From an uncultured Acidimicrobiales bacterium (GTDB lineage Bacteria; Actinomycetota; Acidimicrobiia; Acidimicrobiales; AC-14), in assembly GCA_902805665.1 (NCBI GenBank), contig CADCTB010000004.1, positions 1 to 35,621 on the forward strand: a stretch of 35,621 nt of DNA. The letters are read 5' to 3'. The notes beneath the pieces were generated by a model, which was not told where the DNA came from, did not search any database, and saw only the letters and a program-made list of their open reading frames with translations. Shown here piece by piece: positions 1 through 35,621 of the stretch; within the stretch, counting starts at the first letter, position 1, and the number at the start of each line of letters is the position of its first letter. A program made the position numbers and the translations under genes.

Positions 1-392
1 AAGGCGTGGCGGCGCACGTCGGGAAGGGTGCGCTCCGGGCCGTACAGGAAACAGGGGACGCCCAGCTCCTCACCCGCCCACGCCGCGAACCGGTTCCGCG
101 CCGCCACTGCATCGTCCATGGAGGCGCCCTGCAGGGGGACGAACGGCACCACGTCGACCGCCCCCAGGCGGGGATGCACCCCCACGTGGAGGCGCAGGTC
201 GATCCGGCGGACGGCCTCGGCGGCGACCCCCCGGGCCGCATGCTCCACGCCGGGCCCCGCCAGGGTGAGGACCGACCGGTTGTGGTGGGCATCGGCGTGC
301 ACGTCGAGCAGGGCGTCGCCGGCGGCGCGCGCGACGGCGTCGATCACCGCCCGGTCGGCGCCCTCGCTCACGTTCACCACGCACTCCAGCAC
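1..392 (-). CDS. Glutamate formimidoyltransferase, N-terminal part (cut by window edge)
   Basis: Formiminotransferase N-terminal domain, which transfers a formimino group between glutamate and tetrahydrofolate in histidine degradation. About 130 residues are visible. The translation opens with LECVVNVSEG, followed by LLDVHADAHHNRSVLTLAG and HPRLGAVDVVPFVPL, the family's hallmark blocks that include the catalytic histidine region. I chose the GTG at 392 because AGGAG (plus-strand 397-401) lies just upstream. The rest of the gene runs off the left edge, so it is unknown whether a cyclodeaminase domain follows. It is divergent from the oxidoreductase at 413 with only 20 bp between the starts. 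The family call is firm. Confidence 0.85.
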   Translation of the reverse strand, partial: MLECVVNVSEGADRAVIDAVARAAGDALLDVHADAHHNRSVLTLAGPGVEHAARGVAAEAVRRIDLRLHVGVHPRLGAVDVVPFVPLQGASMDDAVAARNRFAAWAGEELGVPCFLYGPERTLPDVRRHA

Positions 393-400
393 GTCGCTCC

Positions 401-406
401 TAGGCT
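401..406 (+). promoter_or_regulatory. -10 box (TAGGCT) for the leaderless oxidoreductase gene
   Basis: TAGGCT ends 6 nt before the GTG at 413. No Shine-Dalgarno sequence precedes that GTG, so transcription probably starts at or next to the start codon. The box lies in the 20-bp gap between two divergent genes. Confidence 0.5.
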
Positions 407-412
407 CGCGCG

Positions 413-1402
413 GTGGAGATCGGCCTGGCCCTGCCGCAGTACGACTTCTCCGTCCCCGGCGAGTCGCCCCTGCGGTGGGACACGCTCCTCGGCTGGGCCG
501 AGCGGGCCGAGGCGCTGGGATTCGGATCCGTCTGGCTCTCGGACCACCTCTTCCTCGACATCAGCCGGTACGGCGCGCCGGCCGGCGACCACGGCTGCTT
601 CAACCCGCTGGTGGCCCTTGCCGCGATCGCCCGTCGGACCGACACGGTTCGCCTGGGCACCCTCACCATGTGCGGGCCGCTCCGCCCGGCCACGGTGCTG
701 GCCAAGGCGCTGGCCACCCTCGACGTGGTCTCCGGCGGACGGCTGACCGTCGGCCTCGGCGCCGGCTGGTACGAGCCGGAGATGAGGGCCGCCGGGCTCG
801 CCCTGGAGCCGCCGGGCGTGCGGCTGGCCCACCTCGCCGAGTCGGTCCAGGTGGTGAGGGGCATGTTCGGCGGCGGCCCGTTCTCCTTCGACGGCCGCTA
901 CGAGAAGGCGGACAAGGCCCGCTGCCAGCCCCGGCCGGCCCAACACCCGTCCCCGCCCATCTGGGTCGGGGGCAAGGGCGACCGGCTCATCGAGCTGGCC
1001 GGAAGGCACGCAGACGGCTGGAACACCGCGTGGATCTCGACCCCCGAGCAGTGGGCGACCAGGGCCGCCCTCCTCGACGCCGCCTGCGAGAAGGCCGGTA
1101 GGGACCCCGCCACCGTCGCCCGGTCGGTCGGCCTCTACGCCCTGGCCGGCGAGGACGAGGCCGACCTGGAGCGCCGCTTCCGGCGGCTGCAGGAGCTGTC
1201 TCCCTCCGGCGTGCTCGACGGCGTGAGCCTGGCCGAGTGGCGCGAGGGTCGCCTGGTCGGCACCGTCGAACAGGTGGCCGAGCAGGTGCGCCACTGGGCG
1301 TCTGTCGGGGTCTCGAGCCTGGTGCTCAACGCGGGCGCGGTGCCGTTCGCCCTGGCGTCGGCCGACGACGTCGAGTTGCTGGCCCATGCCTGTAGGCTGT
1401 GA
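413..1402 (+). CDS. LLM-class (luciferase-like) F420-dependent oxidoreductase
   Basis: A 329-residue TIM-barrel flavin/F420 oxidoreductase of the bacterial luciferase-like family. Visible signatures are the N-terminal EIGLALPQYDF strand, the block VWLSDHLFLD near residue 43, the central GRLTVGLGAGWYEPEM block near residue 110, and WVGGKGDRLIELAGRHADGWN near residue 185. The last is typical of the F420-using subgroup common in actinobacteria. The substrate cannot be read from the sequence. The GTG start is supported by a -10-like box 6 nt upstream and the absence of a Shine-Dalgarno. tatA follows after 3 bp but has its own box. Confidence 0.85.
   Translation: MEIGLALPQYDFSVPGESPLRWDTLLGWAERAEALGFGSVWLSDHLFLDISRYGAPAGDHGCFNPLVALAAIARRTDTVRLGTLTMCGPLRPATVLAKALATLDVVSGGRLTVGLGAGWYEPEMRAAGLALEPPGVRLAHLAESVQVVRGMFGGGPFSFDGRYEKADKARCQPRPAQHPSPPIWVGGKGDRLIELAGRHADGWNTAWISTPEQWATRAALLDAACEKAGRDPATVARSVGLYALAGEDEADLERRFRRLQELSPSGVLDGVSLAEWREGRLVGTVEQVAEQVRHWASVGVSSLVLNAGAVPFALASADDVELLAHACRL
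1393..1398 (+). promoter_or_regulatory. -10 box (TAGGCT) for leaderless tatA
   Basis: TAGGCT ends 7 nt before the ATG at 1406 and lies inside the last codons of the upstream gene. It is identical to the box in front of the oxidoreductase gene. Confidence 0.5.
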
Positions 1403-1405
1403 GCC

Positions 1406-1666
1406 ATGGGTGGAATCGGAGCACCGGAGCTCATCATCTTCCTGCTCGTCATTCTCCTGCTGTTCGGGTCCACCAAGCTGCCGAAGCTGGCGAAGTCGCT
1501 CGGTGAGGCGCAGAAGGAGTTCAAGAAGGGCGTCGCCGAGAACGAGGCGGCAGACGCGGCCAGGCCGCCCGTCGAGGACAAGGTCACCATGACCAAGGCG
1601 GAGTACGACGCCCTTCTCGCCGAGCGCGACGCCCAGTCCCGCAGAAACGCACCACCTTCCGTCTAA
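1406..1666 (+). CDS. tatA: Sec-independent protein translocase TatA
   Basis: An 86-residue TatA/E-type subunit of the twin-arginine export system. Residues 1-22 (MGGIGAPELIIFLLVILLLFG) form the short N-terminal membrane helix. The FGSTKLPKLAKSLGEAQKEFKKG hinge and amphipathic helix follow, then a charged, poorly conserved tail. The FG..KLP.LA..LG pattern favours TatA over TatB. It sits 33 bp upstream of the ECF sigma gene; a tat gene beside sigE-rseA is also known in Mycobacterium (sigE-rseA-htrA-tatB), which supports a link to envelope stress. Confidence 0.9.
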   Translation: MGGIGAPELIIFLLVILLLFGSTKLPKLAKSLGEAQKEFKKGVAENEAADAARPPVEDKVTMTKAEYDALLAERDAQSRRNAPPSV

Positions 1667-1670
1667 CGAG

Positions 1671-1696
1671 GGAACCCGGCGGCCCCGGCCGTCGTT
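1671..1696 (+). promoter_or_regulatory. ECF-type promoter (GGAACC-N16-CGTT) in front of the sigma factor gene
   Basis: GGAACC at 1671-1676 and CGTT at 1693-1696 are separated by 16 nt, the layout of SigE-type ECF promoters. The start codon at 1700 follows at once, so the transcript would be leaderless or nearly so; the short gap to the ATG is the weak point. The same element lies upstream of whiB. It suggests autoregulation by the encoded sigma factor. Confidence 0.5.
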
Positions 1697-1699
1697 CTC

Positions 1700-2200
1700 A
1701 TGTCGGGTAGTGGGGTCCCCACCTGGGAGGAAGTCGCTCGCGACCACGGGCGCTTTCTCTACACGGTGGCCTACCGCCTGACCGGTAACTCCGACGACGC
1801 TCAGGATCTGGTGCAGGAAGTGCTTCTCAAGGTTCGCAGGGGCCTGGAGACCTACCGGCCCGGGTCATTGGAGGGGTGGTTGAGCCGTATCACCACCAAC
1901 ACGTTCCTCGACGAGGCCAGGCGGCAGCACCGCCGGCCCGTCGACCTGCTCCCCGAGGAGCCCGACCGGGTGATCCCGCCCAGCCCGGGGGCCGACGTCG
2001 CGCTTGCCGCCGAGGCGCTGCCCGACGACGTCCAGGCCGCCCTGCGGAGCCTGCCGGAGGAGTACCGGGCCGCAGTGGTCATGTGCGACGTGGTCGGCAT
2101 GTCCTACCAGGAGATCGGCGAGGCCCTCGACGTGCCCGTGGGCACGGTCCGCAGCCGCATACACCGGGGCCGAGCGCTCCTCCGAAAGGTGCTGGCATGA
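1700..2200 (+). CDS. ECF RNA polymerase sigma factor (SigE/RpoE-like)
   Basis: A 166-residue group 4 sigma factor. Region 2 covers about residues 12-80, with FLYTVAYRLTGNSDDAQDLVQEV (region 2.2) and the DNA-melting segment LEGWLSRITTNTFLDEARR. Region 4 covers about 110-163, with LRSLPEEYRAAVVMCDVVGMSYQEIGEALDVPVGTVRSRIHRGRALLR as helix-turn-helix. It directs RNA polymerase to stress promoters when released from its anti-sigma factor. The gene overlaps the next by ATGA, and the three-gene order sigma/anti-sigma/RseB points to an envelope-stress regulon. An ECF-type promoter sits directly upstream. Confidence 0.92.
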   Translation: MSGSGVPTWEEVARDHGRFLYTVAYRLTGNSDDAQDLVQEVLLKVRRGLETYRPGSLEGWLSRITTNTFLDEARRQHRRPVDLLPEEPDRVIPPSPGADVALAAEALPDDVQAALRSLPEEYRAAVVMCDVVGMSYQEIGEALDVPVGTVRSRIHRGRALLRKVLA

Positions 2201-2679
2201 GTCGCAAGTTCGGTACGGGCGGCTTCGGCGCCTCCGACGGCCACCTGGGCGACGCCCTGAGCGCCCTCCTCGACGGGGAGCTGCCGCCGAACCAGGAAAC
2301 GGCGGCGCGGGCCCACATCGCCGGCTGCCCGACGTGCAGCCACGAGCTGCTTGCCGTCACCCAGGCCCGGAGCTGGGTCCGGGCCCTCCCTCCGGTCGAG
2401 CCCCCGTTCGGCTTGTACGAGCGCATGCTGCTCGAGCGCCCGCAGCGCATCTCCGCCGTGTTCGACACCCGGGCGTCCATCCGCCGCCGGGCCGGCGTTG
2501 CCGCGTTCGGCGCCGCAGCAGCGGCGGTGACCGTGCTCGGAGTCGCGTCGCCGAGTCAGCCGCCGGTCAGCCCTGCGGTCCCCCGTATGGTCGAGGCCCA
2601 CGCCACCGGCGCATCGGTCGGGGCCGACCTGCTGAGCAAGCTGGCGCCGGTCGGGGTGCCCGTGTCCTTCGGACGATGA
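2197..2679 (+). CDS. Zinc-finger (ZAS/zf-HC2) anti-sigma factor, RseA-like
   Basis: A 160-residue anti-sigma factor. The zinc-binding HX3CX2C motif of the ZAS domain is present as H40-C44-C47 (AHIAGCPTC), preceded by the LGDALSALLDGELPPNQ helix that docks on the sigma factor. An alanine/valine-rich stretch near residues 100-118 could be a membrane helix, but it is weak. The ATG overlaps the sigma-factor stop codon (ATGA), and its own stop overlaps the next ATG in the same way, which implies translational coupling and fixed stoichiometry. Confidence 0.88.
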   Translation: MSRKFGTGGFGASDGHLGDALSALLDGELPPNQETAARAHIAGCPTCSHELLAVTQARSWVRALPPVEPPFGLYERMLLERPQRISAVFDTRASIRRRAGVAAFGAAAAAVTVLGVASPSQPPVSPAVPRMVEAHATGASVGADLLSKLAPVGVPVSFGR

Positions 2680-3677
2680 AGCTGGCGTCCCCGGCGGCGG
2701 TCACCGCACTGGCGCTGGCGTTCGGGCTGGCCGGCTCTCTGCCCGCCGCCGCCGGGCCCGCCCCGCTCGAGCGGGCCCGTGAAGCCGCCGAGGACACCCC
2801 TTTCGAGGGCGTGCTGCAGGTCCGATGGCGGGATGGCGCCGAGACCCGGTCCGAGCGCCTCACCGTTGCCGCGGCGTCGGGTGCGCTGGTCGTCCGAGGG
2901 GCCAACCAGGTGATGGCCCGGCCCGCCTCCGTGCGGCTCGTCTCCCACCGCGGCGGTGGGTGGGAGGAGCTGTGGCGTCCGTCGCTCACCCCTGCCCCCC
3001 GCCCGGACGGCTCGAAGTACGTCACGACGGAGCCCGTCGACGGCCCGCGCGTGGCCGGGAGGACGAGCAGGGTCGTGGAGCTCCACCACAAGGGGAGGCT
3101 GCTCGAACGGCTGTACCTCGACAAGGAGACCGGCCTGCTTCTCCAGCGCGACCAGTTCGACGTCTCCCGCACCGTCGTGCGCAGCCTCGCGTTCGAGTCG
3201 CTGAAGGTCGGTGACCCGGGCGCTCCGCTGGCCGATCCCCCAGCGACCGCCAACCACGCGCCGAAGGCGGTGGCCGCGGAGCGCCTCGGGCGTTCCGCAG
3301 TCGCCCCTGGCACGCTCGGCGACGGGTACGAGCGCATGGGGGTCTACCGCGACGGCTCGGTGGTGCACGTCCTCTACAGCGACGGCGTGTACGACCTGTC
3401 GGTGTTCCAGCAGCCGGGCCGCCTGCGCCGCTCCGACGTGCCACCGTCGGGTGAGAGGGTGGTCGTCGGAAGCGCCACCGGCTGGCGGTATCCGTGGCCG
3501 GGTGGGCAGCTGGTGGTCTGGTCGTCAGGAGGAAAGGTGTTCACCGCGGTGAGCGACGCTCCCGCCGACCAGGTCCTCGCCGCGGCCCGGTCGATGCCCC
3601 CGACCCCGACCCGCGAGCTCTCCCTGCTGGGCAAGGTGCGCCGGGCCTGCGAGGCCCTGATGGCGCCGCTCCGTTAG
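2676..3677 (+). CDS. RseB/MucB-like sigma-E regulatory protein, secreted
   Basis: A 333-residue protein with a signal peptide (residues 1-25, ending AAAGPA) followed by an outer-membrane-lipoprotein-carrier-like domain, as in RseB/MucB. Supporting blocks are PFEGVLQVRW near residue 38, SRVVELHHKGRLLERLYLDKETGLLLQRDQFD near residue 132, and the C-terminal YERMGVYRDGSVVHVLYSDGVYDLSVFQQPG domain. In proteobacteria RseB guards RseA from proteolysis and senses mislocalised lipoproteins or lipid; that role here is inference. The gene is coupled to the anti-sigma gene by ATGA. It is convergent with whiB, 10 bp away. Confidence 0.75.
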   Translation: MKLASPAAVTALALAFGLAGSLPAAAGPAPLERAREAAEDTPFEGVLQVRWRDGAETRSERLTVAAASGALVVRGANQVMARPASVRLVSHRGGGWEELWRPSLTPAPRPDGSKYVTTEPVDGPRVAGRTSRVVELHHKGRLLERLYLDKETGLLLQRDQFDVSRTVVRSLAFESLKVGDPGAPLADPPATANHAPKAVAAERLGRSAVAPGTLGDGYERMGVYRDGSVVHVLYSDGVYDLSVFQQPGRLRRSDVPPSGERVVVGSATGWRYPWPGGQLVVWSSGGKVFTAVSDAPADQVLAAARSMPPTPTRELSLLGKVRRACEALMAPLR

Positions 3678-3696
3678 GGCCGGCCCGCTACCGGCC
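3678..3696. terminator. Short GC hairpin between the convergent rseB-like and whiB genes
   Basis: GGCCGG at 3678-3683 and CCGGCC at 3691-3696 form a 6-bp stem with a 7-nt loop. It starts right after the rseB-like stop codon and overlaps the end of whiB. There is no T-run, so it is a weak candidate for a bidirectional terminator. Confidence 0.3.
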
Positions 3697-3939
3697 GACG
3701 CCGGAGGTGGCGCGTTCCAGGCGCCGGCGGCGGGCGATTCGCCGCCGCTCGCGCTCGGATGCCCCGCCCCAGACACCGTGGTCGATGCCGTTTCTCAGCG
3801 CGTACTCGAGGCACGGCTCCTTCACCGGGCACGTCGCGCAGATACGACGGGCCACTTCGACGCCCACCCCGTCGCTCGGGAAGAACATCGACGGCGCTTC
3901 GGTCCGACAGTTGCCTTCGGCCATCCACTCGTTGTCCAT
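3688..3939 (-). CDS. WhiB-family iron-sulfur transcriptional regulator
   Basis: An 83-residue WhiB-like protein. The four cluster-binding cysteines are C11, C34, C37 and C43 (pattern C-x22-C-x2-C-x5-C), followed by the family turn GVWGG and the basic tail ERERRRIARRRR. The length and the SERERRR block resemble the WhiB2/WhmD branch. I chose the ATG at 3939 over the longer frame because a perfect AGGAGG sits 5 nt upstream. Upstream lie an ECF-type promoter (3974-3999) and a 20-bp dyad (4006-4025), so its expression is probably tied to the neighbouring sigma factor. Confidence 0.92.
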   Translation of the reverse strand: MDNEWMAEGNCRTEAPSMFFPSDGVGVEVARRICATCPVKEPCLEYALRNGIDHGVWGGASERERRRIARRRRLERATSGVGR

Positions 3940-3973
3940 CTGGCCCTCCTCGTCGGGCTTCCGCTCTCTGAAC

Positions 3974-3999
3974 AACGGGATGCGCCCAGAAGTGGTTCC
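3974..3999 (-). promoter_or_regulatory. ECF-type promoter (GGAACC-N16-CGTT) in front of whiB
   Basis: On the minus strand GGAACC (3999-3994) and CGTT (3977-3974) are separated by exactly 16 nt, and both copies in the window are preceded by GAG. A start site about 7 nt downstream would leave a leader of roughly 28 nt that contains the AGGAGG ribosome site of whiB. Confidence 0.55.
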
Positions 4000-4005
4000 C
4001 TCTAC

Positions 4006-4025
4006 CTTTTCCTACGTAGGAGAAG
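4006..4025. promoter_or_regulatory. 20-bp dyad between whiB and the divergent 93-residue gene
   Basis: The arms CTTTTCCTAC and GTAGGAGAAG are complementary over 20 bp with one T-G pair; the centre TCCTACGTAGGA (4010-4021) is a perfect palindrome. It lies 6 bp upstream of the whiB -35 element, the position of an activator or repressor site. The binding protein is unknown. Confidence 0.45.
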
Positions 4026-4042
4026 ACGTTCCCGGATCGAGA

Positions 4043-4057
4043 AAAGTTTCACACTTT
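4043..4057. promoter_or_regulatory. Small inverted repeat (AAAGT-N5-ACTTT) upstream of the 93-residue gene
   Basis: AAAGT at 4043-4047 and ACTTT at 4053-4057 form an inverted repeat ending 22 bp before the -10 box at 4080. It would overlap the -35 region and could be an operator. The evidence is symmetry and position only. Confidence 0.25.
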
Positions 4058-4079
4058 CCCGCGGGGACCGGGGTGGCGG

Positions 4080-4085
4080 TAGCGT
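4080..4085 (+). promoter_or_regulatory. -10 box (TAGCGT) for the leaderless 93-residue gene
   Basis: TAGCGT ends 6 nt before the ATG at 4092, and there is no Shine-Dalgarno sequence between them. Confidence 0.45.
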
Positions 4086-4091
4086 GACCTC

Positions 4092-4373
4092 ATGGCCCAG
4101 GCACCCGAGGAGCTCGGAGAACCCCAACCGCCGCGCGGACACGTGCGGGTCGTGTACCTGGGCCCGGTGGCGCCGCACTGGCAGGTGGTGTCCGACTTCG
4201 GCGACCGCAATGTGATCGACGAGATGAGCCAGCGCATCATGGCCCGACTGCTCCTGCTGCCCCCGCACGACCCCCAGTTCCGCCGCAACCGGGAACGGGT
4301 GGTGCGTGACGCAGAGCGGGAGAACATCCTGCTCGACTGGGATCTGGGCCTGCCCGACGAGGACGGCTCCTAG
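4092..4373 (+). CDS. Conserved-looking small protein of unknown function
   Basis: I do not recognise this 93-residue protein. It is soluble, with a hydrophobic strand RVVYLGPVAPHW near residue 18, a central helix DEMSQRIMARLLLLP and an acidic C-terminus DWDLGLPDEDGS. It has no cysteine and no signal peptide. Coding status is supported by normal high-GC third-position codon use, a -10 box at leaderless spacing, and a clean slot between whiB and the kinase gene. The inverted repeat at 4043-4057 may regulate it. Confidence 0.65.
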   Translation: MAQAPEELGEPQPPRGHVRVVYLGPVAPHWQVVSDFGDRNVIDEMSQRIMARLLLLPPHDPQFRRNRERVVRDAERENILLDWDLGLPDEDGS

Positions 4374-4423
4374 CCTTCCGGAACAGCCCGGCGGGGAACC
4401 ACCATCGCACCGTGACCGCCACC

Positions 4424-4429
4424 TATGGT
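4424..4429 (+). promoter_or_regulatory. -10 box (TATGGT) deciding the kinase start at 4437
   Basis: TATGGT ends 7 nt before the ATG at 4437. An in-frame ATG at 4425 lies inside the box and is therefore unlikely to be the start. Confidence 0.45.
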
Positions 4430-4436
4430 GGTGGAG

Positions 4437-5702
4437 ATGCCACTGTCGAACGCTGACGTCGTGGTCGTCGCCGTCGCGGCAGCGGTCGTGCTCGTCGCCT
4501 TCCTCTGGGTGCTCCTGTCCCGGCGGGCCACCGCCCGGCGCCTGGCCGTGCTCACCGCCCGCATGGGCGAGTCCGACCTGCAGTTCGGCGGTCGGGCCGG
4601 GCTGGAGACCGGCCTGGCCAAGCTCGAGCGGGTGGTCGACAGCACCGTCTCCGTCGCCAGCGAGGCCCGTTCCGGCAAGTCCCTGCTCGAGCAGGCCCTG
4701 GCGGCCGTCCCTCAGGGTGTCGTCGTCGGCAACGACCAGGGCGCAGTGGTCTTCCAGAACGCCACCGCCGCCTCGTTGCTGAGCGAGGTCGGCAGCGGGT
4801 CGACCGCACGCGACGCGGTGCAGGCGCTGCTGGTGTCGGCGGCCGACGGCAAGGCCGACAGCTCCTCGGTCAAGGTCGACGGGCCGCCGCCGCGCACCTT
4901 GCGGTTCCAGGCTTCGCCGCTCCACGACGAGCAACGGACGCTCGGGGGCATCGTGGTGATCGACGACCAGTCCACCATCGACCGCCACGAATCGGCCCGC
5001 CGGGAGTTCGTGGACAACATCGGCCAGGAGCTGAAGCGGCCGGTCGGCGCCCTCGGCCTGCTGGCCGAGACACTGGCGGCCGAGAAGGATCCGGCCGTCG
5101 TCGCCCGGCTCTCCCGGCGGCTGCAGAACGAGGCCCAACGGGTGTCCCGGGTCGTCGACGACCTCATGCTCCTGTCCCGCATGGACGCCGAGGAGCATCC
5201 GGCCCCGGAGGCGGTTCCCGTCCATCTCATCGTCGCCCAGGCCGCGGAGCGGGTGCGGGCCGCGGCCCAGGACAAGGACATCACCGTCAACTTCGGCGAA
5301 CCTCCCCAGCGTCTGACGGTCATGGGCGACCGTCGCCAGCTGGTGGCCGCGGTCTACAACCTCCTGGACAACGCGGTGAAGTACTCCCCGGCCCGATCGG
5401 TGGTCGAGGTTCGTGGCCGCCAGGACGGCGACTGGGTCGACGTGAGCGTGCGTGACCAGGGCATGGGGATTCCCGAGGCCGACCTGGAGCACATCTTCGA
5501 GCGCTTCTACCGGGTGGAGGGGGCGAGGGCCCGCCATGTCGGAGGCACCGGCCTCGGCCTCGCCATCGTCCGCCACGTGGTCGGCAACCACCGGGGCGAG
5601 GTGAGGGTGAAGTCCGAGGAAGGGCAGGGGTCGACGTTCGTGGTCCGCCTTCCCGCCGGGCCGCCCCTCGCCGCCCCCGCGGCCTCGGCCAAGGCGGGTT
5701 GA
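4437..5702 (+). CDS. SenX3-like sensor kinase lacking the phosphoacceptor histidine
   Basis: A 421-residue membrane sensor of SenX3 type: one N-terminal membrane helix (about residues 5-28), a PAS domain (about 85-180), a dimerisation helix (about 187-255) and a HATPase domain (about 290-410). The ATP-binding boxes look intact: NLLDNAVKYSP at 308, DQGMGIP at 340, FERFYRV and GGTGLGLAIV at 369. The H-box, normally SHELKTP in SenX3, reads GQELKRP. The phosphoacceptor histidine is Gln197 (codon CAG, 5025-5027) and the phosphatase-linked Thr at +4 is Arg. No response regulator gene is adjacent, although SenX3 is usually paired with RegX3. It may act as a pseudokinase or ligand-sensing scaffold. 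Confidence 0.85.
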   Translation: MPLSNADVVVVAVAAAVVLVAFLWVLLSRRATARRLAVLTARMGESDLQFGGRAGLETGLAKLERVVDSTVSVASEARSGKSLLEQALAAVPQGVVVGNDQGAVVFQNATAASLLSEVGSGSTARDAVQALLVSAADGKADSSSVKVDGPPPRTLRFQASPLHDEQRTLGGIVVIDDQSTIDRHESARREFVDNIGQELKRPVGALGLLAETLAAEKDPAVVARLSRRLQNEAQRVSRVVDDLMLLSRMDAEEHPAPEAVPVHLIVAQAAERVRAAAQDKDITVNFGEPPQRLTVMGDRRQLVAAVYNLLDNAVKYSPARSVVEVRGRQDGDWVDVSVRDQGMGIPEADLEHIFERFYRVEGARARHVGGTGLGLAIVRHVVGNHRGEVRVKSEEGQGSTFVVRLPAGPPLAAPAASAKAG

Positions 5703-5752
5703 CCCGGCCGACCCCGGCCCGCCACCCCGCTCAGCCAGGGCCGCTCGGGCCC

Positions 5753-5758
5753 TACGAT
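5753..5758 (+). promoter_or_regulatory. -10 box (TACGAT) deciding the transporter start at 5765
   Basis: TACGAT ends 6 nt before the GTG at 5765. This favours that GTG over the in-frame start 22 codons upstream, which would overlap the kinase stop. Confidence 0.5.
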
Positions 5759-5764
5759 GACGCG

Positions 5765-7087
5765 GTGGCGCCTTCCACCACGGACGGCGGCTGGCAGCCG
5801 TTGCGCAGGCCACCGCGCACGGGCGGGCCGCTGGGCCTGAGCCGCTCACCGTTCTCCCGGCTCGCCGTCGTCCACATGCTGGCCGTCGCCGGCGACACGT
5901 TCATCACCATGGCCCTGGCCGGGTCCCTCTTCTTCTCCATCAGCCCCCAGGCCGCCCGTGGCCGGGTGGCGCTGTACCTGCTGCTGACGGTCGCCCCGTT
6001 CGCGGTCGTCGCCCCACTCCTGTCGCCCGTGGTCGACCGCAGCCGAGGAGGCCGCCGGGCCCTGATCATCGCCGGCGCGGCCAGCCGGGCTGTCGTCTGC
6101 CTCTCCATGGCCGGCCACCTCGACAGCCTCATGCTGTTTCCGGAGGCCTTCGCCGTACTGGTCCTGTCCAAGACCCACATGGTCACCAAGAGCGCCCTCG
6201 TCCCGGGCACCGTCTCCGGCGAAGGGGAGCTGGTGGCGGCCAACTCGCGGCTGGCCGTGCTGTCGGTCCTCGCCGGGTTCGTGGCCGCCATCCCCGGCGT
6301 CATCGTGTTGAAGGTCGGCTTCCTCGGGGCGGACTGGGTGTTGCGCCTGGCCGCGCTCACCTTCGCCGCCACCGCGCTGGCCGGCTTCCGGCTCGCCCGC
6401 CCGGCCGCCGGAGACGACCGGCTGCCGCCCGTCGCCGTGGCCGAGGCCGAGCTCCACGCCGCGTCGGTGCGCATGGCGGCGTCGGCCATGGGGGTCCTGC
6501 GGGCCATCGTCGGCTTCCTGACCTTCCTGGTGGCGTTCGCCTTCCGCCACGAGAACGCCCCGGCGTGGTGGTTCGGCGTCGTCCTGGCCGCCAGCATGGT
6601 CGGCTCCTTCCTCGGTGCGGCGGTGGCGCCCCGGCTGCGCCGGCGCTTCGTGGAGGAGCGCATCCTGCAGGGCTCGCTGGCGACGGTGGTGGGGGCCGGC
6701 CTGGTGGCGGTCTGGATCGGAGGCCGGCCCGCCGCCGCCCTCCTGGCGGCCGCGGTGGGTCTGGCCGCCGGTGCCGGAAAGCTGGCGTTCGACAGCATCG
6801 TGCAACGCGACGCGCCCGACGCCATCCGAGGCCGCACCTTCGCCCGGTTCGAGACCCGTTTCCAGCTGGCCTGGGTGGTCGGCGCCGCCCTGCCGGTGGC
6901 CGTCCGCATCCCCAGTGGTACGGGGCTCGGGCTGCTCGCCCTCACCGCCGCCCTTGCCCTGTCGTCCTACCTGGCCGGGCTCCGGGCCCTCGACCACCAC
7001 CACGAGCCGGCCCCGCCGACCGACGCCGCCCCGGCCGGCCGTTCAGTGGAGCCGGCGCCCGCCCGCCGGCGGCTGGGCCGCCACTAG
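5765..7087 (+). CDS. Major facilitator superfamily transporter
   Basis: A 440-residue polytopic membrane protein with about 10-12 hydrophobic helices. The helix 2-3 loop carries an MFS-like signature, LLSPVVDRSRGGRRALIIAG, near residue 84. A cytoplasmic N-terminus rich in Pro and Arg precedes the first helix, and a similar second half begins near residue 240. The arrangement resembles the MFS_3 (efflux/secretion effector) group. The substrate cannot be told from the sequence. The gene ends at 7087, overlapping by 4 bp the end of the convergent Zincin_2 gene. Confidence 0.75.
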   Translation: MAPSTTDGGWQPLRRPPRTGGPLGLSRSPFSRLAVVHMLAVAGDTFITMALAGSLFFSISPQAARGRVALYLLLTVAPFAVVAPLLSPVVDRSRGGRRALIIAGAASRAVVCLSMAGHLDSLMLFPEAFAVLVLSKTHMVTKSALVPGTVSGEGELVAANSRLAVLSVLAGFVAAIPGVIVLKVGFLGADWVLRLAALTFAATALAGFRLARPAAGDDRLPPVAVAEAELHAASVRMAASAMGVLRAIVGFLTFLVAFAFRHENAPAWWFGVVLAASMVGSFLGAAVAPRLRRRFVEERILQGSLATVVGAGLVAVWIGGRPAAALLAAAVGLAAGAGKLAFDSIVQRDAPDAIRGRTFARFETRFQLAWVVGAALPVAVRIPSGTGLGLLALTAALALSSYLAGLRALDHHHEPAPPTDAAPAGRSVEPAPARRRLGRH

Positions 7088-8262
7088 TCCTCCGGCAGGT
7101 CGATGCGGGCCAGCCACAGCCCGGGCGCGTCGAGCTCGGCGGGAGTGGGCAGTTCCCGCTCGGAGATCCACAGGCGGCTGAGCCCGGCTTCACCGGCCCG
7201 CTCCACCACGCCCCGGATGAAGGTGGCGCCCCGCTCGTACTGGCCGCGTCCGAGCTCGAGGCCCAGGAGGCGGGCGGCGAAGCGCTCGCCGTCGGTGGCC
7301 TCGACCCGCCGCCGGCGCAGCGCCTCGGTGAGCTGGCTGTAGGAGGCGATGAGCCCCCGGCCCACCGTGTCCATGACGTGGTCGACGTAGCCCTCGATGA
7401 CCGCGGTGAGGGTCTCGATGCGGCTGAGGGTCTCCTGCTGTCCGGGCGAGCGCATGGCGCCGAGCAGCGTCTCCGGGTTGCCCAGGACGGCCTGCAGCCC
7501 GGCGGCGTCGGTGGGGTCGAGGTTGCCGAGGCTGGCTTCGAGAGCCTCGGGGTCGACCTCGAACCGGCTGACGTACTCGTTGATGAGCTGCTCGAGGCGG
7601 GCGCGTACGTGCGGGCGGCCCAGGACCGCGTGGTGGGCGACCTCCTGCAGGCAGACCCAGAGGCGGAAGTCGTCGGCCGCCAGGCTCCACTCGGCGGCGA
7701 AGGCGTCGAGGTTGGCGGGCACGATGAGCAGCTGGTCGGCCGGCAGGCGCGGAAGGGGCAGGTCGTACTGACCCAGGGCCCGGCGGGACAGGTGGCCGAG
7801 CATGAACCCCGACTGCATGCCGAGGAGCACGGGCCCGAGCATCTTCCCGAGATCTCCGAGGAGCTGGGTGGTGGGGTCGGCCGGGCTGTCGTCGTCGGTG
7901 CCCCCCGCCGCCGACAGCGACGTGGCCAGGCGCTCGAGGTACGGCCGGTAGGCCTCCAGGCTGTGCAGCGCCCAGTCGCCCCGGCTGACCGGCAGGATGC
8001 TCAGGACTCCACCGGCGATGGACGTGTCCAGGCCCGTGGCGGCGCTGACCCGCAGGTCGGCCACCCGGACGAGCTCTTCGAGGCGGATGCGCTCGAGGGG
8101 GTCGACGTTGGGCTCGGCCAGGCCGTCGGTGGCCAGCCAGGCGGCCGTCTGACGGGCCACGTCCCAGTTGACCGGGCCCTGGCGGCTGAAGAGCCGGGCC
8201 AGGTCGCCGAACATCGGCAGGCCCTCGAACGGATTCCCGCCCTCGGGGCCGGAGCTGCTCAC
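7084..8262 (-). CDS. Zincin_2 (DUF2342) family protein with altered HExxH motif
   Basis: A 392-residue soluble protein of the DUF2342/Zincin_2 family, known from actinobacteria as a putative zinc metallopeptidase and sometimes labelled F420-biosynthesis associated. Family blocks include VNWDVARQTAAWLA near residue 31, GQYDLPLPR near 165, IVPANLDAF near 180, FRLWVCL near 199 and ERFAARLLGLELGRGQYERG near 326. The zinc site, expected as HEVAH, reads QEVAHH: the first ligand is Gln206 (codon on plus 7645-7647), while Glu207 and His210 remain. The GTG start is supported by a TACGAT box 6 nt upstream. In M. tuberculosis a homologue lies beside YlbL and UPF0182 genes, both present further along this window. 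Confidence 0.8.
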   Translation of the reverse strand: MSSSGPEGGNPFEGLPMFGDLARLFSRQGPVNWDVARQTAAWLATDGLAEPNVDPLERIRLEELVRVADLRVSAATGLDTSIAGGVLSILPVSRGDWALHSLEAYRPYLERLATSLSAAGGTDDDSPADPTTQLLGDLGKMLGPVLLGMQSGFMLGHLSRRALGQYDLPLPRLPADQLLIVPANLDAFAAEWSLAADDFRLWVCLQEVAHHAVLGRPHVRARLEQLINEYVSRFEVDPEALEASLGNLDPTDAAGLQAVLGNPETLLGAMRSPGQQETLSRIETLTAVIEGYVDHVMDTVGRGLIASYSQLTEALRRRRVEATDGERFAARLLGLELGRGQYERGATFIRGVVERAGEAGLSRLWISERELPTPAELDAPGLWLARIDLPED

Positions 8263-8268
8263 CGACTC

Positions 8269-8274
8269 ATCGTA
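8269..8274 (-). promoter_or_regulatory. -10 box (TACGAT) for the leaderless Zincin_2 gene
   Basis: On the minus strand TACGAT ends 6 nt before the GTG at 8262, the same box and spacing as at 5753. It gives the gene its own promoter in the 46-bp gap after htrA. Confidence 0.5.
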
Positions 8275-8308
8275 CGCCGCACCCGCGGCCTACCGCCGCG
8301 GCACCGGG

Positions 8309-9484
8309 TCACGACCCCGCTGGGCGTTCGGCGACGGTCACCTTCATGCCATGGTGCTGGTTGTCCCGGACGACATCGAGGGTGCACACCTCACCGGGGC
8401 GGTGAGCCCGGACCGACATGGCCAGCATCCCCATCGACGTCACCGGCTTGCCGTTCACACCCACGATCACGTCGCGGGCGGCCAGCCCGGCCCGCTCGGC
8501 CGGGCTGTCGGCCTTCACCCGTTGGATCATGGCCCCGCCGTCGACGTTCAGCGACTGCGCGGTCGGCCCGTCGAGGTCGTCACCCTCCACGCCCAGCCAC
8601 ACCGTGACCACCCTGCCGGTGGTGATGAGCTGCTCGGCCGCCGACCGGGCGGCGTCGATGGGGTTGGCGAAGCCGAACCCTTCGGCGCCCGCGTCGGTCA
8701 TCGCCATCGCGGTGGTGATGCCGATGACCCTGCCGCCGGCGTCGAGCAGCGCTCCCCCGGAGGAACCCGGGGCGATCGGGGCGTCGGTCTGGACCATGTC
8801 GACCAGCGTCCTGCCCGTCCTGGTGGTGACGCCGCGGTGGAGGGCGCTGACCACCCCGACCGTCACCGACGGCCCACCGCTGAGGCCCAGGGGCGACCCC
8901 ATGGCGATGGCCTCCTGCCCCACCTTGAGGTTGGTGGCGGATCCCAGGTCGGCGAACGGGAAGGGACCGCCTTCGATCTTGACGACCGCCGTGTCGCTGT
9001 CGGCGTCGGAGCCGATGACGCGACCGGGGACCTGGCGCCCGGTGGCCAGCACGACCGTGACCTCATGAGCGCCTTCCACGACGTGGGCGTTGGTCAGGAT
9101 GTGGCCGTCGCTCCGGAAGATCACGCCCGACCCGCTGCCGCTGCGACTCCGTTCGACCTTCAGCTGCACGATCGTCGGCCTCACCCGGTCGGCGATCGAG
9201 ACCACATCCGCCCCGGCGCCGACGAACATCGGGGTCGGCAGGACCCCGGCGGTGTCGGCCGGCCGGCTCCCTCCGCCGGCGTCGAGCAGGCTGCCGGCAA
9301 CCACGGCCAGGCCGGTCGAAAGGAGGCTGGCGGCCACGGCCGACGCCACGCCCACCACCCACAGCTGCCGCCGGGCCGAGGGCCGCTTCGGACCTATCTC
9401 GGACGGGTGCCGCCAGAGGCGGTCGTCCGGAAGAGGGGGTTGGCGGTACGGCTTCGGTTCGTCATCCGGCTCGACGAACTCCAT
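8309..9484 (-). CDS. HtrA/DegP-type trypsin-like serine protease with PDZ domain
   Basis: A 391-residue membrane-anchored protease. A cytoplasmic Pro/Arg-rich N-terminus is followed by one membrane helix (about residues 41-66), a chymotrypsin-fold domain and a C-terminal PDZ domain (about 290-385). The catalytic triad looks complete: His134 in ILTNAHVVEG, Asp164 in ADSDTAVVKI, and Ser242 in APGSSGGALL. It would degrade or refold damaged envelope proteins outside the membrane. In mycobacteria htrA is part of the sigE-rseA-htrA-tatB cluster; here it lies about 5 kb from the sigma cluster on the other strand. Confidence 0.9.
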   Translation of the reverse strand: MEFVEPDDEPKPYRQPPLPDDRLWRHPSEIGPKRPSARRQLWVVGVASAVAASLLSTGLAVVAGSLLDAGGGSRPADTAGVLPTPMFVGAGADVVSIADRVRPTIVQLKVERSRSGSGSGVIFRSDGHILTNAHVVEGAHEVTVVLATGRQVPGRVIGSDADSDTAVVKIEGGPFPFADLGSATNLKVGQEAIAMGSPLGLSGGPSVTVGVVSALHRGVTTRTGRTLVDMVQTDAPIAPGSSGGALLDAGGRVIGITTAMAMTDAGAEGFGFANPIDAARSAAEQLITTGRVVTVWLGVEGDDLDGPTAQSLNVDGGAMIQRVKADSPAERAGLAARDVIVGVNGKPVTSMGMLAMSVRAHRPGEVCTLDVVRDNQHHGMKVTVAERPAGS

Positions 9485-9492
9485 CGGGATCC

Positions 9493-9498
9493 ACCTTA
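9493..9498 (-). promoter_or_regulatory. -10-like box (TAAGGT) for htrA
   Basis: On the minus strand TAAGGT ends 8 nt before the ATG at 9484. AAGGTGG could also act as a weak ribosome site, so this one is less certain than the others. Confidence 0.35.
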
Positions 9499-9534
9499 CG
9501 CGGCCATACCCGTCAGGGGACTTCGCCCCACCGG

Positions 9535-9540
9535 TAGGAT
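9535..9540 (+). promoter_or_regulatory. -10 box (TAGGAT) for leaderless moaE
   Basis: TAGGAT ends 6 nt before the GTG at 9547; the intervening bases are all C, so there is no ribosome site. Confidence 0.5.
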
Positions 9541-9546
9541 CCCCCC

Positions 9547-10020
9547 GTGGGCCTCGACCCCCCGTACGGACGGGACGACTGGGTGGGCGTCACCGCCGAC
9601 ACCCTGCCTCTCGACGCGGTCGCGGCATTCGTCGACCGTCCGGACTGCGGCGCAACGGTGGTCTTCACCGGCGTGGTGCGCGATCACTCGGAGGGCAGGC
9701 CGGGTGTCCGGTCCCTCGAGTACGAGGCGTACGAGGAGGAGGTCACGCCCCGGCTGGCTGCGATCGCGACCGAAGCCAGGACCCGATGGCCGTCGTTGGG
9801 CCGGCTGGCGCTCCTGCACCGGACCGGCGTGCTGGGCGTCGGGGAGGCCTCCGTCCTGGTGGCCGCCTCCGCCCCCCATAGGGCCGAGGCCTTCGACGCG
9901 GCCCGGTTCTGCATCGACACCCTCAAGGCCACGGCGCCCATCTGGAAGCGGGAGGCGTGGGAGGGCGGCGAGGACTGGTCCGCCTGCGCCCACCCGGTGA
10001 GCCAGGTGCCCCGGTCATGA
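9547..10020 (+). CDS. moaE: Molybdopterin synthase catalytic subunit MoaE
   Basis: A 157-residue MoaE protein, the large subunit that transfers sulfur from MoaD to precursor Z in molybdenum cofactor synthesis. Diagnostic blocks are GATVVFTGVVRDHSEGR near residue 36, SLEYEAYEE near 57, LLHRTGVLGVGEASVLVA near 97, and the C-terminal IDTLKATAPIWKRE, which carries the conserved active-site lysines. No MoaD gene is adjacent. The stop overlaps the ATG of the next gene (ATGA), which makes moaE the first gene of a moaE-membrane protein-mreB operon. Confidence 0.93.
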   Translation: MGLDPPYGRDDWVGVTADTLPLDAVAAFVDRPDCGATVVFTGVVRDHSEGRPGVRSLEYEAYEEEVTPRLAAIATEARTRWPSLGRLALLHRTGVLGVGEASVLVAASAPHRAEAFDAARFCIDTLKATAPIWKREAWEGGEDWSACAHPVSQVPRS

Positions 10021-10376
10021 ACGCCCTCGTGTTCCTGGGAATAGCGGTCGTGCTCAGCGCGGCGGGCTGCCTCGTGCTCTGGTTCCGCAGCCGCCAGCCC
10101 GGGTCGATGGACGCCCACATCCGAGACTTCGCCCGCGAGCTGGACGCGCTGGCGCCCGGCTCGCCCCTCGACCGGCAACGGGGCCGCCCGGTCGTCCGTG
10201 AGGACGGGCCGGAGCACCCGAAGCGGAACGAACCGGGGCCCGAGCGGCCCTTCGAGCGGAGGACAGGGCCCGAGCGGCCCTTCGAGCGGAGGACAGGGCC
10301 CGAGCGGCCCTTTGAGCGGAGGACAGGCCCCGAGCGGCCCTTCGAGCGGGGAACAGGGGGGCGGCCTCCTGGCTAG
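10017..10376 (+). CDS. Small single-helix membrane protein with decapeptide repeats
   Basis: A 119-residue protein of unknown function. Residues 3-23 (ALVFLGIAVVLSAAGCLVLWF) form one membrane helix, followed by a basic cytoplasmic region and four copies of GPERPFERRT or close variants, encoded by the 30-bp repeat at 10231-10350. The ATG overlaps the moaE stop (ATGA). The gene ends inside the beginning of mreB: by 8 nt if mreB starts at a CTG at 10369, or by 179 nt if it starts at the GTG at 10198. A link to MreB at the membrane is inference from position. Confidence 0.7.
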   Translation: MNALVFLGIAVVLSAAGCLVLWFRSRQPGSMDAHIRDFARELDALAPGSPLDRQRGRPVVREDGPEHPKRNEPGPERPFERRTGPERPFERRTGPERPFERRTGPERPFERGTGGRPPG

Positions 10377-11373
10377 GGACCTCGCCATCGACCTCGGGAC
10401 GGCCAACACCCTCGTCTACGCCAAGGGCAGGGGCATCGTCCTCAACGAGCCCACGGTGATCGCCCTCAACGTCGAGACCCACGACGTCCTGGCCATGGGC
10501 CACCAGGCGTGGCAGATGATCGGCCGCACGCCGGGCTACATCCAGGCCGTCCGGCCCCTCCGCCAGGGCGCCATCACCGACTTCGAGATCACCCAACGGA
10601 TGATCCGGCTGCTGCTCCAGCGGGCCGGGCTCTCGCGCTTCCAGCGACCCCGGGTGCTGCTCTGCGTCCCCTCGGCCATCACCGAGGTGGAGCGCCGGGC
10701 GGTGAAGGAGGCAGCTCGCCAGGCCGGGGCCATGGACGCCCAGCTCGTCGCGCAGCCCATGGCCGCCGCCATCGGTGCCGGGCTGCCCATCCACGAGCCG
10801 CTCGGCAACCTCATCGTCGACATCGGGGGTGGCACGTCGGAGACGGCGATGATCTCCCTGGGCGGCATCGTCGCCCTCGAGGCCATCCGGGTCGGCTCCT
10901 TCGACATCGACGCGTCGATCCAGGCCTTCGTGCGCCGCGAGTACGGCATGGCCATCGGGGAGCGCACGGCCGAGGAGATCAAGCTGGCCATCGGCTCCGC
11001 GGCACCGGTGGCCGACGACGTCAAGGCCGAGGTGCGCGGCCGCGACCTCATGAGCGGGCTGCCCAAGACGGCCATCCTGTCGCCCGAAGAGGTGCGCGAC
11101 GCCATCGACGAGAACGTGCGGGCCATCGTCGAGTCGGTGATCAAGTGCCTCGGCCACGCTCCCCCCGAGCTGGCCCAGGACCTCATCCAGCAGGGCATCC
11201 ACCTGGTGGGCGGGGGAGCCATGCTCCGGGGCTTCGACCAGCGGCTGGCGGAGGAGACCGAGCTGCCGGTCCACCTGGTGGAGGCGCCGCTGGAGTGCGT
11301 GGTCCTCGGCGCCGGCAAGTGCCTCGAGGCCTTCGACTCGCTCAAGGTCCTGTTCATGGGGGCCGAGAGATGA
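10198..11373 (+). CDS. mreB: MreB-like rod shape-determining actin homologue
   Basis: An actin-family cell-shape protein that polymerises under the membrane and guides wall synthesis. Family blocks are ARDLAIDLGTANTLVYAKGRGIVLNEP (phosphate 1), LIVDIGGGTSETAMISLGG (phosphate 2), GEFxAE-like GERTAEEIKLAIGSA, and LVGGGAMLRGFDQRL (adenosine site). The first ATG/GTG/TTG in frame is GTG 10198, which adds a 57-residue Ser/Gly/Pro extension encoded by the tandem repeat. Usual MreB proteins begin MARDLAIDLGTANT, and that M aligns with a CTG at 10369 that has GGGGGG about 7 nt upstream and overlaps the previous stop by 8 nt. The CTG may be the real start (334 residues). No mreC or mreD is nearby. Confidence 0.9.
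   Translation: MRTGRSTRSGTNRGPSGPSSGGQGPSGPSSGGQGPSGPLSGGQAPSGPSSGEQGGGLLARDLAIDLGTANTLVYAKGRGIVLNEPTVIALNVETHDVLAMGHQAWQMIGRTPGYIQAVRPLRQGAITDFEITQRMIRLLLQRAGLSRFQRPRVLLCVPSAITEVERRAVKEAARQAGAMDAQLVAQPMAAAIGAGLPIHEPLGNLIVDIGGGTSETAMISLGGIVALEAIRVGSFDIDASIQAFVRREYGMAIGERTAEEIKLAIGSAAPVADDVKAEVRGRDLMSGLPKTAILSPEEVRDAIDENVRAIVESVIKCLGHAPPELAQDLIQQGIHLVGGGAMLRGFDQRLAEETELPVHLVEAPLECVVLGAGKCLEAFDSLKVLFMGAER
10231..10350 (+). repeat. Four tandem 30-bp repeats, in frame for two overlapping reading frames
   Basis: Four contiguous 30-bp units (10231, 10261, 10291, 10321) differ by only a few bases, mostly at the edges; the core CGAGCGGCCCTTCGAGCGG recurs in all with one C/T change. The unit length is a multiple of three, so both overlapping frames are kept open. 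One frame reads GPERPFERRT repeats (membrane protein), the other GPSGPSSGGQ repeats (upstream extension of mreB). Confidence 0.9.
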
Positions 11374-11403
11374 GGCACGACCTCCACCGGCCATCCGGCG
11401 CGC

Positions 11404-12015
11404 CTAGTCGTCGGTACTGAGGTCCTCGGCGGCCTGGCGCACCTGCCAGTCCCGGTCCTCGAGAGCCGCGGCCAGGGCGGCCTTTACGTCGGGGCCGGAG
11501 AACGGAGCGAGCGCGATCACCGCCCGGCGGCGGATCGCCGGCCGGTCACGGGTGGCGGCGAGGATCGCCGGGACGCCCCGCTCGTCGCCGATGGCGCCGA
11601 GGGCGGCGACGGCCGCCTCCCGGCACAGGGGGTCCTGGTGGTCGCGGGCGACCGCCGAGAGCCTGGGCACGATGTCGCCGGCCGCGTCCGCCCGCTCGCC
11701 GAGGGCCCAGGCGGCCATCTCGACCACACCGGCGTCGTCGTCGGCGAGCATGTCCGCCAGGTCGACACCCGGAACCCCGATCCCGACCTGGCAGCCCCGG
11801 CGCCGAACCTCGGGCGACGGGTCGGCGAGTGCGGCGCCGACCTCGTCCTGTCGAGCCTCACCCAGGCGCCCGAGCGCACCCAGCGCGGTGGCCCGGACTC
11901 CGGGGTCGGGGTCGTGAAGCAGCGACCGAGCTCTGGCCGGGTCCCCCGTATGACCGGCGAGGGCGGCGGCCCGGCGACGGTTTTCCGTGTCGGCCACCGG
12001 CCTATGCTCTCGCAC
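11404..12015 (-). CDS. HEAT-repeat (PBS lyase-like) protein
   Basis: A protein of up to 203 residues built from about five to six HEAT-like alpha-hairpin repeats of roughly 31 residues, for example DPGVRATALGALGRLG, DAGVVEMAAWALGE, DPLCREAAVAALGAIGDERGVPAIL and DWQVRQAAEDLS. Such domains serve protein-protein binding; some act as phycobilin lyases, but nothing here supports that role. The start is uncertain: GTG 12015 has only a distant GGAG, and GTG 11997 is also possible. The gene is divergent from the sortase with abutting starts and convergent with mreB (30 bp apart). Confidence 0.75.
   Translation of the reverse strand: MREHRPVADTENRRRAAALAGHTGDPARARSLLHDPDPGVRATALGALGRLGEARQDEVGAALADPSPEVRRRGCQVGIGVPGVDLADMLADDDAGVVEMAAWALGERADAAGDIVPRLSAVARDHQDPLCREAAVAALGAIGDERGVPAILAATRDRPAIRRRAVIALAPFSGPDVKAALAAALEDRDWQVRQAAEDLSTDD
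12003..12008 (+). promoter_or_regulatory. -10 box (TATGCT) deciding the sortase start at 12016
   Basis: TATGCT ends 7 nt before the GTG at 12016. The box lies inside the first codons of the divergent HEAT-repeat gene. Confidence 0.5.
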
Positions 12016-12633
12016 GTGCGGTGTCGCTCCGTGCTCCTCGTCACGGTCCTCGGCCTGACGGGTGCGTGCTCCTCACCCACCACCCGGGCCAGTGTCGGGA
12101 CCGCGGGCCCGCCATCGTCCGTCGTGACGGTGCCCCTGCCCGTGCGAGCGCCGTCCGGCTACGCCGACCCCACCGTCGAGCCGCCCGGGCCACGGCTGCC
12201 GGCGCCGATCGCCATCCCCGCCAACGACTACGCGCCCGAGCCGGTGGTCGAGATCGGCTCGATGGAGATCCCCGCCATCGGCCTGAAGCACCGCATCTTC
12301 CAGGGCGTCACCCTTCACAACATCGACGAGGGGCCGAGTCACTGGACGGGCTCGGCGCTGCCCGGCGAGATGGGCAACGCGGTGTTCGCCGGCCACCGGG
12401 CGACGAACAGCCAGCCGTTCCGCCGGATCGACGCCCTGGTGCCGGGTGACCGGGTGATCTTCAACATCCGCGGCACCCGTTCCACCTACCGCGTGACGGG
12501 GAACCTGGTGGTCCGCCCGGCCGACAGCTGGATCGCCGACCAGACACCGGCCTACACGGCCACCCTGTACGCCTGTCACCCCGTGGGCTCGACGGCGGAG
12601 CGCTACGTCGTCCGCCTCGAACTGGTGCGGTAG
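12016..12633 (+). CDS. Sortase-family transpeptidase with a lipoprotein signal
   Basis: A 205-residue secreted sortase, probably of the class E/F type common in actinobacteria. The N-terminus is a lipoprotein signal peptide with lipobox LTGAC, followed by a Pro/Ser linker. The sortase barrel begins near residue 80 with IGSMEIPAIGLKHRIFQGV. Catalytic residues are visible: His127 in VFAGHRAT, Cys187 in TLYACHPVGSTAERYVV, and a conserved Arg (AERYVVRLEL). It would link proteins to the envelope or process them. GTG 12016 starts exactly at the signal peptide. A lipid anchor instead of the usual membrane helix is unusual. Confidence 0.85.
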   Translation: MRCRSVLLVTVLGLTGACSSPTTRASVGTAGPPSSVVTVPLPVRAPSGYADPTVEPPGPRLPAPIAIPANDYAPEPVVEIGSMEIPAIGLKHRIFQGVTLHNIDEGPSHWTGSALPGEMGNAVFAGHRATNSQPFRRIDALVPGDRVIFNIRGTRSTYRVTGNLVVRPADSWIADQTPAYTATLYACHPVGSTAERYVVRLELVR

Positions 12634-12651
12634 GACGCTGCTGCGCCCAGG

Positions 12652-13071
12652 TCAGGCGGTGGCGCTGCGGACCAGAAGGGCGAGGCCGAGGGCCAGGCCC
12701 CCGATCGTCAGCGCGAGGAGCGCACCGAGGACCGCCACCAGCACCACCAGGGCGACGCTCGACCGGACACGCACCCAGAGCGTGGTGCGCCTCGCCGGCA
12801 GGACCCGCAAGCGCAGGATGTCGGAGTCCGGGAGGGCGAGCGCAGGGGCGGTCGACACGCCGACGGGCGCTCGGGGGGCGGCCGGAGCGGCCGTGACCAC
12901 CTGCCGATCGGGCCGGGTGGGGCGGGCCTGGTTCCGCTTTTCATGACGTGCCTTGGCGCGGGACGGTTGCCGGCGGATCGTGGGAGGCTGGTCGGGGCCA
13001 TTCAGGACGACGTAAACCACTGCGGCGATCGTCGCCGCAACCACGCCAAAGCTCACGAGGAACGTGGACAC
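12652..13071 (-). CDS. Small protein with two membrane helices, function unknown
   Basis: A 139-residue protein I do not recognise. Helix 1 covers about residues 3-23 (FLVSFGVVAATIAAVVYVVL). A long basic, proline-rich loop follows (PTIRRQPSRAKARHEKRNQ), then helix 2 near 105-133 (VALVVLVAVLGALLALTIGGLALGLALLV). I prefer GTG 13071 because a TAGACT box lies 10 nt upstream and the longer frame would add non-conserved sequence through the box. The start overlaps that of the divergent PDZ/Lon gene, and the 3' end is convergent with the sortase, 18 bp apart. Confidence 0.65.
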   Translation of the reverse strand: MSTFLVSFGVVAATIAAVVYVVLNGPDQPPTIRRQPSRAKARHEKRNQARPTRPDRQVVTAAPAAPRAPVGVSTAPALALPDSDILRLRVLPARRTTLWVRVRSSVALVVLVAVLGALLALTIGGLALGLALLVRSATA

Positions 13072-14161
13072 GACCGAGGGAAGTCTAACGCCGCCGCAGG
13101 ACGGGGAGCCCATCGCTCCTCAACCCTGGTCACGGTCATCACGCCGGTGGGCGATTGCCTTGGTGGTCCTGAGCTTCATCCTCCTCGGCGTAGGCGTCGT
13201 CGCCAGGTACGTCCAGCTCCCGTACGACACCCTCGGCCCCGGCTCGGCCCGGGCGGTGAACTCGGTGATCGAGGTGAAGGGCCATCCCTCCTACCCCCCC
13301 CAAGGCAAGGTCTTCTATACGACGGTCTCCGTCCGCGAGCGGGTGAACCCGTACGAGGCGCTCGCCGGCTGGCTCGACCCGGCGGTGGAGGTCGTTCCGG
13401 AGGTCAAGGTGCGGGGGACGGTGCCCCCTGACCAGTTCCAGCGCATGAACATCGAGGCCATGGCCGACTCCAAGACGACGGCGCAGGTCCTCGCCCTGCG
13501 CGAGCTGGGCTACACCAACCTGGGGGCGGGGGCCGAGGTGGTCGAGGTCGTCCCGGGCCAGCCCGCGGCGCCGGTGCTGAAGCCGAAGGACATCATCGTC
13601 GCCATCGACGGCAAGCCGGTGGCCACGAGCAGCGATGCGGTGGCCGCCATCCGGGCCCGCGCCGCCGGCGACACCCTGGCCATGCGGATCAAGCGCGGCG
13701 ATGCTGCGCCGATCGACGTCGAGGCCGTCCTGGCCGAGGGTGAGGGGCGGCCGCTCCTGGGCGTGCGCCTCTCCACCAAGATCGAGCTGCCGTTCGACAT
13801 CAACATCGACTCCGGCCGCATCGTCGGGCCCTCCGCCGGCCTGGCCTACGGGCTCGAGCTGCTCGACCTGCTGACCCCGGGCGAGCTGACAGGGGGCTCG
13901 TCGGTGGCCGCCACCGGTGAGCTGCTGGCCGACGGCACGATCGGGCCCATCGGCGGCGTGGCGCAGAAAGCGGTGACCGTCCGGCGGGCGGGCATCAAGG
14001 TCTTCCTGGTGCCGAAGGAGAACGAGGCGGAGGCGCGGGCCCACGCAGGGGGCGGCCTGGAAATCCGCGGCGTTGCCAACTTCGACGAGGCCCTGAAGGC
14101 CCTGGCCACCCTCGAGGGCAGCAACGCCTTGGCCCTGGGCAAGCCCGGCGCGGGCTCCTGA
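13064..14161 (+). CDS. YlbL-type PDZ and Lon-protease domain membrane protein
   Basis: A membrane-anchored serine/lysine peptidase of up to 365 residues. A single helix (about 28-47, WAIALVVLSFILLGVGVVA) is followed by an extracellular domain beginning YVQLPYDTLGPGSA, a PDZ domain (about 160-225, with PGQPAAPVLKPKDIIVAIDGKPV) and a Lon-type catalytic domain. The catalytic dyad is Ser257 in GPSAGLAYGL and Lys302 in GGVAQKAVTVRRAG. It probably processes envelope proteins. The start is uncertain: GTG 13064 is the only standard start giving a positive cytoplasmic N-terminus, but it overlaps the divergent gene's start by 8 nt. A terminator hairpin follows the stop. Confidence 0.85.
   Translation: MDTTEGSLTPPQDGEPIAPQPWSRSSRRWAIALVVLSFILLGVGVVARYVQLPYDTLGPGSARAVNSVIEVKGHPSYPPQGKVFYTTVSVRERVNPYEALAGWLDPAVEVVPEVKVRGTVPPDQFQRMNIEAMADSKTTAQVLALRELGYTNLGAGAEVVEVVPGQPAAPVLKPKDIIVAIDGKPVATSSDAVAAIRARAAGDTLAMRIKRGDAAPIDVEAVLAEGEGRPLLGVRLSTKIELPFDINIDSGRIVGPSAGLAYGLELLDLLTPGELTGGSSVAATGELLADGTIGPIGGVAQKAVTVRRAGIKVFLVPKENEAEARAHAGGGLEIRGVANFDEALKALATLEGSNALALGKPGAGS
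13082..13087 (-). promoter_or_regulatory. -10-like box (TAGACT) for the small membrane protein gene
   Basis: On the minus strand TAGACT lies 10 nt before the GTG at 13071. The spacing is longer than at the other leaderless genes, so the call is tentative. Confidence 0.3.
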
Positions 14162-14167
14162 TTGCTG

Positions 14168-14205
14168 CTGGCGGGCACCCGGGCCCTTCGGGCCACGCCC
14201 GCCAG
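14168..14205 (+). terminator. Rho-independent-like hairpin after the PDZ/Lon gene
   Basis: CTGGCGGGC (14168-14176) pairs perfectly with GCCCGCCAG (14197-14205), and a second stem GGCCC-TTC-GGGCC lies inside. It begins 6 nt after the stop codon. No T-run follows, as is common for actinobacterial terminators. Confidence 0.6.
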
Positions 14206-14436
14206 TGCCGGCGGGGGCCCCTGCGCCGCCGGCGACGGGCACGCCTGTGCGCGCCGGCGCGATTCACCCGCCCACTGGTCTGCGCACCCGGTACTGTGAC
14301 GATATCGCCACGCTGGGTGAGTAGGCGGGCGGTATCATTGAACTACAACGTCCGTCCCCGGGCACCGAGGTCGCCGATGACCGCATCTCCGCTCGTGGCC
14401 CATCCGGGCTGCCCCGCGCCACCCGGGCGCTGACCG

Positions 14437-17076
14437 ATGTCGCAGGAGGCCGCCCAGCTGCGGTTCGCGGTGGAGTTCGCCACCTTCCTGGTGGCCGTGG
14501 CCGGGGCCACCATCGTGATGCTGCGTCCCCAACTGGTGGGGGCCAACAGGCGTTCACGTGTCGTGCTGGCCCTGGGCTTCGCCCTGGTCGCCGCCGCCGC
14601 CTTCCTGCACGGCTCACTGCTCACGGGCACGAGAGAGCTGGCGGTCATCGGTCTCCGAGGCGCCGGCATCGTCCTCCTGGCCGTGGGCACGCTCGGGTGG
14701 GAGGAGGACCGGTCGACCAGGCGGGCCCTGTGGACCGCCCTGGTGCTGATGGCCGCGGCCGAGGGCGCTTCCGCCACCGACGCCGGCACGCTCGCCGACT
14801 GGGCGCGGGGCGCGGGAGCCCTGGCCCTGGGCACCGTCCTCATCAGCTCGGCCCGCCGCTCGGTGCCCGCCCGCATCGCGGTGAGCGCCGTCGCCACCCT
14901 CCTCGTCGTCGTCCTCGCCGTGTCGCTGGCTCTGTCCATCGTGATCTCCGGCAACATCGAGAGTGAGGCACTCCGGCGGGTGGACTCCCGGGCGCTGGCC
15001 GAGGCCGAGGAGGTCCAGAACAGCTCGGGTGAGGACGCCAGGAACAGCGCCAAGCTCGTCGCCCTCACCATCCAGGGCCGCCCCGCCGACTTCCTCGTCG
15101 GACTGTCGAACCGCCCGGTGGCCGATGCCAGCGTGCTGGGGAACCTGAACGACTTCGTGCGGGAGGGCCTGCTGTCGGCTGACGGACCGCTGCTCTACGC
15201 CACCGAGAAGCGGAGGGTCATCGCCGCCGCCGGAGGTCTCGACGCCGTCGGTGCGGACGCCCTCGTGGGGTCCCGCGCCGTGACCGAGCTGCTGCAGCAG
15301 CAGCGGGTGCGGGAGGCCGGCTCCATCGAGGTGGTGGGAGGCCGGGTCCTGGCCGTCGGCGTCCACACCGTGGTCGCCGAGACGGCAGAGGGACCCCGCG
15401 TCGTCGGTCTTGTCATCGCATCTGCGGACCTGACCCGTGAGTACCTCAGCCAGAGGGTCCGGAACGACCCGAGGGTGACTCTGGCCCTCGTCGACCGGGA
15501 GCGCGTCCTCGTCAGCTACGGGCAGCCGCTGGCGAGCGGGCCGGTGCTGGGGGTCGCCCGCCGGGCCCTGACCACGGGCGGCGCCCGCACCGTCGCCGGA
15601 GGCACCTTCCTGGCCTCGCACGCGGTCCAGGCCCCCGACGGCGCGCGGGTACTCGCCGTGGTCGCCACCCTGCCGACCACCGCGGTGGACGACGCCCGCA
15701 ACTCGCTGTTCCAGAGCCTCTTCCTGGTCGGCCTCCTCACCGCCCTGGTGGCGTTCTTCGTCGCGGTGATCGTGGGGGAGCGGATCGGGCAGGGGCTCCG
15801 CCGTCTCACCGTCGCCGCCGAGGCCATCCAGGCCGGTGACCTGAGCGTCCGGACCAACGTCGCCAGCCCCGACGAGGTCGGCGTGCTCAGCGCCACTTTC
15901 GACTCGATGGCCCAGTCCATCGAGACTCTGGCCGCCGAGCTGCGCCAGACGGCGGAGGAGGAAGCCAAGACCCGCACCCGGCTGGAGACCGTCGTCGCCG
16001 GGATGGGCGAGGCTCTCGTGGCGGTGGACGCGGACGGCCGGATCACCACCTTCAACGCCGCGGCCGAGGAGCTGTTCGGCGTCCGGGCCCGCGAGGCGGT
16101 CGGGCAGCTGGCCTCGTCGGTGACCAACATCGCCAGCGAGGACGGCACGGATCTCGCCCCCCGTCTGGCCCAGCCCTCGTCGAGCCCGTGGAGCTCGCCC
16201 GCGGTGGTCATCCGGGACCAGGAGACGCGCATCCCCGTGGCGCTCTCGGCCGGGAGCCTCGGCCGGCCCGGCGGAGCTCCGGTCGGAGGCGTCTATGTGC
16301 TGCGGGACATGCGGCGCGAGCGTGAGGCGGAGCGGGCCAAGAGCGAGCTGCTGTCCAACATCAGCCACGAGCTCCGGACGCCCCTGGTGCCGATCAAGGG
16401 CTACGCCGAGCTGCTGTTGCGCCGGAAGGTCCCCGAGGCCAAATCGCGGCAGTCTCTTGCCGAGATCGTCGAGGCGGCCGATCGTCTGGAGCTGGTCGTC
16501 CAACGGCTGCTCGACGTCGCCGCCCAGGAGGCCACCCCTCTGAGCATCCGGAGAGAGCCGGTTGAGGTCCGTCCGCTCCTGGAGTCGGTCGTCACCCGGT
16601 GGAAGAGCCGGGTCGACGACAAGCACCCCATCACCCGCCGGACGTCACGCAACCTGCCGGAGCTCACGGGCGACCGTCGACTGCTCGAGCGCAGCATCGA
16701 CGAGCTGGTCGACAACGCGGTGAAGTTCTCGCCCGCAGGAGGCGCCGTCTCGGTGACGGCCACCGTGTCGTCCAACGGCGCCGGCGATGGGGAGGCGGCG
16801 CCCGCGGTGCGCATCTCGGTGCGCGACCACGGGATCGGCATCCCCGACGACCGCCTCGACCGCATCTTCGAAGACTTCTCGCAGGGCGACAGCTCGCCCA
16901 CGCGTCAGTTCGGGGGGCTCGGCCTGGGCCTGGCCCTCGTGCGACGCGTCGTCCACGCCCACCAGGGGGAGCTGGTCTGCGAGACCGCCCCCGGTGAGGG
17001 CTCCACCTTCACGATGATCCTGCCGATAAGCCCCACCGTCAGGCCGGTTCCGCCGCAGAAAGCTGGTACCCGATGA
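14437..17076 (+). CDS. Large orphan sensor histidine kinase (periplasmic sensor, HAMP, PAS, HisKA, HATPase)
   Basis: An 879-residue kinase. The N-terminal half has about five hydrophobic helices up to residue 135, another at about 145-170, an extracytoplasmic sensor domain to about 425, and a further helix (LFLVGLLTALVAFFVAVIVG). HAMP (about 448-500), PAS (about 520-620), HisKA and HATPase domains follow. The H-box is canonical, SNISHELRTP, with phosphoacceptor His644; NAVKFSP, DHGIGIPDD and GGLGLGLALV mark ATP binding. No response regulator gene is adjacent. Its stop overlaps the start of the FecR-domain lipoprotein gene (ATGA), so the two are co-translated and may form one sensing unit. The 275-bp gap upstream shows no clear -10 at leaderless spacing; a TATCAT at 14333 is possible. 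Confidence 0.87.
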   Translation: MSQEAAQLRFAVEFATFLVAVAGATIVMLRPQLVGANRRSRVVLALGFALVAAAAFLHGSLLTGTRELAVIGLRGAGIVLLAVGTLGWEEDRSTRRALWTALVLMAAAEGASATDAGTLADWARGAGALALGTVLISSARRSVPARIAVSAVATLLVVVLAVSLALSIVISGNIESEALRRVDSRALAEAEEVQNSSGEDARNSAKLVALTIQGRPADFLVGLSNRPVADASVLGNLNDFVREGLLSADGPLLYATEKRRVIAAAGGLDAVGADALVGSRAVTELLQQQRVREAGSIEVVGGRVLAVGVHTVVAETAEGPRVVGLVIASADLTREYLSQRVRNDPRVTLALVDRERVLVSYGQPLASGPVLGVARRALTTGGARTVAGGTFLASHAVQAPDGARVLAVVATLPTTAVDDARNSLFQSLFLVGLLTALVAFFVAVIVGERIGQGLRRLTVAAEAIQAGDLSVRTNVASPDEVGVLSATFDSMAQSIETLAAELRQTAEEEAKTRTRLETVVAGMGEALVAVDADGRITTFNAAAEELFGVRAREAVGQLASSVTNIASEDGTDLAPRLAQPSSSPWSSPAVVIRDQETRIPVALSAGSLGRPGGAPVGGVYVLRDMRREREAERAKSELLSNISHELRTPLVPIKGYAELLLRRKVPEAKSRQSLAEIVEAADRLELVVQRLLDVAAQEATPLSIRREPVEVRPLLESVVTRWKSRVDDKHPITRRTSRNLPELTGDRRLLERSIDELVDNAVKFSPAGGAVSVTATVSSNGAGDGEAAPAVRISVRDHGIGIPDDRLDRIFEDFSQGDSSPTRQFGGLGLGLALVRRVVHAHQGELVCETAPGEGSTFTMILPISPTVRPVPPQKAGTR

Positions 17077-18290
17077 GCAGGTCCGGATGGGGGACGGCCG
17101 TGGTGGCGATTTCGTCGGTCGCACTGAGCCTCGCGGCGTGCACCGGGTCGTCGTCGACCCCGGCGGCGGGCCGGCTCGTCGTCGAAGGCCAGGCCGAGAT
17201 CACCCGGCCCGGCGAGGACCGGCGAGAGGTCGGCGGCTCCCGTGACCTCGAGGTCGGTGACCGTGTCCGTGTCCGCCAGGGGACCGCGGTCATCCGGCTC
17301 CCGGGCAACCGCCGGCTGGACATGCGGGCCGGTTCCGACGTCGAGCTGCAGGCCGGTGCGGATCAGAACCAGGTCCGACCCTTCCTGCTCGGCGGGGACC
17401 TGCTGGTGATCTCGGGCGACGGGCCCCTGACGGTCGGGATCAGCGGCGCCGAGGTGGCCGTCCGGGGCGACGCCCGGGTCTCCCGTGGCGTCTCCCTCCT
17501 GGTGGCCTCCTACCGGGGGACCACGCAGCTGAGCTCCGCAGGGTCCACGCTGACGGTGCCCACCCTTCGCCAAGCGGCCTTGCCGGCCACCGAGCAGTTC
17601 CCCACCCAGGTGTCGCCCCTGGAGTACATGGCGTCCGACGACTGGGACCAGCGCTACCTCTCCGACGCCATCGAGCTGAGCAACCAGTTGGCGGCCCGGA
17701 GCGATGGCTTCACCGCCCAGCTGGGCCCCACCGACGGGCGGTCGTTCAACTACTTCCGGGACCTGGTTCCGGGGCTGGCCGCCGAGCCGGCCTTCGTCGC
17801 CTCGATGGTCAATCCGTCCCGGCCGCCCGGAGAGACGCTGGTGGGGGCGGCCATCGTCCTCGAAGGCAGGCAGGGGACCTTCGCCGAGCGGTGGGGATCG
17901 GTATTCGCCTTTCGCGACCAGGGTGCCCCCTGGGGGCTGGTGGCCCTCGACCAAGGGGTGAGCCGGGTTGCGGTTCTCGGCGTCATCGACGGTGCCATCA
18001 GCCGCGGCCCTACGAGCTTCGCCGCCGGCCCTCCGACCCGAACGCCGAGCTCGCTGGCCCCGCCCAGCGTCGGCGGCGGCCCGGCCACCACCGCCGCGCC
18101 CCGCACCACGGCCACGACGGTCCGGCCCCGGGCCGGCGCCACGACCACGACCACGACGCCCCCCCCGAGGGCCACGACCACCACGACCGTGGCCGGTCCG
18201 TTGAACACCGGGGCGCCGCTGGTCGACGAACCGGTCAACTCCGTCGTCAACACCCTCACCGGCCTCTTGAACAGCCTGGGCGGTCGCTGA
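17073..18290 (+). CDS. FecR-domain lipoprotein coupled to the sensor kinase
   Basis: A 405-residue exported protein. The signal peptide ends in a lipobox, SLAAC, at about residue 23. A FecR-like beta domain follows (about 33-150), seen in RLVVEGQAEITRPG, LEVGDRVRVRQGTAVIRLPGNRRLDM and RAGSDVELQ. The middle part (about 180-310) is unrecognised. A low-complexity Pro/Thr stretch (about 325-375) is followed by a short hydrophobic tail, NSVVNTLTGLLNSLGGR. FecR domains elsewhere relay surface signals or bind wall polymers. The ATGA overlap with the kinase gene suggests it is the kinase's external partner; this is inference. Confidence 0.78.
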   Translation: MSRSGWGTAVVAISSVALSLAACTGSSSTPAAGRLVVEGQAEITRPGEDRREVGGSRDLEVGDRVRVRQGTAVIRLPGNRRLDMRAGSDVELQAGADQNQVRPFLLGGDLLVISGDGPLTVGISGAEVAVRGDARVSRGVSLLVASYRGTTQLSSAGSTLTVPTLRQAALPATEQFPTQVSPLEYMASDDWDQRYLSDAIELSNQLAARSDGFTAQLGPTDGRSFNYFRDLVPGLAAEPAFVASMVNPSRPPGETLVGAAIVLEGRQGTFAERWGSVFAFRDQGAPWGLVALDQGVSRVAVLGVIDGAISRGPTSFAAGPPTRTPSSLAPPSVGGGPATTAAPRTTATTVRPRAGATTTTTTPPPRATTTTTVAGPLNTGAPLVDEPVNSVVNTLTGLLNSLGGR

Positions 18291-18328
18291 GAGGTCTGAC
18301 CGTCCGCGTCCTGGCCAGCCCCGGGACG

Positions 18329-18334
18329 TACGCT
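18329..18334 (+). promoter_or_regulatory. -10 box (TACGCT) deciding the DivIVA-domain gene start at 18343
   Basis: TACGCT ends 8 nt before the ATG at 18343. The in-frame TTG at 18334 overlaps the box and is unlikely to be the start. Confidence 0.45.
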
Positions 18335-18342
18335 TGACCCTC

Positions 18343-20367
18343 ATGGGAGACGACAACATCGTCATCTCCAGCGGCCAGGTCGTCACGCCTGAGAACGTGG
18401 CGAGCCGGAGCTTCACCTCCGCTTTCCGCGGCTACCACCCAGCCGAGGTCAATCAGTTCCTGAAGCGGGTCAGTGAAGAGATGGCCGCCAGGGAGAGTCG
18501 TGAGGCGGAGCTTCGCCACGCCCTCGAGGAGGCGCGGCACCGAGCGGCCCATCCCCAGCTCGACGAGGCCACGCTCACCAACCTCCTGGGCGAGCACGCG
18601 GCCCGGCTCCTCGCCAGCGCCCGTGACACGGCCGGGTCCATCGTCGCTGAAGCTCAGCAGCAGGCCGCCGCTGTGCTCCGCGACGCAGAGCAGCGCATGG
18701 CCCGCATGCGGGACGACGCCGAGGGCCTGATGGCCCGCCGGGTGGCCGAGGCCGACGCGACCGCCGCCTCCATCCTGGAGGCGGCTCGGGCCGAAGCCCA
18801 GGCGCAGATCGAGAGCGCCACCCAGCAGGGCAAGGACATGGTGGTCGAGGCGCGAGCCGTCCGCGAGCGCATGCTGGGCGACCTGGCCCGCCGGCGCCGG
18901 GCCGCGCAGCTGCAGGTCGAGCAGCTCCGTGCCGCCCGTGACCGCCTGCTCGCGGCCCACGACGTCGTGCGGCGGACGGTCGAAGAAGCCACCGCCGAGC
19001 TGGAGGCGTCCGAGCCGGAGGCCCGCATGGCGGCCGAGGCCGTGGCCGACCGGGCCGAGGAGCCCAGCGGTCGTCGGGACGAGCCCTTCGAGGTCCGCAC
19101 GTCTGCGCCCCGGCCCCGCGCCGTCCATGCCCCAGCGGAGCCCGAGCGGGCCATGGCCATGGTGGCCACCGCCGCCGCGCCCGCCGTGCGCGAAAGGCGG
19201 GAGACGGCCGTGCCGGCCGGCGCCCTGTTCCGCCGGATCGAGGAGAAGCCGCCGCTCGCCCCCGAACGGCCTCCGCTACGTCCCCAGACCGTCGCCGGCG
19301 CCGTGGCCGGGCGCACGCAGGTGACCCTGCCGCCTCCTGAGCGCCCGTCGCCCGATCTCCCGCCCGCCCGACCTGCCCCGGAAGCAGTGGCGGCTCCGGC
19401 AGCCGTCCCGCCGCCCTCTCCTCCGCCTCCCATCGCCGTGCCAGCCGCCCCGCCGGCCCAACCGTCCGAGCCACCCGTTGCCTCCGCCAACGCGTCGAGC
19501 CCTGCATCCAGCTCCGAACTGGCCACCAGCGAGGTGCCGGCCATCACCGGCGACGCCCCGCCCGGCGACGTCGAGCTGCTGTTCGCCCGCCTGCGGGCCG
19601 GCAGCGATCTGCCCGACATCGATGAGCCACTCACCGGCCTGTTCGACCCCGAGCCGGAGCCCCCGGCCCCCGAACCTCCGGTGGTCGACGCCGTCGCCGG
19701 CGAGAGCGCCCTGGAAGGGCGCGACGACCTGCTCGACAACCTCGAGGCGGGCCTCACGCGGGCGCTCAAGCGGGTGCTGGGCGACGAGCAGAACGAGGTC
19801 CTCGACAGCCTGCGCCGGCTCGGGCCGTCGGCGGGGCTCGGCGTCCTCCCCGACACCGACGTTCAGACGGCCGCCTATCGCGACGCGGCCCTGCCCTGGC
19901 TGCAGCAGTCGGCCCGGGCCGGGGTCGGGTTCGTGTCCGACCAGAGGTCCGGACCGGATGCGGAAGCCGGCCAGCCCTCCGTCGATGCCCAGGCCGAGGT
20001 GCTGGCCCGCGACCTCGTCGAGCCCCTCAGGGAGCGCTTGTCCCGGGCGGTCGCCGGCGGGCCGGACGCCGACGACCCGTCGGTGGTCGCCGAGAGCCTG
20101 CGGGCCACCTACCGCCAGTGGAAGGTGCAGCAGGTCGAGGAGCGCGCCCGCCACCACGTCATGGCCGCATTCAGCCTCGGCGCCTTCGCCGCCAGCCCCG
20201 ACGTCGCCGTCTTCCGGTGGTTGGTCGACGACGACGGCCACTGCCCCGACTGCGACGACAACGCGCTGGCCGGGCCGACCCCCAAGGGGCAGCCGTTCCC
20301 CACCGGGCAGCTGCACCCCCCGGCCCACCCAGGCTGCCGGTGCCTGCTGGTCCCCGTCACCTCCTGA
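18343..20367 (+). CDS. DivIVA-domain coiled-coil protein with MuF/SPP1-gp7-like C-terminal Cys/His motif
   Basis: A 674-residue protein. Residues 10-60 match the DivIVA N-terminal domain (VTPENVASRSFTSAFRGYHPAEVNQFL), which binds curved or polar membrane. A long Ala/Glu/Arg coiled coil (about 50-240) follows, then a Pro-rich disordered region (about 250-430). The C-terminal 90 residues read YRQWKVQQVEERARHHVMAAF, then WLVDDDGHCPDCDDNA with C634 and C637, and end with PPAHPGCRC (H662, C665, C667). This ending is the signature of phage Mu F / SPP1 gp7 head-morphogenesis proteins, probably a metal-binding knuckle. No phage genes are nearby. The fusion suggests a scaffold at poles or septa with a metal-stabilised tail. 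Confidence 0.8.
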   Translation: MGDDNIVISSGQVVTPENVASRSFTSAFRGYHPAEVNQFLKRVSEEMAARESREAELRHALEEARHRAAHPQLDEATLTNLLGEHAARLLASARDTAGSIVAEAQQQAAAVLRDAEQRMARMRDDAEGLMARRVAEADATAASILEAARAEAQAQIESATQQGKDMVVEARAVRERMLGDLARRRRAAQLQVEQLRAARDRLLAAHDVVRRTVEEATAELEASEPEARMAAEAVADRAEEPSGRRDEPFEVRTSAPRPRAVHAPAEPERAMAMVATAAAPAVRERRETAVPAGALFRRIEEKPPLAPERPPLRPQTVAGAVAGRTQVTLPPPERPSPDLPPARPAPEAVAAPAAVPPPSPPPPIAVPAAPPAQPSEPPVASANASSPASSSELATSEVPAITGDAPPGDVELLFARLRAGSDLPDIDEPLTGLFDPEPEPPAPEPPVVDAVAGESALEGRDDLLDNLEAGLTRALKRVLGDEQNEVLDSLRRLGPSAGLGVLPDTDVQTAAYRDAALPWLQQSARAGVGFVSDQRSGPDAEAGQPSVDAQAEVLARDLVEPLRERLSRAVAGGPDADDPSVVAESLRATYRQWKVQQVEERARHHVMAAFSLGAFAASPDVAVFRWLVDDDGHCPDCDDNALAGPTPKGQPFPTGQLHPPAHPGCRCLLVPVTS

Positions 20368-20414
20368 GCCGGCGACGGGCTCGCGCCCGAGCCACCTAGA
20401 GTTCGCCGCCGACC

Positions 20415-20420
20415 TAGGCT
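20415..20420 (+). promoter_or_regulatory. -10 box (TAGGCT) for the UPF0182 gene
   Basis: TAGGCT lies 36 nt before the GTG at 20457, which gives a leader of about 30 nt carrying the GGAAGG ribosome site. A second box, TAGAGT, lies at 20397-20402. Confidence 0.4.
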
Positions 20421-20456
20421 GATCTGCACAACCCAGCAGTCCCCGGAAGGAAGAAA

Positions 20457-23408
20457 GTGCGCGCTCCCACCGACATAGCCGGCCGCCGGAGTCGCCCGGC
20501 GCGGGGCCGCGTCGTCGCCGTCGTCGTCGCCGTCGCCCTCTTCTTCGTCCTGGTGTCGCTACGCGGCATCGCCGGCTTCTACACCGACTACCTCTGGTTC
20601 GACGAGCTGAACTTCACGTCGGTCTGGCGGTCGGTCCTGGGGGTCAAGATCGCCCTCGGCGTGATCTTCACGCTCCTGTTCTTCGCCCTGCTGTGGGCCA
20701 ACCTGGCCATCGCCGACCTGATCGCTCCCACGTTCCGGCCGTTGGGCCCGGAGGAGCAGCTGATAGAGCGGTACTACGAAGCGGTCGGCCAGCGGACCGG
20801 CTTGGTCCGGGCCGCGGTGGCGGCAGCCTTCGCTCTCATCGCCGGGCCCGGGGCGTCCGGTCAGTGGGGCGCGTGGACACTCTTCCGCAACCACGTGCCG
20901 TTCGAGACCCGCGACGCCCTGTTCCAGAAGGACGTCGGCTTCTTCGTCTTCCAGCTGCCATTCGCCAAGTTCGTGGTCGACTGGTTGTTCGCCTCACTGG
21001 TGATCGTCGCCATCATCACCGCGGTGGCCCACTACCTCAACGGCGGCATCCGTTTCCAGACGCCGATGCAGAAGGTCACGCCCCAGGTGAAGGCCCACCT
21101 CTCTGTGCTCATGGCGGTGCTGGCCATGCTCAAGGCGGTCGACTACTACCTCGAGAAGTACGAGCTGGTGTACTCCACCCGCGGCGTGGTCCAGGGCGCG
21201 GGCTACACCGACGTCAAGGCCGAGCTTCCCGCCATGCAGCTGCTCCTGGGCATCTCGCTCATAGCCGCCGCCCTCTTCATCTACAACATCTTCCGGCGGG
21301 GATGGGTCCTCCCGGTGATCGCCCTCGGCCTCTGGGCCATGGTGTCCGTGGTGGTGGGCGGCGCCATCCCGGCCGCCATCCAGCAGTTCCGGGTCCAGCC
21401 CACGGAGTCGTCGAGGGAGCGGCCGTACATCGACCGCAACATCAGGGCCACGAAAGCGGCGTTCGGCCTGCGCGACGTCCAGGTCAACAACTTCGACGCC
21501 GACAACAGCGTCACCGCTGCCGACCTCGACAACAACAAGTCGACGATCGAGAACGTCCGTTTGTGGGACCCCGACCCCGGCATCCTGGGGCAGACCTACA
21601 ACCAGCTCCAGCAGATCCGGAACTTCTACCAGTTCAACGATGTCGACGTCGACCGGTACGTGGTCGAAGGGGGCCGCATCCGCCAGGAGCTGATCTCCGC
21701 TCGGGAGCTGAACATCGACGGCATCCCGTCGCAGTCCTGGGTCAACCAGCACCTCGTCTACACCCACGGCTACGGCGCGGTCATGACGCCCAGCAGCGGG
21801 GTGGAGCCCGACGGGAAGCCCGCCCTCCAGCTCAAGGACCTCCCGCCCGCGGGAACGCCATCCATCGCCCAGCCCGCCATCTACTACGGCCAGGTCATGA
21901 GCGGCTACGCCATCGTCAACAGCGGCCAGCGGGAGATCGACTACGCCGAGGCCGACGGCACCAACCACACGACCGAGTACAGCGGCAGCGGTGGGGTGAA
22001 GATCGACTCGTTCGTCCGGCGGGCGGCTCTCTCCCTGCGGTTCGGCGACATCAACCCGCTGATCTCCAGCTTCGTCACCAGGGAGTCGCGCGCCATCTAC
22101 GTCCGCGACATCGACGAGCGGGTCCGCAAGGCCGCACCGTTCCTCCGCTTCGACAGCGACCCCTATCCGATCATCCACCAGGGCAAGATCCAGTGGCTCT
22201 ACGACGGGTACACGACCACCAGTCGCTATCCGTACAGCCAGTCGGCCGACACGTCCCGCCTGGATCCGTCGAGCGACCTGAACGCCAACTTCAACTACGT
22301 CCGCAACTCGGTGAAGGTGCTGATCGACTCCTACACCGGGAAGATGACGTACTACATCGTCGACCAGGGCGACCCCATCATCAAGGCGTGGCAGAAGGCA
22401 TTCCCCAAGCTCTTCACCTCGGGCGCCGAGATCGATCCGGAGCTGAGGCGTCACTTCCGGTACCCGGAGGACATGTTCCGTGTCCAGACGAACATGTTCG
22501 GCCGCTACCACATCTCCGACGCCGGCGAGTTCTACAACAACACCGACGCGTGGGACATCGCCCAGGAGCCGGGCGCAGTGAGCAACGCCACCCCACTCGT
22601 GCCCGCCACCAACGCCGCCGGCCAGGCCACCCAGGCGCGGGAGCCCCGCATGGACCCCTACTACCTGCTCATGCGCCTGCCCGACGAGACCACCGAGGAC
22701 TTCCTGCTCCTCCAACCGTTCGTTCCCCGGTCGCGAGACGACAGCGTCAAGGTGCTGAGCGCCTTCATGGTCGCCAAGAGCGACACCGACAACTACGGCC
22801 AGCTCGAGGCCTACGTCATGCCTCGCAACCGGCAGGTCGACGGCCCCGCCATCGTCAACGCCCGAATCAACCAGCAGCCGGACGTCTCCCGGGAGATCAC
22901 GCTGCTGGGCACCGCCGGGTCGAAGGTCCGCCTCGGGAACCTCCTGTTGATCCCCATCGAGCAGTCCCTGCTCTACATCCGGCCGCTGTACGTCGAGGCC
23001 GAGGGCACACCGGTGCCCCAGTTGAAGAAGGTCATCGTGGTCTACGGCGCCAGCGTCGTCATCAAGGACTCCCTGCGCGAGGCCATCGGCACGATCTTCC
23101 CCGGTAGCTCACCTGCCACCCTCGAGCAGCAGGGCCTCGGGGTGACCTCACCTCCGACCGGCCAGACGCCGCCGGCCCCTGGTGGCGGCACCACGCCTGC
23201 TCCGCCCGTGCTGACCAGTGTCAACGAGCTGCTCACCGAGGCCACGGCCCGCTTCACCGCCGCCGAGGAGGCGCTGAAGGCCGGCGACCTGGCCACGTAC
23301 CAGAAGGCCACCAACGACGCCAAGGATCTCGTCCGCCGGGCCACGGAGGCGGCCAGGGCCACCTCGGGCCCGGCACCCACCACGTCGACGACGAGACCGA
23401 CGGCGTAG
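20457..23408 (+). CDS. UPF0182 family large membrane protein
   Basis: A 983-residue member of the UPF0182 family, found across actinobacteria (two copies in M. tuberculosis) and of unknown function. The N-terminal third has about seven membrane helices, for example residues 18-37 (VVAVVVAVALFFVLVSL), 63-85 and 255-300. Family blocks include YTDYLWFDELNFTSVW near 42, ERPYIDRNIRATKAAFGL near 320 and the long extracellular region with PHFRYPEDMF-like RRHFRYPEDMFRVQ near 665. The C-terminus has an acidic/alanine helix and a Thr-rich tail. GTG 20457 is supported by GGAAGGAAG directly upstream. Confidence 0.9.
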   Translation: MRAPTDIAGRRSRPARGRVVAVVVAVALFFVLVSLRGIAGFYTDYLWFDELNFTSVWRSVLGVKIALGVIFTLLFFALLWANLAIADLIAPTFRPLGPEEQLIERYYEAVGQRTGLVRAAVAAAFALIAGPGASGQWGAWTLFRNHVPFETRDALFQKDVGFFVFQLPFAKFVVDWLFASLVIVAIITAVAHYLNGGIRFQTPMQKVTPQVKAHLSVLMAVLAMLKAVDYYLEKYELVYSTRGVVQGAGYTDVKAELPAMQLLLGISLIAAALFIYNIFRRGWVLPVIALGLWAMVSVVVGGAIPAAIQQFRVQPTESSRERPYIDRNIRATKAAFGLRDVQVNNFDADNSVTAADLDNNKSTIENVRLWDPDPGILGQTYNQLQQIRNFYQFNDVDVDRYVVEGGRIRQELISARELNIDGIPSQSWVNQHLVYTHGYGAVMTPSSGVEPDGKPALQLKDLPPAGTPSIAQPAIYYGQVMSGYAIVNSGQREIDYAEADGTNHTTEYSGSGGVKIDSFVRRAALSLRFGDINPLISSFVTRESRAIYVRDIDERVRKAAPFLRFDSDPYPIIHQGKIQWLYDGYTTTSRYPYSQSADTSRLDPSSDLNANFNYVRNSVKVLIDSYTGKMTYYIVDQGDPIIKAWQKAFPKLFTSGAEIDPELRRHFRYPEDMFRVQTNMFGRYHISDAGEFYNNTDAWDIAQEPGAVSNATPLVPATNAAGQATQAREPRMDPYYLLMRLPDETTEDFLLLQPFVPRSRDDSVKVLSAFMVAKSDTDNYGQLEAYVMPRNRQVDGPAIVNARINQQPDVSREITLLGTAGSKVRLGNLLLIPIEQSLLYIRPLYVEAEGTPVPQLKKVIVVYGASVVIKDSLREAIGTIFPGSSPATLEQQGLGVTSPPTGQTPPAPGGGTTPAPPVLTSVNELLTEATARFTAAEEALKAGDLATYQKATNDAKDLVRRATEAARATSGPAPTTSTTRPTA

Positions 23409-23428
23409 GTGTAACCTGGGAAGACCGC

Positions 23429-23505
<77 letters not shown>

Positions 23506-23514
23506 AAGAAAGCA

Positions 23515-23554
23515 GGAGCAGGGCCGGTGCGAGAGCACCGGCCCTGCTCCTTTT
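23515..23554 (+). terminator. Intrinsic terminator of the initiator tRNA gene
   Basis: A perfect 16-bp stem (23515-23530 with 23535-23550), a GAGA loop and TTTT at 23551-23554 begin 9 nt after the tRNA. It is the only hairpin in the window with a clear T-run. Confidence 0.92.
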
Positions 23555-23655
23555 CACCGACCTTCCATCGGATTCAGGGTGACCCGCGTGGGGCAGGGAT
23601 GCCGGGTCGGCGGCGTTCCGTGAACCAGCCGCGGCCACTGGAAGGAAGGACCGAC

Positions 23656-24276
23656 GTGAGTGTGCTGACGAACGGTTTGGGCGAAGCCGAGGACACCTTG
23701 GTGTCGAACCTGGTCGGAGAGGGTTCCAAGAAAGGCTCCACCTTCTTCGGCCGAGCCGGTGATGTCGTCCGGCGTCCGCCGGCATGGGCCGCCATTGCCG
23801 CCGGTCTCTGCGCCACCGGTGAACGGGGACGCCGGGCTGCGCTCCGGGGCAGCGCCTGTTACCTCTCCGCAGCCGCCGTCCACCTGCCGATCAAGGCGCT
23901 TGTGGGCCGGCGGCACCCCCCCGGCGCGGAGCGCCACCAGCTCGGTCCGATCACCTCCTCCTTTCCCTCCGGCCATGCGGCCAGCGACCTCGCTTTCGTG
24001 TTCGGCGCGGCACAGGAGCTGCCTCCTGCGTTCGTGCCACTCTCGGCGTGCACCCTTGCCGTCCACTGGTCGCTCGTTCGCAAGCGAGCGCACTACCCGA
24101 GCGACGTCCTGGCCGGCGGTGCCCTGGGCATCGCCGTGGCCCTGACCATGTGGAAGGTTTGGCCACCCGGGCGCCCCGCCCGGGAGAAGACGCCGCTCGT
24201 CCCGTCGGGCGTCGAAGGCGACCGCCCGGGCACAGAGCCCGACGTGCCGGCGAGTGGCACAGCCGTCGTGCCCTGA
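23656..24276 (+). CDS. PAP2-family phosphatase, membrane associated
   Basis: A 206-residue type 2 phosphatidic acid phosphatase. The three active-site motifs appear as KALVGRRHP (C1; usually ends RP, here HP), FPSGH (C2) and RKRAHYPSDVLAGG (C3, with catalytic His and Asp). Hydrophobic segments flank the motifs. It probably dephosphorylates a lipid phosphate or polyprenyl diphosphate at the membrane. GTG 23656 is chosen because GAAGGAAGGA lies 5 nt upstream; the longer frame would run into the tRNA terminator. The gene is convergent with the DUF3592 gene, 4 bp apart. Confidence 0.83.
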   Translation: MSVLTNGLGEAEDTLVSNLVGEGSKKGSTFFGRAGDVVRRPPAWAAIAAGLCATGERGRRAALRGSACYLSAAAVHLPIKALVGRRHPPGAERHQLGPITSSFPSGHAASDLAFVFGAAQELPPAFVPLSACTLAVHWSLVRKRAHYPSDVLAGGALGIAVALTMWKVWPPGRPAREKTPLVPSGVEGDRPGTEPDVPASGTAVVP

Positions 24277-24280
24277 AGCC

Positions 24281-24718
24281 TCAGAGTCGGTCGGTCACCA
24301 GCAGCGCGATCCCTCCGATCATGAGGCCGAGCGTCGCGAACAACAGCCCCATCACGAGCAACATCACCCCCAGAACGCCACCGCCGGCCTTGCCCTCGAG
24401 GGCGGCGCGGCTGGGATCGGCAGGGTCGTACAGGACCGTCACCTCGTCGCCTTCGCGCGCCGCCGCCGGCCGACGTCCGTACATGGCTTCGGTGTGAATC
24501 TGCCGGCCGTCAGCTGTGTCGAAGCGGAGGATTGGGAACCATGTCCCGCTGCCGATGTTCCTGCCCACCGACCGGTAGCGGAGGTCGGTGACGACTCCTG
24601 GCGATCGGAGGGCGACTGCCTGGAAGCGACGCGCAGCCCGAAGCGTCCGGAACCCGGTGCTGGCCAGAACGACCCCGACAAGCGTGAACAGCGCCGGGAC
24701 CAGAATGAGTGGTTCCAC
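24281..24718 (-). CDS. DUF3592 domain membrane protein
   Basis: A 145-residue protein with two membrane helices, one at residues 3-20 (PLILVPALFTLVGVVLAS) and one near 115-140. Between them lies a beta domain of DUF3592 type: GVVTDLRYRSVG, WFPILRFDTADGRQIHTEA, and GDEVTVLYDPADPSRAAL. The function of the family is unknown. I chose GTG 24718 because GGAGG lies 4 nt upstream; the longer frame upstream looks non-coding. A TATGCT box on the minus strand (24780-24775) may be its promoter, with a leader of about 50 nt. Confidence 0.75.
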   Translation of the reverse strand: MEPLILVPALFTLVGVVLASTGFRTLRAARRFQAVALRSPGVVTDLRYRSVGRNIGSGTWFPILRFDTADGRQIHTEAMYGRRPAAAREGDEVTVLYDPADPSRAALEGKAGGGVLGVMLLVMGLLFATLGLMIGGIALLVTDRL

Positions 24719-25098
24719 GCCTCCTCCGCGACATCGGAATGCCCTCGCCGGCCACCGGCTCCACGGCCGTGGCCAGCATAAGCGCCTGGTCGGCACGGCG
24801 CGGTCGGAACGGCACAGTGGCACTCGCTGAGCTCGAACCACGGGCACCGGTCAGGCCCCAACCTCCCCCGGTAGGGAGGGGAGGTTGGGGCCGCCCGCTG
24901 TTTGCCGGTGAGCGCCTTCGGGGTTGCAGGCGGTGAGGCGTGTCCTTCCCCGGTGGCTCATACCCCCGCAACGAGTAACCGTCGGGGCTCACTGATCGGA
25001 TACCGCCAATCGAAAACATTCACGCCGCAAAGGCGCAGATGATGGCGACCCGCTATGCCGAGGAGCGTTGACTTCGGGCCGAGCGATCCCCCTGCTCG
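24719..25098. other. 380-bp non-coding gap with promoter box, palindrome and hairpin
   Basis: I see no gene here. It holds a minus-strand TATGCT box (24775-24780) for the DUF3592 gene, a perfect 12-bp palindrome CCACGGCCGTGG (24761-24772) in that leader, and a 15-bp hairpin (24854-24892). The part from 24893 to 25098 shows no structure I can name; it includes a lower-GC stretch near 25000-25025. Confidence 0.5.
24854..24892 (-). terminator. 15-bp perfect hairpin, probable terminator of the BTAD regulator gene
   Basis: GGCCCCAACCTCCCC (24854-24868) pairs with GGGGAGGTTGGGGCC (24878-24892) around a 9-nt loop. It lies about 200 nt downstream of the BTAD gene on the minus strand and before the DUF3592 promoter. 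No T-run follows on either strand. Confidence 0.5.
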
Positions 25099-28000
25099 TC
25101 AGCCCTGGCGACGGCCCTGTGCCAACCGCGTCGACGTCCTGAAGTTCGAGCATGAGGCGTATCCCGCCAGCGCGTGGAGACGCTCGCGCTCGAGCCGCAT
25201 CTTGAGCTCCCGCGTCGTCCTCAGCCCCTGCTGCACCAGCTCACTCGCCCGTTCTGCGTCGCCCGTCCGGTTCCGGTCCAGCAGCATTGCCGCATACGCG
25301 CGCTGGGTCCGCACCACGAAGGTCCTGGCGCCGATCTGCCCGTTGACTGCGAGCGCCTCCTCGAAGTGACGCTCTGCGTCGTCCCACCGTCGCATCGCCG
25401 TGGCAAGGATGGCGAGCGATCGCCAGACCGAGCCCAGGCAGAACTGCCCGATCCCGACCACGACGAGCCGGCGTGCGAAGGGCAGGATCCGGTCGTAGAG
25501 CACCTCCGCCCGCTCCTCGTCCCCGAGGATGGCGCAGGTCTCGGCCAGAAGGGTCATGCCGGTGGACCACGTCCAGTCGAGGGGTAGATCGAATCCGCCG
25601 GAGGCCAGCAGCTCGAACTGCTCACGACCCTCCTCCAGCCGACCGTCCTCGCAGTACGCGAGGGCCAGGCCGGCGCGGAAGGTGGGGATGGCGGGCAGCT
25701 CGTCGACGTAGGGCCGGAGGAAGTTGACGGCGTCTCCCAACCGGCCCTGGTCCCACCAGGCGACGCACAGCTGGACGGCCATGAGCAGGGGCGCGTCCGG
25801 TTGTCTCGAGCGCTGACCGAGCTCGAACGCGGCGAAGATGCCGTCCTCGGCATCGGCCGACCCGGTGAGCAGGAGCTGCATCGTCTCCGCAGTCCTCGTG
25901 AGCCAGTTCCAGATCGGCTGGCGCAGGTCACCGGCCAGACGCGTCGCCGTTGCCAACTCCTCACGGGCACGAGCGACATCTGCTGCTTCGAAGAGGCAGA
26001 TGGCCAGGTACAGGCGGCCCCGGAAGATGAGCTCCCGGTTGTCGACCTCCGCCGCCACCTGCAACAGCTCTTCCAGCAGGACCAGGCGCTCGTCCAGCGT
26101 GGTCGGGTCCCATGTGGCGACGATGCGCGCCACCAGCACCTCGGCCAGGCCCGCCCGGTCATCCAGGCGACGAACCATGGCGGTGGCGCTCTCGCACAGC
26201 GCCCGTCGCCGGTCACGGGCGGTTGTCCAGTACTGCTCGACGGCCAGCTGGCTCAGCAGGTTCGCTCGGAGCACGCTGTCGCCCGGTTCGAGTGCAGCGA
26301 GCGCCTCTTCGTGGAGGGCGACTATGGCGTGGTCCACGCGTCCTATCTCGCCGAACCAAGCGGCGGTCCGGGAGCTCCCCAGGGCGGCTCGGGCGAAGCG
26401 CTCGCCGTCGCCCAGTTCACGACTCAGGCGAGCGGCCTCGAACATCGTCAAACGGAAACGGGTGTCACCGGCGCGGCGCTGGGCGTCGCCGAGGGCGAGG
26501 AGGAGGTCACAGCGCAGGGGCGATTGCTCCCGGCTGCCGGTCTCCAGCATGGTCAAACTCCGCTGGAAGTGGTCGGCGGCCTCTTCGTACGCCAGCTCCG
26601 TCAGGGCCTTGTCGCCCGCCTGGCGGGCGTACATGACCGCCTTGGTCGTATCCCCCGTCGGGCCCGCCGAGAACCAGTGGTGGGCCAGAGACGGTAGTTG
26701 GGCCTCCGGCTGCGGCCAGAGCGCCTCGAGAGCCTCCGCCACCTTTCGGTGCACCTGAGCTCGCCGGGTAGGGCCCAGGGCGTCGTACAGCGAGTGGCGA
26801 ATCAGCGCATGGGCGAAGCTGAACCGGCCGACCCGGCCCGGGACCTCCGTGACGAGCGCGGCGGCCATCGCCTCCTCGACGACGTCGAGCATCTCGTGCT
26901 CCGTGAGCCCGGTGGCGCCGCTGGTCACGTCGAGGTCGAACTCCATACCGATCACTGCGGCGACCGGAAGGGCGCGGTTCACCTCGGGGGAGAGCCGCTC
27001 GAGCCGACGGCGGATCACATCTCGCACGCTGTCGGGGATGCCGACTTTCTCGAGATCCGGCGTAGTGAGGAAAGGATCGTCGCCGCCGGCGATGGCGAGT
27101 AACTCGTCAAGGTGCCGCACGATCTCGGTGACGAAGAACGGGTTGCCGTCGGTCTCTCTCCAGAGGGCTTTGGCCAGGGTGGCGACGCCACCTTGGAGCC
27201 GGCGTCCAGCGGTGTGCTCCACCAGGCTGGCGACGTCCGCCTCGTCGAGTCCCCCGAGGACGATGCGTTCCAGGCCCTGCTGGCGCCCGAGGTCGGCCAG
27301 GACCTCCCTGAGGGGATGGGTCGGCGCGAGCTCGGTGTGGCGGTGGGTGGCCACCAGGAGCACGGCCATGGGCTCGACCGACGTCACCAGATGGCGGAAG
27401 AGCAGCACGGTCGGCTTGGTCGCCCAATGGAGATCCTCGAGCACGAGGACGACCGGGGCAGCCTCCGACGCCCGCGCCAACAGGTTGGCGACGGCCTGGA
27501 ACAGCTGATAGCGGTCGGTCTCGGCGTCGGCCGCGGGCGGACGGGGTACCTGCGGCACCCGTCCGGCCAGGCCGGGGACCATGCGGGCCAGCTCGCCTCC
27601 GCAGTCCCGCAGGTGGGCCGCCAGCTCCTCGTCGCCGCAGCCCCCGATGTACAGGCCCAGGGCGTCGATGAAGGGCTGGTAGGGGACGCCGAGCTCCGGG
27701 TGACAGCGTCCGTAGAGCACCCGGGCGCCGTGGGAGTGGGCGGCAAGGGCCGCCTCGTTCACGAGTCGGGTCTTGCCGATGCCGGGCTCACCGGCGACGA
27801 GGACCACCTGGCGCTCGCCGGCCGTCGCGCGCCTCCATGCGTCGCCCAGAAGGCCCAGCTCGGTGCGGCGCCCGAGGAAGCGGACATCCTGGGACACGCG
27901 GAGTTGGGCCGGCATGGTCAGGGGCCGGGCAACCGGCCTCGCCGCCGCCCCGGCGAGGGCGGGTTCGTGGGTGAGGATCGCCTGTTCCAGTTCCCGCAGG

Positions 28001-28713
28001 GCGGGGCTGGGGTCGATGCCGAGCTCCTCCACCAGCACCCGCCGGGTCTCCTGGTAGCCGGCGAGCGCCTCTGCCTGTCGCCCGGAGCGGTAGAGCGCCA
28101 CCATCTGTTGTGCCCTCAGCCGCTCGCGGAACGGGTACTCGGCCACCAGGGCGTCGAGCTCGCCCACCGATTCGGCGTGCCGGCCCAGCGCGAGCTCGGC
28201 GTCGTACAGATCCTCGACCGCGCCCAGGCGGGCGTGTTCGAGGCGCACGGCGTGCGGGTGGAAGGCGGGGTGTTCGGCCACGTCCTCCAACGCCCGGCCC
28301 CGCCACAGCGCGAGGGCTTGACGCAGGATTTCGGCGGCACGGGCGGGGGCGCCCGCGGCCAGTGCCTCACGGGCCTCGACCACGAGGGCGCCGAACCGTA
28401 GGGCGTCGACCTGTTGGGGCTCGACCTGCAGGAGGTAACCCGGTCGTTTGGTTATGAGGATTCGTGGAGGTGCGGCCGCCGCTCGTTCCGGCTCGAGCAG
28501 CTTGCGGAGGTTGGACACATACACCTGCAGCACGGCGCCGGGGTCGGCCGGGGGGACATCGCCCCACAGCACGTCGGCCAGGCGGTTGGCGGAGACAACC
28601 TCGTTGGCGCGCGTCACCAGCATGGCCAGAACGGCCCGCTGCTTGGGCCCACCCAGAGTGAGCGGCCATTGGTCTCGAACCACTTCGACCGGTCCCAGCA
28701 GCCGGAACTCCAT
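25099..28713 (-). CDS. AfsR/SARP-type regulator: DNA-binding, BTAD, ATPase and TPR domains
   Basis: A 1204-residue transcription factor. Residues 1-95 form an OmpR-like winged helix (MEFRLLGPVEVVRDQWPLTLGGPKQRAVLAML). The BTAD domain follows (about 100-245). A signal-transduction ATPase spans about 275-640 with Walker A VAGEPGIGKTRL (Lys314) and Walker B VVLVLEDLHWA. The rest is TPR-like helices, for example AYEEAADHFQRSLTMLE. Such proteins activate secondary-metabolite or development genes in actinobacteria, with the TPR part sensing a partner. The ATG is preceded by AAGGAAG, and a TAGCGT box lies on the minus strand at 28788-28783. No biosynthetic cluster is visible nearby, so the target is unknown. 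Confidence 0.88.
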   Translation of the reverse strand: MEFRLLGPVEVVRDQWPLTLGGPKQRAVLAMLVTRANEVVSANRLADVLWGDVPPADPGAVLQVYVSNLRKLLEPERAAAAPPRILITKRPGYLLQVEPQQVDALRFGALVVEAREALAAGAPARAAEILRQALALWRGRALEDVAEHPAFHPHAVRLEHARLGAVEDLYDAELALGRHAESVGELDALVAEYPFRERLRAQQMVALYRSGRQAEALAGYQETRRVLVEELGIDPSPALRELEQAILTHEPALAGAAARPVARPLTMPAQLRVSQDVRFLGRRTELGLLGDAWRRATAGERQVVLVAGEPGIGKTRLVNEAALAAHSHGARVLYGRCHPELGVPYQPFIDALGLYIGGCGDEELAAHLRDCGGELARMVPGLAGRVPQVPRPPAADAETDRYQLFQAVANLLARASEAAPVVLVLEDLHWATKPTVLLFRHLVTSVEPMAVLLVATHRHTELAPTHPLREVLADLGRQQGLERIVLGGLDEADVASLVEHTAGRRLQGGVATLAKALWRETDGNPFFVTEIVRHLDELLAIAGGDDPFLTTPDLEKVGIPDSVRDVIRRRLERLSPEVNRALPVAAVIGMEFDLDVTSGATGLTEHEMLDVVEEAMAAALVTEVPGRVGRFSFAHALIRHSLYDALGPTRRAQVHRKVAEALEALWPQPEAQLPSLAHHWFSAGPTGDTTKAVMYARQAGDKALTELAYEEAADHFQRSLTMLETGSREQSPLRCDLLLALGDAQRRAGDTRFRLTMFEAARLSRELGDGERFARAALGSSRTAAWFGEIGRVDHAIVALHEEALAALEPGDSVLRANLLSQLAVEQYWTTARDRRRALCESATAMVRRLDDRAGLAEVLVARIVATWDPTTLDERLVLLEELLQVAAEVDNRELIFRGRLYLAICLFEAADVARAREELATATRLAGDLRQPIWNWLTRTAETMQLLLTGSADAEDGIFAAFELGQRSRQPDAPLLMAVQLCVAWWDQGRLGDAVNFLRPYVDELPAIPTFRAGLALAYCEDGRLEEGREQFELLASGGFDLPLDWTWSTGMTLLAETCAILGDEERAEVLYDRILPFARRLVVVGIGQFCLGSVWRSLAILATAMRRWDDAERHFEEALAVNGQIGARTFVVRTQRAYAAMLLDRNRTGDAERASELVQQGLRTTRELKMRLERERLHALAGYASCSNFRTSTRLAQGRRQG

Positions 28714-29077
28714 AGCGCTTCCTTCTGGCCCCCAGACCCCTCGGCGCTCCTGCGACTGTGTCCACCGGAGCTCGGTGACTGAACGCTAGCGCGCATCCGA
28801 AGGGGCGAAAGGTGGTGGGCCGCCAACCGTCGGCGATGCGTCTTTTGGCCGGCCTTAAGCGTTCGTGAAGGACCCACCCTCATCATTCGACCTGTCCCAG
28901 CCTCCAAGGCTCCAACGAGCCCGTGGTCGAGTCGCTGGCGGAGCTGGAAGGGGGGATGCGGATGGATGGCGGTCCGGGCCGTGGCGCGCCGTGACGAGCG
29001 GGTCGGCGTCCGACTCGCCGACCCCGGCAGGGCCCGGTCCCCGCACCGTTCCCCCCATCACCGGATTCTTCGGGGTG
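28714..29077. other. 364-bp divergent intergenic region between BTAD and ECF sigma genes
   Basis: I see no supported gene here. It holds the minus-strand TAGCGT box (28783-28788) of the BTAD gene. The sigma-factor frame is open upstream to 28865, but that stretch is rich in Pro, Gly and Arg and unlike a sigma factor. At its right edge CCATCACC (29055-29062) and GGTGATGG (29074-29081) form an 8-bp hairpin that includes the sigma start codon. Confidence 0.5.
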
Positions 29078-29671
29078 ATGGCGCGATCCCCCAGCTTTGA
29101 CACGGCGTTCCAGCAGGTGCTCCGGGCGGCACAGACCGGCGCCGACTGGGCATTCACCCGTCTCTACGAGTCGCTGGCGCCCGCGGTCGTCGGCTACCTG
29201 CGAGCCCAGGGAGCGGACGACCCTGAGGGCCTCACCAGTGATGTGTTCGTCAAGGTCTTCACCGCCTCCGGTTCCTTCGCCGGCAGCGAGGCCGAGTTCC
29301 GCAGCTGGGTCTTCACCATCGCTCGGTGCCGTCTGATCGATGCCCGGCGAGCGAAGACCAGGGTCGATGATGCGCAGCGCCTGAACAGGGCGGACCTCTC
29401 CGACCTTCACGGAACCACCACTGCGGCCGCCGAGGACGAGGTCATGGCCAGGCTCGCCGCTGAGCGGGTGGCCCAGCTCCTGGGCGAGCTGACCCCCGGC
29501 CAGCGCGACGTGCTTTCCCTCCGACTCGTCGTCGGGATGTCGGTCGACGAAGTTGCAGCTGTCCTCGACAAGCCGCCGACCGCGGTGAAGGCGCTCCAGC
29601 GGCGGGCGCTGGCCACGCTCCGCCGGAGACTGGGGGTCCAGACGCCCGGTTCGATCAGCGCGGTGAGTTGA
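29078..29671 (+). CDS. ECF-type RNA polymerase sigma factor (second copy)
   Basis: A 197-residue sigma factor. Region 2 lies at about 10-85 (DWAFTRLYESLAPAVVGYLRAQGADDPEGLTSDVFVKVF and FRSWVFTIARCRLIDARR). Region 4 lies at about 125-185 (LTPGQRDVLSLRLVVGMSVDEVAAVL and TAVKALQRRALATLRRRL). The ATG at 29078 is the first that gives a normal N-terminus; an open frame continues 71 codons upstream. No anti-sigma gene is adjacent, unlike the first sigma factor. The start codon lies in a potential RNA hairpin, so translation might be controlled. Confidence 0.85.
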   Translation: MARSPSFDTAFQQVLRAAQTGADWAFTRLYESLAPAVVGYLRAQGADDPEGLTSDVFVKVFTASGSFAGSEAEFRSWVFTIARCRLIDARRAKTRVDDAQRLNRADLSDLHGTTTAAAEDEVMARLAAERVAQLLGELTPGQRDVLSLRLVVGMSVDEVAAVLDKPPTAVKALQRRALATLRRRLGVQTPGSISAVS

Positions 29672-29695
29672 GGCCCTCGGTATCGTCGGACCGTC

Positions 29696-29836
29696 ATGAG
29701 AACCCTGATCGTCTCCGAGTTCGTGACCCTCGACGGTGTGATGGAGGGGTGCACATCCTCCTCGAGCACGTCCTCGTCCCCCGCACGTTCCGGTCAGGGG
29801 TGCGGGTCGACAGCGACAACCCGGCGTGACTGACGA
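29696..29836 (+). pseudogene. Truncated start of a RibD-type dihydrofolate-reductase-like gene
   Basis: The first 17 codons read RTLIVSEFVTLDGVMEG after the ATG, closely matching the N-terminus of RibD C-terminal-domain reductases (IVS-F-TLDGVM). After that the match stops and the frame becomes Ser/Thr-rich low complexity until a stop at 29836. Another frame reads HILLEHVLVPRTFRSG up to a TGA at 29829. I take it as a remnant left by a deletion. It overlaps the start of the next gene. A TATCGT box lies 9 nt before the ATG. Confidence 0.45.
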
Positions 29837-30482
29837 CGACGCACCGCTGCCCGCCGGAGACTTCTCGGTCTGGCTGCGCGGGATGCAGGGGGCGCTGCGG
29901 GGAGAGGTCGACTCCGTTGTGCCGTGCGGCAGCTGCACGGCCTGCTGCACGTCGTCCCAGTTCGTCCATATCGGCCCTGACGAGCTCGACACGCTGGCCC
30001 ACATCCCGGCCGAGCTGCTGTTCCCGGCGCCTCGGATGCCGCGGGGCAACGTCGTCCTCGGCTATGACGAGAAGGGTCACTGCCCGATGCTCGCCGACGG
30101 CGGGTGCTCCATCTACGAGCACCGGCCCAGGACCTGCCGGACCTACGACTGCCGGATCTTCCCGGCGGCGGGCGTCGAACCCGGTGATGATCACGACGAC
30201 AAGGCGGCCATCGCCCGGCGAGCCCGGCGCTGGCGGTTCGACGTCGCCGGCGACGTTGACGAGACCCGGCACGACGCCGTCCGCGCCGCCGCCCGGTACG
30301 TCACGGAGCGTCGCGGTGACCTTCCTGAAGCCGCCGTTCCTACCACCCCGACCCAAGCTGCGGTCCTCGCCGTGCGCATCCACGGGGCGTTCCTCAGGAG
30401 CGATGACGACACGGGCCGTTCCATCGTCGTCGATCCCGAACCCGACGCGATCCGGGTGGTCCTGAGCCCTCGCCGTCGCTGA
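29826..30482 (+). CDS. YkgJ-family cysteine-cluster (zinc/iron-chelating) protein
   Basis: A 218-residue soluble protein. The N-terminal part has PCGSCTACC near residue 36 and, further on, CPMLADGGCSIYEHRPRTCRTYDCRIF near 88-115; together these are the Cys pattern of the YkgJ family, proposed to bind a metal or iron-sulfur cluster. The C-terminal 90 residues are unrecognised and contain no cysteine. The biological role of the family is unknown. GTG 29826 is the first start in frame; no strong ribosome site precedes it. It overlaps the reductase-gene remnant. Confidence 0.8.
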   Translation: MTDDDAPLPAGDFSVWLRGMQGALRGEVDSVVPCGSCTACCTSSQFVHIGPDELDTLAHIPAELLFPAPRMPRGNVVLGYDEKGHCPMLADGGCSIYEHRPRTCRTYDCRIFPAAGVEPGDDHDDKAAIARRARRWRFDVAGDVDETRHDAVRAAARYVTERRGDLPEAAVPTTPTQAAVLAVRIHGAFLRSDDDTGRSIVVDPEPDAIRVVLSPRRR

Positions 30483-30626
30483 TCGAGCCTGCTACGGCGG
30501 AGGTCCGGTTGCCGACGTGGGATGCTCGAAGGTGGACGAGCCAGGCCCGCGCCGGCTGTCCCGAGACGCCACGATTCCCGTGTCGCTCGAGCGCCGGGGC
30601 CCTGCCCGGTAGGAGTGCCCCGCCAC

Positions 30627-32336
30627 ATGACACGCACAAACAACGAGCCGGTCCCCGGCAACGACCCGGTCACCGGCGACGACCCCGTGACCTTCTCCGA
30701 CCTCGGTCTGCGGCCCGAGCTGCTCACCGCCCTGGGCGGTCTGGGGTACGAAGAGCCCACGCCGATCCAGCGCGAGGCCATCCCGCCGCTGATCGAGGGC
30801 CGTGACCTGCTCGGCCAGGCGGCAACGGGCACGGGCAAGACCGCCGCCTTCGCTCTCCCGCTGCTGCAGCACCTGGTGGCGGGCAACCGTTCGAAGCAGC
30901 CCGGGGCGCTGGTCCTCGTACCCACCCGGGAGCTCGCCATCCAGGTCTCCGAGGCCGTGCACCGCTACGGCCGGGAGCTGGGCGCCCGTGTCCTTCCGAT
31001 CTACGGCGGCCAGCCGATCGGCCGCCAGCTGGGCGCCCTCGACCGCGGTGTCGACGTGGTGGTGGCCACGCCCGGCCGGGCCCTCGACCACATCGGCCGC
31101 GGCACCCTGCGGCTGGACGGGCTCAAGGTCGTGGTCCTCGACGAGGCCGACGAGATGCTCGACATGGGCTTCGCCGAGGACATCGAGGCCATCCTGCAGG
31201 CCACGCCGGCCGAACGGCAGACCGTCCTCTTCTCCGCCACCATGCCGGCCCGGATCGACGGCATCGCCCGCCGTCACCTGCGCAACCCGGTCCGCATCCA
31301 TATGGGACGGGCCCGGGCCGACTCCGGGCAGGCCCCACTGGTGCGCCAGATCGCCTATGTCGTCCCCCGGGCGTTCAAGACCGCCACCCTCGGACGGATC
31401 CTCGACGTCGAGTCGCCGACTGCGGCTCTCGTGTTCTGTCGCACGCGCGACGAGGTCGACCAGGTCGCCAGCACGCTCAACGGGCGCGGGTACCGGGCCG
31501 AGGCGCTGCACGGCGGCATGACCCAGGAGCAGCGCGACCGGGTGATGGGCCGGCTGCGCTCAGGGACCGCAGATCTCCTGGTGGCCACCGACGTGGCCGC
31601 TCGCGGGCTCGACATCGACCAGCTGACCCACGTCGTGAACTACGAGGTCCCCTCGGCGCCCGACTCCTACGTCCACCGCATCGGCCGCGTCGGTCGGGCC
31701 GGCCGGGAGGGCGTGGCCATCACCCTGGTCGAGCCGCGCGAGCACCGGATGCTCAAGACCATCGAGCGGGTCACCAAGCAGCGGATCGTCGTCGAGAAGG
31801 TGCCGACCACCGCCGACCTCCGGTCCCGCCGTCTGGAGCTCACCCGTGCCGCGCTGGAGGAGGCGATCCTCGAGGACGACTTCGAGAACTTCCGCGTGGT
31901 GGTCGAGACGCTCACCGACAAGTACGACGTGATGGAGGTCGCTCTCGCCGCCGTGAAGCTGGCCCACGAGGCAAGTGGCGTGGTCCCGAACGACGACGAG
32001 ATCCCCCAGATCACACCTGCCCCGGACCGGGAGAGTCGCGGCCCGAAGGGCGCGGGGTCCCGGCCGCCTCGTCCGCCGCGCTCGGCCGGGGCGGGGATGA
32101 CCCGCCTGTTCGTGGGCGCCGGGCGCAGCGCGGGGATCCGGCCCCAGGATCTCGTCGGCGCCATCGCCGGCGAGACCCGGCTCAGCGGGCGGGACATCGG
32201 CGCCATCGAGATCGCCGACCGCTTCACCTTGGTGGAGGTGCCGGAGTCGGCGGCCGATGAGGTGGTGACCGCCCTGCGGGCCAGCACCATCAAGGGCAAG
32301 AAGGCGACGGTGCGCCGGGCCCACGAGGACCGCTGA
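30627..32336 (+). CDS. DEAD-box ATP-dependent RNA helicase with DbpA-like C-terminal RNA-binding domain
   Basis: A 569-residue helicase of the DeaD/CsdA type. The motifs run in order: Q motif (FSDLGLRPELLTALGGLGYEEPTPIQ), I (ATGTGKT), Ia (PTRELAIQ), II (VLDEADEML), III (FSATMP), IV (ALVFCRTR), V (ATDVAARGLDI) and VI (HRIGRVGRAG). A basic linker leads to a DbpA-type RNA-recognition domain (about 490-565, MTRLFVGAGRSAGIRPQDLVGAIAGE). It remodels RNA, probably in ribosome assembly or cold adaptation. I chose ATG 30627, with AGGAG 11 nt upstream; an in-frame GTG at 30615 is less likely. Confidence 0.93.
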   Translation: MTRTNNEPVPGNDPVTGDDPVTFSDLGLRPELLTALGGLGYEEPTPIQREAIPPLIEGRDLLGQAATGTGKTAAFALPLLQHLVAGNRSKQPGALVLVPTRELAIQVSEAVHRYGRELGARVLPIYGGQPIGRQLGALDRGVDVVVATPGRALDHIGRGTLRLDGLKVVVLDEADEMLDMGFAEDIEAILQATPAERQTVLFSATMPARIDGIARRHLRNPVRIHMGRARADSGQAPLVRQIAYVVPRAFKTATLGRILDVESPTAALVFCRTRDEVDQVASTLNGRGYRAEALHGGMTQEQRDRVMGRLRSGTADLLVATDVAARGLDIDQLTHVVNYEVPSAPDSYVHRIGRVGRAGREGVAITLVEPREHRMLKTIERVTKQRIVVEKVPTTADLRSRRLELTRAALEEAILEDDFENFRVVVETLTDKYDVMEVALAAVKLAHEASGVVPNDDEIPQITPAPDRESRGPKGAGSRPPRPPRSAGAGMTRLFVGAGRSAGIRPQDLVGAIAGETRLSGRDIGAIEIADRFTLVEVPESAADEVVTALRASTIKGKKATVRRAHEDR

Positions 32337-32366
32337 GGAGTTCATCCAGACGAAATAATTCGGCAT

Positions 32367-32452
32367 CAGTGTCGACACATTCAGTGTTCAGACTCGGGCC
32401 GGTGATGCTGGCACCCTCCGGTGCTCTGCGCCCGCCCATTGAACACTGGAGG
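32367..32452 (+). promoter_or_regulatory. Structured leader of amtB-glnK with repeats around the ribosome site
   Basis: CAGTGTTCA (32382-32390) pairs perfectly with TGAACACTG (32440-32448), and GCACC-N4-GGTGC (32411-32424) forms a hairpin inside. The right arm abuts the ribosome site GGAGG (32448-32452), so pairing could hide it. A palindrome GTGTCGACAC (32369-32378) and a direct repeat of CAGTGT (32367, 32382) overlap the left arm and could be an operator instead. It matches no riboswitch class I know. Confidence 0.45.
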
Positions 32453-32460
32453 TTCTTGTC

Positions 32461-34048
<1,588 letters not shown>

Positions 34049-34064
34049 TCTGAGACCGACGGGA

Positions 34065-34100
34065 TGACCGGCGGCAGGGCGCATGCCCCGCCGCCGGTCA
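34065..34100. terminator. Bidirectional terminator hairpin between glnK and the UPF0016 gene
   Basis: TGACCGGCGGC (34065-34075) pairs with GCCGCCGGTCA (34090-34100), an 11-bp perfect stem, with an inner stem GGGC-GCAT-GCCC (34077-34088). It sits between two convergent genes and includes the stop codon of the UPF0016 gene. There is no T-run. Confidence 0.7.
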
Positions 34101-34667
34101 CTCCCGGATCCCGCCGAGGATCAGGACGGCGCCGAAGACGAAGAACGACACCGCCGCCCCGATCTTGATCGCCCGGGCGGGGACGCGGCTCCCGAGCTGC
34201 CCGCCCACGACAATGGCCAGCGCGTCGGCGGCCACCATGCCGAGCGTCGACCCCAGCCAGGTCCCGAACGCCCCTTCGGTGGTGGCCAGAGTGATGGTGG
34301 CCAGCATGGTCTTGTCGCCCAGCTCGGCCATGAAGAACGCCACGCTGGCCGCCACGACGGCGGACCGGTTCGACCGATCCGCCCTTGCCTCCTCCTCGGC
34401 GGTGAGGGAGTCGCCCCGCAGGGTCCACAGGCCGAAGCCGAGGAAGGCCAGGCCGGCGGCGACCGAGATCGCGTCGGTGGGGAACGCGGCGCCGACCGAC
34501 ATGCCGACCAGCACCGACGCGGCGTGCACGACGGCTGTCGCCACGGTGATCCCGACGAGCACGGGAAGCGCCCGGTAGCGGGCCGCGAAGGCGAGGGCCA
34601 TGAGCTGGCTCTTGTCGCCCAGTTCGGCGACGAAGATCACTCCGAAGCTCAGGAGCAGCGCATCCAT
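34098..34667 (-). CDS. TMEM165/GDT1 (UPF0016) family cation transporter, probable Mn2+ exporter
   Basis: A 189-residue membrane protein with six helices in two similar halves. Each half carries the family motif E-x-G-D-(K/R)-(S/T): VAELGDKSQLMALAF near residue 13 and MAELGDKTMLATITLA near 110. Members export Mn2+ or exchange Ca2+/Mn2+ for protons. The ATG at 34667 is chosen because it starts the first helix and follows AGAGGA by 8 nt; the longer frame would extend into the leader. A yybP-ykoY riboswitch in that leader strongly supports manganese as substrate. Confidence 0.9.
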   Translation of the reverse strand: MDALLLSFGVIFVAELGDKSQLMALAFAARYRALPVLVGITVATAVVHAASVLVGMSVGAAFPTDAISVAAGLAFLGFGLWTLRGDSLTAEEEARADRSNRSAVVAASVAFFMAELGDKTMLATITLATTEGAFGTWLGSTLGMVAADALAIVVGGQLGSRVPARAIKIGAAVSFFVFGAVLILGGIRE

Positions 34668-34743
34668 GGAAGTCGTCCTCTCGGCCCGGAGAAGACGGCG
34701 ACCGGAGCCGCGACCTCGACCGGGCATCCGTTGTCGGGTGCCG

Positions 34744-34840
34744 GTCGAAGGTCTCGCCCACCCGCCAGCAGCGGGCCCGGGGGCCGGGGCTCATCACCCA
34801 GCGTGTCGACCACCCGGCGTAGGACTACTCCCCTTCGCCG
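34744..34840 (-). ncRNA. yybP-ykoY manganese riboswitch in the leader of the UPF0016 gene
   Basis: On the minus strand the leader begins GCGAAGGGGAGTAG (from about 34838) and ends GGCGAGACCTTCGAC (to 34744). GGGGAGTAG and GAGACC are the conserved parts of the yybP-ykoY motif, and CGAAGG/CCTTCG form its closing P1 stem. A TACACT box at 34852-34847 puts the transcript start next to the first riboswitch base. The class senses Mn2+ and often controls this transporter family. About 75 nt of expression platform remain before the ATG, including a possible GACCGG/CCGGTC hairpin; the switching mode is not clear. Confidence 0.8.
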
Positions 34841-34846
34841 AGGCCG

Positions 34847-34852
34847 AGTGTA
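34847..34852 (-). promoter_or_regulatory. -10 box (TACACT) upstream of the manganese riboswitch
   Basis: On the minus strand TACACT lies 7 nt before the first riboswitch base, so transcription would begin at the P1 stem. Confidence 0.45.
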
Positions 34853-34855
34853 CCG

Positions 34856-35208
34856 GCTGCCGGCTATCCCGCGATGCGGCCTGAGCGCTCGCCGTCACCG
34901 GCGGCCCAGGCCATCACACTGCCTTCCGGAGGGCCCGCGGGCCTGCGGTCGCGCGGCTTGACTCTTGTCGGGACGAGCGGCGGGAAGGTTGCGGACGGAC
35001 CACGCAACGGGCCGATCCCGAACGCCAGCACCATCGAGCGGATGGGGCCGGAGAGGGCTCCGGTCGGGTCCTACGCCCCGTCGTCGCTCGCCGCTCAGTC
35101 GTTCGCCTCCCTCTGGGCCGAGGTCGCGGCGCGACTCTGGGCGTGAACCTTCACTGTCCCGTCATGCTCCGGCCAGCTCCCGGCTCCGCCGGAGCCATGT
35201 GGGCCTCC
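34856..35208. other. About 350 bp without a recognisable gene
   Basis: A 90-codon frame on the plus strand (34874-35146) and a shorter one on the minus strand are open, but neither resembles a protein I know and neither has a promoter box or ribosome site at its start. A short inverted repeat GGCTCC/GGAGCC lies near 35182-35196. I cannot assign a function. Confidence 0.4.
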
Positions 35209-35214
35209 TAGCCT
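35209..35214 (+). promoter_or_regulatory. -10 box (TAGCCT) for the small Cys-rich protein gene
   Basis: TAGCCT ends 7 nt before the ATG at 35222, as at other leaderless genes in this window. Confidence 0.45.
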
Positions 35215-35221
35215 CCCAGGC

Positions 35222-35449
35222 ATGGCCACCAGCGCTCTTCGTCGTCCTTCCGGTTGCCCCGCTTGCGCAGGTCCGACTCAGGCGCCCGCCCTGTGTGCCG
35301 AGTGCGCGGAGGCGTTCGCGCTGGCCCGCCGCGCCCATCCGACCACCGCCCAGGCGGTTGTCCTGGCCGCCGACGACATGGATATGTGGGACGCCTGGTC
35401 GCTGCTCGGCGACGTAGGTAGCCGCCCCTTGCGCGCCGTCACCGATTGA
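35222..35449 (+). CDS. Small protein with a possible zinc ribbon, function unknown
   Basis: A 75-residue protein I do not recognise. Two CxxC pairs, CPAC near residue 12 and CAEC near 25, could bind one zinc ion. The remainder is a short helical region, TTAQAVVLAADDMDMWDAWSLLGDVGS. Coding status is supported by the -10 box at leaderless spacing and good third-position GC. It is convergent with the ArsR-type gene. Confidence 0.6.
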   Translation: MATSALRRPSGCPACAGPTQAPALCAECAEAFALARRAHPTTAQAVVLAADDMDMWDAWSLLGDVGSRPLRAVTD

Positions 35450-35481
35450 TTGACGCCCGGCCCCGCCTGTGCGGCCGCGTC

Positions 35482-35621
35482 TTAGGCGAGCACGCTCCGG
35501 AGCAGGTCCAGCCGGTCCGGCAGCGCTCGGTACCAGACCCAGCGTCCCCGCTTCTCGCCCACGATCAACCCGGCGTCGGCCAGGATCTTCAGATGATGGG
35601 AGATGGTGGGCTGGGAGCGGC
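35482..35621 (-). CDS. ArsR-family winged-helix regulator, C-terminal part (cut by window edge)
   Basis: The last 46 residues are visible: the recognition helix SQPTISHHLKILADAGLI, the wing VGEKRGRWVWYRALP, and the end DRLDLLRSVLA. This is the ArsR/SmtB pattern of a repressor that leaves its DNA on binding a metal or another signal. The sensor cysteines, if any, are outside the window, so the ligand is unknown. Confidence 0.85.
   Translation of the reverse strand, partial: RSQPTISHHLKILADAGLIVGEKRGRWVWYRALPDRLDLLRSVLA

Follow-up and report, generated by a model that had tools for sequence, protein, structure and literature searches.

A conserved SenX3-like histidine kinase without its phosphoacceptor histidine or a linked RegX3 in a genus of uncultured Acidimicrobiales

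To our knowledge, descriptions of natural pseudo-histidine kinases mostly concern isolated examples such as DivL and RocA. In DivL of Caulobacter, a tyrosine replaces the phosphoacceptor histidine, and the protein binds DivK~P and controls CckA. SenX3, for its part, is normally paired with RegX3, as in the SenX3-RegX3 system of mycobacteria, and the threonine at H+4 of the H-box is linked to phosphatase activity. Phosphate sensing by mycobacterial SenX3 needs the PAS domain, and PhoU shifts the kinase to phosphatase mode (PMC12301784). As for kinase-like proteins, DivL binds ATP poorly (PMC4211667); RocA of group A Streptococcus interacts with CovS, keeps a dispensable histidine and lacks residues of the CA domain (PMC7028121); and ChrS and HrrS heterodimerise, with a ChrS pseudokinase raising cross-phosphorylation by HrrS (PMC9491836). 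In the literature searched, outside of which lie most subscription journals, we found no description of a pseudo-histidine kinase in the SenX3/PhoR phosphate-sensing family.

How does the present locus compare with these systems? The window, a 35,621-nt stretch from an uncultured Acidimicrobiales bacterium, encodes a protein containing RREFVDNIGQELKRPVGALGLLAETL, here termed SenX3-A (Table 1). It has a TM-PAS-DHp-CA layout with one predicted N-terminal TM helix, matches HisKA (residues 187-252, 41.8 bits vs a cut-off of 26.9) and HATPase_c (residues 297-407, 108 bits) in Pfam, and shares 44-56% full-length identity with RegX3-paired SenX3. Judged by this full-length homology and its nesting among SenX3 proteins, it is of the SenX3/PhoR type. 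The closest curated families in NCBIfam are the phosphate kinases PnpS/PhoR, below equivalog thresholds (244.5 bits vs the PnpS cut-off of 400), which is no distinguishing mark of SenX3-A because canonical relatives also score below. The AlphaFold model has a mean pLDDT of 81, with values mostly >80 in the DHp and CA except for the ATP lid and the DHp ends. It comprises an N-terminal helix, a PAS domain, a DHp of two helices and a complete CA domain, and its top structural matches are DivL (4q20, Z 24.4) and WalK (4zki, Z 22.8).

Table 1. Features of the SenX3-A gene and its surroundings in the window
Feature	Position	Strand	Basis or remark
c5, conserved 93-aa upstream neighbour, ancestral synteny marker	4092..4373	+	synteny
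SenX3-A, SenX3/PhoR-type pseudo-histidine kinase, 421 aa	4437..5702	+	translation, Pfam, alignment, AlphaFold model
N-terminal helix with membrane-spanning stretch, residues 5-42	4449..4562	+	AlphaFold model, low confidence, pLDDT ~50-69
PAS-like sensor domain, residues 94-177	4716..4967	+	model secondary structure; PAS_4 match in canonical paralogue
DHp helices, residues 179-251; slowest-evolving part	4971..5189	+	Pfam, dN/dS, model
Degenerate H-box GQELKRP (canonical SHELKTP)	5022..5042	+	Gln197 = CAG at 5025-5027; Arg201 replaces Thr
CA / ATP-binding domain, residues 258-407	5208..5657	+	Pfam, model, structural matches
N-box NLLDNAVKY, both Asn kept	5358..5384	+	alignment
G1 box DQGMGI	5454..5471	+	alignment
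F box FERFYR	5496..5513	+	alignment
G2 box GTGLGL	5544..5561	+	alignment
MFS-like transporter directly 3' of SenX3-A, on the side where relatives' RegX3 sits	5759..7087	+	
Zincin_2 (PF10103) protein, synteny marker	7084..8262	-	Pfam, synteny
HtrA-type serine protease, synteny marker	8309..9484	-	NCBIfam, synteny
MreB-like protein, synteny marker	10198..11373	+	name from reading its sequence; conserved among loci

A first-pass annotation had claimed that the H-box of this kinase is degenerate and that the ATP-binding boxes N, G1, F and G2 are kept, and our alignment agrees on both counts. Positions 197 and 201 (H+4) are His and Thr, respectively, in 53/53 canonical SenX3 and Gln and Arg in SenX3-A, and N308, N312, D340, G342, G344, F354, G370, G372 and G374 are all retained. 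Likewise canonical are the alpha-1 residues at H+8, H+11 and H+15 (A205, L208 and T212), which are the positions altered in the HK853 rewiring structures according to the titles of the structure entries. A replacement phosphoacceptor in the vicinity was considered and rejected: close to the H-box there is just one histidine, His184, for which canonical SenX3 has no equivalent and one orthologue (G029A) has Gln. SenX3-A thus resembles SenX3/PhoR kinases in its full-length homology, domain layout, HisKA and HATPase_c matches, ATP boxes and the SenX3-RegX3 gene neighbourhood of its own family, but differs from them in lacking the phosphoacceptor His, the phosphatase-linked Thr and a linked RegX3.

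The same annotation had likened the protein to DivL. The likeness extends to the histidine kinase fold, the replaced phosphoacceptor and maintenance by selection, and a sister lineage (G007) shares with DivL a Tyr in place of the His. However, DivL is not a SenX3, acts in an unrelated pathway and has multiple PAS domains, whereas the ATP motifs of SenX3-A are complete; phmmer searches with SenX3-A indicate no closer homology to DivL (75 bits for 4q20 vs 129 for WalK-type chains), and the DivL-type Tyr (or Ala) is found among the orphan kinases only in G007 (Tyr) and family f10 (Ala), SenX3-A having Gln. The comparison holds as an analogy only. Like SenX3-A, RocA is a stand-alone kinase-like membrane protein, and it is modelled to act via a canonical kinase; unlike RocA, with its six-TM sensor and a CA domain without catalytic residues, SenX3-A has one predicted TM helix, has lost the His and has kept complete CA boxes. 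The ChrS pseudokinase comes from evolved Corynebacterium glutamicum, where one kinase of a paralogous pair is inactivated and the other does the phosphotransfer, but the lesion is a laboratory frameshift in the CA domain, as opposed to a natural, fixed H-box loss with intact CA motifs. A heterodimer-type model (RocA-CovS, ChrS-HrrS) fits SenX3-A at least as well as DivL does.

Is the altered motif genuine? The genus of the window (g1) was sampled as three species, namely the window's genome (G000), G115 and G029. All three carry GQELKRP, and the SenX3-A orthologues of the latter two have 84% protein identity; sequencing error, which had been argued against earlier, and chance are therefore excluded. 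Gln is fixed in these close homologues, and among otherwise close homologues of SenX3-A we found none with a normal H-box. In pairwise comparisons of the three species (NG86), dN/dS of SenX3-A is 0.18-0.20, comparable with the 0.18-0.33 of the canonical paralogues of the genus, and falls to 0.07-0.14 in the DHp and 0.12-0.19 in the CA domain, placing the ATP site under purifying selection. A decaying relic, or an error of sequencing or assembly, might be suspected from the missing partner gene, the lost His and the eroded H-box (GDLLAGP) of the long-branched f11 protein. With the same motif in three species, open frames, an omega around 0.18 and the DHp as the most constrained part, we regard this as very improbable, and contamination and a pseudogene were rejected on the shared motif and the omega value.

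The surroundings of the gene point to a loss of RegX3. In the window, the gene order is c5-senX3-MFS-Zincin_2-HtrA-mreB, and, in keeping with the earlier claim that no response regulator gene adjoins the kinase, its 5' neighbour encodes the 93-aa conserved protein, the MFS gene follows directly on the 3' side, and the RegX3 genes of this genome lie on other contigs. The common order in many families of Acidimicrobiales is pstB-phoU-senX3-regX3-MFS-Zincin_2(-HtrA-mreB), with a SHELKTP-type SenX3, and wherever SenX3 was clear in the other sampled members of the window's family, which holds for six genomes (G079, G146, G200, G172, G199 and G197), it has SHELKTP and is followed directly by RegX3. 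The c5 protein, with the core HVRVVYLGPVAPHWQVVSDFGD...LLLLPPHDPQFRRNRERVVRDAERENILLDWDLG, has no family match in Pfam or NCBIfam; it shows 68-91% identity across several families of Acidimicrobiales, and its gene is usually found upstream of senX3. Elsewhere, the window encodes a sensor kinase of HAMP-PAS-HisKA-HATPase layout (14437-17076, +), whose H-box, NISHELRTP, is intact and which lacks an OmpR-type response regulator in its vicinity, as well as a large regulator of the BTAD/SARP type that contains AAA and TPR domains (25099-28713, -).

Could SenX3-A have become a sensor outside the phosphate regulon, acting on some other partner, perhaps one encoded by a neighbouring gene (c5, MFS, Zincin_2 or HtrA)? 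Its position apart from pst/phoU genes, the conserved c5-SenX3-MFS-Zn2 order in His-less lineages and the PAS domain, which is the most diverged (29-33% identity to that of a second SenX3 described below), would all accord with such neofunctionalisation. Yet the MFS-Zn2-HtrA-MreB block also flanks RegX3-paired SenX3 in other families; the neighbours are ancestral, and the synteny is thus inherited rather than a new functional link. We deem this reading rather unlikely.

A search of the genome for a second, intact SenX3 and for RegX3-like regulators, as the first-pass annotation had proposed, yielded one His-containing kinase and two RegX3 copies. The kinase, SenX3-B (contig C96, locus L064, 5187-6263), has a SHELRTP motif, is 45% identical to SenX3-A and precedes phoU and pst genes in a pst-phoU operon, with RegX3-1 ~7 kb downstream, after pstB (13117-13809). 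RegX3-2 adjoins PstB-PhoU on another contig (G000:C205:1457-2164). Both regulators have an intact receiver Asp, and degenerate partner regulators were accordingly rejected as an explanation. RegX3-2 recurs in 3/3 genomes of the genus, each time next to PstB-PhoU, without a kinase and with an intact Asp; counting G014, such a second RegX3 in a pst/phoU context was seen in four genomes with a His-less SenX3 (G000:C205, G115:C101, G029:C4 and G014:C20). A tree of RegX3 proteins unites the two copies of the genus (86/85) and joins them to the RegX3 of the family to which the genus belongs (83/75). In the kinase tree, SenX3-B falls into a separate SenX3 clade with the B copies of families f15, f8 and f11 (100/99). 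The RegX3 on the SenX3-B contig thus appears, at 83/75 support, to be the native RegX3 of the window's family (f1), and the trees suggest, with moderate support, that the additional kinase captured the native regulator.

The window's genus is not the only one affected. The same locus, likewise RegX3-less, has a His-less SenX3 in four other family-level lineages of the order: f15 (G014; GQELKAP, Gln), f10 (four genomes; TAELRSP, TAELKAP or TAELRTP, Ala), f8 (G007; SYELKTP, Tyr) and f11 (G010; GDLLAGP, Asp, on a long branch), f8 and f11 being represented by one MAG each and the second f15 genome (G068) having its H-box lost at a contig end. Each of these His-less genomes also carries a canonical SenX3 beside RegX3 and PhoU. 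Where both of two SenX3 copies have RegX3 nearby (G012, G040 and G121), His is present in both, and when 84,980 species genomes were scanned independently, with search patterns that left out the His position, RegX3-adjacent SenX3 had His in 77/77 cases among the 80 loci listed. One genome, G080, has a RegX3-less SenX3 at the same locus, RegX3 on another contig and no second SenX3, and here the His is kept. In G135, G187 and G030, an orphan SenX3 was not found; either these bacteria can do without it, or it was overlooked because the MAGs are incomplete. Two further SenX3-like kinases without a nearby RegX3 (L279, G047:C56, GHELRAP; L280, G124:C19, SHELRSP) retain the His and have the phosphatase-linked Thr replaced.

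How often has the His been lost? On the kinase tree, SenX3-A of the genus nests with the canonical G079 and G200 proteins of its own family (99/94) and the other His-less kinases group apart from it (80/86), although a single His-less clade is not rejected on this tree alone (p=0.276). A tree of the MFS-Zincin_2-MreB neighbours again groups the genus with members of its family, puts the remaining His-less genomes in a clade apart (100/99), and rejects one common origin for all His-less loci (AU p=1.4e-5). Provided the locus was inherited vertically, there have therefore been at least two independent conversions, with five residue changes required in total. The position of G080, which nests within the f8/f10/f11/f15/f30 clade, suggests that orphaning preceded His loss, but this placement is not firm, a tree leaving G080 outside being unrejected (p=0.25). 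For the association of RegX3 loss with His loss, two independent events have firm support, a number at which a sign test cannot reach significance.

What might SenX3-A do? From the observed H-box loss, its conservation and its context, we infer that the protein could not relay phosphate and would act through contact. The account we consider most likely, at about even odds, sees SenX3-A as a displaced native SenX3, now a pseudokinase that still bears an ATP site and would tune phosphate signalling through contact with SenX3-B and/or RegX3. Ancestrally, the native SenX3 would have lain beside RegX3; the linked regulator would have left the locus, with His-containing SenX3-B of the pst-phoU operon there for phosphotransfer; and SenX3-A would then have lost its phosphoacceptor (to Gln) and the phosphatase-associated Thr, with the PAS sensor, dimerisation helices, RegX3-docking face and full ATP-binding motifs kept under purifying selection. 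Such a protein would still dimerise and sense via its PAS domain and, unphosphorylated, modulate the Pho response by forming hetero-oligomers with SenX3-B that shift the kinase/phosphatase balance of the latter; possibly, it also docks RegX3 or RegX3~P. Since SenX3 activity depends on PAS and PhoU, a catalytically silent, PAS-bearing partner could tune this balance. Given 29-33% PAS and 52-56% DHp identity between the two kinases of the same genome, heterodimers are plausible, if not evident. We favour contact with SenX3-B first, RegX3 docking second and trans-phosphorylation by the retained CA domain third.

Docking may, in principle, suffice by itself: in a DivL-like manner, SenX3-A would bind RegX3 or RegX3~P rather than SenX3-B and serve as a sink, protector or phospho-specific sensor without phosphotransfer. 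Ten His-less proteins could be compared in this respect, and the canonical docking residue is present in nine at A205 and in eight each at L208 and T212. The Asp-bearing, kinase-less RegX3-2 of all three genomes of the genus would offer a target, and DivL, which tops the structural matches, a precedent (PMC4211667). On the other hand, E211 on the same helix is changed in the f10 and f8 pseudokinases, the docking face may be retained for dimer stability instead of regulator binding, and SenX3-B could serve RegX3-2. Direct reading of RegX3 is thus a possibility to which we assign a low likelihood.

Lower still do we rate a split kinase, in which the CA domain of SenX3-A phosphorylates the His of SenX3-B within a heterodimer, so that SenX3-A would be active in trans and itself unphosphorylatable. 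In the window's genus, none of the N, G1, F and G2 residues is lost and their domain is constrained (see dN/dS above), and N312 and the G1/G2 glycines also persist in the f8, f10, f11 and f15 pseudokinases. In these four families, however, the first N-box Asn, N308, is replaced, the CA domain of f10 evolves faster than that of its canonical paralogue (dN/dS 0.22-0.47 vs 0.11-0.20), and the DivL and RocA precedents work without catalysis. ATP turnover is probably less important in f8, f10, f11 and f15, whereas the ATP site looks complete in the window's genus.

Within one bacterial order, and as read from the sequences of largely draft assemblies, some of them known MAGs, the loci form a natural series. 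It comprises SenX3 that has its His and a paired RegX3, the RegX3-less kinase of G080, in which the His persists, and RegX3-less kinases in which Gln, Ala, Tyr or Asp has taken its place. Its members share a syntenic locus, and each converted genome has a canonical paralogue, which makes the conversion of a displaced kinase into a regulator open to experiment, as is the question whether orphaning precedes phosphoacceptor loss. Tentatively, and at somewhat less than even likelihood, kinase displacement in the phosphate two-component system may be a recurrent route by which, once a second SenX3 takes over RegX3, the displaced native SenX3 turns into a phosphorylation-dead regulator of its successor. 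In the window's genus, where the RegX3 on the SenX3-B contig appears to be native, the incoming kinase may have captured the regulator of the old one.

Follow-up and report, generated by a model that had tools for sequence, protein, structure and literature searches.

A probable compact form of the yybP-ykoY manganese riboswitch in the leader of an actinobacterial GDT1 exporter gene

We have analyzed a stretch of 35,621 nucleotides (the window throughout this text) from an uncultured Acidimicrobiales bacterium. Close to its end, on the minus strand, there is a gene of the GDT1/UPF0016 exporter family, which agrees with the transporter family given in a preliminary description of this DNA and is the sole member of the family found in the source genome. 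The translation contains two repeats, ELGDKS and ELGDKT, of the motif E-x-G-D-(K/R)-(S/T) reported for GDT1/UPF0016 (PMC7380456). We took 34667 as the probable start of the gene, because the Shine-Dalgarno AGAGGA is found 8 nt ahead, whereas an upstream in-frame ATG at 34727 (34665-34727, minus strand), which would yield a 209-aa protein, falls inside a conserved hairpin of the leader. Automatic annotation may therefore start the gene too early. An ammonium transporter gene and then a P-II regulator gene (32461-34048, plus strand) converge on the GDT1 gene, and at 35482-35619 (minus strand) lies the end of an open frame resembling, by eye, an ArsR-type regulator and cut by the window end. The features of the gene and its leader are the following:

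34098-34667, minus: GDT1/UPF0016 exporter gene, 189 aa (PF01169, E 3.2e-40, two stretches)
34674-34697, minus: predicted RBS hairpin, CGUCUUCUC/GAGAGGACG, enclosing the Shine-Dalgarno AGAGGA (34676-34681); p 0.08 against shuffles in the window
34684-34695, minus: strand 3, UCUUCUCCGGGC, a possible partner of either strand 2 or the RBS
34714-34750, minus: anti-P1 hairpin, formed by strand 1 and strand 2 (GCCCGGUCGAGG, 34714-34725)
34744-34841, minus: yybP-ykoY aptamer, as matched by our covariance model R1 and by the pair counts of 68 leaders
34746-34751, minus: 3' strand of P1.1, CCUUCG, doubling as strand 1 of the anti-P1 hairpin
34750-34756, minus: CGAGACC, the 3' strand of loop L1 plus the start of P1.1
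34760-34776, minus: hairpin P4 (helix 5 of the pair counts)
34777-34817, minus: P3, made up of P3.1, L3 and P3.2 (helices 3 and 4)
34804-34809, minus: core of L3, UCGACA
34822-34824, minus: 5' strand of P1.2, UCC, pairing with GGG at 34757-34759 (helix 2)
34825-34833, minus: GGGGAGUAG, the 5' strand of L1 plus the end of P1.1
34832-34837, minus: 5' strand of P1.1, CGAAGG (helix 1)
34847-34852, minus: -10-like hexamer TACACT

Inspection of the sequence at 34744-34841 revealed an aptamer element enclosed by a CGAAGG/CCUUCG stem. All the motifs of the preliminary description are present on the minus strand, namely GGGGAGTAG at 34833-34825 (the DNA form of the L1 5' strand), GAGACC at 34755-34750 and the CGAAGG/CCTTCG stem. 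The -10 form of actinobacteria is TANNNT. With TACACT at 34852-34847, transcription could begin within a few nucleotides of the P1 stem, which fits the placement of the -10 box suggested before. A hexamer of the TANNNT form was found at the matching spacing in 61 of 65 leaders, the window among them (it is absent in three, and the remaining leader is truncated at the end of its contig), and a generic scan for sigma-70 promoters found none in 34600-34960.

The conservation of the fold was examined in an alignment of 68 leaders (A2), fitted to the structure proposed here. An exact-motif search, used solely for finding candidates, had given matches in 51 of 298 genomes, many of them apparently chance matches in coding sequence. 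We dropped the rows that were chance matches (L106, L109 and L112, by eye, and L002), the window itself (L003, L097) or duplicates (L098, L118 and L119, of L007, L004 and L005, respectively). Leaders with identical first 60 nt were counted once, giving 65 leader rows; L006 is in A2 but outside these rows. Standard pairs occupied 96.9% of the 1831 cells, and the covariation score, 0.352 versus 0.149, was reached by none of 500 shuffles. Changes on both sides were found at 18 of the 27 pairs, and since many of the rows are Micromonospora these are not all separate events. When the partners were slid by one to three columns the pairing fell to 32-47%. The consensus fold of A2 without constraints gave again the topology of P1, P1.2, P3 and P4, with two-sided changes at 21 of 32 pairs. 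P1.2 was paired in 100% of the leaders and changed on both sides at two of its three pairs. GGGGAGUAG and the L3 core UCGACA were invariant (68/68), and the other side of L1 was C(G/A)AGACC in all 68 leaders, the variable position being G in 64 of them and A in the remaining 4. The folding energy of the window gave no signal over shuffles (z = 0.16; 106 of 200 shuffles folded at least as well).

The covariance model R1 was built from 20 actinobacterial leaders, with the window among the training sequences, and its score for the window (91.4 bits) is that of a training sequence. Outside the training set it scored L006 with 82.0 bits and the leaders of four TerC genes with 72.2 (L001), 59.4 (L113), 50.8 (L122) and 50.6 bits (L110). 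It also found two proven riboswitches of Escherichia coli, alx (29.2 bits, E 4.6e-5) and mntP (23.8 bits, E 0.0011), within loci 4.0 and 4.5 kb long; scaled to the whole E. coli genome by our own arithmetic, alx is significant (about 0.003) and mntP marginal (about 0.07). The best other match across 14 sources was 18.9 bits. The leader L161, also outside training, was over the threshold of the Rfam model RF00080 (49.1 bits) and reached 52.3 bits with R1, whereas L140 scored 76.8 bits with R1 versus 28.3 with RF00080. Thus, a common profile reaches alx, mntP and L161, and R1 and RF00080 converge on the same elements. These matches to alx and mntP, the L1 and L3 motifs and the covariation support the assignment to the yybP-ykoY family made in the preliminary description, which mentions neither L3 and its adenosine nor the lack of helix P2 nor the alternative pairings downstream of the aptamer.

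That description had proposed a search with the Rfam model and counted a score below threshold against the assignment, and the window does lie below it. RF00080 (Rfam 15) reported nothing at the element at its gathering threshold, and raising the E limit to 10 on a 361-base stretch holding it brought no match either. Over the whole source genome its only two matches were another element (L001, 23.2 bits) and one of chance level (11 bits), and L001, with the same score, was the only one listed of 20 related loci. However, the positive controls failed as well: the proven mntP leader of E. coli, at 41.6 bits, fell short of the threshold of 45, and alx was not reported at E <= 0.01. We have therefore rejected the negative Rfam scan as a refutation; since the proven leaders are also missed, the silence of RF00080 on the window is no evidence, and its threshold was not treated as defining membership in yybP-ykoY. 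Its printed consensus, as we read it, does not include the P1 stem.

The binding core resembles that of the known aptamers. As in E. coli mntP and in the aptamers of Xanthomonas oryzae and Lactococcus lactis, the L1 motif GGGGAGUAG / GAGACC sits between P1.1 and P1.2, L3 contains ACA with the adenosine, the helices P1.1, P1.2, P3 and P4 are present and a metal exporter lies downstream. The crystal structures described in (PMC6754395) have L1 extruding an adenosine for docking and an invariable adenosine of L3 contacting Mn2+ (ACA48UACU in X. oryzae, UCA41AUUC in L. lactis), to which the A at 34804 corresponds. The window differs from the RF00080 type, besides its score, in the helix P2, which is absent from the consensus fold of A2, and the junction is therefore three-way rather than four-way. 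The form without P2 is already known and the four-way junction is not defining. The alx leader, in front of a gene of the TerC family, aligns without P2 between P1.2 and P3, like the window, and differs in its L3 (UCGUCAUUAC), in having TerC instead of GDT1 and in a longer P4. The mgtA riboswitch of Streptococcus pneumoniae is described as a yybP-ykoY type with a three-way junction (PMC9495176), a likeness by description and not by sequence; in contrast to the window it controls a P-type ATPase, and according to the same source it responds also to Ca2+.

The link with exporters was apparent beyond the window. We examined the best 80 by score of 492 GDT1 loci, and in 62 of these the motif lies 50-137 nt ahead of where the matched gene begins. 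Among the other 18, the contig of L041 begins inside the leader and 17 have no element; R1 gave nothing in these 18 at E <= 0.001 (L030, L045, L064 and L084, with aptamers identical to others, were omitted from the R1 scan of GDT1 loci). The nearest GDT1 homolog, L017 (82% identity), is among those lacking the element in the leader. Reading frames could be taken behind 40 of 43 leaders (none in L117, L137 and L152), six of them visibly out of frame (L141, L143, L144, L147, L150, L154). We scanned 20 of the 40 with Pfam and all 20 belonged to metal transporter families: seven GDT1, seven TerC, three cation efflux, two P-type ATPase and one Na/Ca exchanger. The position in front of a manganese homeostasis or metal export gene is thus common to the window and to these relatives, and (PMC7380456) gives yybP-ykoY as preceding UPF0016 in 328 of 333 strains. 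In other actinobacteria the same aptamer was seen before Na/Ca exchanger, cation efflux and P-type ATPase genes (L007, L009, L099, L100, L156, L157).

Downstream of the aptamer the leader offers alternative pairings. In the anti-P1 hairpin, the 3' strand of P1 pairs with strand 2 in 514 of 520 cells over 65 leaders. Both partners are exchanged together at two positions (A-U becomes G-C in six leaders, and C-G becomes U-A in three), and the hairpin beats shuffles at p <= 0.05 in 55 of 55 leaders. L048 had no start codon call, which left 56 leaders including the window; the shuffle tests cover 55 of them, and L024, absent there, entered the strand-swap and pair-count tests through a pattern of its own. 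In the leader alignment A3 strand 3 was misaligned between groups, and counts of its pairs with strand 2 on A3 were dropped in favor of duplexes computed for each leader and compared with shuffles. By this measure the pairing of strands 2 and 3 beats shuffles (p <= 0.05) in 43 of 55 leaders; one position shows a C-G to G-C exchange in 4 of 56, and in 49 of 56 the leader's own strand 3 does better than swapped strands do on average. The stability of the RBS hairpin is unremarkable, exceeding that of shuffles at p <= 0.05 in 10 of 55 leaders. When strand 1 was blocked in the folding, the mean predicted accessibility of the RBS rose from 0.22 to 0.42, with an increase in 35 of the 56 leaders and a decrease in 4.

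The window itself behaves differently in these predictions. Its pairing of strands 2 and 3 was not above shuffles (p = 0.325), and with strand 1 blocked the RBS was predicted to become less accessible (0.01 instead of 0.17, GGACGA having been taken as the site). The energies, for secondary structure only, were -96.6 kcal/mol for the anti-P1 fold, -89.9 for the P1 fold and -84.2 for P1 with strands 2 and 3 paired; that is, the P1 fold lies 6.7 kcal/mol above the anti-P1 fold and the pairing of strands 2 and 3 adds 5.7 more, tertiary contacts being outside the model. The RBS accessibility in these three folds was 0.22, 0.00 and 0.47, respectively. We infer the translational ON model from the family, because the window's own pairing, accessibility and energies run against it. 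The translational action put forward in the preliminary description is thus plausible from the anti-P1 and RBS hairpins across the family, which suggest translational control at that level, and finds no support in the folding energies of the window alone.

The element is very probably a compact actinobacterial form of an ordinary Mn2+ riboswitch that the current Rfam model misses. We consider it likely that it senses Mn2+ in the leader of the GDT1 exporter gene and acts by the translational ON model. Transcription would begin at P1. At high cytosolic Mn2+, L1 and L3 would dock around the metal and stabilize P1.1, which would hold the 3' strand of P1 away from the anti-P1 hairpin; the freed strand 2 could become available to strand 3, which forms the 5' arm of the RBS hairpin, and their pairing would leave the Shine-Dalgarno exposed and the exporter to be made. 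In the absence of the metal, both hairpins (anti-P1 and RBS) would form and translation would be low. Of this scheme, the data show the architecture of the aptamer, its place in the family, the association with exporters and a conserved anti-P1 pairing; that the organism's metal is Mn2+, that the switch works in the ON direction and that strands 2 and 3 pair is what we infer.

A rather unlikely alternative is that the same Mn2+ aptamer acts on transcription, with the GC-rich anti-P1 hairpin, or the loading of Rho onto the leader, stopping RNA polymerase at low Mn2+. Other members of the family act at this level (PMC11087558), and the stability and conservation of the anti-P1 hairpin in every leader compared with shuffles would suit such a role. 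However, the scan for terminators found no terminator-like site or T-run in the leader, as the preliminary description had said of the T-run, and the RBS lies in a hairpin adjoining the start codon. Less probable still is the same fold sensing another divalent ion, or several, for example Ca2+ together with Mn2+. Transport of Ca2+ is also among the activities of the GDT1 and Na/Ca exchanger families, and one of the leaders found precedes a Na/Ca exchanger (L007); S. pneumoniae mgtA responds to both ions (PMC9495176). This reading is opposed by the agreement of the metal-sensing adenosine and of the two loop motifs with the Mn2+ type. That the element is a functionless GC-rich motif arisen by chance, for which the negative RF00080 scan and a single sequence folding no better than shuffles could be invoked, is hardly credible given the two-sided changes at 18 of 27 pairs, unequalled in 500 shuffles, and the independent finding of proven members.

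The distribution of the Mn2+ element is patchy. R1 had matches at E <= 0.001 in 68 of 396 Actinomycetota genomes and RF00080 in 14 of 396 (one over its cut-off), the two samples looking identical by their identifiers and genomes without matches being listed only in part. Four places were common to both, and R1 had no listing for 10 of the 14 RF00080 genomes, so that the models are complementary. R1 matched 12 of 60 relatives, and of nine other genomes of the same genus or family just one (G002, 53.8 bits). Predictions of yybP-ykoY in Corynebacterium glutamicum were tabulated in 2013, one of them observed before terC (PMC3890552), so actinobacterial members are not new. None of the titles and abstracts among the open-library literature matches listed dealt with this compact actinobacterial form, which is no proof of absence. 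It is conceivable, if doubtful, that a compact subclass is widespread in Actinomycetota, preceding GDT1 as well as other exporters, and largely escapes Rfam 15; it would combine a three-way junction with L3 UCGACA and a translational platform of four strands, and its metal selectivity would be unlike that of the four-way type.

That such a switch precedes an exporter is expected, and the practical value of this case is the calibration of RF00080 versus R1: annotation relying on RF00080 will under-call manganese regulation. Besides, the conserved alternative pairings provide a testable model for translational control in GC-rich actinobacteria.

The source genome contains a second element of the family, L001 (1566-1657, minus strand; contig C130:38154-38245), located before a TerC gene (PF03741, E 1e-53). 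It belongs with the window to a common family by its R1 score, given above, and differs in the TerC gene and in its L3, UCGUCAUCC. Among the leaders read, L3 followed the partner gene, with UCGACA before GDT1 and also in the cation efflux and Na/Ca leaders, and UCGUCA before TerC (L001, L110, L113, L122 and E. coli alx).
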